Shown piece by piece: positions 1 through 51,770 of a DNA stretch of 51,770 nt. The DNA is taken from positions 1 to 51,770 of the IMG/VR virus record IMGVR_UViG_3300046734_000377; one strand, 5' to 3'. Within the stretch, counting starts at the first letter, position 1. Each line of letters opens with the position of its first letter. The notes below the pieces were generated by a model that had not been told where the DNA came from, did no database searches, and saw nothing but the letters and a program-made list of their open reading frames with translations. The position numbers and the translations under genes are program-made. Source of the stretch: a virus.

Positions 1-171
1 TACACCCAAGCCACGACTGTCCCAAGCGGGATCGGGAGCGGCACGCTTCGAGAACCGATAATGAGGCTGCCTGCCACCGTTGCTACCGAGTGGGAGGTGG
101 AAGTTAGTGGCGCTGTGACGATCAACGAGATCTGTCTGGCGCAAAGCATGGACGAGATCCGTGGCAGCTAA
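1..171 (+). CDS. Tail protein, 3' end only (truncated by window edge)
   Basis: Frame 1 is open from the first base to a TAA at 169-171, giving 56 residues of an otherwise unseen protein. The visible part is a compact, beta-rich tail ending in SMDEIRGS. It overlaps the start of the next gene, a long tail fibre, by 11 bases, so the two are probably translationally coupled and this is probably a tail or baseplate protein. Nothing more specific can be said from this fragment. Confidence 0.6.
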   Translation, partial: YTQATTVPSGIGSGTLREPIMRLPATVATEWEVEVSGAVTINEICLAQSMDEIRGS

Positions 172-3064
172 CAGCAACACGCGTACAAATACGCCGACGC
201 AAGTCCCAGCGCTTCCTGCCATCCCAGCAGGCGCATCGCCTGAACTGCGCAAATACCTTGAAACGCTATCGCAGGTCGTGTCGATCCGTCTTGGCCGCCG
301 TGGCGACCCAAGAGATAGAGCGGTCACTTTGCGTGAGTTGATCGATGGTGGGTTGGCTAAAGAATTTTCTTCTTCGCCATTTGATCCAAATCGCACAGGT
401 AACACGGGCTTTACATCGCCAAGTACATCTTTAGCAGATCTGGCTGTGCCGCCAGCACCGACCGGGTTTACTGCCAACGGCGCGTACAGCCAGATAAATC
501 TGAATTGGGACTATCCAGCTTACTCCAATCATTCTCACACCGAAGTGCATGTGCATACGTCTGATGTGATTGGCGACGCTACTTTGTTAGGCATTCAGAC
601 TGGTAGAGTTTTTGTTGACCCAGTTGGCTCAGGTCAGACTCGTTACTATTGGGTAAGACATGTAAATACTGCCGGTGTTGCGGGGACTTTTAACTCTGCT
701 TCTGGAACGGTAGCGGCTACGGCTACAGATGTAGCCCATCAGCTGGGGATCTTGGCTGGGGCGGTTACTACTAGCGAGCTAGCAAGTTCGCTCTCCACTC
801 CGATTGCGAAGATCGATCCGCTGGCAACTTTTACTGGATACTCAAGTTCTTATACTGGCAGTAGTTTGCTTAGCCGAATCGGCAGCGCTGAAACGGGTAT
901 TACGAATCTAAATAGTACGTTCGGTAGTACGACTGCGGCTGCAGCTTCTGCTACAGCTGCAGCGCAATCGGAAAGTGCTGCAATAGCTGCTAAAGCGGAT
1001 GCTTTGCTTGCTCAAGCTGCAGCAGAAACTGCTCAAAGCAACGCCGAGACCGCAGAAACTGCAGCGGAAACTGCGCAAGCGGCGGCGGAAACATCTCAAA
1101 CAGCTGCTTCCGCATCAGCAACCGGTGCAGCTGGCAGCGCTTCTACTGCCTCTCAAGAAGCTGCAACTGCGGCTAATTCAGCTACAGCGGCGGGTAATTC
1201 AGCTTCTGCTGCGGCGACTAGTGCTACTAATGCAGCGACGTTTGCTACAGCAGCGGGTTCTTCAGCTACTGCCTCTCAGAATTCTAGGCTCGCCGCCGAA
1301 ACTGCAGAAAGTAATGCGGAAACTGCGGAAAGCGGGGCTGCGTCTTCTGCCAGTGCAGCAGCGACTAGCGCAACAGCTGCTAGTGCCTCGCAATCAGCAG
1401 CAGCGTCTTCGGCATCAGCAGCCAATTCAGACCGGATAGCTGCGCAGACAGCGAGATCAGGCGCGGAGAGCGCCGAGACAAGCGCCGTGTCGGCTAAAAA
1501 CGACGCAGAGTCTGCTGAAGCAAACGCCGCGACATCAGAAACCAATGCAGCCAACTCAGCGACGTCTGCGGGTAACTCAGCAACTGCGGCAAACACTAGT
1601 GCATCGAATGCAGCTACATCTGCAACGGCTGCCGGTACTGCGAGTAGCGCTGCGACAACAGCGCGGACAGCAGCTCAGTCTGCGAGGGACACTGCACAAA
1701 CTGCTAAAGCAGGTGCGGAGCAGGCTGAAACAGATGCGGTCGCAGCAAAAAATGCTGCTCAATCAAGTGCATCTGCGGCGGCTACTTCTGCGCAGACAGC
1801 TTCTACGCAGGCAACTGCAGCAGGTACTGCAGCTACAGCGGCGTCTACTTCTGCAACTAATGCGGCGTCGTCGGCGGGGAGTGCTTCTACGTTTTCACAG
1901 AACGCTTCGACTTCAGCTACAACTGCGGCGGGACATGCGGCCAGTGCTGCTCAGAACTTCAACTCTATAACTGCGCGACTCGATAGTATCGGCGGGTCTG
2001 GCGTCACTGTTGAGCAGAAATTTACTGCGGTTGCGAACGACGTTTCGGGCCTAGAAGGTCAGTACACCGTAAAGATAGATAGCAACGGCGCTGTCGCTGG
2101 GTTTGGTTTAGCCAGCTCTACAACCGCTGCTGGCGGCATTACGTCAGAGTTTATCGTCAACGCAGATCGTTTTGCGATTATGCGAGGTGGGTCAAATACG
2201 GCGACGGCGACTGTACCGTTTGTTGTACAGGCTAGCGCTACGACTTTGAACGGTGAGTCAGTCCCCGCAGGCGTTTACATGGCTGATGCGTTCATTAAGA
2301 ACGGGTCAATTGCGTCCGCGAAGATTGGCGAGTTACACGGCGACAAGATTACTGCTGGTACGATTACAAGTGACCGCATTAGCTCTAACAGAATTGAAGC
2401 ATCCAAGCTGCAAATAGATACGAACGTTTTAGCTGAAGCATCCAATGGGGACTTGATCCTAGCAACGGGCAGCGCAACTAAAGGGGTCAAATTCGAGAAC
2501 CTCTCCAACGATGCCGTTGGTGTTATTGCGCAGGTACTCCAAAGTGGCAACAAGACGCTGCCCAATAACGCTTACGCGTATGATGTGTATTTTTACTCTA
2601 CTCCTTGGTCGGAGTACTCGTACACCGCTATCGATTATGAATCTGGTTTTTCTTACTCCGAAACAGAGACTTTGCCGGAGCTTGGAGTTCAACTGAACGT
2701 GCCGTCTTCGAGCTTACAAGAGACCGGAAATTACTACATAGATTTTGGTGCTCAACCTTTTGGCTCAGTCCCCAATAACTCTACAACGTCAGCCAGCATG
2801 TTGGTGATGATTGCATACCAAAAGCAGCCTTCGGCCTCGACCTATTCTTATTACGCAAGCAGGGTGTCAAATAGAGTGGAGAACGGTTCGCTACCGGGAA
2901 CTTATCGGACTGGTACGGCTCAACTTACTCTCAACAAAAATAAAGATTACCGATTTAAACTTTTTGGCTACATCAAGGGGTTTGGCAGCGCTGATTCTAC
3001 TTCAGGTAATCACGGCATGTATGGCGGGTTTATACGAGTCATACGCATACACAAGAGCACGTAG
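161..3064 (+). CDS. Tail fibre / host-specificity protein (J-like C-terminal architecture)
   Basis: A 967-residue structural protein, GTG start overlapping the upstream stop. An N-terminal region of about 95 residues is followed by a fibronectin type III-like domain (about 97-185, with PPAPTGFTANG and INLNWDYP). Residues about 255-600 are a long Ala/Ser/Thr-rich heptad-like stretch (SAATSAT, AETAE patterns) typical of trimeric phage fibre shafts. Residues about 620-780 resemble the DUF1983-type region of lambda J proteins (VNADRFAI, then GDKITAGTITSDRI and SSNRIEASKLQI). The last 180 residues are a distinct Tyr/Ser-rich tip, likely receptor binding. Position after a tail gene and before a fibre-assembly-like gene supports the role. 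The receptor is unknown. Confidence 0.8.
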   Translation: MAANSNTRTNTPTQVPALPAIPAGASPELRKYLETLSQVVSIRLGRRGDPRDRAVTLRELIDGGLAKEFSSSPFDPNRTGNTGFTSPSTSLADLAVPPAPTGFTANGAYSQINLNWDYPAYSNHSHTEVHVHTSDVIGDATLLGIQTGRVFVDPVGSGQTRYYWVRHVNTAGVAGTFNSASGTVAATATDVAHQLGILAGAVTTSELASSLSTPIAKIDPLATFTGYSSSYTGSSLLSRIGSAETGITNLNSTFGSTTAAAASATAAAQSESAAIAAKADALLAQAAAETAQSNAETAETAAETAQAAAETSQTAASASATGAAGSASTASQEAATAANSATAAGNSASAAATSATNAATFATAAGSSATASQNSRLAAETAESNAETAESGAASSASAAATSATAASASQSAAASSASAANSDRIAAQTARSGAESAETSAVSAKNDAESAEANAATSETNAANSATSAGNSATAANTSASNAATSATAAGTASSAATTARTAAQSARDTAQTAKAGAEQAETDAVAAKNAAQSSASAAATSAQTASTQATAAGTAATAASTSATNAASSAGSASTFSQNASTSATTAAGHAASAAQNFNSITARLDSIGGSGVTVEQKFTAVANDVSGLEGQYTVKIDSNGAVAGFGLASSTTAAGGITSEFIVNADRFAIMRGGSNTATATVPFVVQASATTLNGESVPAGVYMADAFIKNGSIASAKIGELHGDKITAGTITSDRISSNRIEASKLQIDTNVLAEASNGDLILATGSATKGVKFENLSNDAVGVIAQVLQSGNKTLPNNAYAYDVYFYSTPWSEYSYTAIDYESGFSYSETETLPELGVQLNVPSSSLQETGNYYIDFGAQPFGSVPNNSTTSASMLVMIAYQKQPSASTYSYYASRVSNRVENGSLPGTYRTGTAQLTLNKNKDYRFKLFGYIKGFGSADSTSGNHGMYGGFIRVIRIHKST

Positions 3065-3066
3065 TT

Positions 3067-3462
3067 ATGTACTTAATCTATGAAGTATCAACAGGCGTTC
3101 CACGCGTCAGTATTTCTTCTCAGCTTTTAGCTGAAGCTAACTTAAATGATGGCGAGGCTTGGGTAGAGCTGCCTGAAGATTATTTCCCTGAAGATGATTG
3201 TTTGGTTGTCGATGGTCAGCTAGTAAAGCAAGCCCCTCCAGCTTTTAACGTAGTCGCATATGCTCGCCATTTACGCACCGGTTTTTTGGCTGAATCGGAT
3301 TGGACACAAGCCGTAGATAACGCATTAAGCGCCGAGACTAAAGCTGCTTGGGCGGCTTATAGGCAGGAGCTTCGGGACTTCCCATCATTGGATTTTTCTG
3401 AAGCTACCATGAAGCACGAAGTTGAGGCCTTACTTCCCACACCACCTGATCCACCGAGTTAG
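3067..3462 (+). CDS. Tail fibre assembly-like protein
   Basis: 131 residues starting 3 bases after the fibre gene. The C-terminal half reads RTGFLAESDWTQAVDNAL, then WAAYRQELRDFP. This is the LLxxtDWtq...W..YRq.LRD pattern of tail fibre assembly / XkdW-like proteins, which chaperone fibre trimerisation or attach to the fibre tip. The N-terminal part is acidic and unrecognised. Immediate position behind a long fibre gene agrees with this role. Confidence 0.65.
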   Translation: MYLIYEVSTGVPRVSISSQLLAEANLNDGEAWVELPEDYFPEDDCLVVDGQLVKQAPPAFNVVAYARHLRTGFLAESDWTQAVDNALSAETKAAWAAYRQELRDFPSLDFSEATMKHEVEALLPTPPDPPS

Positions 3463-3467
3463 TCCTC

Positions 3468-3932
3468 GTGGTTATCGAATCGGTAGCCGCTGCGAGCATG
3501 TTGTTGACGCAAATCAACAACGTGATTGCGCAGGTGAACGAAACAGGCTCTGGCGTGCAGCAGGCGATGGGGCTGATCTCTGACTTTGGTGAAGCTCTAA
3601 ACCAATTTGAAGTTGACAGAAAAGCGTCGACCTTTAAGCCATTGAGTCAAAACGATTTGCTCAAGATTCAAATGCTTCGCAGACAGTATGAGCGGCACTG
3701 GCAGTCGGTAAATGATCTCTTACTGGTGGCAGATCCGAAGCTACTCGACGACTTTAAGCGGGCAAAGGCCGAGCAGGAGCAAGCCCGTCAGCAGCACATG
3801 GCTTTGCTAGCCCGAAAGAAAAAAGAGCGGGATAAGTTGATGAATCAGCTACTCGTCGGCGTCGTGACATTTGTGATTGGCGGTGGCTTAGCAGTAGGGA
3901 TTCTTTATTTAATCATCAGGGCATTTACCTAA
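3468..3932 (+). CDS. Membrane-anchored coiled-coil protein
   Basis: 154 residues from a GTG start shortly after the previous stop. Residues 1-25 are hydrophobic, 40-125 are charged and helical (AKAEQEQARQQ, KKKERDKL), and residues about 128-152 form a strong C-terminal transmembrane helix (GVVTFVIGGGLAVGILYL). Its stop codon overlaps the ATG of the next membrane protein. A lysis role (spanin or holin accessory) is possible but unsupported, and a separate holin/endolysin pair exists near 45 kb. Confidence 0.55.
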   Translation: MVIESVAAASMLLTQINNVIAQVNETGSGVQQAMGLISDFGEALNQFEVDRKASTFKPLSQNDLLKIQMLRRQYERHWQSVNDLLLVADPKLLDDFKRAKAEQEQARQQHMALLARKKKERDKLMNQLLVGVVTFVIGGGLAVGILYLIIRAFT

Positions 3933-4255
3933 TGAACAAACGCTTAGAACCTGACAGTGAATATGCAGCTTACGACGCTGATGGTGACGGGATCGTCACA
4001 GACGAAGAGCTGAACACCAGCAAAGAACTGCAAGAACTGAAGATTAGCCACGAGCGAGCAGACGCGCAGCGGGCTATGTCTTGGTTCGCGTTGTGGGGAA
4101 TGCTGCTTTACCCGTCGCTTGTAGTGGCCAGCACTATGTTTGGGCTAGAGCAAGCGGCATCAATTCTTGGTGACATGGCGTCGGTCTACTTCGTCAGTGT
4201 TGCCGGTATCTTGGCCGCGTTCTTTGGAGCGCAGGCTTGGTCTAATAAAAAGTAG
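3932..4255 (+). CDS. EF-hand-containing membrane protein
   Basis: 107 residues, ATG overlapping the preceding TAA. An N-terminal cytosolic part carries one canonical EF-hand loop, DADGDGIVTDEEL (about residues 15-27), with acidic residues at the calcium-ligating positions and the conserved central Gly. Two hydrophobic helices follow (about 50-70 and 80-102), then a short basic tail. A single EF-hand on a two-helix membrane protein suggests calcium-responsive oligomerisation. Function unknown. Confidence 0.6.
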   Translation: MNKRLEPDSEYAAYDADGDGIVTDEELNTSKELQELKISHERADAQRAMSWFALWGMLLYPSLVVASTMFGLEQAASILGDMASVYFVSVAGILAAFFGAQAWSNKK

Positions 4256-4264
4256 GAGGTGCTT

Positions 4265-4369
4265 ATGCACTATGGAACCCCCTGTATCAATCAGCCACCT
4301 CGGAACATGAAGAAGATGGCTAAGAACAACACTAAGAAGCGGGGCTACACGAAGAGGAGGACAGTATGA
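4265..4369 (+). CDS. Small basic protein (34 aa)
   Basis: A short ORF with a near-perfect Shine-Dalgarno (AGGAGGT, 5 bases before ATG 4265). The product is Lys/Arg-rich (NMKKMAKNNTKKRGYTKRRT). Its TGA overlaps the ATG of the next small gene (ATGA), so the two are coupled. It could be a DNA- or RNA-binding peptide packaged with the genome, like other tiny basic phage proteins. No family recognised. Confidence 0.55.
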   Translation: MHYGTPCINQPPRNMKKMAKNNTKKRGYTKRRTV

Positions 4370-4518
4370 AGGTAGCAGCACCTAAGGGTTATCACTGGAT
4401 GAAGCAGTCGAACGGGACAATGAAGGTGATGAAAGATCCCAAAGAAGGTTTTAAGAAGCATAAAGGCGCGAGCAAGACCGCTAACTTTGCTGTGCAGCGC
4501 TCACACGGTAGCAAGTAA
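4366..4518 (+). CDS. Small basic protein (50 aa)
   Basis: Starts inside the stop of the previous gene (ATGA) and ends in TAATG overlapping the next start. The product is basic, with KGYHWMKQSNGTMKVMKD near the N-terminus and GASKTANFAVQRSHGSK at the C-terminus. The three basic ORFs 4265-4943 form a coupled set directly before attP. Function not recognised. Confidence 0.6.
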   Translation: MKVAAPKGYHWMKQSNGTMKVMKDPKEGFKKHKGASKTANFAVQRSHGSK

Positions 4519-4943
4519 TGGCTAGAACCGACGAGCCTAAGTGGAAGCGGATTGTTGCGGCTGTAAAGGCTGGATCTGCAGGCGGCAAACCTGGGCAGTG
4601 GTCGGCGCGTAAGGCGCAGATCGCCACTCAACGCTACAAGAAAGCCGGTGGTGGCTATAAAGGCCCCAAGACTAAGGCCCAAAAGTCACTGTCGAAGTGG
4701 ACAAAAGAAGAGTGGGGCACGAAGTCCGGTAAAAACTCAACTCAAGGAAAGAAAGCAACAGGTGAAAGGTATCTCCCGAAGAAGGCTAGAGCGGCTCTAT
4801 CAGACAAGGAGTACGCTGCCACTACCCGTAAGAAGCGGGAAGACACAAAGAAAGGCAAGCAGTTCTCAGCACAGCCAAAAAAGATAGCGAAGAAGACAGC
4901 CCGAGTACGTAAGGCAAGTCATCGACCAAGGCGTCGTTCTTAA
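4518..4943 (+). CDS. DUF5872-like basic protein
   Basis: 141 residues, extremely Lys/Arg-rich. It shows the pattern KPGQWSARKAQ, then SLSKWTKEEWGTKSGK, then GERYLPKKARAALSDKEYAA, which I recognise as the DUF5872-type protein seen in many marine phages and some large viruses. Its molecular role is not established. High charge suggests nucleic-acid binding or a virion-internal role. Coupled by TAATG to the preceding gene and the last gene before the attachment site. Confidence 0.7.
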   Translation: MARTDEPKWKRIVAAVKAGSAGGKPGQWSARKAQIATQRYKKAGGGYKGPKTKAQKSLSKWTKEEWGTKSGKNSTQGKKATGERYLPKKARAALSDKEYAATTRKKREDTKKGKQFSAQPKKIAKKTARVRKASHRPRRRS

Positions 4944-4946
4944 CGG

Positions 4947-4963
4947 CCCCCATTGGTGTACTT
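4947..4963 (+). repeat. Direct repeat, left copy, beside attP (candidate integrase arm site)
   Basis: The 17-mer CCCCCATTGGTGTACTT recurs with one change at 5142-5158, 195 bp away. The pair flanks the putative attP core and lies just upstream of the integrase gene, where arm-type binding sites of tyrosine integrases are expected. A shorter CCCCCAA also occurs at 5014-5020. Role inferred from position. Confidence 0.45.
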
Positions 4964-5070
4964 CGGATTAGGCTAGATTATAAAATCTAATAAAAACAAA
5001 GACTTAATTTTGGCCCCCAAAGCGCCTCTGGTCTTTTTAAGTTACTGATTTATAAGGGAAATATATTGTA

Positions 5071-5097
5071 TGGCGGAGAGAGAGGGATTCTCTCCGC
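5071..5097. other. Candidate attP core, matching the 3' end of tRNA-Ser
   Basis: TGGCGGAGAGAGAGGGATTC (5071-5090) is, read on the minus strand, the TpsiC-arm and acceptor 3' end with CCA of a common proteobacterial tRNA-Ser. Two inverted 9-bp arms, GCGGAGAGA (5073-5081) and TCTCTCCGC (5089-5097), flank a 7-bp centre, GAGGGAT. That is the geometry of a tyrosine-recombinase core site. It lies 77 bp upstream of the integrase start in an AT-rich segment. The tRNA match is from memory. Confidence 0.65.
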
Positions 5098-5141
5098 TAT
5101 CTATATAACCCTATGTTTTTATTAATTATTATAATACGATT

Positions 5142-5158
5142 CCCCCAATGGTGTACTT
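5142..5158 (+). repeat. Direct repeat, right copy, beside attP
   Basis: CCCCCAATGGTGTACTT differs from the copy at 4947-4963 at a single base. It ends 15 bp before the integrase start codon, so a protein bound here could both join a recombination complex and repress int. Candidate arm-type integrase site. Confidence 0.45.
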
Positions 5159-5173
5159 TAGGGGGCCAAGGAT

Positions 5174-6241
5174 ATGGCTACATTTGAACGTCGCGGCAAT
5201 AAGTGGCGTGCGGCAATAAAGAAAGCTAGATATTCGCGGGTCACCAAGACGTTCCAAACAAAGTCTGCGGCGAAAGCATGGGCCATGAAGGTCGAGATGC
5301 AGATGGACGCAGGCGTCTACGTTAACGAGCGCACACAGGTCAGCCACAACCTGTCGGATCTGATCCATACCTACATCGAAGAGCTAAAAGACACAGCGCC
5401 AGTGTCTGGGTCTAAGCTCGCAAGCCTACGTCGTATGGCCCGTGAGTTTGGGGCGGATACGCTCAGTGACCTGACCCCACAGTACCTACTTAACTACGGC
5501 AAACAGCGTCGTCAGAAGGTCGCCGCATCAACGCTTCAAAAAGACATGTCCTATCTCAAGCAGGTGATCGATTACGGCATTGTGATCTGGAGGCTGCCGA
5601 TAGCAGCGAACCCCGTTGTGGTTACACAGCCTACGCTCGGTTCACTCAAGATGGTCGCAGGCAGCAAACGTCGTACACGCCGGTTGCAGGAAGGGGAGTG
5701 GGAAAAACTGATGGCTGGTGTAGGGCGACAGCACAACGCTGAGTCTGGGAACAACTGGTTAAGCCCGATGATCGAGTTTGCTGTGGAGTCGTGTATGCGT
5801 CAGCGCGAAATCCATGAGCTAACTTGGGCGAATGTAGACTTTGGCAAGCACACCATAGCTATAGAAAGCAGAAGAACTCCAGGTCGCAAGCAGGGAAATG
5901 ACCACGTAATACCCATGAGAAAGGGCGTGAGAGAGGTGCTCCTGCGTGAATATGAGAAGGTTGGTAAGGTAACCCGTAACAGAATTCGACTGCCTGCACG
6001 GCCTGATCACGTGTTTGGGAAGCCTGCGACGAGTGGGGCGATATCAGATAGGTTTGCTCGGGTATGTAAGCGGGTGGGCATTGAAGATCTGACGTTTCAC
6101 GACCTGCGGCACGAAGGTATTAGCCGATTGTTCGAAGACAGAGAAAGCAACTATTCGATACCACAAGTAGCGCACATCTCAGGGCATAAAAAGTGGGAAA
6201 CGCTGCGTCGGTATACGCAGCTAAACGCCGAGAACTTCTAA
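5174..6241 (+). CDS. int: Tyrosine-recombinase integrase
   Basis: 355 residues. It catalyses site-specific recombination between attP and the host attB. An N-terminal AP2-like arm-binding domain (about 1-50: KWRAAIKKARYSRVTKTF) is followed by a core-binding SAM-like domain (about 60-150) and the catalytic domain. Catalytic residues visible: R209 (SCMRQREIHEL), H309-x-x-R312 (FHDLRHEG), H338 (ISGHKKWE) and nucleophile Y347 (RRYTQ). Length fits the family. The attP candidate lies immediately upstream. The gene is transcribed with the tail genes and converges on a leftward operon, overlapping its last stop codon by 4 bp. Confidence 0.93.
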   Translation: MATFERRGNKWRAAIKKARYSRVTKTFQTKSAAKAWAMKVEMQMDAGVYVNERTQVSHNLSDLIHTYIEELKDTAPVSGSKLASLRRMAREFGADTLSDLTPQYLLNYGKQRRQKVAASTLQKDMSYLKQVIDYGIVIWRLPIAANPVVVTQPTLGSLKMVAGSKRRTRRLQEGEWEKLMAGVGRQHNAESGNNWLSPMIEFAVESCMRQREIHELTWANVDFGKHTIAIESRRTPGRKQGNDHVIPMRKGVREVLLREYEKVGKVTRNRIRLPARPDHVFGKPATSGAISDRFARVCKRVGIEDLTFHDLRHEGISRLFEDRESNYSIPQVAHISGHKKWETLRRYTQLNAENF

Positions 6242-6465
6242 GCTCGTGGGTCGTCACCCATTGCGAAGCGCGTGTACCAGATAGATTTGCGAAGGTCTTC
6301 ATCGGCATCGAACTTCTTTCCGGCACGCCATTGATACTTGAAGCTGGCAAGGCGGCAATACGTCTGTACAGCTTCAGCACCAAACGCTGCGACCATTGCG
6401 TCGATACACTCTATGTCGCTTTCGGCATAGTGCGCAGGTGAATGCACCATGTCGCCGTCAGTCAT
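6238..6465 (-). CDS. DUF3310 protein (T7 gp1.7-like)
   Basis: 75 residues. HYAESDIECIDAMVAAFG, then TYCRLASFKYQWRAGKKF, then DLRKSIWYTRFAM match the DUF3310 pattern HY..gIE.iD...G...KYlwRagkK...DL.KA.wYl. The T7 member, gp1.7, is a nucleotide kinase influencing dideoxynucleotide sensitivity; whether this short version has that activity is unknown. Last gene of the leftward operon, starting 8 bases inside the excisionase-like gene and overlapping the convergent integrase stop by 4 bases. Confidence 0.75.
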   Translation of the reverse strand: MTDGDMVHSPAHYAESDIECIDAMVAAFGAEAVQTYCRLASFKYQWRAGKKFDADEDLRKSIWYTRFAMGDDPRA

Positions 6466-6670
6466 TGGCGGCGGGGCTCATGCTTTTGTTGATGTAGATC
6501 TCTACACCTTCGGTGGGGAACAAGTACCGTTTACCCATACGCCAGTGTGGTATGCCCAGGGTCTCGTTGTAGAGCCGGTTGTAGATGGTTTGCTTGTTGG
6601 TTTTCACTAGATTGGCCAGATCTTCAACCGTCATAAAAGGGCCGTATTTCTCTTCGAGCATTAGCTGCAT
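6458..6670 (-). CDS. Excisionase / AlpA-like HTH protein
   Basis: 70 residues with a MerR/HTH_17-type winged helix: FMTVEDLANLVKTNKQTIYN (helix-turn-helix) and HWRMGKRYLFPTEGVEIYI (wing and following helix). Small proteins of this type next to integrases act as recombination directionality factors or transcription regulators. A good RBS (AAGGAC) precedes the ATG, and the operator-like dyad at 6705-6721 lies 35 bp upstream, so repression of excision in the lysogen is plausible. Confidence 0.7.
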   Translation of the reverse strand: MQLMLEEKYGPFMTVEDLANLVKTNKQTIYNRLYNETLGIPHWRMGKRYLFPTEGVEIYINKSMSPAAND

Positions 6671-6704
6671 AACAGTCCTTAGTGCGGGTAGGGGGAAATA
6701 AATT

Positions 6705-6721
6705 TAGTAGAAATGCTACTA
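6705..6721 (-). promoter_or_regulatory. Operator-like 17-bp dyad, copy 1
   Basis: TAGTAG-AAATG-CTACTA: 6-bp inverted arms with a 5-bp centre, between the repressor gene and the excisionase-like gene, ending 35 bp upstream of the latter's start. On the minus strand one arm supplies a -10-like TACTAA. Member of the genome-wide dyad family described in the findings. Confidence 0.6.
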
Positions 6722-6757
6722 TTAAGTTACGAGTGACTTTATAACATTAATGTCTAA

Positions 6758-7297
6758 TTATGTGTAGATATTCGTAACGCTTTTTACGTTTTTATAGCGT
6801 TTGCGAAGGTCTGGTAGAGACTCATGCTCTAGTAGCTTCCATTGGTCTTTTGCAGATTTTCGAACAAAGAACAGATTGCTTTGTTTTGCTTTGGCTTGAT
6901 TCGGAGATACCGCTACGATCTTGCAACCCATTGGCAGTTTATACCCCATATCTGGGTGATAAGCGTAGGTGTTGCCGGTTAAGGCTTTCCCTAGTACGCA
7001 AAGTTGCTCAGTTTTCTTAGCGCCTGACTTTGTTTCAGTCTGAACAAATCGAGTCTTTGGCAGGTCGTCAAAACAAGTAGGGTCGATTTCTGCTGGGTCA
7101 ACTTGCAGGAACTCCGATAGCTTGAATATCGTGTTCGGGTTCAGCTTGTTGATGTTAGCTATGTAGTGGCTGAAGTTACTTTGTTTCCAGCCTAGTTTCT
7201 CAGCAGCCTCGGCTTGAGTGATTTTGTTTTCTTCTTTGTATTTAGCCCAGATCCTTCGTAGGTTCTGGACAGGAATAGGTAAGTTTTCTTCTTTCAT
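6758..7297 (-). CDS. XRE/CI-type repressor
   Basis: 179 residues from ATG 7297; a TTG 60 bases upstream could extend it. Residues about 10-70 are a Cro/CI helix-turn-helix: KITQAEAAEKLGWKQSNFSH then NKLNPNTIFKLSEFL. The C-terminal half (about 85-150: GKALTGNTYAYHPDMGYKL) resembles a dimerising LexA/CI-like region, but I cannot identify a Ser-Lys peptidase dyad, so autocleavage is doubtful. It is the best candidate for the lysogeny repressor and for binding the repeated 17-bp dyads, whose length matches operators of this family. It overlaps the upstream nuclease gene by 56 bases. Confidence 0.7.
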   Translation of the reverse strand: MKEENLPIPVQNLRRIWAKYKEENKITQAEAAEKLGWKQSNFSHYIANINKLNPNTIFKLSEFLQVDPAEIDPTCFDDLPKTRFVQTETKSGAKKTEQLCVLGKALTGNTYAYHPDMGYKLPMGCKIVAVSPNQAKAKQSNLFFVRKSAKDQWKLLEHESLPDLRKRYKNVKSVTNIYT

Positions 7298-7682
7298 GGT
7301 TTGTTGCCAAGTCCACAATCCGGTCAGCACATTCGCTGGCAGATAGGGTTGCGTCAAAATTCGACAGGGTTAGTGTGCGCCGGAAGTCTTTAGTTAGCAC
7401 TACTGCACCGGACGGTGAGCCGATTATAACCAGTACTAAAACGTTGTAAAGTAGCATGCGTTCTAACCAACTGACTTGAAGTTCGGATAGCCCCGTTCTG
7501 ATGGGGGTGGTGGGCTTTTTTGGTAGGCTCTTGAGGTATTTGTATTCAACGAACAATAGACCAGCAGGGCCAGCATACATTGCATCTGGTACCCCGCCGG
7601 TATACGTATCGTGAATCTTCCACTTGTAAACTTCAGGTGGAAGTTTCCGATGTACAGCTTTTACAAAGCTGTGTTCGTTCAT
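7242..7682 (-). CDS. VRR-NUC nuclease
   Basis: 146 residues with the VRR-NUC variant of the PD-(D/E)XK fold: GGVPDAMYAG (D33) followed by GLLFVEYKYLKSLP (E46, K48) as catalytic metal-binding residues. Phage members are usually structure-selective nucleases, possibly resolving replication or recombination intermediates. Start ATG lies 6 bases after the stop of the 221-residue protein. The long C-terminal extension beyond residue 110 is unrecognised and its coding region overlaps the repressor start. Confidence 0.8.
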   Translation of the reverse strand: MNEHSFVKAVHRKLPPEVYKWKIHDTYTGGVPDAMYAGPAGLLFVEYKYLKSLPKKPTTPIRTGLSELQVSWLERMLLYNVLVLVIIGSPSGAVVLTKDFRRTLTLSNFDATLSASECADRIVDLATNHERRKLTYSCPEPTKDLG

Positions 7683-7688
7683 GCAGTA

Positions 7689-8354
7689 CTAGGCGTGAGC
7701 TTCATACAGTGAAGCTGCTACGTCGTAGTCAGCCTTCTGTGCCCAACCCAGTGCGTCAATATCGATATTCAGGTACTGGTTACCTGCTTTCGATGTGACT
7801 GACACAGTGCTTAGTTTCCACAGTGCAGCAAAACGATCACCACCCTTCATCTGGATTGCTGTATTCCAACGCTTGGATACCGTCAGTTTAGATACAGCGA
7901 AGTCCATCAGAGCAGGGGATGACAGCTCACCGGTCTTGGGATCCTTGAGGATCAACAAGTGCGTGTGTGTCTCGTTAGCCGTGTAGTTGCCGTTGTCGCC
8001 TTCGGCTGCGTCGATAGCAGCTTCCGCTTCAGCTTGAGTAGGAAACTCGCCTACGATGCCACCACCAGCTTCGATGGCACGCCAGACTTTGAACGCCGTG
8101 GTGAAGTTGATTGAGATCGCGTAGATCTCTTCACCGTAGAGTTCGCCAGTACCAGTGTTGCAGAACATGCCGGGCTCAGCGCCCTTGATGTGTGCTGGGT
8201 GGTGCTTGTCACACTCGTTTGACATCTTCTGCAGCTGCTTGATGCGAGGGATAGTGATGTTTGCACCGACATTCTCGTTGCCACGGCTGCTCTCCATATT
8301 GAGGTGAGCGGGTAGTTCTGAGCTGTCGACGAGGGCTAAGGCTTGATTCGCCAT
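7689..8354 (-). CDS. Conserved phage protein, possible ssDNA-binding protein
   Basis: 221 residues, RBS AAGGATC before the ATG. Beta-rich with an acidic C-terminus. The motif IPRIKQLQKMSNECDK then GMFCNTGTGELYG leads into alternating strands (IYAISINFTTAFKVW, THLLILKDP). Proteins of similar size and placement, between a nuclease and helicase in phage replication modules, often serve as single-strand binding proteins, but I do not recognise an OB-fold signature. The role is an inference from context. Confidence 0.4.
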   Translation of the reverse strand: MANQALALVDSSELPAHLNMESSRGNENVGANITIPRIKQLQKMSNECDKHHPAHIKGAEPGMFCNTGTGELYGEEIYAISINFTTAFKVWRAIEAGGGIVGEFPTQAEAEAAIDAAEGDNGNYTANETHTHLLILKDPKTGELSSPALMDFAVSKLTVSKRWNTAIQMKGGDRFAALWKLSTVSVTSKAGNQYLNIDIDALGWAQKADYDVAASLYEAHA

Positions 8355-8381
8355 AGTTAGATCCTTATTGGTAATTGTTAA

Positions 8382-8744
8382 TTAAGTAGTTCTAAAGTTG
8401 AGTTTTGTTAAGTCTCTGGAACTTACGCCTGGAATGGTCTCCATCTTGGCAAGCTCACGCCACGCAGTCGCAGAGACACGTTTGTGCAACAGTTCGAATA
8501 GCCCTTTGTCGCTGATGTATGCGTAGAACGCATCCCAATCAGTAACGTCAGGTACCGCTTCTGTTGCGACAGAGACGGTTGCAAGGTCATTAGCCATACG
8601 CTTTAGACCTGTCTTATCCATCTCTGTCATCAGGGAACGGGCGAGTTCATCTTCCCGTCCCTTGAGTTCTTTGACCTCGTTGTTGAGGTCACGAATTTGA
8701 TCCTTGGTTTTTTTGAGTTCTGTTATGAGTTCGTCTGAATTCAT
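8382..8744 (-). CDS. Coiled-coil hypothetical protein in the replication module
   Basis: 120 residues. Residues 1-45 are a predicted coiled coil (ELKKTKDQIRDLNNEVKELK); the rest is a small helical domain (VTDWDAFYAYISDKGLFELL). The ATG overlaps the stop of the DUF2958-like gene (ATGA), so it is coupled to helicase expression. Function not recognised. Confidence 0.55.
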   Translation of the reverse strand: MNSDELITELKKTKDQIRDLNNEVKELKGREDELARSLMTEMDKTGLKRMANDLATVSVATEAVPDVTDWDAFYAYISDKGLFELLHKRVSATAWRELAKMETIPGVSSRDLTKLNFRTT

Positions 8745-9076
8745 TGGAGGTACCCCTGTGAGCGAGCTTCTTGCGCATACTCGATAAGTGTTTTAGTCGG
8801 TCGCCAAGATCGGTCGCGTTCAATGGACAGGCCGAGTGGCAAGCGCAGTGAGGTGAGTTCCGCTAATGAGAAGCTGCCCATCTCAGGCTCATGGACATGA
8901 GCAAGACCGAACAGTATTGCGGTGCCGTCTTCTACGCTGCCGGACTCGATCTCGGAGACGAGCCAAGTGCCTGATCCAACTGGGTTGAATAGCTTGAGGT
9001 GCGGCATACGTAGCTCTTCAGGCAACGATTCGTTCTCGCGCAGTTTCGATTCAATTTCTTTGGTGATTAGCTTCAT
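8741..9076 (-). CDS. DUF2958 protein
   Basis: 111 residues from ATG 9076, which overlaps the helicase stop (ATGA) and has an upstream AAGGA. It shows the DUF2958 series: KLFNPVGSGTWLVSEIE, AILFGLAHVHEPEMGSFSL, LGLSIERDRSWRPTKTLIEY. The family is frequent in plasmids, conjugative elements and phages, with no biochemical role established. A longer in-frame extension exists upstream but lies within the helicase frame, so the shorter start is preferred. Confidence 0.75.
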   Translation of the reverse strand: MKLITKEIESKLRENESLPEELRMPHLKLFNPVGSGTWLVSEIESGSVEDGTAILFGLAHVHEPEMGSFSLAELTSLRLPLGLSIERDRSWRPTKTLIEYAQEARSQGYLQ

Positions 9077-10425
9077 GCTGATTTCCTTAGATTGTTTAGG
9101 TTGTTGAGTGTTGTGAGCAGGTCTTCCATACGGGCCAACTTGCCTTCTAGCTTGTCGAACACATCGGTTTCCCACGTACCTTCTGCGGCGATTCGGATGA
9201 CCTCAGTTCGTTTGGTCTGTCCGGCGCGGTAGATACGGCGGTTAAACTGTTGGTAGTGCTCGGCGTTGTAGGTTGGGGAAGCCCAGATCACGGTGGTTGC
9301 TGTTGTCATGGTGAGTCCATGACCTGCAGACTGTGGGTGACAGAAGACAACTTGCAGCTGTCCTGCTTGCATACGGTCGACGATGTCGTTGCGTTTGTGT
9401 GGCGGTGTAGTGCCGTCGATAACGCCGTAGCTGATGCCACGTTTCTCGCACTGCTCTACAAGGTGAGCCTTCTCATGTGACCAGTTGAAGGCAACAAGAC
9501 TGTGAGCACGCTGCTCTACAAGCTGTAGGACAAGGTCATAGCGGTCGTTATGTACGCCGATAACACTGCCTTCGTTGTCATACATAGCACCGGTACACAG
9601 CTGTAGTAGCTTCTTCACCTTGGCCCCAGCGTGTACTGCATTGATCGTGCCTTGCGCGGTGTGCAAGACAGAGTCCTCGGCAAGCACAAGGTACTGATTC
9701 ATGATGTCTTTAGGCAGGCGTGTCAGCTTGGTTGAGACTGTTTGCTCCGGCATATCGATGCACTCTTCGAGCGCGAATCGAATGTTGATGTCGTGCAATT
9801 GGGACGCAACGATCTGCTCTGCATCGTCACGATCTATCCACTCATTAGCGAATCCATTGAAACGGCTAGTGCAGACAGAGTTACGAAAGCCGTAGAACCT
9901 ACGCCCCAATCGCTCGCCACCGTCGATAAGGTAGGTGGGGTGCCAGATATCGAGGATGGTGTTGCTGTTGGGGGTGCCTGACATCGCCACACGGTAGTCA
10001 AACCAGTCGATGATCTTGGCCATCGCCTTACTACGTTGGCTGTCTTTGTTCTTGAACGCAGTGAACTCATCGATGCAGATGGTATTGAACTGCTTTAAGA
10101 CGCTGATGTTTTTGAGCAGCCACTTAACCGCATCATGATTTGTCAAGATGACGTCTGCGTGGCTTTGAAAGGCTTTGGCTCTGTTCTTGGCGTACGCAAT
10201 TTCGTACGTAAGTTCGGGCTGGAACTTGTCGATGTCGTCACCCCATGACGCTTGCAGTATCGAAAGCGGGGCGATAACGAGCATCTTACGTCTGTCTGCT
10301 GGCAACTTGACGTAGGCGTCGATAACGCTACGGGTCTTGCCGGTGCCTGGATCTGATGTGATTAGGCATTGCTTTTTGTCGACGATGAAATCAGTTGTTG
10401 TTGATTGGTGTTTGAATGGTTTCAT
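9073..10425 (-). CDS. SNF2-family DEAD/H helicase
   Basis: 450 residues of an SF2 ATPase. Walker A SDPGTGKT (24-31), Walker B/DEAH variant CIDEF (about 117-121), motif III-like AMSGTPN, and C-terminal motifs V/VI (SAGHGLTMTTA, QFNRRIYRAGQTKR). The closest type is the SNF2-like helicase common in phage replication modules, which may remodel protein-DNA complexes or recombination intermediates. It starts 28 bp downstream of a dyad/promoter element and carries the DUF2958, coiled-coil, 221-aa and VRR-NUC genes behind it. Confidence 0.88.
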   Translation of the reverse strand: MKPFKHQSTTTDFIVDKKQCLITSDPGTGKTRSVIDAYVKLPADRRKMLVIAPLSILQASWGDDIDKFQPELTYEIAYAKNRAKAFQSHADVILTNHDAVKWLLKNISVLKQFNTICIDEFTAFKNKDSQRSKAMAKIIDWFDYRVAMSGTPNSNTILDIWHPTYLIDGGERLGRRFYGFRNSVCTSRFNGFANEWIDRDDAEQIVASQLHDINIRFALEECIDMPEQTVSTKLTRLPKDIMNQYLVLAEDSVLHTAQGTINAVHAGAKVKKLLQLCTGAMYDNEGSVIGVHNDRYDLVLQLVEQRAHSLVAFNWSHEKAHLVEQCEKRGISYGVIDGTTPPHKRNDIVDRMQAGQLQVVFCHPQSAGHGLTMTTATTVIWASPTYNAEHYQQFNRRIYRAGQTKRTEVIRIAAEGTWETDVFDKLEGKLARMEDLLTTLNNLNNLRKSA

Positions 10426-10452
10426 ATTTATTGATTCTTAATTGGCTGTAAA

Positions 10453-10469
10453 TAGTACATGTTGTACTA
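10453..10469 (-). promoter_or_regulatory. Operator-like dyad, copy 2, with promoter for the helicase operon
   Basis: TAGTAC-ATGTT-GTACTA, perfect 6-bp arms. On the minus strand the downstream arm forms -10 TACTAT (10457-10452), with TTGAAT (10479-10474) 16 bp upstream as a -35. It ends 28 bp before the helicase ATG. A bound repressor would block this promoter. The remaining gene-free sequence up to 10614 contains a short dyad (GTCAGG...CCTGAC) and no gene that I can see. Confidence 0.65.
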
Positions 10470-10614
10470 ATTTATTCAAGAAGATTGTGCTGGTTGATCA
10501 GATTGAGCCCATGATTTCCAACGGGGTGAGCCGCTTCATCTAACCTATTTCACATTTCGGAGGTCAGGAATCCAACCTGACACTGCCTGATGCCAGCACG
10601 CACCTTGCAGCTCG

Positions 10615-10803
10615 TTACCCCTGATCGTTGTTGCAAATTTCCAACACTGTATTTGTGTTGTGCTCTGCTGATTCGTATTGGTTACGCGTTATGACGTACA
10701 AGTTGCCCTGTTTATCCATCGTTATTAGCGCTGTTTCTTTCAGCTTGTCTTGTATGAAGTGGGCTTCTTCAACTGCACCTTCAACATCTGTGAACCGAGT
10801 CAT
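10615..10803 (-). CDS. Small hypothetical protein (62 aa)
   Basis: Starts with ATGA overlapping the stop of the upstream HTH protein gene. The product is acidic (FTDVEGAVEEAHFIQDKLKE, then ALITMDKQGNLYVITRNQYE). The second half may be a two-strand segment. No family recognised; coupling supports it being real. Confidence 0.55.
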   Translation of the reverse strand: MTRFTDVEGAVEEAHFIQDKLKETALITMDKQGNLYVITRNQYESAEHNTNTVLEICNNDQG

Positions 10804-11051
10804 AGTTTTTCGCCGTGTTCACGGCGGTAAATCGTGTTGTAAACCATGTAGTAGGAGTGGCCTAGCTTGGCGGCTATGTCTCTGTAGCCAAGACCTTGAT
10901 CTCGTAGGTCATAGATCTTGATTTTTTGTTCAATGGTCAATGACGGGCTTCTAGGTTTACCCGTGTCCCAGAAAAACGAGGTGGGTTTAACCCAGTTCAA
11001 CTTTTGAACTGTTTCCTGTGCTCGTATTGCTGCGAGGAACTGCTTCGTCAT
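10800..11051 (-). CDS. Homeodomain-like HTH protein
   Basis: 83 residues with a Hin/transposase-type trihelical HTH in residues about 38-76: TIEQKIKIYDLRDQGLGYRD then IAAKLGHSYYMVYNTIYRRE. Such stand-alone HTH proteins are common small phage regulators. It overlaps the end of the upstream 80-residue gene by 65 bases and the next gene by 4. It may regulate the early operon. Confidence 0.65.
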   Translation of the reverse strand: MTKQFLAAIRAQETVQKLNWVKPTSFFWDTGKPRSPSLTIEQKIKIYDLRDQGLGYRDIAAKLGHSYYMVYNTIYRREHGEKL

Positions 11052-11229
11052 AAGTAATGCTCTTCAGTATTTTTGTACGCCAAGCGGCTTTTTCAGATCG
11101 ATCCATACGGTTATGGATAACGATGTGAGATTTCTTGAGTCGGTACGTTGACCAATACATTGCTTCTGGTGGGTCGGTCTTCAACGAGTACTGGATGACT
11201 GCGTTGCCTTCGCAATAAAACATTTCCAT
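10987..11229 (-). CDS. Small hypothetical protein (80 aa)
   Basis: ATG 11229 is preceded by AAGGAG at 5-base spacing, which decides the start over an earlier in-frame one. The N-terminal MEMFYCEGNAVIQYSL and central YWSTYRLKKSHIVIHNRMDR suggest a small beta-rich domain. No family recognised. Its leader contains a long inverted repeat at 11244-11314, and its 3' end overlaps the HTH gene. Confidence 0.55.
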   Translation of the reverse strand: MEMFYCEGNAVIQYSLKTDPPEAMYWSTYRLKKSHIVIHNRMDRSEKAAWRTKILKSITYDEAVPRSNTSTGNSSKVELG

Positions 11230-11243
11230 AAACACTCCTTGGG

Positions 11244-11314
11244 ATGCAGCCCTAGCCGTAGGGCGGGAAGGGGGCCCAGACACCGGAGGAGGAGGGTGCT
11301 GGCTAGGGCTGCAT
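11244..11314 (-). repeat. 14-bp perfect inverted repeat in an intergenic leader
   Basis: ATGCAGCCCTAGCC (11244-11257) and its complement (11301-11314) bracket a 43-base loop, filling most of the gap between the PD-(D/E)XK nuclease gene and the 80-residue gene. In the leftward mRNA the stem ends just before the AAGGAG of the latter. The loop carries CCTCCTCC, complementary to a Shine-Dalgarno sequence. No T-run follows, so a simple terminator is unlikely. Confidence 0.6.
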
Positions 11315-11321
11315 GATCGGT

Positions 11322-12068
11322 CTAGCTAACTCCCCAATAACACTCAGGTGGCTCGCCTTTCTTGTACGAGCACCACTTACAATTGTTCTTACTGGGCTTG
11401 GGTTCGTAATCCGTACACGTCGTCATAGCGACAGCGCGTTTGTAGAAGCCCGGAGCGAACTCCATTGCCTCTGCACGGGTGAACTGCTTGATTGTTTTTT
11501 CGCCTTTGTCGAGATACCACAGTTCGGTTTGTGCGAACTCGATGTGCGGGTAACGGAAGAAGGTGCCGATGGCGTACAACAAGCACTGCTGTCCGTGCGT
11601 TATCTCGTTGCCCCATTTCTTGCCGGTCTTGTAGTCGATGACGCGGCAAGATTGCTCGTCTTCATTGACGAGAGCATCGAGCTTGATGCGTGCCCACGTC
11701 TTAGGTTCCATCCAACCGACGGGTTGCCAGTCAAGATCGAAGCCCCATTCACCTTCTAGTTCGACCTTGGCGTCGGCGTACATCGCACGTAATTGTTCGA
11801 AGTCGTCTTCAAACTTCTTCAGCGAGTCTGGCATTTCACCTAACTTGCCGCAGACATAGTCTTCAGCTTCTTGGTGAATGGCTGTACCACGGTCTGCAGC
11901 GGGGCTTGATGGCTCTCGTACCTTCTTAACGCGGCTGATGTATGTGCGATAAGGGCACTCTTCGAATACTTTTAGTGCTGAGTATGACCACGCAGGCGTC
12001 AGGCCTAGCTTGTCCGGCTTAGCGGTTAAGCTCTCAAGGTCTGGTCTTTCGTCTTGGGTAAGGTTCAT
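11322..12068 (-). CDS. PD-(D/E)XK exonuclease, RecB/Cas4-like with four Cys
   Basis: 248 residues. WSYSALKVFEECPYRTYISR at the N-terminus, RGTAIHQEAEDYV (conserved His), then CRVIDYKTGKKW (catalytic D...YKTGK) and HGQQCLLYAIGTFF match the PDDEXK_1/Cas4-AddB nuclease superfamily. One Cys near the N-terminus (EECPY) and three at the C-terminus (CKWCSYKKGEPPEC) are arranged like the 4Fe-4S ligands of Cas4 and AddB. It probably processes DNA ends during phage replication or recombination. An operator-like dyad lies 23 bp upstream of its start. Confidence 0.8.
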   Translation of the reverse strand: MNLTQDERPDLESLTAKPDKLGLTPAWSYSALKVFEECPYRTYISRVKKVREPSSPAADRGTAIHQEAEDYVCGKLGEMPDSLKKFEDDFEQLRAMYADAKVELEGEWGFDLDWQPVGWMEPKTWARIKLDALVNEDEQSCRVIDYKTGKKWGNEITHGQQCLLYAIGTFFRYPHIEFAQTELWYLDKGEKTIKQFTRAEAMEFAPGFYKRAVAMTTCTDYEPKPSKNNCKWCSYKKGEPPECYWGVS

Positions 12069-12090
12069 ATAGTTCTTATGTATCGTTAAG

Positions 12091-12107
12091 TAGTAGTAAT
12101 ACTACTA
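12091..12107 (-). promoter_or_regulatory. Operator-like dyad, copy 3
   Basis: TAGTAG-TAATA-CTACTA with perfect arms, in the 46-bp gap between the primase-helicase stop and the nuclease start. A -10-like TACTAC and a weak upstream TTAGAC are visible on the minus strand. Confidence 0.6.
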
Positions 12108-12114
12108 TAAAAGT

Positions 12115-14604
12115 CTAAGCGACTAACTGTTTATCTTTGGTGTTGAAGTAGGTATCAATCAGTTCGTCACGGCTTTCGTCGGATATCTTCCAGTTCACTT
12201 CGATACCGCGTATTGGATTGGCGTCGCGGTCTGCACCAGACTGACGCTTACGTGTCTTGGTTAAGCCATTGCGATCAAGACGTTTGCCGAATTCTTTTGC
12301 GTTGATGCGTGGTGTCTGTTCGGTAAGAGCGTGAAAGACAACTCGTAGATGTTCGTCTTTGATCATCATGTACTCCTCGTTGCTCTTAGCTAACCAGCTC
12401 TTAACGAAACGTTGAGCGGGTAGTACGTCACCGCTACCCATGACGTTGGTTGTTTCTATCTGTAACACGTCGGTGAAGAACTCAAGCTCGCCTTCTTTCA
12501 AGGCGCGACAGAAGTCTTCGAACACAGACATGCTGACGTGTCGCATCTCGGTTTTCGCATCGTTGTTGACGCAGGTTCTGACGAGACGCGTGTTGACTTC
12601 GTATGTTTTCAAGATGCCTGCGAAGTCATGTAACTCTTTGTGAAGCTCGTCGATGCGCTCAATGACTTCAGGGTGAGCGACTTCGAGCTTGGTTTCTTGT
12701 CGAGGTGCGATGTTGTACCGGCGATCTCCGTCTTCGATCTTTACGGCATCGAGCCGGTTAGTCAGGAATATGAAGTTCGTAAAGTTCTTAACTTCAGTCT
12801 GGTTGCTACGCATAGCGCGTATCGTAGTCGTGTTCTCAGTAATCTGGTTCTTGAGTTTGTCTGCAATCTTAATAGTGCCTTGGCTAGCACTGCTCATGTG
12901 GAACTCATCGACAATGAGAAAGAGGGCAGTGCGCATGTACAAATTGAATTGCTCTTCGATGTTCTGCAGCGCCTTCATTGGTACGTGCGCTTCACCAAAC
13001 AGCGGTCGAAGTATGCGGCTATAGAACAGACCCTTACCGGTACCTGGTACCCCTGTCAGCACCCAAGCGGTGCCAGCTTTCTGTCGTGTTTGGTATATGT
13101 AAGCCAGCCAATTAAGGAAGCGTTCAAGCTCTTCGTTACCATTGCCCAGTATGTGGTGTATCAACTTATAGGTGAGAGGACACTTGTCTTGGATCTTTGG
13201 CCCTTGGCCTAAGGTCAAAGGCCTATTAGGTTCAGCTGCGTTAAGCATGTAGTCGGTTTGTCGATACATGTTGATGTGGTACGGCGTGTTCTGCAGCTGT
13301 ATTGCCTCTTCCTTCTGCGTTGGGTCGAAGATAACTCGGGCGTCGGGTATGAAGTCGGGTACAGGGCGTCCATGACTGAGCATGAAGCTGTCGATAGATC
13401 CTTTAGCTAACGGGGTTAGTGGGTAGTTATCACTGAACTGTTGAATGTTTGGGTCAAACAGACCGCAGTAATAGATGTCTGTGTAGAAATCACGGATTGC
13501 TACAGGAACGGAAGCCTTACCGGACTCACTGATGTGATCGTCAAACATCTCAAAGATGCTGAGGTAGAAGTCTGGATCGGCTTTCTCAATCTCAAAGATC
13601 GGTTCGTCTTTGAAGTTGTACATGTAGGTCGGAGCATCAAGGTTGAAGTAGTAAGCACCGCTGTCACCACCGTTGATATTACAGCGGATGAACGGCGAGC
13701 TACTGTCGTCTGATACTGTGATCGATACTTTGTCTGGGTTGGTTAGTATTTCTTCGTTGCGATAATTAACTTGTGCTATCTGTATTTTTTCTTTCTTTCT
13801 GTTCATGCCAGCCGTGTCACGCAGCGAGTCTTTCTTGGCTCTACTGACACTGAACATGGCTTCTCGGCTAATGCCACTCATCAAAGGTGCAAGGTCTAAG
13901 GTCTCTTGTCCTTTGTTTACCAACACGATCCGTTGATCAGAGTCTTGAAACGGGTCAAGAGTCTTATCAGCAAACGTTGGTGGTGCGATGAATATCAGTT
14001 TGCTGTTATCAGCAACACTGGTGTCCACCACGTACTTGAGAGAGTGTCCATTGACGGACAGCTCGATCTGTTCTTCGAATAAGGTATCTGCGTGATTAAC
14101 GTGCTGTAGCCATAACTTCACGGTCTTAGGTGGTAGCGGCACAGTCAGCATAAAAAATAGGTGCAGAGAGAATCGATCCGACTTCATGCCAAAAGAACTG
14201 GATGCCTGAGCGATAAAGCTAACGTCGTTAAGCTGATCGGGCAGGGCGGACACAATCATGTTGGCAATGTGCTCGATATGAACCGTAGTTAGTGGGCCAG
14301 TTGAGAACTTTGTATTGGGTATGCGCAAGCCGTCGATGTCGAGGACAAGCAGATCGGTGTAAGCGTTGCGGTTTGATTTGCCTTTGCGGGACTCACTGAC
14401 GAGCGGCTGCTTCAGGTCACCTTTGAGTAGGCAGTGACCTAGCTGTGATTGCTGGCGCAGCGTGTCATGGAAGTCTGAGATCGTGTCAACAGAGAACGTA
14501 TGGCTGTCGACGTGGGTAACAAGTGGGTAAGGAGTAGAGCCGGTAGCGCTGAAAGTCTTAGTAAGGGGCAAGCCATTACTGGCAGATAGAAAGTTCAGCT
14601 GCAT
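12115..14604 (-). CDS. Primase-helicase (AEP-like primase plus SF3/DUF5906 helicase)
   Basis: 829 residues from ATG 14604, chosen because GGAGGAG sits 7 bases upstream; a TTG 15 bases earlier is in frame. N-terminal archaeo-eukaryotic primase-like features: LLVLDIDGL (D89, D91) and RFSLHLFF (S146, H148). The C-terminal third is a superfamily 3 / D5-type helicase: Walker A GVPGTGKG (518-525), Walker B LFLIVDE (561-567), and sensor-like FIFLTNRLDAVKIEDGDRRY. It likely unwinds and primes phage DNA, working with the family A polymerase upstream. A strong sigma70-like promoter with an overlapping dyad lies directly upstream. Confidence 0.85.
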   Translation of the reverse strand: MQLNFLSASNGLPLTKTFSATGSTPYPLVTHVDSHTFSVDTISDFHDTLRQQSQLGHCLLKGDLKQPLVSESRKGKSNRNAYTDLLVLDIDGLRIPNTKFSTGPLTTVHIEHIANMIVSALPDQLNDVSFIAQASSSFGMKSDRFSLHLFFMLTVPLPPKTVKLWLQHVNHADTLFEEQIELSVNGHSLKYVVDTSVADNSKLIFIAPPTFADKTLDPFQDSDQRIVLVNKGQETLDLAPLMSGISREAMFSVSRAKKDSLRDTAGMNRKKEKIQIAQVNYRNEEILTNPDKVSITVSDDSSSPFIRCNINGGDSGAYYFNLDAPTYMYNFKDEPIFEIEKADPDFYLSIFEMFDDHISESGKASVPVAIRDFYTDIYYCGLFDPNIQQFSDNYPLTPLAKGSIDSFMLSHGRPVPDFIPDARVIFDPTQKEEAIQLQNTPYHINMYRQTDYMLNAAEPNRPLTLGQGPKIQDKCPLTYKLIHHILGNGNEELERFLNWLAYIYQTRQKAGTAWVLTGVPGTGKGLFYSRILRPLFGEAHVPMKALQNIEEQFNLYMRTALFLIVDEFHMSSASQGTIKIADKLKNQITENTTTIRAMRSNQTEVKNFTNFIFLTNRLDAVKIEDGDRRYNIAPRQETKLEVAHPEVIERIDELHKELHDFAGILKTYEVNTRLVRTCVNNDAKTEMRHVSMSVFEDFCRALKEGELEFFTDVLQIETTNVMGSGDVLPAQRFVKSWLAKSNEEYMMIKDEHLRVVFHALTEQTPRINAKEFGKRLDRNGLTKTRKRQSGADRDANPIRGIEVNWKISDESRDELIDTYFNTKDKQLVA

Positions 14605-14630
14605 ATTGTTCTCCTCCAACGCGGCTGTCG

Positions 14631-14659
14631 ATAGTATAACTAGTACTATTTATGGTCAA
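14631..14659 (-). promoter_or_regulatory. Promoter with overlapping operator dyad, copy 4
   Basis: On the minus strand, TTGACC (14659-14654), a 17-bp spacer and TACTAT (14636-14631) form a near-consensus sigma70 promoter. The dyad TAGTAT-AACTA-GTACTA (plus strand 14632-14648) covers the -10 and spacer. Predicted transcription starts about 20 bases before the primase-helicase ATG. The dyad overlaps the stop codon of the CsrA-like gene. Confidence 0.7.
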
Positions 14660-14825
14660 TGTTGTTTCGTTTTATCCTAGTAATTTTTACTTGTTGTGGT
14701 GCTTCGAAATGTAGACGGACTTGGTTTTTATCTATCCGACTGACAGTAATAAGCACCTCAGTGCCGTCTTGCATCTCAAGAAGTACCTGCTCCATGAGCT
14801 TTCTTGACAGTACAAGACCACTCAT
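14646..14825 (-). CDS. csrA-like: CsrA/RsmA-like RNA-binding protein (59 aa)
   Basis: ATG 14825 overlaps the polymerase stop (ATGA). GLVLSRKLMEQVLL aligns with the first strand of CsrA (LILTRRVGETLMI), then GTEVLITVSRIDKNQVRL and HFEAPQQVKITR align with strands 2-5. The key RNA-contacting residues of CsrA, R6, R31 and R44, correspond to R8, R37 and R50 here. The product is an apparently complete CsrA core with a four-residue insertion between strands 1 and 2 and a short basic tail. CsrA dimers bind GGA motifs in mRNA leaders and control translation, so this one could retune host or phage translation. The assignment rests on visual alignment. Confidence 0.75.
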   Translation of the reverse strand: MSGLVLSRKLMEQVLLEMQDGTEVLITVSRIDKNQVRLHFEAPQQVKITRIKRNNIDHK

Positions 14826-16627
14826 TTGCTGTAACTAACGTCCCAACCGCCTTCTGCATCGAGCGGTAAGTCAAGGGCCCATTGAGGGGGCTGGCGCATG
14901 ATCTCGATCATACTGTCTAGCTTATCTTGTGGGTTGTCCTGCTGACTTAGAGCAATGACCTCGTCATGTACTGTCAGCACAACTTCAAATTCTGGTCGGC
15001 GCTGTATTTGCAGCATGTGATCGCATAAGACAATGCGAGCGAGTGCTTGTACAACGTTCTCGGTAATGCGCCCGCCATAGGTAGAGACGGGTTTGCCCAT
15101 AGATTGATAAGTCAAACCAGCTTTTGTGCTGGTTAGAGAGGGGTACCTAAGCGACATCCCATTCGGGAGGAGAATCGCGTTGGGAGCCGCTTGGATACAC
15201 CTGTAAGCGTAACCAAACGAATCGTCATCCTGCACCCTGCCCATGTTCGAAGACTCAATAAGTAAAGCGTTGAGTCGGTACCATAGGTCAGGGATGTGTG
15301 GATACGTCGTTCGGTATTCATCAACGATATTCTTGGCTTCAAAGAAATCCATCTCTATGTTGGCTTGCTTCAATGTGGCTTGGAACTTCTGAGCGCCCAT
15401 GCCGTAACCTAGACCTAGTATCGCGGTCTTGCCTACGAAGCGTTCGACTTCATCGTCTTTCGTGATCGTGCGTCCATATACCTTGGATGCAAAATCACAG
15501 TAAACATCGGTGCCGTCTCGGTACATTTGCAGTAGCTCATCTTCTTCGGCAAGCCATGCCAGCATACGAGACTCGATGTTTGATAGATCCGCTACGTAAA
15601 GGAAGCCACCGGACGGTGCTTCTATAGCTTTACGTAGTTCGCTGTTGCGAGGCAGGTTTTGAAGGTTGATCTTATCTGTACCTCCAAATCTACCGGTATG
15701 AGCAGCGTAGTAGCGAAGGGGGGCAGGTAGTCGACTACCTGCGTTAGCACAGTCAATGAAACGTTGTGCTCGTGTTTCATTGAGTCTGCTCTTCACTGCT
15801 TCTCTGCCCTGCCATACGTGGTTGTATTCAGGGTGCTGCTGTTGCCACTGCCGGTAGGCAGCGTCATTTTTACCAAAGGCAGGTATCTTGTTGCCTGTGG
15901 ACGGACTGACTTTAGTTGGTACTGTCAGTCCTTGCTCTTCAGCCCATGCTGAAAACTGTTGATTACTGGCCAAGACCTTACGATCCAGACCAGATTTCTC
16001 GATGGCCTGCTCCGAGTACGCTCGTTCGGATTCGACAAACGATTCGAGCTTGCATCGGTTGAGCGTCATCTTCGGCTCACAAAACATTCGGCATGTGAGA
16101 TCGATGATATCTAGCTCTACCTGTGGGTACGCAGGCAGTAGCTGGTTGTAAATTGCATAGGTCAGGTCGACGTCTTGTATGCAGTAGCCAGCAAGCGAAT
16201 CTTCTATGTCTGGTGGCAGGTCATAGATACCTTTCGCTGTGACTAGCTCTTCGCCTTTACGCATGTCTGGGTCGTCTGGGAAGCATCGGACGGCTACATC
16301 CTTGAGTCGAGACGTTTCCCCTGGCCATCTACCACGGGCCATAGCTGCCGTGTCTAAGTAGTAGGCGGGTACTAACTCGTACAGTTGAGTAAGGATGTAG
16401 CCGTCGAATGGAGTGTTGTGGCAGAGCAGGTGGGCTTTGTCCCACTCGATATCATTAAGCGCTTCTTCCACTTCGTCTTCACCGAACCATTCGGTTGGGC
16501 TGGTATCCAATTTGATACCAACACCCCACACTTTAAACATGGGGTGCTTGACGTACTCCATTGTCGTCATCTTGGTGAGGCTTACCTTGGGATCAAAGTA
16601 GGTCTCGAAGTCTAGTGTTACTAGCAT
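14822..16627 (-). CDS. Family A DNA polymerase with 3'-5' exonuclease
   Basis: 601 residues. Exonuclease: D6/E8 (LVTLDFETYFD), D75 (HNTPFDGYIL) and the Exo III-like segment YCIQDVDLTYAI (D152, D154). Polymerase: HTGRFGGTDKINLQNLPR (308-327), motif A VADLSNIESRMLAWLA (D347, E352, R354; a variant of DYSQIELR), motif B KTAILGLGYGMG, motif C VLTVHDEV (H554, D555). Length is near that of T7-like and other phage Pol I relatives. It replicates the phage genome with the primase-helicase. Motif A has Leu in place of the usual Tyr. Coupled to the CsrA-like gene. Confidence 0.92.
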   Translation of the reverse strand: MLVTLDFETYFDPKVSLTKMTTMEYVKHPMFKVWGVGIKLDTSPTEWFGEDEVEEALNDIEWDKAHLLCHNTPFDGYILTQLYELVPAYYLDTAAMARGRWPGETSRLKDVAVRCFPDDPDMRKGEELVTAKGIYDLPPDIEDSLAGYCIQDVDLTYAIYNQLLPAYPQVELDIIDLTCRMFCEPKMTLNRCKLESFVESERAYSEQAIEKSGLDRKVLASNQQFSAWAEEQGLTVPTKVSPSTGNKIPAFGKNDAAYRQWQQQHPEYNHVWQGREAVKSRLNETRAQRFIDCANAGSRLPAPLRYYAAHTGRFGGTDKINLQNLPRNSELRKAIEAPSGGFLYVADLSNIESRMLAWLAEEDELLQMYRDGTDVYCDFASKVYGRTITKDDEVERFVGKTAILGLGYGMGAQKFQATLKQANIEMDFFEAKNIVDEYRTTYPHIPDLWYRLNALLIESSNMGRVQDDDSFGYAYRCIQAAPNAILLPNGMSLRYPSLTSTKAGLTYQSMGKPVSTYGGRITENVVQALARIVLCDHMLQIQRRPEFEVVLTVHDEVIALSQQDNPQDKLDSMIEIMRQPPQWALDLPLDAEGGWDVSYSK

Positions 16628-16630
16628 GGT

Positions 16631-16840
16631 TTAGAATAGATCCTTAGCGTCCTGCTCTTGTCTGTGTGCGTACACACTGGATTCAATCGACTGGAACTTA
16701 CGCATCAGCTCTGCGTGTAGTTCGGGCTTGCGGCTTTTGAGCCACACAAAGTTGTAGACCAACATGTCATAAGAGTTTGCGTCGCGTGACAGTCGCTCTT
16801 CGACTTGCTCGCTTTGGTTTAGAAACTCGTCGCGATCCAT
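16631..16840 (-). CDS. Small hypothetical protein upstream of DNA polymerase (69 aa)
   Basis: Highly charged, mostly helical (DEFLNQSEQVEERLSRD, then KPELHAELMRKFQSIE). The stop is 3 bases from the polymerase ATG, so the two are coexpressed. Its GGGGG ribosome-binding segment is embedded in the operator-like dyad at 16843-16859, 3 bp upstream of the ATG. No family recognised. Confidence 0.55.
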   Translation of the reverse strand: MDRDEFLNQSEQVEERLSRDANSYDMLVYNFVWLKSRKPELHAELMRKFQSIESSVYAHRQEQDAKDLF

Positions 16841-16842
16841 AA

Positions 16843-16859
16843 TAGTACCCCCTGTACTA
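16843..16859 (-). promoter_or_regulatory. Operator-like dyad, copy 5
   Basis: TAGTAC-CCCCT-GTACTA, perfect arms, immediately before the start codon of the 69-residue gene and overlapping the stop of the 61-residue Cys-rich gene. Minus-strand TTCACG-17-TACTAT can be read across it, but the -10 is too close to this ATG to serve it as a normal leadered transcript. Confidence 0.55.
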
Positions 16860-17042
16860 ATAGTCGTGAATAGAAAAGTTTGTAGGTAGTTCTACCTCGT
16901 CTTTACAACAATGGCTGTCGATGGTGTAGAAGGTCTCTACGCTGCGCATACCCCAGAACTCGACGGGTTCGTCCCATTCGAGTATGACTGGGATACATTC
17001 CTTGCCGCAGTTGCAGCAGGTAGGTTCATCGATAGTGTTCAC
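16857..17042 (-). CDS. Cys-rich putative zinc protein (61 aa)
   Basis: GTG start at 17042 overlaps the stop of the upstream gene (GTGA). CCNCGKEC near the N-terminus and HCCKD at 44-48 supply five to six Cys plus a His, suggesting one structural zinc site. Between them lies a beta segment (IPVILEWDEPVEFW). I do not recognise the family. It lies in the operon downstream of the E2-like gene. Confidence 0.5.
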   Translation of the reverse strand: MNTIDEPTCCNCGKECIPVILEWDEPVEFWGMRSVETFYTIDSHCCKDEVELPTNFSIHDY

Positions 17043-17530
17043 CAGACTTGGTCTCCATCGTAATTTTGGATTCGGACATCGTCGGTATCTTCGAAATCTC
17101 CAAGTTCGCCATAGCTCATGCCGAAGCATGACTCTGTACCGTCTGTCCACGTAATAGTTATTTCTTGAGAAACCCAATCAATCTCGTGATGTCTGACGTC
17201 ACCCCAGCTCAGGTCTTCGGGGAACTGGAAGTCATAAGTGCGATATGCATTAACCGTTTCTACGATTTGATAGGTCTCGGTATCTGCATCGACAGCTCTA
17301 TCTGCCATGCTGGAGCTGGCTGCATTGGTTTCACGCCAACTGTCAGGTGCGTAATTGGCAGCGGTTTTGTATTGCTTGGTGAAGCATTCGGGGCAGGTTA
17401 CATAGTCGACAGATTGCTTCATGCCCGTCGTGTTTCTGTGGTCGTAGCCCATGTCATAGTTGCAGTGTGTGCAACACGCGGCGTGATAGGGGGTGGTCTC
17501 GAACTCCTGTGCTCTTATTGTTCCGTCCAT
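17039..17530 (-). CDS. Zinc-ribbon-like hypothetical protein (163 aa)
   Basis: The N-terminal 55 residues carry HAACCTHCNYDMGYDH and VTCPECFTKQ, two CxxC knuckles about 30 residues apart, typical of a zinc ribbon or treble clef. The C-terminal part is acidic and beta-rich (QEITITWTDGTESCFGM). It starts within the 3' end of the membrane-protein gene upstream. Neighbourhood with the ubiquitin-like cassette raises the possibility of a zinc adaptor, but no RING pattern is complete. Confidence 0.5.
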   Translation of the reverse strand: MDGTIRAQEFETTPYHAACCTHCNYDMGYDHRNTTGMKQSVDYVTCPECFTKQYKTAANYAPDSWRETNAASSSMADRAVDADTETYQIVETVNAYRTYDFQFPEDLSWGDVRHHEIDWVSQEITITWTDGTESCFGMSYGELGDFEDTDDVRIQNYDGDQVW

Positions 17531-17799
17531 GCGAACCTCCGGTATGGAAATGATTTGGTCTTAACCAGTGATAATTTTTCGTGGCGCATCGTACGTTTCA
17601 TGATGAATAGTACGATTGATACTATCAGGCCGCCAAAGAGGGCAGCCATCATGCCGCTGAATGTGCCAGCAAGTGACACCATCAAGATGGCAGTGATAGC
17701 GATATCAAAGAAGATGTCATAGGTAATGACTCGGCGGATGCCGAACTTGAATAACAGAAACAGTAAGCCTGCTGCTGCGATTAGTCCTGCTGTGAACAT
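17515..17799 (-). CDS. Small membrane protein, three predicted helices
   Basis: 94 residues; hydrophobic segments about 2-18 (AGLIAAAGLLFLLF), 24-46 (YDIFFDIAITAILMVSLAG) and 48-68 (SGMMAALFGGLIVSIVLFIM), then a basic tail. ATG overlaps the TAA of the upstream small gene (TAATG). Holin-like topology is possible, but a better holin candidate exists near 45 kb. A dyad resembling the operator family lies inside it (17608-17624). Confidence 0.6.
   Translation of the reverse strand: MFTAGLIAAAGLLFLLFKFGIRRVITYDIFFDIAITAILMVSLAGTFSGMMAALFGGLIVSIVLFIMKRTMRHEKLSLVKTKSFPYRRFAWTEQ
17608..17624 (-). promoter_or_regulatory. Operator-like dyad inside a coding region
   Basis: TAGTAC-GATTG-ATACTA matches the genome-wide dyad with one arm mismatch but lies within the membrane-protein gene, not next to a start codon. 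It could be an internal binding site, or chance. Confidence 0.35.
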
Positions 17800-17933
17800 T
17801 AGTCTGTGTCCTCCTCATCGTCAGGTTGTTGATTGGCTAGGGTCTTCAGGTGCTGCTGTATCTGCAGCGCTATCTCCGTGAACAGTTCTAGCTCCTCGTT
17901 CTCCAGAGTCAGCTTCATCTCCAGTTGTTTCAT
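17799..17933 (-). CDS. Small acidic coiled-coil protein (44 aa), overlapping frame
   Basis: Begins at ATG 17933 and ends in TAATG overlapping the membrane-protein start. LEMKLTLENEELELFTEI and LQIQQHLKTLANQQ are helical and acidic. It overlaps most of the 60-residue ORF at 17821-18003 in another frame. The stop/start coupling favours it, but the ribosome-binding site is weak, so one of the two may not be expressed. Confidence 0.4.
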   Translation of the reverse strand: MKQLEMKLTLENEELELFTEIALQIQQHLKTLANQQPDDEEDTD

Positions 17934-18003
17934 TGTTTAGTTCCCGCAAAAATTGTTTGATGGTCAAAAAGGTCAGGGCGAATTGAATTGCTTTGTCGAT
18001 CAT
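17821..18003 (-). CDS. Small hypothetical protein (60 aa) after the E2-like gene
   Basis: ATG 18003 follows the E2-like stop by 7 bases, with AGGAAA as ribosome-binding site. N-terminal amphipathic helix (DKAIQFALTFLTIKQFLREL), then a polar, probably disordered tail ending in EDPSQSTT. It overlaps the 44-residue ORF in another frame. No family recognised. Confidence 0.45.
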   Translation of the reverse strand: MIDKAIQFALTFLTIKQFLRELNNETTGDEADSGERGARTVHGDSAADTAAPEDPSQSTT

Positions 18004-18010
18004 AGGTTTC

Positions 18011-18913
18011 CTAAGCGTCAGCGTAGTCAGCAATGTGGCCGTCTTCGTCAGCATCGGGCCACACATCGTGGTATGCCCCTGCAGAATCGTTGGGATCGTA
18101 TTGCTGGAAGAACATGGTGAGTATTGTGATAGCAGTAACGAAGTCACCTTCACTGATTGCCTCGGTAACACCCTCACCAAAGTCGCCCAAGCACAGGGTC
18201 GTTTCACTTGTCATGTGTGGGTGCAACAGCGGAATCTCGGAGTAGCCTTTGTACCGATCTGTCCAGTAAGGGCGACCGATATCGTTACGAACCACAAGGT
18301 CATGACTGCCGGTCGGGAAGATATAGAAGTCGATACGCAGTGGTGGGATAACAATAGGATTGTTACCACGAGGGTTGGTGGCGATGATATCACGTAGGCT
18401 GAAGGTGACTCGGTGCTGCATAGGCTCGTCGTTGTAAGACAACTGCAAAGAGTCAGGTGTGTAGTAGGCATTGTCGCGCAGAAATGTGTCGAGCATATCT
18501 CTGCTGACAACGATGTCAGCTTGATCGCGTACCATGCGAAGTTTCATTTCAGCCTGCGCCACGCTAGCTAGGGCGAGTTCCCACTGTTTATATGCTCTGT
18601 CAAAAGCTCCTTGAGCCTCATGGCAGGTGTCCTGTGCGGAGTCATGATAGTGCTTGATCAACACTTCCGTCCGCTCTTTTAGCTCTGTATGACCACCCGT
18701 GAGCTGATACAACCGCCATGATTGGGGCTGCTTGTAAGCGTCTCGGATTCTAGTCCATTGATCAGATGCACGATGCAAAATGAGCTTACGAGCACGAAGA
18801 ATGTCGTGTCTGTGTTCTACTTCTGTCTTTTCAAGCTCAAGTTGAAGTTCCAATTCCGCTTTAAGCTCTTTGCCAGGATTGAGTACCAGTGTTGGTTGAT
18901 GTGACCAGCTCAT
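18011..18913 (-). CDS. E2-like (UBC-fold) conjugating protein
   Basis: 300 residues. A long N-terminal helical, coiled-coil-like region (about 14-130: ELKAELELQLELEKTEVEH) precedes a UBC-like domain (about 165-275). Strands run from RVTFSLRDII through IPPLRIDFYIFP, then PLLHPHMTSETTLCLGDFG. In E2 enzymes an HPN motif precedes the active Cys in a ...ICLD context; here HPH (231-233) is followed by LCLGD with C241. Predicted role: accept the ubiquitin-like protein from the E1 as a thioester on C241 and pass it to a target. ATG overlaps the JAB stop (ATGA). The long coiled coil is unusual and may select substrates. Assignment is by motif inspection. Confidence 0.78.
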   Translation of the reverse strand: MSWSHQPTLVLNPGKELKAELELQLELEKTEVEHRHDILRARKLILHRASDQWTRIRDAYKQPQSWRLYQLTGGHTELKERTEVLIKHYHDSAQDTCHEAQGAFDRAYKQWELALASVAQAEMKLRMVRDQADIVVSRDMLDTFLRDNAYYTPDSLQLSYNDEPMQHRVTFSLRDIIATNPRGNNPIVIPPLRIDFYIFPTGSHDLVVRNDIGRPYWTDRYKGYSEIPLLHPHMTSETTLCLGDFGEGVTEAISEGDFVTAITILTMFFQQYDPNDSAGAYHDVWPDADEDGHIADYADA

Positions 18914-19713
18914 TGAATTCTCCTTGATGGGTCGTATCCGTCTAAGAAATCGTCAGCCCCGTCGTCAAAGTCATCGGCATAGTTGCCAAGGCCTGTGTCG
19001 TCGAGGTGATCGAACGTGTCGCTGTAATAGAACGGCTGCTGCAGTTGGCTGTGGTAGTTGTTTGCAGGCAGGTTGCTGATGACAGGATTGCGTTTGATGT
19101 GTGTCTTTTTATAAACCGGAGTCGGTTTCTTGGTGACGTTGGCTTTGATCAGCTCGTCAAGGCGCTCAACGTGCTCGGCAGTCAGGCTGACCTCAACGTC
19201 TTCACGTACACATTGATAGATCACATTGCGCGGTACGTCGTAGACATCGACCTTACTGTGCCCGTACTTGTTGTATATACCGCGTATAAACTGCTTGCAT
19301 CCAGCTTCCAGAAACTCTTCGATTTGTGACTCGTCCTGTGCGCTGGGTGAAACGTCCATGTTTACGTGGCTGTGCCCCCAGTAATAAAGATCCTCAGGAG
19401 GCATGTCTGCTTCTGCGATCTCGATACCAAGATTGGCCATAGCATCGGAGTCGATGTCTGTCTCGGCTGCATGGACAGTCTGCTTGGGCACGTACACTTG
19501 GTAGACCAAGTAGTCGTTGTCGTTGACCTGCTTAACCAGACCGAGCCAGCCCACCTCGGCAGTGTTCACTGCAACAAGGTGATTGATTACGGCTTTAACG
19601 TTGGGTGTGTAGTACACAACAGGCATGGGGGGCTCTTCATAGAGCGGGGTTATGACGGGATCCATCGAGGAACTGTCGATGTCCGCACCACTTGGTTGGG
19701 TATAGAAATTCAT
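18910..19713 (-). CDS. JAB/JAMM (MPN) metalloprotease, candidate deubiquitinase-like enzyme
   Basis: 267 residues from ATG 19713, which overlaps the E1 stop (ATGA); longer in-frame extensions run inside the E1 gene and are rejected. A complete JAMM motif is present: E53 (AEVGWLGLV), H114 and H116 (YWGHSHVNMD), S124 and D127 (SPSAQD), giving HxHx7SxxD. JAMM enzymes use Zn to cleave isopeptide or C-terminal bonds of ubiquitin-like proteins. Likely roles are maturing the UBL C-terminus or removing it from targets. The C-terminal 90 residues are polar, with an acidic end (DDFDDGADDFLDG), perhaps a docking tail. Confidence 0.9.
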   Translation of the reverse strand: MNFYTQPSGADIDSSSMDPVITPLYEEPPMPVVYYTPNVKAVINHLVAVNTAEVGWLGLVKQVNDNDYLVYQVYVPKQTVHAAETDIDSDAMANLGIEIAEADMPPEDLYYWGHSHVNMDVSPSAQDESQIEEFLEAGCKQFIRGIYNKYGHSKVDVYDVPRNVIYQCVREDVEVSLTAEHVERLDELIKANVTKKPTPVYKKTHIKRNPVISNLPANNYHSQLQQPFYYSDTFDHLDDTGLGNYADDFDDGADDFLDGYDPSRRIQ

Positions 19714-20399
19714 ATTTGGTCTCTGGTCGTGAGTAGCATGGGTTTGAAGAACACGTCGAGCTGTGCTGTTGCACAACCGTCGTCGAGTAGGAAGTTCATG
19801 AACTCCCATACGGCTAGGTTGGCAATGAGCGAAGCAGTAGCGCCTACGGATATGCTGGTACCGCAGGGCGACACTTCGCCTTCGTCGTCGCTGATGAGCG
19901 AGTCGAACCACGCTTGACGTTGGTGTGGGTTGGTTGGTGAGAAGTGGAATACGTTGCCATGTGACGATGCCATACGAGTCTCGAAGACATGGAACAACAT
20001 ACTGTCGGGGCCAAAGTCTTGATTGCTGATGATCTTGCGACGCGATGCCATCGTATCGGTTAGCAAGAACAGGAAGCCGTCGAACTGTCGCTGGTCAATG
20101 CGTTCGTTGATGAATCGCATTGGCAGCTTGTCTTCAGGCACGCCGAGCTTGAGCGATGCTAGGTTCTGCAACGCTTTGACTTTGGGCATACCGACGTGCT
20201 CGAACAAGAACGCTTGGTTAGCTAGGTTGTGGGGCTCCACATTGTCGAAGTCATACACATGCAGGTTGGTCAGGCCCAACTCTACAAGTGACATGAAGAC
20301 ACGCGAGCCAGTAGCACCGGCACCGACAATGTGGATCGGGTAATCCTTGTAGTCGTATGCACGGAACACTGCGTCGTGACGTATCGTTGAGAGCATCAT
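19710..20399 (-). CDS. E1-like ThiF/MoeB-family adenylyltransferase
   Basis: 229 residues, a minimal single-domain E1. Rossmann nucleotide loop GAGATG (26-31), the VYDFDNVEPHNLANQ segment (48-62; D50/D52 and N58 in the ATP/Mg-contacting series), K73 and D115 (LLTDTMASRRK) in the expected order, and SPCGTSISVG with C179 as the candidate thioester Cys. It should adenylate the C-terminus of the ubiquitin-like protein and hand it to the E2-like protein. ATG 20399 overlaps the 56-residue gene's stop. There is no rhodanese domain and no CxxC zinc pairs, so this is not a simple ThiF/MoeB sulphur-transfer enzyme by layout. Confidence 0.88.
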   Translation of the reverse strand: MMLSTIRHDAVFRAYDYKDYPIHIVGAGATGSRVFMSLVELGLTNLHVYDFDNVEPHNLANQAFLFEHVGMPKVKALQNLASLKLGVPEDKLPMRFINERIDQRQFDGFLFLLTDTMASRRKIISNQDFGPDSMLFHVFETRMASSHGNVFHFSPTNPHQRQAWFDSLISDDEGEVSPCGTSISVGATASLIANLAVWEFMNFLLDDGCATAQLDVFFKPMLLTTRDQI

Positions 20400-20566
20400 T
20401 GGGTCTCCTTCGTCGGGGTGTACTCAACACGGATCTGAAACGCGAAAGACTCAGGCGCAATGCCATCGTCGTTGAGCTTTTCTGTGATCAGGTCGGTAAG
20501 CCAGTCGACTTCTTGGTTGGTAAAATCTTCAGGTCTACCCAGCACAAATAGCTTTGGGTTTGTCAC
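20396..20566 (-). CDS. 56-aa protein coupled to the E1-like gene
   Basis: GTG start 20566 with AAGGAG 8 bases upstream; TGA overlaps the E1 ATG (ATGA). Sequence KLFVLGRPEDFTNQEVDWL then SFAFQIRVEYTPT, a small alpha/beta protein with beta ends around a helix. It could be a second small adaptor or a degenerate beta-grasp protein, but no family is recognised. Position as first gene of the four-gene coupled set implies a role in conjugation. Confidence 0.6.
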   Translation of the reverse strand: MTNPKLFVLGRPEDFTNQEVDWLTDLITEKLNDDGIAPESFAFQIRVEYTPTKETQ

Positions 20567-20631
20567 TTCGTGGTCTCCTTAAAAGGGTGGGGCAGGGCAG
20601 TAGGGTTGGCATACTCCGAGCGTCCGATGGA

Positions 20632-20653
20632 GGCCCACCATTACTGATGGGCC
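20632..20653 (-). other. Hairpin between UBL and E1 cassette
   Basis: GGCCCACCA (20632-20640), loop TTAC, TGATGGGCC (20645-20653): a 9-bp stem with one mismatch in the 111-bp gap between the UBL gene and the 56-residue gene. No T-run follows on the minus strand, so it may be an mRNA processing or attenuation element that makes UBL levels exceed enzyme levels. Confidence 0.4.
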
Positions 20654-20677
20654 ATACCCCGAAAGTGGTGTGGTCGG

Positions 20678-20896
20678 TTAGTTGCCTTTGGCTCCTTGCG
20701 CGATCACAACGCGATCTCCGTCACCGACAGAGGTGCCCACGGTTGCGTCAGCAGCGCCAACACGTATGGACTCAGAGCCAGTGGAAGAGATACCAGCAGC
20801 GGACAGAGCGTCAGCTACGGTTGCGCCTGCAGATAAGGCGACTTCGGTTACAGCGCCAGGGACGCGTACTACTTTTACGAAAATGTCAGACATCAT
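20678..20896 (-). CDS. Ubiquitin-like beta-grasp protein (ThiS/MoaD-type)
   Basis: 72 residues from ATG 20896 (GGAG 5 bases upstream; a second ATG follows at once). A longer GTG start at 20944 is possible. The pattern DIFVKVVRVPGAVTEVALSA, then GATVADALSAAGI, then ATVGTSVGDGDRVVIAQGAKGN matches the beta-beta-alpha-beta-beta order of ThiS/MoaD/ubiquitin-like proteins, including the conserved GDGD turn before the last strand. The C-terminus is AKGN rather than GG. It could be activated by the E1 after removal of the terminal Asn, perhaps by the JAB enzyme. Linked to E1, JAB and E2 genes in the same direction. Confidence 0.78.
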   Translation of the reverse strand: MMSDIFVKVVRVPGAVTEVALSAGATVADALSAAGISSTGSESIRVGAADATVGTSVGDGDRVVIAQGAKGN

Positions 20897-20944
20897 GTCT
20901 TCTCCAGTAATGTGGCAGGGGAAAGGTCTAGGCCCTAGTGCCAC

Positions 20945-20958
20945 GGTCTAGGGTCTAG
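20945..20958 (+). repeat. GGTCTAGGGTCTAG repeat, copy near the UBL leader
   Basis: This exact 14-mer occurs here in the UBL leader and again at 23084-23097; a 12-of-14 relative occurs near 23756-23769. The copies sit within the same leftward operon series. No known site recognised. Confidence 0.4.
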
Positions 20959-20970
20959 TGTTTGTTTGGG

Positions 20971-21582
20971 CTACATCACCTGACCAAGCAGCGCGTACAC
21001 ACCAACCGATATGACAGATGCAGTAGCAGCAACGATTGCGTACTCCATGCGGGTGTTGTGATCCTCGTGAACGGTCTCAGGTGTAGGGTCTATTGTTGCC
21101 GGTGTAGTAGTAGGTGTTGTACTAACCGGAGTCAGTTTTTGACGTGCGGTCGCCATGCGCTCACGCTCTAGCTTGTTTTGCTTTTTAGCTTCTGCTTTCT
21201 GTTCAGCTACTTCGCGGGCAATACGGTTCTTCTTCTCGCGGACAGTACGCGCCAACCGTTGCTGTTCAAAATCTGCAAAGGTATTGATGCTGTACACAAC
21301 AGCGGCATAGTCTTCTTCAGTTATTGAGGACTGAATCCCCGTCGGGAACTTGGTATCGCACACGATATAGCCAAGGTTTATGCCTATGGATCGCAGGTAT
21401 ACGTGCGTGTCTTTGTGGGTCTTGCACTCTCTACCACCGGCTGCAGGCAACAGCTCTCGTATCTCTCGGACGGTGGCAATGCCGCCAAGCGCATCAATAG
21501 TGGAGTAGATCGCAGCGATATGAGAACCAGGCCGAGGGGCAGGCGCTAAACGCTCAGTGGTTTTTAGTTTGGTCACGGTCAT
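20971..21582 (-). CDS. Tail-anchored protein with N-terminal wHTH-like domain
   Basis: 203 residues. Residues about 18-100 look like a small winged-helix domain (IDALGGIATVREIRELLPA, then GYIVCDTKFPTG). Residues about 105-150 are a basic coiled coil (REKKNRIAREVAEQKAEAKK), then a Thr/Pro-rich linker, and a single C-terminal transmembrane helix (about 179-200: YAIVAATASVISVGVYALL). It lies directly upstream of the UBL gene. Role unknown; a membrane-tethered DNA-binding protein or a conjugation target are possibilities. Confidence 0.6.
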   Translation of the reverse strand: MTVTKLKTTERLAPAPRPGSHIAAIYSTIDALGGIATVREIRELLPAAGGRECKTHKDTHVYLRSIGINLGYIVCDTKFPTGIQSSITEEDYAAVVYSINTFADFEQQRLARTVREKKNRIAREVAEQKAEAKKQNKLERERMATARQKLTPVSTTPTTTPATIDPTPETVHEDHNTRMEYAIVAATASVISVGVYALLGQVM

Positions 21583-21802
21583 AGGTCTGTCCTCCAGACA
21601 GTTTGCTTTTGAGTTGATGCCCCGTTTTTGACCACAGGTGGGGCAGACCTGCGGAGTGAGGAATCAAGTCCTCATCCCCTGAACTGTTGAGAAGTAACTG
21701 CGTTAATACTTTTGTCCAGTACTTCTGAGCCCAGCTCGATATGGTCGGGTTCATTAAGATTGCGCTGACTACACAGACTCGATGTCGTTCTTGATCACTC
21801 AT
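21554..21802 (-). CDS. Hypothetical protein (82 aa)
   Basis: Starts with an ATG overlapping the stop of the 45-residue gene and overlaps the next gene by 29 bases. Helical first half (CVVSAILMNPTISSWAQKYW), polar second half (GQTYDRDQTKNH). No family recognised. Coupling supports expression. Confidence 0.5.
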   Translation of the reverse strand: MSDQERHRVCVVSAILMNPTISSWAQKYWTKVLTQLLLNSSGDEDLIPHSAGLPHLWSKTGHQLKSKLSGGQTYDRDQTKNH

Positions 21803-21932
21803 CTGCTTCTCGCTCAGCGAGCCTGCGATCTACAGCCTCATCGATCAGTTCTTTCCACCAATCACTTTCGTGAATGATGTCGATTTCATGGGTGATGAAT
21901 TCTCTCAACGCTTGAAGTAGTTCATCTGGCAT
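21795..21932 (-). CDS. Small acidic helical protein (45 aa)
   Basis: ATG 21932 with AAGGAG at 8-base spacing; TGA overlaps the next ATG. MPDELLQALREFITHEIDII and DWWKELIDEAVDRRLAERE are helical and acidic. First gene after the terminator at 21990-22017, so it may have its own promoter. Not recognised. Confidence 0.55.
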   Translation of the reverse strand: MPDELLQALREFITHEIDIIHESDWWKELIDEAVDRRLAEREADE

Positions 21933-21989
21933 AGCTTGTTTCTCCTTGTCGCAGGCACACCGTCATGGCCGAGCGCCAGCAACACAAAA

Positions 21990-22017
21990 AAGGGGAATAG
22001 CCGAAGCTATTCCCCTT
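21990..22017 (-). terminator. Intrinsic terminator of the 277-aa gene
   Basis: On the minus strand AAGGGGAATAGC, loop TTCG, GCTATTCCCCTT, then a T-run: a 12-bp perfect stem just after the stop of the 277-residue gene. Separates that gene from the UBL-cassette operon. Confidence 0.85.
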
Positions 22018-22023
22018 GGTTGG

Positions 22024-22857
22024 TTAGAACGATGCAGTTAGTTTTGCGTCGAACTCAGGCGCTGCACGGCGGGCGTCAGCGCTGATGTCTACACGCTTGT
22101 GCTGCTTGGTCTGCCACTCGGCATCGCTACGCAGCTTGTACTCGATAGCGTCTTTGACTTTGCCCTGCGATACCTTGTACTCGTTGGACACGTGCGGTGC
22201 CATCTCAAGCAATACGTCGCGGGCGAAGCGAGCGTTGTAGCCTTGAAGCTGCAAGCTCATAGCCAAGTTGTGCTTGTAGCTAAGCTGCTTCTCGGACATG
22301 TCCAGCTCGCTTTTGCCAGCGATATCTATGAAGGACTCCATGTCGAGGCACCAGTCAGCCCACAATCTGTTGGCTGAACCAGCGAACGAGAAGATCAAGG
22401 ACGCCGAAGGGCGAATGGCTTTGTCGTTCACGCTGGTATACGCAGACTCATCAAACTGCAGTAGGTGCTTGGCCATCTCTGCGACGTTGGTCTTGTACTC
22501 GGCAAGCGCCTCGTCGGCAAGCTGCTGGCCCTCGGGGCCGTGAGTCAGGGACGAAGTGCCACGATCACTGAACTGCTTGAGCGCTTGTTGCACATACGAG
22601 GCATTGGGCGCTAGGTCGCCGTTGCCATCGACGTGGAACTTGGAGAGCAAGTAGTCAGGGTACTTGGTGATTGCTGTGGTTGGAGCCAAGCGCTCAGCAG
22701 ACTCGGGGTCTGCTTGGATGTCAGGTATCACTTCTTCGTTGATACTGACGGAGGGTGCGCCCCATTGCTCAGTCGATTCTTGCTCGGCTGGGTCGAAGTG
22801 CTCCGACATGCTGTGGTTTTGGTTGGCGGTTGGTCGATATGTTTTCTTAGTTTCCAT
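22024..22857 (-). CDS. Hypothetical protein with its own promoter and terminator (277 aa)
   Basis: The N-terminal 70 residues are polar and acidic (HFDPAEQESTEQWGAP), probably disordered. The rest is helical (NRLWADWCLDMESFIDIAG, then YKHNLAMSLQLQGYNARFAR). The gene is framed by an operator-like dyad/promoter 6 bp upstream and a strong terminator downstream, an insulated unit likely to be expressed at a high or separately timed level. An internal ATG (MSEHFD) is an alternative start. No family recognised. Confidence 0.65.
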   Translation of the reverse strand: METKKTYRPTANQNHSMSEHFDPAEQESTEQWGAPSVSINEEVIPDIQADPESAERLAPTTAITKYPDYLLSKFHVDGNGDLAPNASYVQQALKQFSDRGTSSLTHGPEGQQLADEALAEYKTNVAEMAKHLLQFDESAYTSVNDKAIRPSASLIFSFAGSANRLWADWCLDMESFIDIAGKSELDMSEKQLSYKHNLAMSLQLQGYNARFARDVLLEMAPHVSNEYKVSQGKVKDAIEYKLRSDAEWQTKQHKRVDISADARRAAPEFDAKLTASF

Positions 22858-22863
22858 AAGGTT

Positions 22864-22880
22864 TAGTACTTCCTATACTA
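22864..22880 (-). promoter_or_regulatory. Operator-like dyad and promoter, copy 6
   Basis: TAGTAC-TTCCT-ATACTA (one arm mismatch), 6 bp before the 277-residue gene's ATG. Minus-strand TTTACA (22892-22887), 18-bp spacer, TACTAA (22868-22863) reads as a promoter whose start would fall almost on the ATG. Confidence 0.6.
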
Positions 22881-22932
22881 TTAGTTTGTAAATGAGCGTC
22901 ATGCTCAAAAGTGTCTTTGACCATGCCTTGCG

Positions 22933-23109
22933 TTAGCAAGGTATGCTGTCTCGGAACAGGTCGTCAGCTTCCAAAATAGTACAAACAGTACTACCTTGCA
23001 TCAAAGTGGAAAGAGATGGAAGCTCTGGCTCGTAATAGTTGTCTTCTATTACGTCTTCCCAGTGCTCATGGTTTAGGTTCAAAGGTCTAGGGTCTAGGTC
23101 TATGGTCAT
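22933..23109 (-). CDS. Small acidic protein (58 aa)
   Basis: ATG 23109 with AAGGAAA upstream, 4 bases after the stop of the 51-residue membrane protein. TIDLDPRPLNLNHEHWEDVI then ILEADDLFRDSIPC, acidic. An operator-like dyad (22977-22993) lies inside it, which weakens the case that its 3' part is purely coding. Not recognised. Confidence 0.45.
   Translation of the reverse strand: MTIDLDPRPLNLNHEHWEDVIEDNYYEPELPSLSTLMQGSTVCTILEADDLFRDSIPC
22977..22993 (-). promoter_or_regulatory. Operator-like dyad, copy 7
   Basis: TAGTAC-AAACA-GTACTA, perfect arms, 97 bp on the far side of copy 6 from the 277-residue gene. The two copies could be bridged by one repressor to form a loop over this promoter. 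Confidence 0.55.
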
Positions 23110-23113
23110 TGGT

Positions 23114-23269
23114 CTATTTCCTTGGTCTAAGGGCTAAGTAAACGCAGCCAACGATGACTGCGCAGAGAAACAGGTAAAACATCACTGTCTGAGCAGCGAT
23201 GAAGAGTGGGAATAGGGCGATCAGTAGGCAGATCGCAAGAAATACGGTTAGAAACCGGTAGAAGGTCAT
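23114..23269 (-). CDS. Two-helix membrane microprotein (51 aa)
   Basis: ATG 23269 overlaps the upstream stop (ATGA). FLTVFLAICLLIALFPLFIA and MFYLFLCAVIVGCVYLAL are two transmembrane segments with a short loop, then a basic LRPRK tail. Topology resembles small phage inner-membrane proteins; function unknown. Confidence 0.6.
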   Translation of the reverse strand: MTFYRFLTVFLAICLLIALFPLFIAAQTVMFYLFLCAVIVGCVYLALRPRK

Positions 23270-23496
23270 GAAGAAGCTCCCCAGAAGTTTTCAAGGTCAA
23301 CAGCAGCAGACAATGCTGAGCTGTCGTCGATGGAGTCGAGTGCATCCTCGATGTCCATAACCATGAAGGTGAGGACAATGGCTGCAACGTCAAAGGCAGC
23401 GTCACGAGGGTTGTGTTTGACATAGTCAATGAAGCGTTTGCCATAGGACTTGGCTTCTTGGGCGGCAGGGCTGGATTTGATTTGGTCGAAGTTCAT
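23266..23496 (-). CDS. Small hypothetical protein (76 aa)
   Basis: Linked by ATGA to both neighbours. Basic N-terminal half (EAKSYGKRFIDYVKHNPRDA), then a hydrophobic stretch FDVAAIVLTFMVMDIEDALD that may associate with membrane, and an acidic end. Not recognised. Confidence 0.55.
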   Translation of the reverse strand: MNFDQIKSSPAAQEAKSYGKRFIDYVKHNPRDAAFDVAAIVLTFMVMDIEDALDSIDDSSALSAAVDLENFWGASS

Positions 23497-23666
23497 AGTT
23501 CTATCCTTTTGTATAGTTTGTCCAAGTTAGCCATTCGGTACTGAGCGAGACGGATGTCATGCAGAGCTTGCATAGCGTAGTCATAGTCGTCAGCAGAGTT
23601 GGCTTCGAGTAAGTCACTACGCGCTTCGCGTAGATCGTTGGATATTTCTTTCAGAAGGTTGGTCAT
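23493..23666 (-). CDS. Small helical protein (57 aa)
   Basis: ATG 23666 overlaps the upstream TAA (TAATG) and its TGA overlaps the next ATG. NLLKEISNDLREARSDLLEA and YAMQALHDIRLAQYRMANLD form amphipathic helices. Part of a run of tightly coupled tiny genes at 22933-23977. Not recognised. Confidence 0.55.
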   Translation of the reverse strand: MTNLLKEISNDLREARSDLLEANSADDYDYAMQALHDIRLAQYRMANLDKLYKRIEL

Positions 23667-23977
23667 TACGCGGCTTCCTTTTGGTTGGGATAGTCAAAGC
23701 ACATATCGATCTGAGTCCATACGAAGGGGTCTTTAAAGTCCCTAACTAGTGTCCAGAGTCTAGGGTCTATCGTGCCTTGGCATTGAACAGCGGCTATGAA
23801 CTTACACAGGCGGTTGCTGGGCACGCGCTTGTTGAAACGCCAGACAGCGGTTCCATATGCTGCGCACTCTTGACTGGCGTAAACAGTGCGATATGGGAGC
23901 GGGTCGTATCCCAGTCCTGAGTCTTGGAGCCGGTTGGGTCGGACAGAGTCGATATGTATTCGTTGAGTCATTGTCAT
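23666..23977 (-). CDS. Hypothetical protein next to the iteron array (103 aa)
   Basis: Mixed alpha/beta with several aromatic residues (YDPLPYRTVYASQECAAYGT, then LVRDFKDPFVWTQIDMCF). First gene of the coupled micro-operon 22933-23977, starting 58 bp from the nearest iteron. Proximity to a putative origin might suggest an origin-linked role, but nothing in the sequence proves it. Confidence 0.5.
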   Translation of the reverse strand: MTMTQRIHIDSVRPNRLQDSGLGYDPLPYRTVYASQECAAYGTAVWRFNKRVPSNRLCKFIAAVQCQGTIDPRLWTLVRDFKDPFVWTQIDMCFDYPNQKEAA

Positions 23978-24034
23978 TCCTTAAAGTTATAAGAGGCACA
24001 GATGCTTATGACCATTTGGACTGTAAAGGCCAAA

Positions 24035-24349
24035 TGTGTGCCAGCTGGAGCAATGTGTGCCAGCTGTGTGCCAGATTGTGTGCCACTTGAAAATGGCGTA
24101 AGTGATTGATGTATATACAAAAACCAAATGTGTGCCATGTGTGCCACTTAAAATTGGGTTAGTAGAAAAAAAAAGAAAAACGTGAAAAGAAGAAATAAAA
24201 AAAAACAAGGTGTGTTTTAGGTGGCACACATGGCACACAAATGTGCTTTTCGAAGGAAAACCCGTGTAATAACAAGGGCTTAAGTGTGTGCCACTTGGCG
24301 AAATCTAGCTGGCACGCAAGTGGCACGCACGTGGCACACATGGCACACA
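24035..24349. repeat. Iteron-like array, candidate replication origin
   Basis: Thirteen copies of a 9-mer TGTGTGCCA or its complement occur in 315 bp. Direct copies begin near 24035, 24054, 24065, 24077 (first base changed), 24129 and 24138. Inverted copies begin at 24222 and 24231, then one direct copy at 24285, and inverted copies at 24310, 24321 (both with CGCA), 24332 and 24341. Between the two clusters lies an A-rich tract (about 24165-24210) that would melt easily. This is the layout of iteron origins. The region is otherwise gene-free except that the last copies encode the Cys-rich end of the 101-residue membrane protein. Confidence 0.6.
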
Positions 24350-24610
24350 CTTGCGAGCGCGGCGGCGCTTGATCCGTGAGATGTCGCGTTTGATATGGTC
24401 TTTTTCGAGGGTGAAAGGCACTGTTTGTATCAGCGCGAGCGGGAAAATTAGACTTGAGAGCATAAACATTAGGCCAAAGGCCAGTTGTTCGTTGATAACG
24501 AGGTAGTAACCCAGTGCAACTAGGGCTACCTCTGCGATGATGGCGTTCAGGACTAGAAACCACTCTCCAATAACGATGGTGATTAAGCGTAAGTACTGTT
24601 TAGTAAGCAT
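24305..24610 (-). CDS. Membrane protein with Cys-rich tail over iterons (101 aa)
   Basis: AAGGAGA precedes ATG 24610. Two or three transmembrane helices (ITIVIGEWFLVLNAIIAEVA, LVALGYYLVIN, FGLMFMLSSLIFPLALI) are followed by a basic segment (KRDISRIKRRRARK) and CVPCVPRACHLRAS. This tail is translated directly from the iteron repeats, so it is either a by-product of overlap or a truncated extension. Not recognised. Confidence 0.55.
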   Translation of the reverse strand: MLTKQYLRLITIVIGEWFLVLNAIIAEVALVALGYYLVINEQLAFGLMFMLSSLIFPLALIQTVPFTLEKDHIKRDISRIKRRRARKCVPCVPRACHLRAS

Positions 24611-24620
24611 TAGTCTCTCC

Positions 24621-24872
24621 TTAGATGATTTCTTCGATTACAGCGTCAGCGCCAAGGCCTAGGGCACAACCAATAGCTGCGCATACGGCCCATTCCCCTG
24701 CGTATTGCTTGGGGTTACGGGTGGCGAGTCGGCGTTCGATCTCGGCTTGGATTAGGGTGAGGGCACCGGCTTTCTTGAAGTTCCACGGCATAGCACTGGT
24801 CTGCTTTCTTAGGGCCAGTAGCTCGTGGTCAGTTAGGCTCTTGAGGTTTGCCATAGCGTCTTTGAGTTTCAT
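24621..24872 (-). CDS. Small hypothetical protein (83 aa)
   Basis: AAGGAG lies 6 bases before ATG 24872, deciding the start. Basic helical N-terminus (LKSLTDHELLALRKQTSAMP, then LTLIQAEIERRLATRNP) and a hydrophobic Ala/Gly-rich C-terminus (WAVCAAIGCALGLGADAVI). The helical motif recalls small phage proteins that bind nucleases or polymerases, but no family is recognised. Confidence 0.55.
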   Translation of the reverse strand: MKLKDAMANLKSLTDHELLALRKQTSAMPWNFKKAGALTLIQAEIERRLATRNPKQYAGEWAVCAAIGCALGLGADAVIEEII

Positions 24873-24882
24873 CTTCGTCTCC

Positions 24883-25056
24883 TTAAAACGGTATGTCGTT
24901 GTATTCGGGGTTGGGGTAAGGGTGTTGCTCGCCGTCAATATCCCAGACCCAAATGCGGCAGTCTTCTAGGTACTCCTTCTCCCAAGCCTTGGGGTCTTCG
25001 GCTTCTCGCTCTGCGCGATAGGCTGCTTCGATCTCTTGGCGATCTACTACGGACAT
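24883..25056 (-). CDS. Small acidic protein, first gene of the leftward operon (57 aa)
   Basis: ATG 25056 with AGGAGG upstream. Charged helix (DRQEIEAAYRAEREAEDPK) then WVWDIDGEQHPYPNPEYN. As the promoter-proximal gene of a long early operon it is a candidate host-takeover protein, by position only. Not recognised. Confidence 0.55.
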   Translation of the reverse strand: MSVVDRQEIEAAYRAEREAEDPKAWEKEYLEDCRIWVWDIDGEQHPYPNPEYNDIPF

Positions 25057-25079
25057 GTCATACCTCCTTTTGTTGATGA

Positions 25080-25120
25080 CGCATCTGACACTGACCAGCT
25101 GGCGCGGAGCGTCAGATGCG
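25080..25120. other. Perfect 10-bp dyad in the divergent control region
   Basis: CGCATCTGAC (25080-25089) and GTCAGATGCG (25111-25120) flank a 21-base loop, just upstream of the first leftward gene. It would fold in that gene's leader or act as a DNA binding site. The sequence differs from the 17-bp operator family, so it may bind a different regulator. Confidence 0.5.
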
Positions 25121-25136
25121 AATGGGGGGTACCACG

Positions 25137-25178
25137 ACAAGGTTCCGGTATGCCAAACGCAAACAAGGTTCCAATATG
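25137..25178 (+). repeat. Tandem direct repeat in the divergent control region
   Basis: ACAAGGTTCC followed by TATG two bases later (from 25137) recurs 27 bp downstream (from 25164). The two copies lie between the leftward and rightward operons and may be regulator half-sites. The rest of the divergent region (25179-25274) contains an AT-rich block with AATTTTC/AAAAAAATTTT and no gene that I can support. Confidence 0.4.
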
Positions 25179-25274
25179 TAAATCGGGGGAAGGGTGGGTC
25201 TGTATGCGCGGAGGGGAGATAGTGTGTGAGCGATTCTGGAATAAATTTTCAAAAAAATTTTTCAGCAGAAAAAA

Positions 25275-25291
25275 CAGTAGTTTATGTACTA
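25275..25291 (+). promoter_or_regulatory. Operator-like dyad upstream of HNH, copy 8
   Basis: CAGTAG-TTTAT-GTACTA (one arm mismatch), 29 bp before the HNH ATG at 25321. The right arm provides a -10-like TACTAT. Likely controls the start of the rightward structural operon. Confidence 0.45.
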
Positions 25292-25320
25292 TATGCAACC
25301 GGCGACTGACCAAGGCGTAC

Positions 25321-25818
25321 ATGACTACCGACAGCAACAACGAAGACCTGTATTACTGCAGGGTGTGCAAGCAGCATATGCCTCTAAAACGTTTTTATAC
25401 CGACAAGGTAACGTCCGGTATAAAACCACGATCCAAGTGCAAGACATGCACTCAGGCCACTGCACGTGAAAACGGTAGCTCTAATTACCGCGCATTCCTT
25501 ACTAAACTGCACGCCAGTTCCAAGCATGTCCGCGTCAAAGCGGGGTTCACATGGGAGATCAACGTCCAAGATCTTGTAGACCTGTGGGAAGCCCAAAATG
25601 GCAGGTGCGAAGCTACGGGTTTAGTGATGACGCACCACCGTGACGGTTCGGGGCACAAAGATTTCAACGCCAGCGTCGACCGTATAAACCCACGTATCGG
25701 CTACACCGTCGATAACATCCGTTTAGTCTGTTATGCGGTCAATATCATGAAGCACAAAATGGACGAGGGTGAATTCTATTTCTGGGTCAAGAGCGTCTAT
25801 GAAAAGTCTTGTGACTAA
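25321..25818 (+). CDS. HNH-type endonuclease
   Basis: 165 residues from ATG 25321; an open frame extends further upstream but lies across the control region. N-terminal zinc-ribbon-like pairs (YYCRVCKQHMPLKRFY, SKCKTCTQ) precede a nuclease-like segment: ASVDRINPRIGYTVDNIRLV then CYAVNIMKHKMDE, the D-R-I...GY...N-h pattern of phage HNH proteins. Placed just ahead of the terminase genes, where HNH nucleases assist cohesive-end or headful cleavage in several phages. Confidence 0.75.
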   Translation: MTTDSNNEDLYYCRVCKQHMPLKRFYTDKVTSGIKPRSKCKTCTQATARENGSSNYRAFLTKLHASSKHVRVKAGFTWEINVQDLVDLWEAQNGRCEATGLVMTHHRDGSGHKDFNASVDRINPRIGYTVDNIRLVCYAVNIMKHKMDEGEFYFWVKSVYEKSCD

Positions 25819-25819
25819 A

Positions 25820-25836
25820 TAGTACAACTAGTACTA
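25820..25836 (+). promoter_or_regulatory. Operator-like dyad and promoter, copy 9
   Basis: TAGTAC-AACTA-GTACTA, perfect arms, right after the HNH stop. TTGTGA (25809-25814), 17-bp spacer, TACTAT (25832-25837) form a promoter whose start would be near the ATG at 25844, so the first gene may be leaderless. Confidence 0.65.
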
Positions 25837-25843
25837 TTCGCCA

Positions 25844-26092
25844 ATGTCCAAGGTCAAAATGATATCCATTGAAGGTATGGAACACGCGCTTCTTGGCACT
25901 GGTATCGGCCCTACGGGGGAAGAGGTGCTGGTCTATGACGCACGTTTGGTCGAAACACAGTTTTCGGTCGATGACGTACTGGAAAATCTTACCGAAGAGG
26001 GGTTCGCAGACTATGCCCCGCTATTCGTATTTTTAGACGAGGATCTTAGTGGAGAAATCGCTGAGCAAACAGCCGCAAGAACCTATCACTGA
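25844..26092 (+). CDS. Hypothetical protein before small terminase (82 aa)
   Basis: ATG 8 bp after an operator-like dyad and without a Shine-Dalgarno. Acidic, alpha/beta (MISIEGMEHALLGTGIGPTG, then DDVLENLTEEGFADYAPLF). Its 3' end overlaps the small-terminase start by 44 bases. Not recognised. Confidence 0.55.
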   Translation: MSKVKMISIEGMEHALLGTGIGPTGEEVLVYDARLVETQFSVDDVLENLTEEGFADYAPLFVFLDEDLSGEIAEQTAARTYH

Positions 26093-26564
26093 TGTAGCTG
26101 AGTTCGAATCTCATATGCCCTACATGGGTTTGGAGATGGGAGAGCTTACTGTTCAGCAAGAGAAGTTAGTCATGCTTGTCCTGAGTGGGATGACGCTTGC
26201 CGCTGCGGGCCGTGGTGCGGGGTATACCAGCGCCAATGCTGTGTATGACACGGTCAAACGGCCCAATGTTGCCAAAGCACTGGCGTATTTTCGCGAGCAG
26301 ATGCGTGAAGAGGTGAAGTTCACCGCCGCAAACGCCCACGTGATGTACATGGACGCGTATCAGGCGTCTGCTACCGCTACTGAGATGAAGAATACCGTGG
26401 ACAGTCTGGTCAAGTTGCATGGTCTAAGTACCCCAGACAACGCGACGCAGGTAAATATCAACATAGACGCTACGCCCAAGCAGTTGGAGCGTATGTCGGA
26501 CGAAGATCTGTTGAAGATTGCGGGCAAGGATACGTCGTATCTGGAGCCACAAGCCGATGACTGA
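26049..26564 (+). CDS. terS: Terminase small subunit (probable)
   Basis: 171 residues from GTG 26049 (GAGGATC upstream). The helix-turn-helix segment TVQQEKLVMLVLSGMTLAAA then GRGAGYTSANAVYDTVKRP resembles the DNA-recognition domain of small terminases; a central oligomerisation helix and an acidic C-terminus (MSDEDLLKIAGKD) follow. It lies directly before the large subunit, overlapping it by 8 bases. Recognises the packaging site and stimulates the motor. Confidence 0.75.
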   Translation: MEKSLSKQPQEPITDVAEFESHMPYMGLEMGELTVQQEKLVMLVLSGMTLAAAGRGAGYTSANAVYDTVKRPNVAKALAYFREQMREEVKFTAANAHVMYMDAYQASATATEMKNTVDSLVKLHGLSTPDNATQVNINIDATPKQLERMSDEDLLKIAGKDTSYLEPQADD

Positions 26565-28203
26565 CATTCCAATGCAGGAATGTAAGCGGTGCAAGAACCT
26601 GCACCCCGAGACCCTGTACTCAGGGCGAGATGGATTTTGTGTCTACTGCAAGGCCGACGAGGTTGAGTCGATACCGGCTGCCGCTGTGCCTGTAGAAGAA
26701 GAAGTAACAGAGGCGCAATCGGTTGAAGACAAGGCAAGAGCCGAGCTAGCACTACGGTTCCTAACTCGAAAGCGGTTGTTACCGTTCGTTGAGCGGTTCA
26801 GCCCCGACTATCAGGCGGGATGGGTGCATAAGGATGTCTGTAGAAGACTTGAAGAATTTAGTAGGAAGGTTGTGGCGAAGGAGTCTCCTCGGCTCATGCT
26901 TTTCTTACCTCCGCGACACGGCAAGTCAACTTTGGCGTCGATTGCGTTTCCGGCTTGGCACCTTGGCAGGAACCCACAGCACGAGTTTATTTCATGTTCG
27001 TACTCGGGTTCGCTTGCTATGGGATTCAGTCGAAAAGTTCGTGGACTACTTAGAGAGCCTAGTTACAAAACAGCCTTCGATACGCGCCTGGATCCAGAAT
27101 CTCAGTCCGCAGAGGCTTGGCTCACTACTAACGGCGGTGGCTTTGTTGCTGCTGGTGTGGGCGGTGGTATCACTGGTAAGGGCGCACACATATTAGTAAT
27201 CGATGATCCAGTTAAGAACCGTGAAGATGCTGAAAGCCAAAATAATCGAGATGCTAACTGGGACTGGTATACGTCTACGGCGTATACCCGCTTGGCTCCC
27301 GGCGGCGGTGTTCTGGTCATTCTTACTCGCTGGCACGACGATGATCTTGCAGGTCGTTTATTAAAGGCCACCACCGAGGGTGGAGACGACTGGGAGGTTG
27401 TCCGTTACCCCGCGATTGCTGAAGAGGACGAAGAGTTCCGCGATTCTGGTGAGGCCTTGCACCCAGAGCGTTATGACGTTGTATCACTAGACCGTATACG
27501 AAAGGCCGTAGGCCCTAGAGATTGGTCGGCTTTGTATCAGCAGAATCCCGTCGCAGATGACGGTGATTATTTTACCCGCGACATGATCCAGTACTACGAG
27601 TCGGATGATGTCGACTTTGACGCCATGCGTTACTACTGCGCATGGGACTTAGCCATTGGTAAAAACGACCGTAACGACTACTCGGTCGGCATGGTCATTG
27701 GCGTAAACGAATTTGACGAGCTGTTTGTGGTGGACGTTGTACGCGGACGCTTTGACGGCTTTGAGATTGTCGAGCGGATCCTAGATCTCTATGAGCAGTG
27801 GAAGCCCTCGATGATCGGCATTGAGAAAGGTCATATCGAGATGGCGCTAGGCCCGTTCCTAGAGAAACGGATCCGAGAGCGCGGTCTGTATGAAGCATTC
27901 ATCAAAGACCTGAAGACAGGACGTCGCGATAAAGAAGCCCGAGCCCGCGCCATTCAAGGCCGGATGCAGCAGGGCATGGTGTGGTTCCCCAAGGACGAAG
28001 TGTTCACCGGCCCGTTAGTGGCTGAGATGTTGCGTTTCCCCAACGGTGTCCACGACGACCAAGTTGATGCGTTGGCATGGCTTGGTTTGATGATGACGGA
28101 GTTCGCCAGCTATCACACACCCGTTTACAAAGAACCGTCTTGGCGAGACCGGCTCGATTATCTAACAGCGACCCCTAAATCTAAATCAGCGATGAGTTCC
28201 TAA
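26557..28203 (+). CDS. terL: Terminase large subunit
   Basis: 548 residues from ATG 26557, which overlaps the small-subunit stop. An N-terminal CxxC pair set (ECKRCKNLHP, FCVYCKAD) is an unusual zinc knuckle. ATPase: Walker A LPPRHGKST (about 117-125), Walker B HILVIDDP (about 211-218), and coupling motif VLTRWHDDDLAGR. Nuclease: CAWDLAIGK (Asp), IGIEKG, and GVHDDQVDALAW. It pumps DNA into the prohead and cuts it. The DxxxG and HDDxxDA features fit the Terminase_6/P22-like group. Confidence 0.93.
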   Translation: MTDIPMQECKRCKNLHPETLYSGRDGFCVYCKADEVESIPAAAVPVEEEVTEAQSVEDKARAELALRFLTRKRLLPFVERFSPDYQAGWVHKDVCRRLEEFSRKVVAKESPRLMLFLPPRHGKSTLASIAFPAWHLGRNPQHEFISCSYSGSLAMGFSRKVRGLLREPSYKTAFDTRLDPESQSAEAWLTTNGGGFVAAGVGGGITGKGAHILVIDDPVKNREDAESQNNRDANWDWYTSTAYTRLAPGGGVLVILTRWHDDDLAGRLLKATTEGGDDWEVVRYPAIAEEDEEFRDSGEALHPERYDVVSLDRIRKAVGPRDWSALYQQNPVADDGDYFTRDMIQYYESDDVDFDAMRYYCAWDLAIGKNDRNDYSVGMVIGVNEFDELFVVDVVRGRFDGFEIVERILDLYEQWKPSMIGIEKGHIEMALGPFLEKRIRERGLYEAFIKDLKTGRRDKEARARAIQGRMQQGMVWFPKDEVFTGPLVAEMLRFPNGVHDDQVDALAWLGLMMTEFASYHTPVYKEPSWRDRLDYLTATPKSKSAMSS

Positions 28204-28205
28204 CG

Positions 28206-30323
28206 ATGGCGCACCACAAGAAAATGAAATCACTGTCTCCCGCAGAGGAGATGGAAATAGCGAGCACACAATACGACCGCTATGTGCGTGCTCGGGACAA
28301 CGGACACCTTGAATACATCCACATGGCTAAGAAGTGTGATGCGTTCTATCAGGGTGAGCAGTGGGATATGGACGATGTGTCCATGCTCGATGCAGAGGGT
28401 CGACCTGCTCTGACTATTAATACGATTCTGCCGACGATCAACACCGTGTTGGGCGAGCAGTCCACCCGTCGTGCTGACATTCAGTTCAAACCGCGTCGTG
28501 CGGGTAGCGAGGACGTCGCTCAGGTGCTGAATAAGTTGTACATGCAGATTGCTGACAACAACAAGCTCGATTGGGTAGAGCAGCAGGTGTTCAGCGACGG
28601 TCTGATTATGGACGGTCGCGGATACTTTGACGTTCGCATGGACTTTAGTGACCACGTTGAGGGTGAGATCCGCATCACTGCGAAGGATCCTTTGGACATT
28701 CTGATTGATCCCGACGCCAAGGAGTATGACCCCAAGACATGGAACGAGATCTTTGAGACCAAGTGGATGACCTTGGACGAGATCGAGGAGATGTATGGCA
28801 CCAAGAAGGCGGAAGAGCTGCAGTTTATTGCTGAGAACGGCAACACATTTGGCCGTGACTCGGTCGAGTACGAAGAGACCCGCTATGGTGACACCGAGTC
28901 GACCGACGATTACTTAGGTGCAGCGGCATATGACGAGGACGAGTACCGCAATGTGAAAGCACTGCGCGTCATCGAGCGTCAGCACAAACGCGTTACCCGT
29001 GTTCAGTGCTATGTCGACCCAGAAACGGGTGACCAGCGACCGGTACCAGAGGCTTGGAACGACCGAAAGCTCAAAGCGTTCGGTAAGAAGTACGGCCTAG
29101 AGATCATCAGCAAGATTCAGAAGAAGGTTCGCTGGACAGTGACCTGTGACAAGGTCGTATTGCACGATGACTGGTCACCGTACGCCGGTTTTACGATTGT
29201 TCCGTACTTTGCGTATTTCCGCCGTGGCCGTCCGTTCGGCATGGTGCGTAACCTGCTGTCACCGCAAGAGCAGCTCAACAAGATCAGTTCGCAAGAGCTG
29301 CACATTGTTAACACCACCGCCAACAGTGGCTGGATGGTAGAGAGCGGGTCGCTTGTTGGTATGACGCCAGACGACTTGGAAGAGCATGGTGCCGAAACCG
29401 GTCTGGTTATTGAGTACGCCCGTGGCACAAATCCGCCAGCGAAGATTCAAGCGAACTCAATTCCAACCGGTTTAGACCGTATTGGGCAGAAGGCTGCGGC
29501 AAATATCCAAGCGATCAGTGGCATCAACGAGTCTATGTTGGGTACAGACAGCGCCGAGGTGTCGGGTATCGCTATCCGAGCCAAGCAGAATCGTGGCGCG
29601 ATCATGATTCAGGTACCGCTGGATAACCTGCGAAAGACCCGCCACTACTTGGCGGAAAAGATCTTGGAGTTGGTTCAAACCTTCTACACCGAGACGCGAG
29701 TGATTCAGGTGACCAACGACGCCGATCCCATGAAGCCCCGCGAAGCGATGGTGATCAACGAGGTAACGCCGGAAGGGCAGGTGATTGACGACCTGACGCT
29801 TGGTGAGTACGACGTTGTGGTGGCTACGGCACCGGCTCGTGACTCGTTTGACGAGGTTCAGTTCGCAGAAGCCTTAAATCTGCGTCAAGTCGGCGTGGCT
29901 ATCCCCGACGACGCGATCATTGAGTACTCACATCTGGCCAAGAAGGGCGAGCTTGCGAAGCGGATTCGTATGTTGACCGGAATTGAGAAGACACCAGAGC
30001 AGATGGAGGCCGCGATGATGGTTCAACAGATGCAAATGCAGGAAGCCCAGCTAGAACTGGCGAAATTGGAGGCCGAAGTACAGAAACTTGGCTCCGAGGC
30101 CGCTGTAAATATCGCTAAAGCCCAGACCACGCAGGCTGCACCGGATATTCAGGTAGCTGAACTGCAAGGAAAGATCGAAATGAAGATGCAAGAACTGCAG
30201 CTTCGTCGAGAGTTGGCTGATCTGACTAACCAAGTCAGGACAAATCAGCAACAAACCCAAGCCGCCGCCCGTATTGCCGCTACGGCCATGCAAACCGGCG
30301 CGAAAAACACCCCAAATCAATAG
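28206..30323 (+). CDS. Portal protein (P22-like)
   Basis: 705 residues, 2 bases after the terminase. RARDNGHLEYIHMAKKCDAF then YQGEQWDMDD and the long central region (GYFDVRMDFSD, DPLDILIDPDAKEYDP) match the P22-type portal family, including the large wing and stem. The C-terminal 100 residues are a Gln/Ala-rich helical barrel (QMQMQEAQLELAKLEAEVQK). It forms the dodecameric ring for DNA entry, terminase docking and tail attachment. Length is near P22 gp1 (725). Confidence 0.88.
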   Translation: MAHHKKMKSLSPAEEMEIASTQYDRYVRARDNGHLEYIHMAKKCDAFYQGEQWDMDDVSMLDAEGRPALTINTILPTINTVLGEQSTRRADIQFKPRRAGSEDVAQVLNKLYMQIADNNKLDWVEQQVFSDGLIMDGRGYFDVRMDFSDHVEGEIRITAKDPLDILIDPDAKEYDPKTWNEIFETKWMTLDEIEEMYGTKKAEELQFIAENGNTFGRDSVEYEETRYGDTESTDDYLGAAAYDEDEYRNVKALRVIERQHKRVTRVQCYVDPETGDQRPVPEAWNDRKLKAFGKKYGLEIISKIQKKVRWTVTCDKVVLHDDWSPYAGFTIVPYFAYFRRGRPFGMVRNLLSPQEQLNKISSQELHIVNTTANSGWMVESGSLVGMTPDDLEEHGAETGLVIEYARGTNPPAKIQANSIPTGLDRIGQKAAANIQAISGINESMLGTDSAEVSGIAIRAKQNRGAIMIQVPLDNLRKTRHYLAEKILELVQTFYTETRVIQVTNDADPMKPREAMVINEVTPEGQVIDDLTLGEYDVVVATAPARDSFDEVQFAEALNLRQVGVAIPDDAIIEYSHLAKKGELAKRIRMLTGIEKTPEQMEAAMMVQQMQMQEAQLELAKLEAEVQKLGSEAAVNIAKAQTTQAAPDIQVAELQGKIEMKMQELQLRRELADLTNQVRTNQQQTQAAARIAATAMQTGAKNTPNQ

Positions 30324-30332
30324 GATTTTGAC

Positions 30333-31367
30333 ATGTCTGATCAAGAAGATACCGCAGTAGCTACGCCATTCCCCGGCGCTGACACCCCAGAGCCTGTACA
30401 AGAGACCCTAGACCTTAATTTCGGCTTAGGAGAAGAAGAAGATGAGGCAGAATCCGCTGAAGAAGTGGTGGAAGACGCTGTCGAAGAGACAGAAGCGGCT
30501 GCGGAGGAAGCTGAAGTTGCAGATGAAGAGGTCGAGGAGCCGGAATTAGATCAAGTTGCCGAGGCAGACGACGAAGATCTTGAAGATGACACTGAGATTG
30601 TTGAAGAAGAGCCAGAAGTTGAGCCCGAATCGCCGCGTAAGAAGCCAATGGTGCCCAAATCTCGCTTAGATGAGGTACTAGCCAAGCAAAAAGCGCTACA
30701 GAAACAGCTCGACGACATGAAAGCGGCACAGGAAGTAGCCGAAAGTGCTCCTGAAGAGTACGACTTTGACGCCAAAGAGCTGGAATACCAGCAATTGGTG
30801 CTCGATGGTGAGGCCGATAAGGCTGCAGCGCTCCGAAACGCCATGCGCAAAGCCGAAAAAGAGCAAATCGCGTACGAAATGCGTCAGGAAATGTCGCAGA
30901 CGGTAGCTCAGAACCAGCAAGCGACTGCTTTGCAGAGTGCTGCCAACGAGTTGGAGGCTAATTTCCCCGTCTTTGACCAGAATTCTGAGGTCTACAACGC
31001 TGAATACACGCAAGAAGTCATAGATCTTCGTGATGCGTTCATCACTCAGGGCTTTGGAGCAGTAGAAGCGCTAGGTAAAGCGGCTAATTTTGTGGTCAAG
31101 AGCTACGATCTTGTCGAACCGGCGGCCACTACGTCCACTTTGGGCGCAGATACTGCACCTGCAGCTAAGAATGTAGACGAAGTTACGAAGAAACGTCGCC
31201 AAGTAGCCAGCAAACTGAAGGCAGCCGAGGCCCAACCGCCGGAATTGCCTGGAGAAAGCTCCGCTAACCGTGGTGAAAAGCCCCTAGACATCTCTTCAAT
31301 GACTGAAGATGAGTTCAATTCGCTACCAGATGCCACATTGAAGCGGCTTCGAGGTGATATTTTGTAG
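30333..31367 (+). CDS. Scaffolding-type protein
   Basis: 344 residues, highly acidic. Residues about 30-100 are a Glu/Asp-rich disordered tract (EEDEAESAEEVVEDAVEETE), then KKPMVPKSRLDEVLAKQKAL begins a coiled coil, and the C-terminus carries a basic helix (KKRRQVASKLKAA). This composition and its position between portal and capsid are characteristic of phage scaffolding proteins, which guide prohead assembly and leave before maturation. Confidence 0.75.
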   Translation: MSDQEDTAVATPFPGADTPEPVQETLDLNFGLGEEEDEAESAEEVVEDAVEETEAAAEEAEVADEEVEEPELDQVAEADDEDLEDDTEIVEEEPEVEPESPRKKPMVPKSRLDEVLAKQKALQKQLDDMKAAQEVAESAPEEYDFDAKELEYQQLVLDGEADKAAALRNAMRKAEKEQIAYEMRQEMSQTVAQNQQATALQSAANELEANFPVFDQNSEVYNAEYTQEVIDLRDAFITQGFGAVEALGKAANFVVKSYDLVEPAATTSTLGADTAPAAKNVDEVTKKRRQVASKLKAAEAQPPELPGESSANRGEKPLDISSMTEDEFNSLPDATLKRLRGDIL

Positions 31368-31374
31368 GTTTGAT

Positions 31375-31668
31375 ATGGCACACGAGAGTAGAAGAGCCGC
31401 GCTGCTGAAGAAACATGGGTTGAAGGGTGTGAATCAACCGAAACGCACCCCAAACCACGCGACGAAATCGCACATGGTGCTGGCTGCGGTAGGGCACGAG
31501 ATGAAATTGATTCGCTTTGGTCAACAAGGTGTAAGCGGTGCGGGTAAAAACCCGAAGACCGCCAAGGACAAAGCGCGAAAGAAGTCCTATTACGCCCGTC
31601 ACAATGCTCAAGACGCGAAGCCCTCAAAGCTCAGCGCAAGGTATTGGTCGCATAAGGTGAAATGGTGA
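31375..31668 (+). CDS. DUF6321-like small basic protein
   Basis: 97 residues from ATG 31375. LKKHGLKGVNQPKRTPNHAT, then HEMKLIRFGQQGVSGAGKNP and KLSARYWSHKVKW follow the DUF6321-type pattern seen next to capsid genes in several marine phages and myoviruses. Basic. Function not established; perhaps a virion or DNA-binding protein. Located between scaffold and capsid genes. Confidence 0.7.
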   Translation: MAHESRRAALLKKHGLKGVNQPKRTPNHATKSHMVLAAVGHEMKLIRFGQQGVSGAGKNPKTAKDKARKKSYYARHNAQDAKPSKLSARYWSHKVKW

Positions 31669-31678
31669 TCTTTTTGTT

Positions 31679-31709
31679 TGCAGAATAGTACAAGTGGTAC
31701 TATTCTGCA
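31679..31709 (+). promoter_or_regulatory. Extended operator-like dyad and promoter, copy 10
   Basis: The core TAGTAC-AAGTG-GTACTA (31686-31702) is extended here to 13-bp perfect arms (31679-31691 and 31697-31709), the longest in the set. TTGTTT (31674-31679), 18 bp, TACTAT (31698-31703) can act as a promoter reading into the structured capsid leader. The stem could also fold in RNA, but no T-run follows. Confidence 0.6.
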
Positions 31710-31747
31710 GCAATCGTCCATCTAAACGATATTAGATCGTGCCGTAC

Positions 31748-31885
31748 ACGTTAAAAACGTATTCGCCTGTAAAGGCGTTAAACCTTCCGAGGTCGCACCT
31801 CGTTAATTAGCGCTAGTTCGTCGCCTCACGATACGAGGAAACGGATTAGCCGCTCCAAAAGTCGGCTATGAACGGGCTTGTGCCC
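31748..31885 (+). ncRNA. Structured leader of the capsid gene (candidate RNA element)
   Basis: Six consecutive short stem-loops fill a 138-base gene-free stretch: ACGTT/AACGT (31748-31760), CGCCT-GTAA-AGGCG (31764-31777), CGAGGT-CGC-ACCTCG (31788-31802), CCTC/GAGG (31824-31838), TAGCCG/CGGCTA (31847-31868) and GGGC-TTGT-GCCC (31874-31885). Several loops are tight tri- or tetraloops. Density is well above what the rest of the window shows. It may be a structured 5' leader, a small RNA or an mRNA stability element for the most abundant virion mRNA. Not recognised as a tRNA. Confidence 0.4.
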
Positions 31886-31890
31886 AACAT

Positions 31891-31907
31891 AAGTACAACA
31901 AGTACTA
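31891..31907 (+). promoter_or_regulatory. Operator-like dyad, copy 11, before the capsid gene
   Basis: AAGTAC-AACAA-GTACTA, one arm mismatch, 23 bp before the capsid ATG. TTGTGC (31878-31883) and TACTAA (31903-31908) give a weak promoter with a 19-bp spacer. With copy 10 it brackets the structured leader. Confidence 0.6.
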
Positions 31908-31930
31908 ATTCACGCAATTAAGGAACCGAT

Positions 31931-33079
31931 ATGGCTCTTACTAACTTTGCGTCGCTGACTTCAAACCAATTAACGGCTTGGTCTCGCGACTTTTGGCAGG
32001 TTGCTCGCAACATGTCTTTCATCAACCAGTTCGCAGGATCTGGTCAAAACGCAATGGTTCAGCGAATCACTGAACTTACCAAGAGTGAGAAGGGCACCAA
32101 AGCCGTAATCACCTTGCTAGCGGATATGACTGGTGACGGTGTAACCGGCGACAACACTCTGGAAGGTAATGAAGAAGCGCTTCGCGCCTACGACATCACC
32201 GTTGAGCTGGATCAGCTGCGCTTTGCTAACCGCATCGCCGGTCGATTGGCTGACCAGAAGTCAGTTGTAAACTTCCGTGAGCAGTCCCGCGACGCACTTG
32301 CATATGCAATGGCGGATCGTATGGATCAGCTGGCGTTCTTGACGCTGTCTGGTATTGCTTACACCAGCAAGACGAATGGCGCTCTGCGTACTACGTCTGG
32401 CACCACTGGTCTTGAGCTTGTCGATCTGGAGTTTGCTTCAGACGTTTCTGCTCCTACCACTAACCGCCACCGTCGTTGGGACGCAACTAGCGGTTTGGTA
32501 GTTGGTGACACTACTGCGACTACCGCTGCTGACAAGATCAGCTACGAGTGCATCGTTAACCTAAAGGCCTATGCCAAGGATAACTACATCCGTGGTCTAC
32601 GTGGTGCCGGTAACGAAGAGGTGTTCCACCTGTTCTTGACCCCACAGCAGATGGCCTCCTTGAAGTTGGATTCTGACTTCTTGGCGAACGTCCGTAACGC
32701 TGGCGTCCGAGGCCCTTCAAACGGTCTGTTCGCGGGCACCAGCAGCCTGATGGTTGACGGCGTAATGGTTCACGAGTTCCGTCACGTCTTTAGCACTGAG
32801 GGTGCTACCGCTGGTACCTCCGCTAACGCTGGCGCAGCTGGCTACAAGTGGGGCGCTGACGCCGATGTGAATGGTGCTCGTGCATTGTTCTGCGGTGCTC
32901 AAGCTCTGGCGATGGCTGACATCGGCAACCCTGAGATTGTTGAAGACACCTTCGACTACTCAAACCAAGCCGGTATCTCTATTGGCAAGATCTTCGGTCT
33001 GCGTAAGCCCAAGTACAACAGCGACTACAACAGTGGCGTTGAAGACTTTGGCGTTATCGCACTCGACACTGCTCAGTAG
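31931..33079 (+). CDS. Major capsid protein (N4 gp56-like family)
   Basis: 382 residues, AAGGAA before the ATG. SNQLTAWSRDFWQVARNMSF, then the LTKSEKGTKAVITLLADMTG and DNTLEGNEEALRAYDITVEL segments are typical of the N4-gp56 family of HK97-fold capsid proteins. A long E-loop-like region follows, and LMVDGVMVHEFRHVFSTEG lies in the second half. It builds the icosahedral shell. It is followed by a strong terminator, and the gene appears to be under its own promoter, as expected for high expression. Confidence 0.88.
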   Translation: MALTNFASLTSNQLTAWSRDFWQVARNMSFINQFAGSGQNAMVQRITELTKSEKGTKAVITLLADMTGDGVTGDNTLEGNEEALRAYDITVELDQLRFANRIAGRLADQKSVVNFREQSRDALAYAMADRMDQLAFLTLSGIAYTSKTNGALRTTSGTTGLELVDLEFASDVSAPTTNRHRRWDATSGLVVGDTTATTAADKISYECIVNLKAYAKDNYIRGLRGAGNEEVFHLFLTPQQMASLKLDSDFLANVRNAGVRGPSNGLFAGTSSLMVDGVMVHEFRHVFSTEGATAGTSANAGAAGYKWGADADVNGARALFCGAQALAMADIGNPEIVEDTFDYSNQAGISIGKIFGLRKPKYNSDYNSGVEDFGVIALDTAQ

Positions 33080-33086
33080 AGTGTTT

Positions 33087-33115
33087 AGCCCCCTCTTCGG
33101 AGGGGGCTCTTTTTT
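33087..33115 (+). terminator. Intrinsic terminator after the capsid gene
   Basis: AGCCCCCTC (33087-33095), loop TTCG, GAGGGGGCT (33100-33108), then CTTTTTT. A perfect 9-bp GC-rich stem with a stable UUCG tetraloop and T-run, 8 bases after the capsid stop. Confidence 0.92.
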
Positions 33116-33127
33116 GGAGACCAAGTA

Positions 33128-33223
33128 ATGGGTTACGGAACTACGCGAACGAAAACGGTAAAGAAGAAAAAGAAGAAGATGCCACCGGCACCACGAAGAA
33201 CTACTAGGAGATCAGGGTACTAA
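33128..33223 (+). CDS. Small basic peptide (31 aa)
   Basis: GGAG precedes ATG 33128; TAA is 2 bases before the next gene's ATG. VKKKKKKMPPAPRRTTRRSG is extremely basic. Similar in style to the basic ORFs near 4.3 kb. Possible packaged DNA-condensing peptide. Not recognised. Confidence 0.5.
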   Translation: MGYGTTRTKTVKKKKKKMPPAPRRTTRRSGY

Positions 33224-33225
33224 AC

Positions 33226-33609
33226 ATGAAGGTTATATCAGACAAGGAAGTCAGGGTTGCGACGCTTACGGGGGCAGTTGTTCTGTTCCAAGCAGGCGTT
33301 GAACGTGAGGTATCTGACGAGATTGGGTTAATCGCCCTGCAGATGGGCGCGAAAGAAATCAAAGCAGCTAATTCGCCCATCGAAGAAGAAGTAGCTGTAG
33401 CCGATGAGCCAGAAGTGGTCATCGAGCAAGAGGTGGCTGCTCCAGATTCAGGTCTTGTAGCAGTAATGGAAGGCCTAATTGACGAGGGCGATCCAGAGAA
33501 TTTTAAGGCAGACGGTACGCCAAAAGCTGCCGTTGTTAATAAAGCCGCTGGCCGAACAGTCTCTACGTCTGAACGTGAGGCTGCATGGCAAGAGGCGTTG
33601 AATACCTAG
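33226..33609 (+). CDS. Hypothetical head-module protein (127 aa)
   Basis: N-terminal small beta domain (KVISDKEVRVATLTGAVVLF, FQAGVEREVSDEIGLIALQM), then an acidic linker (EEEVAVADEPEVVIEQEVAA) and a C-terminal helical segment (TVSTSEREAAWQEALNT). Located between capsid and connector genes; head-tail completion or decoration are possible roles. No family certain. Confidence 0.5.
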   Translation: MKVISDKEVRVATLTGAVVLFQAGVEREVSDEIGLIALQMGAKEIKAANSPIEEEVAVADEPEVVIEQEVAAPDSGLVAVMEGLIDEGDPENFKADGTPKAAVVNKAAGRTVSTSEREAAWQEALNT

Positions 33610-33618
33610 AGGTAGACC

Positions 33619-34326
33619 ATGACTGTAAGTGTGCAAAGCGTAATTGATCGAGTCCAAGCGATTCTTCAAGACACCACTGGTATCCGATGGCCGGTTGTTA
33701 GTGAACTTGTTTTGTTCATCAACGACGCGCAGCGCGAAATAGCCTTGCTGAAACCTGACGCTAGCGCGGTCAATACGACTGTCACTCTAACGGCAGGCAC
33801 CAAGCAGGACATACCGACAGCGGGTAACCGCTTGCTGCGAGTTGTTCGTAATATGTCTGCAGCTAGTGGCGGCACGGGTAAAAGAGCAGTTCGTCTCGTA
33901 TCCCGCGACATCTTAGATTCGCAAACGCCAGATTGGCACGATCCGTCAGTTTCAGGTGACGCTGCCCACACCAATATCGTAAAGCACTATGTCTACGACG
34001 AGCAGAACCCACGCAATTTTTATGTCTACCCCGGCGTGTCTGGAAGCTCTCATGTCGAGATTGTTTACTCAGCTAATCCAGCGACGGTGACTCAATCGGG
34101 CGACCTATCGATCCCCGATATCTTTGCGAATGCGGTTGCCGACTACACGCTCTTCAGGGCGTACACAAAGGACGCTGAGTATGCGGGTAATAATCAGCGA
34201 GCGAGTACGCATTACAACCTGTTCATTAACTCGGTAACCGGCAAGGGCCAGATTGATGTAATCACTTCGCCTAATACCGATTTGAATCAGCAGAACATAA
34301 CAATGCCGTCGCAAGCAGCGGGGTAA
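33619..34326 (+). CDS. Head-to-tail adaptor-like protein
   Basis: 235 residues. SVIDRVQAILQDTTGIRWPV, then LVLFINDAQREIALLKPDAS matches the helical core of phage head-tail adaptors (DUF6682-like). The middle is a beta sheet (NFYVYPGVSGSSHVEIVYS), and ANAVADYTLFRAYTKDAEYA ends the fold. Expected to form a ring beneath the portal. Confidence 0.65.
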   Translation: MTVSVQSVIDRVQAILQDTTGIRWPVVSELVLFINDAQREIALLKPDASAVNTTVTLTAGTKQDIPTAGNRLLRVVRNMSAASGGTGKRAVRLVSRDILDSQTPDWHDPSVSGDAAHTNIVKHYVYDEQNPRNFYVYPGVSGSSHVEIVYSANPATVTQSGDLSIPDIFANAVADYTLFRAYTKDAEYAGNNQRASTHYNLFINSVTGKGQIDVITSPNTDLNQQNITMPSQAAG

Positions 34327-34329
34327 AAC

Positions 34330-35010
34330 ATGGCGCTTTACGAATCGCTATTGCCTGAGATTATCCCGATGGTGCCTTCGTGCCCCGATACGCTGATCGA
34401 GAACAGTATTCGGTCGGCCACGATAGAGCTGTGTGAGAAATCTGGGGTCTATCAACAAGAGTTAGACCCGATCACAACCATCGCTAATCTGTTCGAGTAT
34501 GACCTTGAGCCGCCAAACGGCACTGTTGTCCATGAGATTTTATGGGCCACTTACGACGGCACCGACTTAGAGCCGATCACTTCCGCGCTCCTCGAACAGC
34601 GTATTCCTGAGTGGCGTAAGGCTGGGAACGAGGGCACGCCTGAGTACTTCGTAAAGCAGTCGCAGAGCCTGTTTTACATAGCGCCTGTACCAAATGTCAC
34701 CAAGGTATCTAGCGTGCTTATGCGGGCTGTACTGAAGCCTACGCACACGTCGACAGCCTGTGATGACGATGTCATGAACGACTACCGCGACACCATCGTC
34801 AATGGTGCGTTGTTACGTTTGTTGCGAATGCCTGGGCGTGAGTGGACGGACTACGCGGGCGCGGGTGTTTACGCATCACTATTTAACGAACAGCTCGTCG
34901 AAGCAGAGAAGCGCGGACGGCAATCAGAAACCAGAGTAGCTAGGAAGGTGAAGTACGGTGGAGTCGGTAGAAACTACAAACTTACAAGAACGCGGTACTC
35001 GAAGGGATGA
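34330..35010 (+). CDS. Probable tail connector protein
   Basis: 226 residues, 3 bases after the adaptor. SLLPEIIPMVPSCPDTLIEN, then IRSATIELCEKSGVYQQELD and a beta middle (QSLFYIAPVPNVTKVSSVLM) resemble the adaptor/connector proteins that follow portal and adaptor genes in podovirus-like phages. The C-terminus is basic (KYGGVGRNYKLTRTRYSKG). Exact part not certain. Confidence 0.55.
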   Translation: MALYESLLPEIIPMVPSCPDTLIENSIRSATIELCEKSGVYQQELDPITTIANLFEYDLEPPNGTVVHEILWATYDGTDLEPITSALLEQRIPEWRKAGNEGTPEYFVKQSQSLFYIAPVPNVTKVSSVLMRAVLKPTHTSTACDDDVMNDYRDTIVNGALLRLLRMPGREWTDYAGAGVYASLFNEQLVEAEKRGRQSETRVARKVKYGGVGRNYKLTRTRYSKG

Positions 35011-35419
35011 GCCGGTTCTTGGTGATATTCGTGAAGACTGGGATCGTGTTCGTCTTGGTGTGGAGGCAATCCTACAGGCTCATCCGCAGCTATCTTTCCG
35101 GCCTGAAGATGTCTACGCCGAAGTGGTTGCAGGGAATGCGCTCTATTGGAAAGCGCCTGAAGGGTTTGTTGTCACGACTATTGAGGTGGATGGATTCACA
35201 TCCAAGAAGACCCTCCTTGTCTGGCTTGCGTACTCCGATGAGCAGGGTCAGCGAAATGTTCTCAAGTATCAGGGCTTCTTTAAGAAGGTAGCTTCTGAAA
35301 TCGGCGTAGAGGCACTTGAGGTGCGAACTACGGTACGGCAAATGGAACCAATCCTGATAGATCAGGGTTGGGAAATAGATCAGGTTGTTTACAGGTACAG
35401 GTTAAGCAATGGGCAGTAA
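34958..35419 (+). CDS. Hypothetical protein, GNAT-like features (153 aa)
   Basis: GTG start overlapping the previous gene by 53 bases. GVEAILQAHPQLSFRPEDVY, then EGFVVTTIEVDGFTSKKTLL, WLAYS and KVASEIGVEALEVRTTVRQM recall the small acetyltransferase-like proteins found in phage head-tail modules, without a clear acetyl-CoA loop. An acetyltransferase activity is therefore doubtful. Position implies a virion or assembly role. Confidence 0.4.
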   Translation: MESVETTNLQERGTRRDEPVLGDIREDWDRVRLGVEAILQAHPQLSFRPEDVYAEVVAGNALYWKAPEGFVVTTIEVDGFTSKKTLLVWLAYSDEQGQRNVLKYQGFFKKVASEIGVEALEVRTTVRQMEPILIDQGWEIDQVVYRYRLSNGQ

Positions 35420-36110
35420 ACCAAAGAAACAAGAGTACGAAGCTAGCGAGTCAGAGAAGATCAGCGCTTCGGTTGCGATGGCCGATAAAAACGCGTTTGA
35501 CAGGAAGTACGGCCCGCTCCTCAAGAACATGCGCGATCAGTCAAAGAGCGATGACCCCACTCGCGCTCTTCGTGGACGAGCTAATGCGGATACCATGCAG
35601 GCGTTGACCAGTGACCTGTCGTTTCGAAACACGCAGGAATTAAATCGTTCTGGTGAGATAGCAAACGCGGCGGTGGGTCAGTTAGGACAAGCGGGTGCGA
35701 AGGGTGCAGGCATTCAAAATCAGCTTCGTACAAACGTACTTGGTGTTGCACGGCAGCAATCAGCAGACGCTGCGTCCGGCTTAGCGGATGCGGCACGTAT
35801 GGAAACTTCGACTCAATTAAGCAACGCGAAAGCTAAGCAAATGGAGCGCAATGCGCGTAACGCTGCGGCAGCTCAGATCGCCGGTAGCGCACTGATAACC
35901 GGTATCAATAACAAGCGTACGACAGGGATGAAAGCGCCTACTGACGCTGATGGAAATCGCTTGGCAGGGCCACCTCAACAAGTACAAGGGTCGTTCTTTA
36001 CGCCAGTAAATTCCCAAGGTCAGCAGGCCCTTGGAATTGTGAATCGAATGAACCAGTCGGGGACTATTTACGACCCCAACAACCCGTTTAGTCCTTTTAG
36101 GAGTAACTGA
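35409..36110 (+). CDS. Internal virion/ejection-type protein A (233 aa)
   Basis: Ala/Gln/Ser-rich helical protein: RTNVLGVARQQSADAASGLA, then NAKAKQMERNARNAAAAQIA, with hydrophobic Ala/Gly segments. It overlaps the gene before it and touches the next (TGATGG). Composition and location ahead of very large virion proteins resemble the ejected core proteins of podoviruses, which form a channel across the cell envelope. Confidence 0.5.
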   Translation: MGSKPKKQEYEASESEKISASVAMADKNAFDRKYGPLLKNMRDQSKSDDPTRALRGRANADTMQALTSDLSFRNTQELNRSGEIANAAVGQLGQAGAKGAGIQNQLRTNVLGVARQQSADAASGLADAARMETSTQLSNAKAKQMERNARNAAAAQIAGSALITGINNKRTTGMKAPTDADGNRLAGPPQQVQGSFFTPVNSQGQQALGIVNRMNQSGTIYDPNNPFSPFRSN

Positions 36111-36703
36111 TGGCCTACGAATACATGGGCGGCTTTAGTAACCCGACTTCTATGGGCGAATTTAGGGGCTCGACTATTGGCGCGTTACCGACAGTAGCAG
36201 ACCCTGAAAAAGCGTATGCCGATATGTCCCGTGCGGATTACATGAATTTCCTGCGCAATTACAGTGGTTTTGAAGACGAACTAATTCGGCAGGCGCAGAA
36301 CGACACCTCGCTGATTGATACTGCTCGCGACGATTCAGCAAAAGCCGCCGGACTTGCTAGCGGTATTGCTGGAAGAAATGTTTCACGGTTCGGCGGGCAG
36401 TTAACCCCCGCACAGCAGCAGCAACAACAAGCAGGTCTCCAACGATCTAACACATTGGGATCGATCCAAGCTCTTGGTGATGCGCGTATAGCCCAGCGTG
36501 AGGCAAATCAGCGGCTACTGTCTGACTTAATCAACATTGGTCAGGGCGTAGCTAGATCATCACAAGCAGGGCTGTCCAATGCCGCAGGTTTAGCGAATCA
36601 GCGCGAGCAGGCATACAACAATGCGAAAGCGCAATCCAAAGCTCAGACCTACAGCACTATCGGCGGGCTTGGCGCAGCAGCAATCATCGCGTTGGCGATA
36701 TAG
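36110..36703 (+). CDS. Internal virion/ejection-type protein B (197 aa)
   Basis: Gln/Ala-rich helical middle (RFGGQLTPAQQQQQQAGLQR, then IAQREANQRLLSDLINIGQG) and a C-terminal hydrophobic helix (GGLGAAAIIALAI). The ATG overlaps the preceding stop. As with its neighbour, this looks like a small membrane-active ejection protein. Confidence 0.5.
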   Translation: MAYEYMGGFSNPTSMGEFRGSTIGALPTVADPEKAYADMSRADYMNFLRNYSGFEDELIRQAQNDTSLIDTARDDSAKAAGLASGIAGRNVSRFGGQLTPAQQQQQQAGLQRSNTLGSIQALGDARIAQREANQRLLSDLINIGQGVARSSQAGLSNAAGLANQREQAYNNAKAQSKAQTYSTIGGLGAAAIIALAI

Positions 36704-36712
36704 GGAAAGATC

Positions 36713-39118
36713 ATGGCAAGAAGTATAGGTGATGCGTTCCTCGGCGGTATGACATTGGCGCAACAAGCGAATCAGTCGAGATTTGAGAATCAGTACCGCA
36801 ACCGTGTGCTGGATCTCGACAATCGAACTTTGGATGAAAGAACTCGGCAGTTTGATCTTGCATATAAGCAGGATCAGGACGCTCAGGCGCTAGCAGAGCG
36901 GCAGCAAACCGAGATCGAACGTGCGAACCCGATAAATGAACAAAACATGGCTAATCGCACCAAGGTTTTGAAGCAAAATGCTGATACGGCAGAAGATGTT
37001 CAAAAACTCGCACGAGATAAGTATGGCGATGAGGTTCGGGGGGACTACGCCACAGAGCGGGCGCGGCAGTTTGCAACCGAGGGCTGGCTAACTATTGATG
37101 GTATGGATTTAGGCGATGATTTTTTTGCTCGGGATCAGGATGGCCGATTAAAAAACAAAAGCGAAATAATCGACCTCCTTGATCTCAATTCTGAGGCCTT
37201 GATTTCCCAAACTGGAGACGGCCAGTTTCGAGATATGGAGGTCGCCGGATTCGATTACGACAAAAGCTCTGGGACAACACGGGTTCTACTTCGGGGTAAG
37301 GGGACGGACGAACCCCCAGTGCCGTTGACCGATGGTGCCAGCTCTGCAGATAACGAACAGGTCGTAGAGCTTACGGAAGAAGATCTTCAACGCTTCGTAA
37401 GATCTCAGTGGTCGAACGAGATAATTCCAAGAATAGATTCGTCAAAGGTTGATCTGTCTCAGCTTCGAATTGCGGATTTGGCTAGAAAATCTGTCATCGC
37501 ATCAAGAGAGAATCAAGTCCGCGCAAGTGTAACTGCTTTAGCTGCGGAGGTTGGCAACGCTGGATTTATGCGGGAAGCGCAAGCGATGCTCGTCAATACA
37601 GCGGATGACCCTGAAGCTCGTGCTGAGCTGCTTAAATCGTTTGGCATTGACTCGGCTCAGTTTGAAACTGCTGATGTAGCCACAGATCCTTCCGCCGAGT
37701 ACCTTGGCCCAGAAAGCCCGATACGCGACCCCTTGTCGGATCAGCCATTTACCCCAACGGCTAGCCTAGTGGCTGGCGGCCCAGTTGCGCTCTTTAGTAA
37801 TAAACCGGGGCAGCAGACTGAATTCTCTAATCTTGTTTCCGAGTTGCAGCAGAACTTCCAAGAAAGTGAAGATTTGCGCACTAAAACTTCAGGGCCCTTT
37901 GAGCAGCAGACTACCGGTGCAGAGCGAGAGGTGCGTCAAAGTGAATTGGCGACTCGCCGTGCCGAATTAATAAAGAACATACCTTCAGAACTTGCTAACC
38001 GTAAGGTGGCCCGCGAAGCGTATGCAAAGCAGCTCAACGAGCAGCGCGTCAGTCAGCCCCAAGTGGACAAGGCACTAGCGCAATATGATGCCTACATCGC
38101 TCAGTTGGAGGGGTATATACCCGTTAGAGAAGCGGCTGTGGTCGATGTCGCCGCCGAGTTCGGCAAGTTAGCTGCTTCTGCAAAGAATGACCCAAGGGCA
38201 TTTGCCGATGCGTTGGCGTCCGGACAGCTAAACATTACAGAAGATCAGGTTGCGCAGGTTAGGCAGCACTTGATCGATCAAAACATCAATTCTCAGATGG
38301 ATCTCGAAACAGCCGATATCACGACGAAGTTCGCTGCTTTGGGGCTTGCGGCGGCAACTAGCCAAGATACGAGCACTCGCAATAATGTTTCTACTGCATT
38401 GCTCAATGCTCTTGATACGGGCAGTTTCACGCTTACTAAGAATCAGGAGCTTGTTGCTCAGGATAAAAGCAGAGGACGTGATCAAACTGACAGAGAGTTT
38501 GAGGCTGGACGCGTTGATACGCGTAATGAACTTGCTCAAGCCGACAGAGAACGTGTCGCTACGAATGTCGACCCCGTGCGACAAGCCCTTCAAACATCGT
38601 TGGGACTTGAGTCGCCCCGCGATGTTTCCGGCATGAGCGAAGCGCAGATAAACGCTTCGGAACGTCTTTACGCTAGCAGGCAGCCGCTTCGAGAGCGAGT
38701 TTCTCAGTTGTGGGCTGGTGGAGCGGGGCAAGATGCTTTCGACGGTGCTAGGGATCGCAATAAATCTGCGGCGGAACGCCAAGAGTTCAACGGCGTGTTT
38801 AGAAGTGCAACTGTCGCTTCTATACAGGCGTTGATAGCACGTAAACCGAACAGCGGCTTTTCCACAGAAGATAATTTGAGGATCAGGGACATCCGAACCT
38901 CAGCCGTAGACTACTCGCAGCTGGAAATCGAACTTGACGGTGAAAACTTGCCGAAGCGGTTCAGATTTAAGAACCCCGAGGGCGGCGTGTATCGGAACGG
39001 TATCACCCCCGCTGACTTAAAGCGTGAGATGGGTGACGCCCCGTATCGGCTATTCCTCCAACAGCTTGAAGACGAAGGCAGACTTAAAGACGAAGGCGCA
39101 CTAGAGACGCAGAACTAA
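36713..39118 (+). CDS. Large internal virion protein (801 aa)
   Basis: Long, mostly alpha-helical, charged protein: LDNRTLDERTRQFDLAYKQD and AQALAERQQTEIERANP (coiled coils), AREAYAKQLNEQRVSQPQV, and DREFEAGRVDTRNELAQADR. No enzymatic motif recognised. Directly precedes the 1946-residue protein. This order (two small proteins, a large helical one, a giant one) matches podovirus internal cores. Confidence 0.55.
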   Translation: MARSIGDAFLGGMTLAQQANQSRFENQYRNRVLDLDNRTLDERTRQFDLAYKQDQDAQALAERQQTEIERANPINEQNMANRTKVLKQNADTAEDVQKLARDKYGDEVRGDYATERARQFATEGWLTIDGMDLGDDFFARDQDGRLKNKSEIIDLLDLNSEALISQTGDGQFRDMEVAGFDYDKSSGTTRVLLRGKGTDEPPVPLTDGASSADNEQVVELTEEDLQRFVRSQWSNEIIPRIDSSKVDLSQLRIADLARKSVIASRENQVRASVTALAAEVGNAGFMREAQAMLVNTADDPEARAELLKSFGIDSAQFETADVATDPSAEYLGPESPIRDPLSDQPFTPTASLVAGGPVALFSNKPGQQTEFSNLVSELQQNFQESEDLRTKTSGPFEQQTTGAEREVRQSELATRRAELIKNIPSELANRKVAREAYAKQLNEQRVSQPQVDKALAQYDAYIAQLEGYIPVREAAVVDVAAEFGKLAASAKNDPRAFADALASGQLNITEDQVAQVRQHLIDQNINSQMDLETADITTKFAALGLAAATSQDTSTRNNVSTALLNALDTGSFTLTKNQELVAQDKSRGRDQTDREFEAGRVDTRNELAQADRERVATNVDPVRQALQTSLGLESPRDVSGMSEAQINASERLYASRQPLRERVSQLWAGGAGQDAFDGARDRNKSAAERQEFNGVFRSATVASIQALIARKPNSGFSTEDNLRIRDIRTSAVDYSQLEIELDGENLPKRFRFKNPEGGVYRNGITPADLKREMGDAPYRLFLQQLEDEGRLKDEGALETQN

Positions 39119-39119
39119 T

Positions 39120-42100
39120 ATGGCTGATCCTGTTGCCGATTTCTTAAATCAACAGTTTGGTCGTGAGAGCCAGACTGACTTGCAGCGTCCGTTACCTCAG
39201 TTTAGGCGGGGTGCGCCTAATTCACTTGGCGAGACGTTTGGGCGCGGCGTAGACGCGGGGATCAAAGGGCTGTCGGCAGATGTCGATTACTTCCAAGCGC
39301 TTGCAGGTACGTTAGTTGGCGCTGACGAGTTCGCTGCTGATAATGTCCGAGAAGCGCGGATGAACCAAGAACGCGCAGCCGACTACCTCCAAGGCGTCGA
39401 GTCGTTTGAAGAGTTCATAAACGAACCGACTGTAGGCGGCTTTTTCAATCAGGTTGCCAGTGGGGTTGGGCAATTAGTTCCTTCTGCTGTCAGCACTGTA
39501 GCCGGTGCGGGGGTTGGCGCTGTGACCGCTGTTGCTGGACGTGCAATCCTCGGTAGTTCGAGTAGAGCGGCGGCGAAGAAAATACTTTCCGAATCCTTGG
39601 AGAAGGTCGCTAAAGGCACAGCCAGTCCATCGGATTTGGACATTGCTCAGTCTGCATGGGACTTGTACCGCGCAAGTGGTGTGGGGGCAGCAGCTAAAAC
39701 TGGCGCATTGGCGGGAGCCGGTGTTTCTGAATATGTGCCGCTTGCGGGTAGTAATTTGAGCGAAGCATTGGAGTCTGGGCGTGATCTTGATCCGATAGAA
39801 GCACTTAGAGCCGGTTTTGTCGCAGCGCCACAAGCTGCAATAGGTGTCGGCGGCGAAGTAGCCTTGCTACGTCTAGTCGGAGAGAAAGCAAAAAAACTGT
39901 CTACTGGCGACAGCACCGTTATGGGTCGGTTGGCCAATGACATCGCCACAGGATTTTTCCGAGGCGGTGCAATTGAGGCCTCAACAGAATTAGCTCAGGA
40001 AGGTATTGCTGTAGCTAACCGTTCACAAATGGACGAAAACTTCAGCGGCCAAGATGCAAAACTAAGACTTGGTGAAGCCGCGTTTGCGGCGTTCTTCGGT
40101 GGTGGGGCGGCTGGTTCAGCGGCAGCAGGGCTTGGTGGAACTGCTCGTGAGATTGGAAATGCTCCCGACACGCTCTCCGGTGTTATGGATCAAGCTCGAA
40201 CTTGGCTAGACCAAGGGCAAGAGCAACAAGTAAATCAGAAGAGTAGTGAAGAAGAGACCGGCGGCGTAGACCCACAGTTCAGTAATCCTGAGCCGCAGGC
40301 AGATATTAACGCTCAGCTTGAGTCCATGCTTGATCCAGCTAGCACGAAAGACGCGGTGTGGATCGAAGGATCTGAGCCTGCTCTGGGCGTGTCCGCTAAC
40401 GGGAAGCTAAACGGAAATCTTGAGATAAACGGGCAGCGCGTCTTTGCGGCGTTCGTCCCAGGCCGTGGTACTGTCGTTTCACAGTATGCAGATGTAGTAC
40501 AAGAAGTAATAAAAGGCGGTGCTACAGATCAAGTTTTAGCAGGCGCATTGGGTTACGGGGCTTCTAAGCCAGCTGCTGGCGGTGACCGTGTGGTACAGGT
40601 GCGTAACGCCAGAGGTCAAATAATCTCTGAAGAGGTCGCGTCCGACGAGACGTTGCCCGCAGCCGTTGCCGCAGCCGAAGGCATTATGAATAAGGCGAAG
40701 GGTGACACTTATACCATCGTTGATGTCAAAGATGCTGCGAGGGATCGCGCTCAGCGCCTGTCCGACGAGCAAGGCCCAGTTGTTCGTAATATGGATTTGC
40801 CCGATGAGGTGGTCGAAGCCTTCGAGGGCACAGACCTAAGCGATCCGTCTTTTAACATTGACGAGCTAGAAGACGTTACCGACTACAATTACGTTAGCCG
40901 TCAACGAGGCGAAGACGGCGCTTTCCCCGTGTTCAGCGATACTCAAGCCCTGCGTAACGAATACGACAATCTGTTTGGTGAGACTGATTGGGACAGCGAT
41001 GTGTTCGGTAGTATGTCCGATTCTGCGCTTCGGGCCGCAAATCGCGTTGGGCGCGAAGGCCTTGAAGTTGAAGTCAGTCAACCGGAAGGCCCATCTGGTC
41101 GCACGCAGCTGACAGTTCGAAACTTCGAGCAAGAAGTGTTTAAGACCCGACGCCAAAACGATGCAGGCGAGACAGAGATCGTCAGGCTACCAATCGCACG
41201 CTTCCTTCAGAACGAGGTGTCTCAGGCTTCGCAGCAGCGACCCGAGAACAGAAACGCAGTTATTGTTCGACCTGATGGCAGTCAGTCCGAGGTAAGTCTG
41301 TTGTCTCTGGCTCAAGCTGGCCGAAGAGTTCAACAGCTTCGTGACCCTGATGGCCGTCAGAATGTTGGCGCTAATTTAGTGGCGATGGTCTCGGCCCTGA
41401 TTCAAGGCGGCTATGAGATTCGACTTGGTAAAAAGCCAAAGAAAAATCAGCGAGATAGAACTCAAAGCCTCACAGCGCCACGAGACCAAGAGGTTCCTGA
41501 TAGCGTTCGAGAGCTTCAGGCGGAAGAAGCTCAGGTCGGCGTGCTGTCACCTGTAAGCTCTGATCGCAGTTTGTTAGATGCGTTCCTTCGTGCAGCAGTC
41601 ACACCGTCTGCTGCAAACATCGCTGCGTTGGGTGAGTTTGCTAATACGCGGGCGGGGTTCATTAACGATCAACCTGCAACTATCGCTGACGTTTTGCGTA
41701 GCAACTTACCAATGGAAGCTGAGCCAGAATTTGATGCCCCCGAGACGCGCAGGGATGCTGGCTTTGATCGAGACGCTAGAGATCGAAATACTGCCGAGAT
41801 CTTTGATTACCCTGACTCTCAGCAAGGACAGACGGGGGTTATAAGAATTCTTCCACGGGCGTCAGCGGAGCAACAATCGTCACCGCGTAATCCGATGGCT
41901 ACATACGAAACCGTAACCGATGCTGGTGCGGCCCAAGAAGGATTTGACACTCCCGAGGGCGCAGCTTTTGAAGCAGGCGGTGAGACTCAGCTGTTCGGTA
42001 ATAATACAGGAAGCCGATTAATCGATGACGTTGCTGCTCCTACGCATCGATACTCGACGCAGTCGACGAAACGGCGAAACGCCAGCGTTAATATGCCGTT

Positions 42101-44960
42101 GGCCGCAGATACCGACAGTTCTACAGTCGCTCTTGTAGTTAATGTTTTGAATGCAGCTATGTCAAAGCTCGGCATGAAGAGACCCGTAGACGTAATCCTC
42201 ATGTCTCAGTTAGCCGATGCAGATCAAGCTGGTGGATTTCAGCTTCTGGGTACACAAAAGTTTCAGCGTTTTCGGCAGCAGTTCTCTGACTCTGTAGTTG
42301 CCCAGCGTGTGTTTGAAGAATCACAGAATCTTCTCGACTCAGACACGGGGCTTGGCCGCATGGTGGGCTTTGCAGACGCCAACTTTATTCTTGTAAACGA
42401 TCTTAAAACTAACAATGCCCTAGAGACTGCGTTAGTCGCGTCTCATGAGTTGGGCCATGCGTTTTTCCGCGAAGAAATGCAGGGCGCGGTAGGAAAGCCG
42501 GTATTTAAGAACTTGTGGGCTGCTTATCAAAAAACAAAATCTGATCCCGACACTTTTGGCTATACAGGCCCATTCGGGTTTGAAGAATGGTACTCAGATC
42601 AAGTAGCCGCTTGGTCGTTTGGCGAGTACCGCAACAGTAAAGCTCGTAACCTAGAAGAAAGTTACTTCAAAAGATTGGTCGATAAGCTACGCAAAATGTG
42701 GACTTCTGTTCGGTCTGTATTACGTAAGCGGTTTGGCACCGTCGATGAGACGTTCGAGGCGTATATGCAGGACGTTGTTCGCGCTAACCAAGCCAACGCA
42801 AGAAATAACGAAGCTACTGCAGCTAGGACTGCATCAGCGGCTGGCGGTATAAACACCGCGTATCACGTCCGTAATCTTAATGACGTTGTCGAAGGTATGG
42901 ACAAAGGTGTTGATCGGCCAGATGGCACCACTGCAGATTTCAGTGGCGCTACCCTTGCTGATCAAATTCGTAACATCATCAATCAGATTCGCAGAGATCC
43001 GCGTACTAACGCGGTACGCAAGTTCCTGTACACAGCAGACAGCTACCTCCGCAAAATAGCCAGTCCAGAAATCGCGGACATTTTCTATGTAGAGGCGCAG
43101 CAAGAAGGTACTCGCGGTCGAGTAGGAATGCTTAAGCGCAGAGACCGAGCCCAGCGGCAGCTGCGCAAGATGTTTGCCGACATGGTAGGCGATCCTAATG
43201 ATCCAGCTGTGCAACGGGCTGTGGCTCAAGCTGCAGGTGATCGAAGCATGGATACCGACGTTATGTTGGCGCAAGCTGCGCAGGTTAGAGAGTTCTTGAA
43301 GCGGGTATATGACGAGTATATAGAGCCTGCACAAGCCGGTTACCCCGAGGGGCAACGAATCCAGTTTGCCGAGGATTACTTCCCAGTCGTACATAACTTG
43401 TTGGCTGTCAGTGACAACCCAGACGCTTATATGGCGTTGATCATGCAGTACAACCCAGACGCCAATGTAGAGTCGGTTAGAGCCGCTGTCTCTAGGATGG
43501 TTCAGTATCATGAGGCTGTACAGAACAATGACCTCAAGATACCTGAGCTAGACCCAGCGTCTGGCGTACAGGAAGCGCGTGAGCTAACTGCTAACGTGCC
43601 GCGTGAAGCCTTAATGGGCGATCCGAATGATCCCAACTCAATTAACTTCTTGGTAGATCCTAATGATGCTCTGCAGGTCTACTTAAATCAGTTGACCAAA
43701 CGTGTGGAATGGAATCGAGCGACGAAGGCAGCTGACGGCACCGAGATGCTTCAGCCGCTGCTTGATGGCTTAGAAGATGAAAACCGCAAAGAAGCTATGG
43801 GCGTTATCAATGCGTACCTTGGCTACGGTAATCAGACGATGGATCCGTTTTGGCGCAAGACGCAAAGCTACTTAGCAGCAGCGCAGTACACCTTGTTGTT
43901 GCCATTAGCGGTCATCGGATCTCTGCCAGAACTTGCTGGGCCGATCATCAATTCAAAAGACTTTAGTTCGCTTGAGTACGCATTTAGGACGATGAAAGAG
44001 TCTCTGACGAAATCAGAGGCCCGCGAACTAGCCGAGGATATTGGGGTTGTATCGAACGACGCGTTAACAAACGGTTACATAACGGCAGCGGAACAGGAGT
44101 TTCTCGATCCGCAGGCTCGCAAGTGGACTGATACTTTCTTTCGTGTGACTTTGCTTGACCAGTACACGAACTTCACACGGACGTTTGCTACGGGTATGGG
44201 CGTTCAATTCCTGATCCGCCACGCAGAGAATGCGACCGGAAATCCCAACTCTGCTAGATACCTCCGTGATTTAGGTGTCAGTGCTCAAGATGTGAAAACT
44301 TGGATGGGCAGCAGTAAAGATGTCGCGGATCCAAAAGACCCGAAGCGACGATTGGTAGTCAGAGACCTATCTACACCTGAAGGTAAGCGGGTCAGCGACG
44401 CACTGTATAAGTTTGTTGAAAGTTCTATTCTGCGCCCCAACGCCGCCGAACGGCCAATTTGGGCATCTGACCCCAGATTTATGTTGATCTGGCAGTTGAA
44501 GTCTTACTTCTATGCGTTTCACAAGGTCATCACAACGGGTGCAATCAATGAGCTGAGCGCTCGAAACGAAGGGCAGGACTCCAGAACCCGAGTCAGCAAC
44601 ATTGGGGCTATGTTGGCCTTAGGTGCAGTCGCATCGCTACCGCTGGCAATGATGGGTATGGAGCTTCGCGAGTATGCGAAACAAGGCGTTGCCGAGGCAA
44701 TTACGCTGGGGCTTAACGATAAGAACTACTTCCGCACTGACAACATGAAGTGGGGTGATTACCTGTTCACCGCCATCGAGAAGACCGGTATCTATGGCCC
44801 ATTAGGGTTGGTGATGCAGGCTCAGCAGAGTGCTCAGTGGGGGCAGGGCGGTATTGCTACGTTATTAGGCCCAACGGTAGAAACACTTGAGCAGGCGCTA
44901 CAAGACGGGTTCGAGGTAATACCTGACCGTCTGATACCCGTTTATAGCTATTTGTACTAG
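39120..44960 (+). CDS. Giant virion protein with HExxH metallopeptidase site (1946 aa)
   Basis: Starts 2 bases after the 801-residue gene. Hydrophobic Gly/Ala segments near residues 110-320 (TVAGAGVGAVTAVAGRAIL) may insert into membrane. SHELGHAFFREE (H1109, E1110, H1113) is a canonical zinc-metallopeptidase motif, and GFEEWYSDQVAAWSFGEY about 50 residues later supplies acidic residues suitable as a third ligand. The C-terminal 600 residues are helical with hydrophobic runs (AAQYTLLLPLAVIGSLPELA). Likely ejected into the host, where the peptidase could open the cell envelope or cleave a host protein. No lytic transglycosylase motif is visible. Confidence 0.65.
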   Translation: MADPVADFLNQQFGRESQTDLQRPLPQFRRGAPNSLGETFGRGVDAGIKGLSADVDYFQALAGTLVGADEFAADNVREARMNQERAADYLQGVESFEEFINEPTVGGFFNQVASGVGQLVPSAVSTVAGAGVGAVTAVAGRAILGSSSRAAAKKILSESLEKVAKGTASPSDLDIAQSAWDLYRASGVGAAAKTGALAGAGVSEYVPLAGSNLSEALESGRDLDPIEALRAGFVAAPQAAIGVGGEVALLRLVGEKAKKLSTGDSTVMGRLANDIATGFFRGGAIEASTELAQEGIAVANRSQMDENFSGQDAKLRLGEAAFAAFFGGGAAGSAAAGLGGTAREIGNAPDTLSGVMDQARTWLDQGQEQQVNQKSSEEETGGVDPQFSNPEPQADINAQLESMLDPASTKDAVWIEGSEPALGVSANGKLNGNLEINGQRVFAAFVPGRGTVVSQYADVVQEVIKGGATDQVLAGALGYGASKPAAGGDRVVQVRNARGQIISEEVASDETLPAAVAAAEGIMNKAKGDTYTIVDVKDAARDRAQRLSDEQGPVVRNMDLPDEVVEAFEGTDLSDPSFNIDELEDVTDYNYVSRQRGEDGAFPVFSDTQALRNEYDNLFGETDWDSDVFGSMSDSALRAANRVGREGLEVEVSQPEGPSGRTQLTVRNFEQEVFKTRRQNDAGETEIVRLPIARFLQNEVSQASQQRPENRNAVIVRPDGSQSEVSLLSLAQAGRRVQQLRDPDGRQNVGANLVAMVSALIQGGYEIRLGKKPKKNQRDRTQSLTAPRDQEVPDSVRELQAEEAQVGVLSPVSSDRSLLDAFLRAAVTPSAANIAALGEFANTRAGFINDQPATIADVLRSNLPMEAEPEFDAPETRRDAGFDRDARDRNTAEIFDYPDSQQGQTGVIRILPRASAEQQSSPRNPMATYETVTDAGAAQEGFDTPEGAAFEAGGETQLFGNNTGSRLIDDVAAPTHRYSTQSTKRRNASVNMPLAADTDSSTVALVVNVLNAAMSKLGMKRPVDVILMSQLADADQAGGFQLLGTQKFQRFRQQFSDSVVAQRVFEESQNLLDSDTGLGRMVGFADANFILVNDLKTNNALETALVASHELGHAFFREEMQGAVGKPVFKNLWAAYQKTKSDPDTFGYTGPFGFEEWYSDQVAAWSFGEYRNSKARNLEESYFKRLVDKLRKMWTSVRSVLRKRFGTVDETFEAYMQDVVRANQANARNNEATAARTASAAGGINTAYHVRNLNDVVEGMDKGVDRPDGTTADFSGATLADQIRNIINQIRRDPRTNAVRKFLYTADSYLRKIASPEIADIFYVEAQQEGTRGRVGMLKRRDRAQRQLRKMFADMVGDPNDPAVQRAVAQAAGDRSMDTDVMLAQAAQVREFLKRVYDEYIEPAQAGYPEGQRIQFAEDYFPVVHNLLAVSDNPDAYMALIMQYNPDANVESVRAAVSRMVQYHEAVQNNDLKIPELDPASGVQEARELTANVPREALMGDPNDPNSINFLVDPNDALQVYLNQLTKRVEWNRATKAADGTEMLQPLLDGLEDENRKEAMGVINAYLGYGNQTMDPFWRKTQSYLAAAQYTLLLPLAVIGSLPELAGPIINSKDFSSLEYAFRTMKESLTKSEARELAEDIGVVSNDALTNGYITAAEQEFLDPQARKWTDTFFRVTLLDQYTNFTRTFATGMGVQFLIRHAENATGNPNSARYLRDLGVSAQDVKTWMGSSKDVADPKDPKRRLVVRDLSTPEGKRVSDALYKFVESSILRPNAAERPIWASDPRFMLIWQLKSYFYAFHKVITTGAINELSARNEGQDSRTRVSNIGAMLALGAVASLPLAMMGMELREYAKQGVAEAITLGLNDKNYFRTDNMKWGDYLFTAIEKTGIYGPLGLVMQAQQSAQWGQGGIATLLGPTVETLEQALQDGFEVIPDRLIPVYSYLY

Positions 44961-44968
44961 GAGTAACG

Positions 44969-45346
44969 ATGAGTTTAGTAGGACAGCTGATAGGCCCTGT
45001 AAGCGGGCTGCTTGGCAAGGTTATCAAAGATAAGGACAAGGCGGCGGCTTTGGCTCACGAGATCGCCACGATGTCCGAGAAACATGGGCAGGAGATTGCG
45101 TTAGAGCAGATAGAAATCTTGAAGCTCGATGCAAAAGGCAACTGGTTTCAATCGAGTTGGCGTCCCTTAGCCGGTTACACGTGTGTGCTGGGGCTTATGG
45201 TGAACTTTCTAATAGCGCCCATCGCGGCTGGGTTCGGTGTTGAAATACCGCAGGCTGATGCAGGCGTCATGATGCCTTTGCTTCTTGGCATGTTAGGGCT
45301 GTCCGGCGGTAGAAGTTACGAGCGAATCAAGGGAGTAGACAAGTAA
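44969..45346 (+). CDS. Holin (GTA/3TM-type)
   Basis: 125 residues. IGPVSGLLGKVIKDKDKAAA, LKLDAKGNWFQSSWRPLAGY, then hydrophobic TCVLGLMVNFLIAPIAAGFG and VMMPLLLGMLGLSGGRSYER reproduce the 3TM holin family found in gene-transfer agents and marine phages (SSWRPL... GGRSYE pattern). It makes holes in the inner membrane so that the adjacent endolysin can reach the wall. Its stop overlaps the endolysin ATG by one base. Confidence 0.82.
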   Translation: MSLVGQLIGPVSGLLGKVIKDKDKAAALAHEIATMSEKHGQEIALEQIEILKLDAKGNWFQSSWRPLAGYTCVLGLMVNFLIAPIAAGFGVEIPQADAGVMMPLLLGMLGLSGGRSYERIKGVDK

Positions 45347-45693
45347 TGGAGTACCTGTACTTCAAAATCAGTGATTTCGATTGCCAAGAGACCGGCGAGA
45401 ACGAGATGGATCCTGAGTTCATACGCAAGGTCGACGAGCTTCGGTCAGCTGTCGGTAGGCCGCTGTATGTAACATCAGGTTACAGGTCTCCAACTCACAG
45501 TATTGAGGCCAAGAAATCGCAGCCAGGAACCCATGCACAGGGGATTGCTTGTGATATCAAAGTGTCTGGCGGTGCCGAGAGACGCGAGCTTGTAAAGCAG
45601 GCCTTCTATCTCGGGTTTACTGGGATCGGTGTGGCAAAGACCTTCGTACACGTAGATACGAGGGGTACAGCACCTGTTCTTTGGTGTTATTGA
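45346..45693 (+). CDS. M15-family peptidase endolysin
   Basis: 115 residues. VTSGYRSPTHSIEAKKSQPG, then HAQGIACDIKV (His and Asp zinc ligands) and TFVHVDTRG (His ligand) match the Peptidase_M15 (D-Ala-D-Ala carboxypeptidase/VanY-like) fold. It cleaves peptidoglycan stem peptides at host lysis. It pairs with the holin immediately upstream. No signal peptide, consistent with holin dependence. Confidence 0.88.
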   Translation: MEYLYFKISDFDCQETGENEMDPEFIRKVDELRSAVGRPLYVTSGYRSPTHSIEAKKSQPGTHAQGIACDIKVSGGAERRELVKQAFYLGFTGIGVAKTFVHVDTRGTAPVLWCY

Positions 45694-45694
45694 A

Positions 45695-45723
45695 TTGTGG
45701 CAAAATAGTAGTGCTACTACTAT
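45695..45723 (+). promoter_or_regulatory. Promoter with operator-like dyad, copy 12, for the tail-tip operon
   Basis: TTGTGG (45695-45700), 17-bp spacer and TACTAT (45718-45723) form a clear promoter, covered by the dyad TAGTAG-TGCTA-CTACTA (45706-45722). Predicted start near 45730, 20 bp before the tail gene ATG, with AGGTG as ribosome-binding site. Confidence 0.7.
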
Positions 45724-45749
45724 ACTTCCGGTACATATAGGTGCATTAA

Positions 45750-46124
45750 ATGGCTTACTCAGAGACCATCAATTTGGTTACAGGCGACACCCTGCCCGAA
45801 CTGACCTTCACCTTGAAGGACAGCAACACGGCTGCGTCCGGCCAGACGTTAGACCCAAACAATAGCGCGACATGGGCACCGATCAATGTGTCGGGTGGTT
45901 CTGTGAAGCTGCGCCTGCGCGAGCTAGGTAACACCACTGTAAAGAGCACATTGATCTGTTCAATTACTGATGGCAGCGCGGGGAAGGTGGCAACAGATTT
46001 TCCTGTGGGCACACTGGATACAGCCGGTACGTTTGAGGGCGAGATCGAAATCACTTTTGCTAGTGGCGGTATTCAGACTGTCTACGACCTGATCAAGTTG
46101 AAAGTCAGGGGTGATTTTGACTGA
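45750..46124 (+). CDS. BppU-like tail/baseplate protein, N-terminal domain type
   Basis: 124 residues, all beta. NLVTGDTLPELTFTLKDSNT, GGSVKLRLRELGN, and AGTFEGEIEITFASGGIQTV follow the BppU N-terminal-like fold seen in siphovirus baseplate upper proteins. It begins the tail-tip operon under its own promoter and overlaps the next gene. Assignment from pattern and context. Confidence 0.5.
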   Translation: MAYSETINLVTGDTLPELTFTLKDSNTAASGQTLDPNNSATWAPINVSGGSVKLRLRELGNTTVKSTLICSITDGSAGKVATDFPVGTLDTAGTFEGEIEITFASGGIQTVYDLIKLKVRGDFD

Positions 46125-47167
46125 TGGCTGATTCAAATCTAAAAGCCATAGCGTCTTTAGTTCATATAGAGGCGACGTCCGCTTACCGTTTTGTCCAAGG
46201 TGAGATTAGCTGGCAAGACGTTGTTGCGGCAGAAATTGCCCTCGACCCAGACACTCTAAACCGGTACTTCCGCAATGAGGCGTTTGGTTTCAGCGACGTG
46301 GCTGCGCTCGGTCTTACAAAGACTACTTTGGACTCGTTTGGTTTTGCCGATGATCAATCTGTAGAAGTACAGAAGGCACTAATCGACGCTTTCGCCTTCT
46401 CTGAAAGCGTAACGGTTGTCCTGATTATTATGCGAGATTTCAATGATGCGTACTCATTAAGCGACTTGAGCGTACTGTCTATTGATAAGGGTGTCGCTGA
46501 CTCGATACCGATGACTGACGTGCTTGAAATGGCTTTGTCAGTGTCTAAGGGCGATACGCTGACTATGACGGAAGCGGCTCGGCTCGGAGTATCGAAAGCA
46601 GAAAGCGATTCGGTCTTTATGACCGATAACTTTGACCGCGCTGTCAGTTACGTCAGGGCGTTTTCAGACCAGTTTGTTTTGGACGATGCCGCCACTGTAG
46701 ATGCTTTCAGGAAAGATACGAACTCCAACAAAGTCAACGTGTTCACTTTTGCGGACACGCAAGTGTTTACGGTGACCAAAGCTCTAGCTGACTCGATCTC
46801 GTTTAGCGAGACAACCGCTTTCGGCACCCAAAAATCTACTAGCGATGCGTACTCGGTATCTGATCTCGCGGCAACCTCGGTATCCAAGCCCGTATCGGAT
46901 GGTTTCACCTTTAGTGACGCGCAGCAGGCAGCGTTGAATCTGGGCAAGGCGGATTCGTTTACGTTCGTTGACTTGGTTGCTTTAGGGAGTGACAAAGCTC
47001 GAAGCGATTCGTTTGCGATGGCAGACGTGTTTGCCCGCGATGTTTCTTATGGCCGCGCTGTCAATGACAGTTTCACTTTTGGTGAGAACGTCAGTGTTTC
47101 GCTTCTTACCACTGTTTCCTCAGTGCTGGCTACGTCAGCACTTAATACTTACTCCCTAAACTCCTAG
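46124..47167 (+). CDS. Repetitive tail protein, DSFSFSD-type repeats
   Basis: 347 residues. Many repeats of roughly 18-25 residues run through it with consensus K-x2-x-D-S-x-x-F-x-D/E (KALADSISFSETTAFGTQKS, SDAYSVSDLAATSVSKPVSD, ADSFTFVDLVALGSDKARSD). The regular hydrophobic/polar periodicity suggests a beta-solenoid or stacked-strand shaft. A short N-terminal domain precedes it. Probably a fibre-like tail component. Confidence 0.55.
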   Translation: MADSNLKAIASLVHIEATSAYRFVQGEISWQDVVAAEIALDPDTLNRYFRNEAFGFSDVAALGLTKTTLDSFGFADDQSVEVQKALIDAFAFSESVTVVLIIMRDFNDAYSLSDLSVLSIDKGVADSIPMTDVLEMALSVSKGDTLTMTEAARLGVSKAESDSVFMTDNFDRAVSYVRAFSDQFVLDDAATVDAFRKDTNSNKVNVFTFADTQVFTVTKALADSISFSETTAFGTQKSTSDAYSVSDLAATSVSKPVSDGFTFSDAQQAALNLGKADSFTFVDLVALGSDKARSDSFAMADVFARDVSYGRAVNDSFTFGENVSVSLLTTVSSVLATSALNTYSLNS

Positions 47168-47178
47168 AGGATATTAGA

Positions 47179-47604
47179 ATGTTTAACTCCGATCTTAAAT
47201 TAGAAGGCCACGTCACCGTTGCTGTTAATGGCGAAGTGGTTCAAGAAATCCCGAACTTGGTCGTAACGTCCGGTAAGGAATACGTTGCTTCTCGAATGAA
47301 GGACACCACCAAAGGTGCGATGAGTCACATGGCTGTCGGTACCGGAAGTTCAGCCGCCGCTGCGGGTAATACCACACTCGGGTCAGAAGCAGGTCGCGTA
47401 GCTTTGACATCGAGCACCGTTTCAAACAACACAATCACTTACGTTGCTACGTTTGCTGCTGGCACTGGAACTGGTGCGTTGACCGAGGCAGGCGTCCTCA
47501 ACGCTAGCTCCAACGGTGATCTTTTGTGCCGGACGGTGTTTTCAGTTGTCAACAAGTCTGTCAATGACGTTATGACAATTACGTGGGTTATCACCGCTTC
47601 CTAA
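47179..47604 (+). CDS. Small tail protein (141 aa)
   Basis: All-beta: LEGHVTVAVNGEVVQEIPNL, YVASRMKDTTKGAMSHMAVG, and TYVATFAAGTGTGALTEAGV. The SHMAVGTGSSAAAAGNTTLG segment recurs in phage tail proteins near fibres. Likely a fibre-base or collar protein. No certain family. Confidence 0.5.
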   Translation: MFNSDLKLEGHVTVAVNGEVVQEIPNLVVTSGKEYVASRMKDTTKGAMSHMAVGTGSSAAAAGNTTLGSEAGRVALTSSTVSNNTITYVATFAAGTGTGALTEAGVLNASSNGDLLCRTVFSVVNKSVNDVMTITWVITAS

Positions 47605-47619
47605 AGAGGGGCCGCATAA

Positions 47620-49302
47620 ATGTCTGTAAAATTTAGCAACAATGCTAAGACGACGCTGTCGTCAGGGATCACAAGCTCCGCTACGTCGATTGCCGTTGCG
47701 GATGCTTCTGTGTTCCCGTCTATATCGGGCAGTGAGTACTTTTATGTAACTTTTGAAGATCTCAACGGTAACGTAGAGATCGTGAAGGTCACAGCGGTTA
47801 GCTCGAACACCCTGACCGTAGTTCGGGCGCAAGAGAGCACGACCGCTAGGGCTTATGCGTCGGGCGACAAAGCTGAGAACCGCTTAACTGCTGGTAGTTT
47901 GAACGACGTTGCGACTCAGGCTGATACAGACACTAACACTACGTATTCGGCTGGGTCTGGACTTAGCCTGTCAGGTACAACATTCAGCAACAGCGCACCC
48001 GATCAAACTGTGTCTTTGACAGGCGCAGGTGCCACAACGATCAGCGGGACATACCCGAACTTTACGGTCACAAGCACGGACACCAACACTACTTACTCGG
48101 TTGGTGATGGTGGGCTTACTCAGAACAACTTCACCAATGCGTTGAAGTCAAAACTAGAAGGTATCGAGGCCAGCGCCGATGTTACTGACACAGCAAACGT
48201 CGTCGGTGCCCTGACCGCCGGAACTAATGTAACGATTGCGTCAGATGGGACAATTAGTTCAACAGACACAAACACCACTTACAGCGCAGGCTCCGGTATT
48301 TCGCTGTCAGGAACTACGTTCTCGAACTCAGCGCCTGATCAAACCGTATCGATTACCGGCGCTGGCGCTACAAGCATTAGCGGGACATATCCAAACTTTA
48401 CGGTCACGAGTACCGATACCAACACCACCTACGCAGTTGGCGATGGCGGTCTCACGCAAAAAAACTTTACGACTACCCTGAAAGATAAGTTGGATGGCAT
48501 AGCTTCAGGTGCAGAGGTCAATGTAAATGCGGATTGGTCTGCGTCTTCTGGTGATGCACAAATCCTTAACAAGCCAACTATCCCATCGCTCTCTGGCTAC
48601 GCTACTGAGTCTTATGTCAACACGCAGGTTAGCAACCTCGTCGATTCATCTCCTAGCACTCTTAACACGCTCAACGAATTAGCGGCTGCGCTAGGCGATG
48701 ACGCTAACTTCTCGACGACTGTTACCAACAGCATTGCAACTAAGTTGCCATTGGCTGGCGGCACTATGACTGGTGCTATTACATTTGCATCAGGGCAATC
48801 TTTTGATGGTCGAGATGTATCCGCAGACGGCGCAAAACTAGATGGGATTGAAGCTAGCGCAGACGTGACTGATACGGCAAATGTCGTTTCTGCACTGACG
48901 GCTGGCACTAATGTAACTATCGCCTCTGATGGAACTGTTAGTGCTACAGATACCAACACGACCTATTCCGCAGGCTCTGGCATTTCGCTGTCGGGGACTA
49001 CATTCTCTAACTCTGCCCCCGATCAAACTGTGTCTCTGACAGGGGCCGGTGCTACAACCATTAGCGGGACGTATCCCAACTTTACGATCACAAGTACCGA
49101 CACCAACACCACCTACTCAGTTGGTGACGGCGGATTGACGCAGAACAATTTCACGGATGCCGATCACGCCAAGTTAAACGGCATCGAGGCCAACGCGAAC
49201 AACTACACACTGCCATCAAATGTGGGGACACAGTCCGTCGTCACTACAGCCCCGACGAGCGCCACAGGTTTCGCAAACGGACACGTCTGGTATGTAGTGT
49301 AA
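47620..49302 (+). CDS. Tail fibre with three near-identical 73-residue modules
   Basis: 560 residues. An N-terminal all-beta domain (1-100, VADASVFPSISGSEYFYVTF) is followed by modules at about 103-175, 215-287 and 443-515. Each reads TDTNTTYSAGSG then SLSGTTFSNSAPDQTVS and SGTYPNFT. Linker helices (LEGIEASADVTDTANVVGAL) separate them. Residues 330-410 have LNTLNELAAALGDDANFS and LAGGTMTGAITFA, as in many phage fibres. The short C-terminal FANGHVWYVV is a typical tip. Confidence 0.75.
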   Translation: MSVKFSNNAKTTLSSGITSSATSIAVADASVFPSISGSEYFYVTFEDLNGNVEIVKVTAVSSNTLTVVRAQESTTARAYASGDKAENRLTAGSLNDVATQADTDTNTTYSAGSGLSLSGTTFSNSAPDQTVSLTGAGATTISGTYPNFTVTSTDTNTTYSVGDGGLTQNNFTNALKSKLEGIEASADVTDTANVVGALTAGTNVTIASDGTISSTDTNTTYSAGSGISLSGTTFSNSAPDQTVSITGAGATSISGTYPNFTVTSTDTNTTYAVGDGGLTQKNFTTTLKDKLDGIASGAEVNVNADWSASSGDAQILNKPTIPSLSGYATESYVNTQVSNLVDSSPSTLNTLNELAAALGDDANFSTTVTNSIATKLPLAGGTMTGAITFASGQSFDGRDVSADGAKLDGIEASADVTDTANVVSALTAGTNVTIASDGTVSATDTNTTYSAGSGISLSGTTFSNSAPDQTVSLTGAGATTISGTYPNFTITSTDTNTTYSVGDGGLTQNNFTDADHAKLNGIEANANNYTLPSNVGTQSVVTTAPTSATGFANGHVWYVV

Positions 49303-49311
49303 GGCTCGGCT

Positions 49312-50895
49312 GTGGCTATCAAGGTTAACGACAGCGGCACCCTCAAAGAGCCAACCCAGATATTTGTCAAAGGCAACACTGGTACGCTTTACGGCGTCAA
49401 CTATGTAGTCGTCAACAACAACGGGACGCTGGCTACCGCATGGAACGCGGTCTACGGCACAAGCCGAAACACCACGACGGCGTTTTCCACAACGACAGCC
49501 TTCAACACCACGACCACCTACACGACGGCGTTTGCCACCGGCACCTCCAGAGGCACCAGCCACTCAACGGTTACAACCTTCGCAACCGGCACGTCTAGGG
49601 GCACAAGCCACTCGACCACGACATCGTTTGCCACAGGCACGTCTCGCGCCACGACGACCAGCTACACGACGAGCTACAACACCAGCCGCGCCACTGGCAC
49701 ATCTAGAAGCACAACAACGTCCTTCAACACCAGCCACGGGACATCACACGCCACGACAACGAGCTATACGACGACCTTTGCCACAGGCACGTCTCGCGCA
49801 ACGACGACCAGTTATACGACCTCTTACAACACAAGCAGGGGCACGTCTCGCGCTACGACCACCAGCTACACGACAACCTTCGGTACATCCAGAGGAACCA
49901 GTAAATCAACGACCACCAGCTACACGACGTCGTACAACACAAGCCGAGGCACCAGCAAGTCTACGACGACGAGCTACAGCACCTCATACACCACAAGCTG
50001 GACAAGCACTACCCGCCAGCCGTCGTCTGGCGAGTATTACAACTCCAACTACAGCTACAACGACGACCATAACGCGGGAGGCTCTCAGTGGACTATATTT
50101 TGGAACGGCTCTCAGATTACTAGCGCGGGAGGCTCTCATTCCACCACATCAGGCGGCTGGACTTACTACCGGGGCACATATCGAGAACAAATATCCTTCG
50201 GGTATGGAGATTATATCGATAAATACGGTGTCTACCGCCAGCAGTCGAGCAGCAACTCGCGGACGACCAGCAGAACCACCAGCAAGTCTACGACAACGAG
50301 CTACACGACAACCTTCGGTACATCCAGAGGAACCAGTAAATCAACGACCACCAGCTACACGACGTCGTACAACACAAGCCGAGGCACCAGCAAGTCTACG
50401 ACGACGAGCTACAGCACAACCTTTGGCACTTCCCACGGAACCAGCAAGTCAACAACGACGTCTTTCAACACAAACACCAGCCGAGGTACTTCACACGCAA
50501 CGACCACGAGCTACACGACAACTTACGGCACGTCACGCGCCACAACTACGTCGTTCAACACCACGACCACCTTTGGCACGTCACACGGGACAAGTCACGC
50601 CACGACTACGTCGTTCGACACAACGACGCAGAGAGCTACCACCACCAGCTATACAACGGCGTTCAACACAAACACTACGCTGGCGACAACGACCAGCTAC
50701 ACGACTGCCTTCGACACAACGACCAGCCGCTCTACCAGTCACGCAACGGGAACCAGCCGCGCAACGACAACAAACAGAGGCACGTCCACCGTCGTCTATG
50801 AGCGGCTGACCGCCACCGGCAATCAAACAGAGGTGACCAGCGGGAGCGCACACAACGGGCGCTACTGGGATGGATCGCAGTGGACGGAGGATTAG
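49312..50895 (+). CDS. Extremely Thr/Ser-rich tail protein
   Basis: 527 residues from GTG. Residues about 60-235 and 320-505 are low-complexity repeats of TTSYTTSYNTSRGTSKS type; about half of residues are Thr or Ser. A unique, aromatic-rich insert (about 236-320: SGEYYNSNYSYNDDHNAGGS, then GGWTYYRGTYREQISFGYGD) sits between them. The N-terminus resembles a fibre attachment domain, and the C-terminus has GRYWDGSQWTED. A beta-solenoid or glycosylated stalk are possible. The DNA has long direct repeats. Confidence 0.6.
   Translation: MAIKVNDSGTLKEPTQIFVKGNTGTLYGVNYVVVNNNGTLATAWNAVYGTSRNTTTAFSTTTAFNTTTTYTTAFATGTSRGTSHSTVTTFATGTSRGTSHSTTTSFATGTSRATTTSYTTSYNTSRATGTSRSTTTSFNTSHGTSHATTTSYTTTFATGTSRATTTSYTTSYNTSRGTSRATTTSYTTTFGTSRGTSKSTTTSYTTSYNTSRGTSKSTTTSYSTSYTTSWTSTTRQPSSGEYYNSNYSYNDDHNAGGSQWTIFWNGSQITSAGGSHSTTSGGWTYYRGTYREQISFGYGDYIDKYGVYRQQSSSNSRTTSRTTSKSTTTSYTTTFGTSRGTSKSTTTSYTTSYNTSRGTSKSTTTSYSTTFGTSHGTSKSTTTSFNTNTSRGTSHATTTSYTTTYGTSRATTTSFNTTTTFGTSHGTSHATTTSFDTTTQRATTTSYTTAFNTNTTLATTTSYTTAFDTTTSRSTSHATGTSRATTTNRGTSTVVYERLTATGNQTEVTSGSAHNGRYWDGSQWTED
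49864..49982 (+). repeat. 119-bp perfect direct repeat, copy 1
   Basis: Identical to 50299-50417. Spacing between copies is 435 bp, a multiple of three, so recombination would delete or duplicate 145 codons without a frameshift. Confidence 0.9.
50299..50417 (+). repeat. 119-bp perfect direct repeat, copy 2
   Basis: Second copy of the repeat at 49864-49982, on the far side of the unique aromatic insert of the Thr/Ser-rich protein. Recombination between copies would remove that insert. Confidence 0.9.
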
Positions 50896-51035
50896 TGGAT
50901 TTTAAGGATATGAACGAAAAGCTGGAAAACGCTCTGGAGATCATCATGGAGCACTTCAGCGAAACAGAAGACCGGATCACCGAGCTTGAAGAGGAAGTGG
51001 AAATTTTAAGGAAGTCTCTTGAAGAAGCTGGCTGA
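50895..51035 (+). CDS. Small acidic coiled-coil protein (46 aa)
   Basis: GTG start shares a base with the previous TAG. FKDMNEKLENALEIIMEHFS then DRITELEEEVEILRKSLEE is a strong leucine-heptad coiled coil. Its 3' end overlaps the next gene. Probably a tail-associated trimeriser or chaperone; not recognised. Confidence 0.55.
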   Translation: MDFKDMNEKLENALEIIMEHFSETEDRITELEEEVEILRKSLEEAG

Positions 51036-51770
51036 CAATGACGAGCTAGGCAACCCAGTAGCCCATTTCTTCAAGTCTGGGAACGTGCTTCGCAGCAGGG
51101 AAAACGACCAGCTAACAAGGCTCAAGTCGTTGGTGCCTGAGACTTGGATCAATGGCACCAAGGTGGAGTACGACATCTGGTACGACTTCCCTAATGACAA
51201 GCGAATCCACGGCTATGTTTATACGGACGCGCTGACCAGTTTTCTTTATCTGCGGGCGGCCAGTTGCGTGAGGGCATTAGAGGCGATGGAGAAAGCCGCC
51301 AAGTCGGAGGTGACTTCAGAAGGGAGTCAGCTATTCGCCCATATGGCGAACAATGCGACAGACAAGTACCGACTGAGGAAGAAGGGACTGGCGCACGACT
51401 TCGTAATTTTCTTGCCGGGCACGAACATACTGGACAAGGTCGCTGATTGGGAAAAGATCGACAATGCGGTTCGTCAGGGGGCAAAACTGAAGTGCCACCC
51501 TCTTACCGCCGCGCCAGCCTATCAGCACCTGTTAACCAAGTACGGTGACGCCGTGATTGAGAAGAAAGCGTCAGGCCATGAACTGCTGGATAACGCCTAC
51601 ATCGTGGGGTGCTGCGACAACTCGGAGATGGGCATAGCCGCGCTGTCAAAAGGCAAGACCGTGTACCGATTTGGCAAAGAAGACCAGTGGTGTACCTACA
51701 GCGCAATTTACAAAGCACTGGAGCACAAGGGGCAGCTTAGGGCAGACAGGCTCAAGGCGATTCTGTCCTG
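51019..51770 (+). CDS. Glycosyltransferase-like protein, truncated at the window edge
   Basis: Open to the last base; about 250 codons visible. The likely start is TTG 51019 with AAGGA upstream, overlapping the coiled-coil gene. LAHDFVIFLPGTNILDKVAD, KLKCHPLTAAPAYQHLL, then AYIVGCCDNSEMGIAALSKG and KTVYRFGKEDQ resemble the C-terminal GT-B signature of capsule/Kdo-type transferases (site ahead of a conserved SEMGIAAL-GK-V). This is pattern-based and tentative. Substrate unknown. Confidence 0.45.
   Translation, partial: MKKLADNDELGNPVAHFFKSGNVLRSRENDQLTRLKSLVPETWINGTKVEYDIWYDFPNDKRIHGYVYTDALTSFLYLRAASCVRALEAMEKAAKSEVTSEGSQLFAHMANNATDKYRLRKKGLAHDFVIFLPGTNILDKVADWEKIDNAVRQGAKLKCHPLTAAPAYQHLLTKYGDAVIEKKASGHELLDNAYIVGCCDNSEMGIAALSKGKTVYRFGKEDQWCTYSAIYKALEHKGQLRADRLKAILS

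Follow-up and report, generated by a model that had tools for sequence, protein, structure and literature searches.

Work on recombination systems of the lambda and HK022 type has dealt with changes in core specificity in a setting of constant arms. The attP of lambda contains five arm-type sites and three IHF sites (H1, H2 and H'), and its Int has an N-terminal arm-binding domain (PMC4880445). The phages YA3 and Ab31 integrate in a serine tRNA gene, as reported from a lysogen (PMC7326022). Among cluster K1 mycobacteriophages, CrimD, Anaya and Adephagia use one attB and differ in their arm consensus, with matching substitutions in the N-terminal part of Int (PMC3203893). Pixie and Tweety, noted in the same paper, have their attB in common but not their arm sites. 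In KplE1, arm sites lie near the start of intS, and Int may repress its own gene (PMC2951348). The attP described here resembles that of lambda in its five arm-type sites, three IHF-like sites and inverted core-type sites, and that of KplE1 in having arm sites near the start of int. It differs from the latter in that no sigma-70 promoter was recognized at positions 4900-5400, and autorepression of int can here only be presumed.

Core of the attachment site and its tRNA-Ser identity

The window, i.e., the whole stretch of DNA analysed, is a linear virus record of 51,770 bp without tRNA genes, and its first 25 kb have no near match among 50,697 phage records. A perfect 9-7-9 dyad, GCGGAGAGA/GAGGGAT/TCTCTCCGC, occupies positions 5073-5097 (Table 1), which confirms the inverted 9-bp arms around a 7-bp centre described in the first-pass annotation; two such dyads were observed across the window versus 0.2 expected by chance. 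The other perfect dyad is AGAATAGTACAAGTGGTACTATTCT at 31682-31706. The sequence TGGCGGAGAGAGAGGGATTC (5071-5090), when reverse-complemented, is identical to a tRNA-Ser 3' end, CCA included. The 20-base tRNA-Ser match claimed earlier is indeed exact: of 151 bacterial genomes (family of the MAG that holds record NZEI01000057.1), 35 have the 20-mer, mostly at the 3' end of tRNA-Ser(GGA) or tRNA-Ser(GCT) genes; ARAGORN identified most of the fetched 20-mer matches as tRNA-Ser. The tRNA identity had been placed to the left of the centre with divergence to its right; the former is correct, but the identity also crosses the 7-bp centre and stops only 2 bp to its right. The core ends 76 bp, rather than 77 bp, before the start of a tyrosine integrase gene.

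Around 20 related viral contigs, with Int 65-99% identical, carry the core ~70-130 bp upstream of int, and GGCGGAGAGAGAGGGATTCTCT is found just upstream of int in all of those that cover that stretch. Bases 2-20 of the identity block are invariant across the attPs of the close clade, all of which also contain GAGGGAT, a heptamer that is reverse-complemented in more distant relatives with a flipped core. Every aligned relative has TCTnCG in the C' arm even though this is non-host sequence, as expected for a core-type site.

Table 1. Features of the putative attachment site and of nearby genes, in window positions
Feature	Position	Strand	Remarks
tRNA-Ser 3'-end identity block, 20 bp, attB-shared	5071..5090	- (tRNA sense)	exact match to tRNA-Ser genes
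Core-type site C, tRNA-derived arm GCGGAGAGA	5073..5081	+	perfect dyad with 5089-5097
Presumed 7-bp overlap GAGGGAT	5082..5088	.	strand exchange would occur here
Core-type site C', phage-specific arm TCTCTCCGC	5089..5097	+	non-host beyond 5090
Arm-type site P1a, GGGGGCC	4945..4951	-	slot -127, same in relatives
Arm-type site P1b, GGTGTAC	4955..4961	+	slot -117
Arm-type site P2, GGGGGCC	5012..5018	-	slot -60
Arm-type site P'1, GGTGTAC	5150..5156	+	11 bp before P'2, as in relatives
Arm-type site P'2, GGGGGCC	5161..5167	+	adjoins int ribosome-binding site
IHF-like site H1, AAACAAAGACTTA	4994..5006	+	slot -78; consensus match in nearly all relatives
IHF-like site H2, AATCAGTAACTTA	5038..5050	-	slot -34; in all relatives scanned
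IHF-like site H', AAACATAGGGTTA	5106..5118	-	slot +34; IHF-like in most relatives
Conserved P-arm block TTAGGCTAGATTATAAAATCTAATAAAA	4968..4995 (approximate limits)	.	near-invariant across phages with differing arm words
Tyrosine integrase, 355 aa	5174..6241	+	PF00589, E 1.4e-22
HTH_17 protein, 70 aa, candidate excisionase/RDF	6458..6670	-	PF12728, E 2.2e-6

Host-side evidence comes from a marine gammaproteobacterial MAG. In its record NZEI01000057.1, the left side of the core is joined to bacterial genes, including a sulfatase gene, and to the right of the core lie the P' arm of the window's phage family and the first ~80-115 codons of int, which is then truncated (57% identical to the window Int over the best segment). 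A separate contig of the same MAG has an intact tRNA-Ser(GGA) whose 3' end is the 20-mer, in agreement with the assumption that the match is to a tRNA gene in bacteria. The final ~107 bp of this junction's left flank (L021) resemble tRNA-Ser-adjacent DNA in four other genomes and contain an 11-bp-spaced GGGTAC-like repeat; they may be read as scars of other elements that shared the core and had different arm words. Since its int is truncated and its flank holds such scars, the junction appears to be an old, decayed attL-like remnant at a much-used site, and the locus could be rearranged or misassembled. With the core conserved upstream of int in about 20 contigs and with this attL-like junction, the earlier reading of 5071-5097 as an attP core is well supported.

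The suggestion that bacterial genomes would have tRNA-Ser genes ending in this sequence with a prophage next to them is borne out for the tRNA genes but not for the prophage: neither a complete prophage with both junctions nor an attR of the window's clade was found in the genomes and contigs searched, and the attR form (P arm with intact tRNA) was not found in viral contigs. Close Int relatives were recovered neither by a peptide-pattern search of the genome collection nor, at E 1e-40, among 207 genomes of the MAG's family, and 391 genomes of its order gave distant integrases only, apart from the MAG's own remnant; two of these distant integrases adjoin tRNA-Arg or tRNA-Met. Five of six genome matches to the core plus TCT pattern are apparently due to chance, having no int relative and no common right arm, and when the L021 flank was used to look for an empty site, the sulfatase gene was not recovered beside a tRNA. 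We also note two other kinds of locus at the 20-mer or the core. In L167 (1501-2969) and L243, a different integrase of 444 aa adjoins the same 20-mer. The flank is terminator-like, as at tRNA-Ser(GCT) genes that are empty, and GGGGTAG is repeated there with 11-bp spacing; this is another element type on the same attB. In L191, near 1501, the core adjoins GCTCCGTC and a repeat of ATTACGCA with 11-bp spacing, with no integrase seen, and the locus looks like the scar of a lost element.

Distant relatives also have a tRNA-Ser core, which supports the attP reading, as does the integration of YA3 and Ab31 in tRNA-Ser (PMC7326022). In those at 33-37% identity (L034, L069, L213, L215 and L216), the tRNA-derived half lies on the opposite side of the core, so that prophage orientation at attB should differ between the two lineages, and the arm geometry relative to int is kept in outline. 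The 25-bp core of L034 is the exact reverse complement of that of the window, and DNA like its int-side arm adjoins tRNA-Ser(GGA) in a bacterial genome. One orientation change is required on the tree, whose long branches leave deep placements unsure, and these observations suggest that the near-palindromic core permits a change of prophage orientation. About 85-110 bp upstream of int, L216 has a tRNA-Ser variant core, CTTTCTCCGCC, which its phage-specific arm matches (GGAGAAA/TTTCTCC), and the dyad thus persists when the host sequence is altered.

Arm-type sites, IHF-like sites and the integrase

An alignment of 16 attPs, with positions counted from the core start, reveals five 7-bp arm-type sites in fixed slots, viz., two sites at -127/-117 that form an inverted pair across a 3-bp spacer, one more inverted site at -60 and, immediately before int, a direct P' pair with 11-bp spacing. 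In the window's clade the sites consist of two words, GGGGGCC and GGTGTAC, which have 4/7 bases in common, and hence the P' pair taken by itself does not reach significance in that clade; this heterotypic pair was placed by slot and by the exact copies of its words in the P arm. The 17-mers at 4947 and 5142, proposed earlier as possible arm sites, do exist and are identical at 16/17 positions, but the conserved units are the 7-mers. The proposal was right in kind, as P1b and most of P1a lie within one 17-mer and P'1 within the other, but it missed 4945-4951 (in part), 5012-5018 and 5161-5167. Matches to the IHF consensus recur at corresponding slots, most attPs having 2-3 of them versus 0.6-0.9 by chance, and the H' of the window scores below the cut-off used.

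The conserved block of the P arm may be a candidate excisionase site, and a gene order similar to that around the HTH_17 gene (int-...-excisionase-repressor) is seen in phage SS2019XI. Directly to the left of the attP, at 4518-4943, is a 141-aa basic ORF without a Pfam match, which adjoins the attP in several relatives and borders the cassette discussed below.

The Int residues R209, K239, H309, R312, H338 and Y347, whose catalytic roles (R-K-H-R-H-Y) were assigned from position, are invariant across 11 relatives. The N-domain is predicted to adopt a beta-beta-beta-alpha arrangement (pLDDT 83), in which residues 1-27 would constitute a three-stranded arm-DNA-binding sheet; the AlphaFold model of the whole Int is poor outside this domain (mean pLDDT 58). 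Arm-DNA-bind_4 (PF14657) matches 12 of 16 family members, with a best E of 4.4e-5, and the window's own N-domain is without a match. Foldseek searches with the N-domain alone gave no match with E below 0.5, and VIA-align placed AP2 DNA-binding domains among its top rows (Z about 5), a likeness that may reflect a common arrangement only.

Concerted change of arm words and Int residues 1-27

The 7-mers vary jointly between phages (GGCGGAG, GGCGTAG, AGGGCAG, GACCCAC, GGGGCAG and GGGACAC/G, besides the two words of the window's clade) on a constant background of core, IHF-like sites and catalytic domain. The within-phage identity of the five sites is 0.92, versus 0.63 with slots shuffled between phages (p = 1e-4). 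Arm distance is correlated with the distance of Int residues 1-27 when the catalytic domain is held fixed (partial r 0.69, p 2e-4), and gives a partial r of -0.22 with the catalytic domain when residues 1-27 are held fixed. For example, L039 and L040 are 98% identical in the catalytic domain, 30% in residues 1-27 and 0.51 in their arms, and the corresponding values for the window and L006 are 97%, 56% and 0.54; L007 and L015 present the reverse case, with 69% catalytic identity, 93% in residues 1-27 and 0.97 in the arms. The exchanged part of the protein corresponds to residues 2-27 of the predicted sheet, the packing helix (30-46) being conserved. The residues that best track the arm word are 14, 19 and 12, with residue 16 tracking it more weakly; of these, 12, 14 and 16 occupy alternate positions along strand 2 and at its end.

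In a phylogeny built from the core-binding and catalytic domains of Int, with the N-domain removed, 11 arm types call for 12 changes, and one type recurs on three Int backbones. Monophyly of the three GGCGTAG phages or of the three GGCGGAG phages is rejected (AU p 4e-9 and 4e-33, respectively), the p-values being only indicative because the arm-type groups were named after the sequences had been seen.

Comparison of L039 and L040 at the DNA level reveals 96-99% identity between -600 and -200 and 96% between +270 and +600. Identity falls to 40-60% over the arm sites and over int codons 1-27, whereas the 27-bp core that lies in between is 100% identical. The same pattern is observed in L009/L013, and a softer version of it in the window and L006. 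A cassette of ~320 bp, extending from P1 to int codon ~27, thus differs between phages that are 96-99% identical on both flanks. The arm sites and the sheet that would read them appear to be exchanged as a single specificity cassette, which spans about -140 to int codon 27, at a fixed core and attB. Its sharp bounds and the recurrence of types point to recombination more than to slow drift.

Proposed mechanism, alternatives and comparison with known systems

We consider it highly probable that these observations as a whole are accounted for by a lambda-type attP with an exchangeable arm/N-domain cassette, through which a temperate phage of marine bacteria enters a tRNA-Ser gene. As read from the sequence, Int would bind the two inverted core sites within 5071-5097, strand exchange with a host tRNA-Ser gene, at its T-arm/acceptor end, would take place in the 7-bp GAGGGAT, the five 7-bp sites of the arms would be bound by the N-terminal sheet of Int (residues 1-27), and bending by IHF at three positions would unite arms and core. 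Integration is expected to rebuild the tRNA gene, since its 3' end is supplied by the phage.

A GC-rich inverted repeat such as this dyad could also be a transcription terminator or RNA hairpin, with the tRNA match a captured fragment devoid of att function. This is hardly credible, as no terminator-like site was recognized in 4900-5400 and no T-run follows the dyad, which is moreover conserved along with int, arms and IHF-like sites and is joined, as part of the core, to non-phage DNA in the MAG. It is similarly very improbable that the 7-mers are operators of another regulator, a repressor or an excisionase, rather than Int arm sites. The location of P'1/P'2 at the start of int and the presence of HTH_17 and HTH_3 genes nearby would suit an operator function; however, the 7-mer type tracks Int residues 1-27 where the remaining Int is 97-98% identical, the DNA break points lie inside int, and the five-site geometry around the core with its IHF-like sites fits the lambda attP (PMC4880445).

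If the 7-mers are true Int arm sites, their change may still be neutral, through co-drift or recombinational hitch-hiking without selection for separation. We regard this as quite possible: Adephagia is apparently transitional between two arm specificities (Pope et al., PMC3203893), and L009 and L027 have small site differences within a phage, although the cassette that sets near-identical phages apart has sharp bounds and a type recurs on three Int backbones. The benefit of cassette exchange would be that elements on one attB are kept off each other's sites. Accordingly worded as an identity system, in which elements on one tRNA-Ser attB, phages as well as islands, swap cassettes and each Int recombines its own prophage only, the idea is put forward tentatively, and we would be equally cautious about the protein-DNA specificity code that it entails, to be read from sequence as Int residues 12, 14, 16 and 19 versus the 7-mer.

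The attP core noted in the first-pass annotation is ordinary in kind, and what deserves to be followed is the exchange of cassettes around it. The Int proteins of the Pseudomonas phages YA3, Ab31 and PAJU2 are about 30% identical to that of the window over 99% of its length. PAJU2 likewise has a tRNA-Ser-like core with 11-bp-spaced repeats around it, but this core is oppositely oriented relative to int and the arm words are different, and YA3 has 64 bp of identity with the tRNA compared to 20 bp in the window. Unlike in lambda, the P arm here consists of an inverted pair and one further site, the P' arm of two sites, and attB is a tRNA gene. In the open-access literature, to which the search was confined, we found no report of a bounded arm/N-domain cassette exchange. 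Cassette exchange at a fixed attB is a variation on a link between arms and N-domain that was foreshadowed in the cluster K mycobacteriophages; there, the difference concerns one consensus position among close relatives, and Pixie and Tweety were noted without further analysis, whereas here whole words change together, within a sharply bounded cassette and on several Int backbones. The system offers a testable reason for many elements sharing one tRNA gene, and its naturally occurring, matched pairs of Int domain and arm word could serve to derive an arm recognition code. It is a natural reverse of the lambda/HK022 case, in that core and attB are frozen and arm specificity is repeatedly exchanged.
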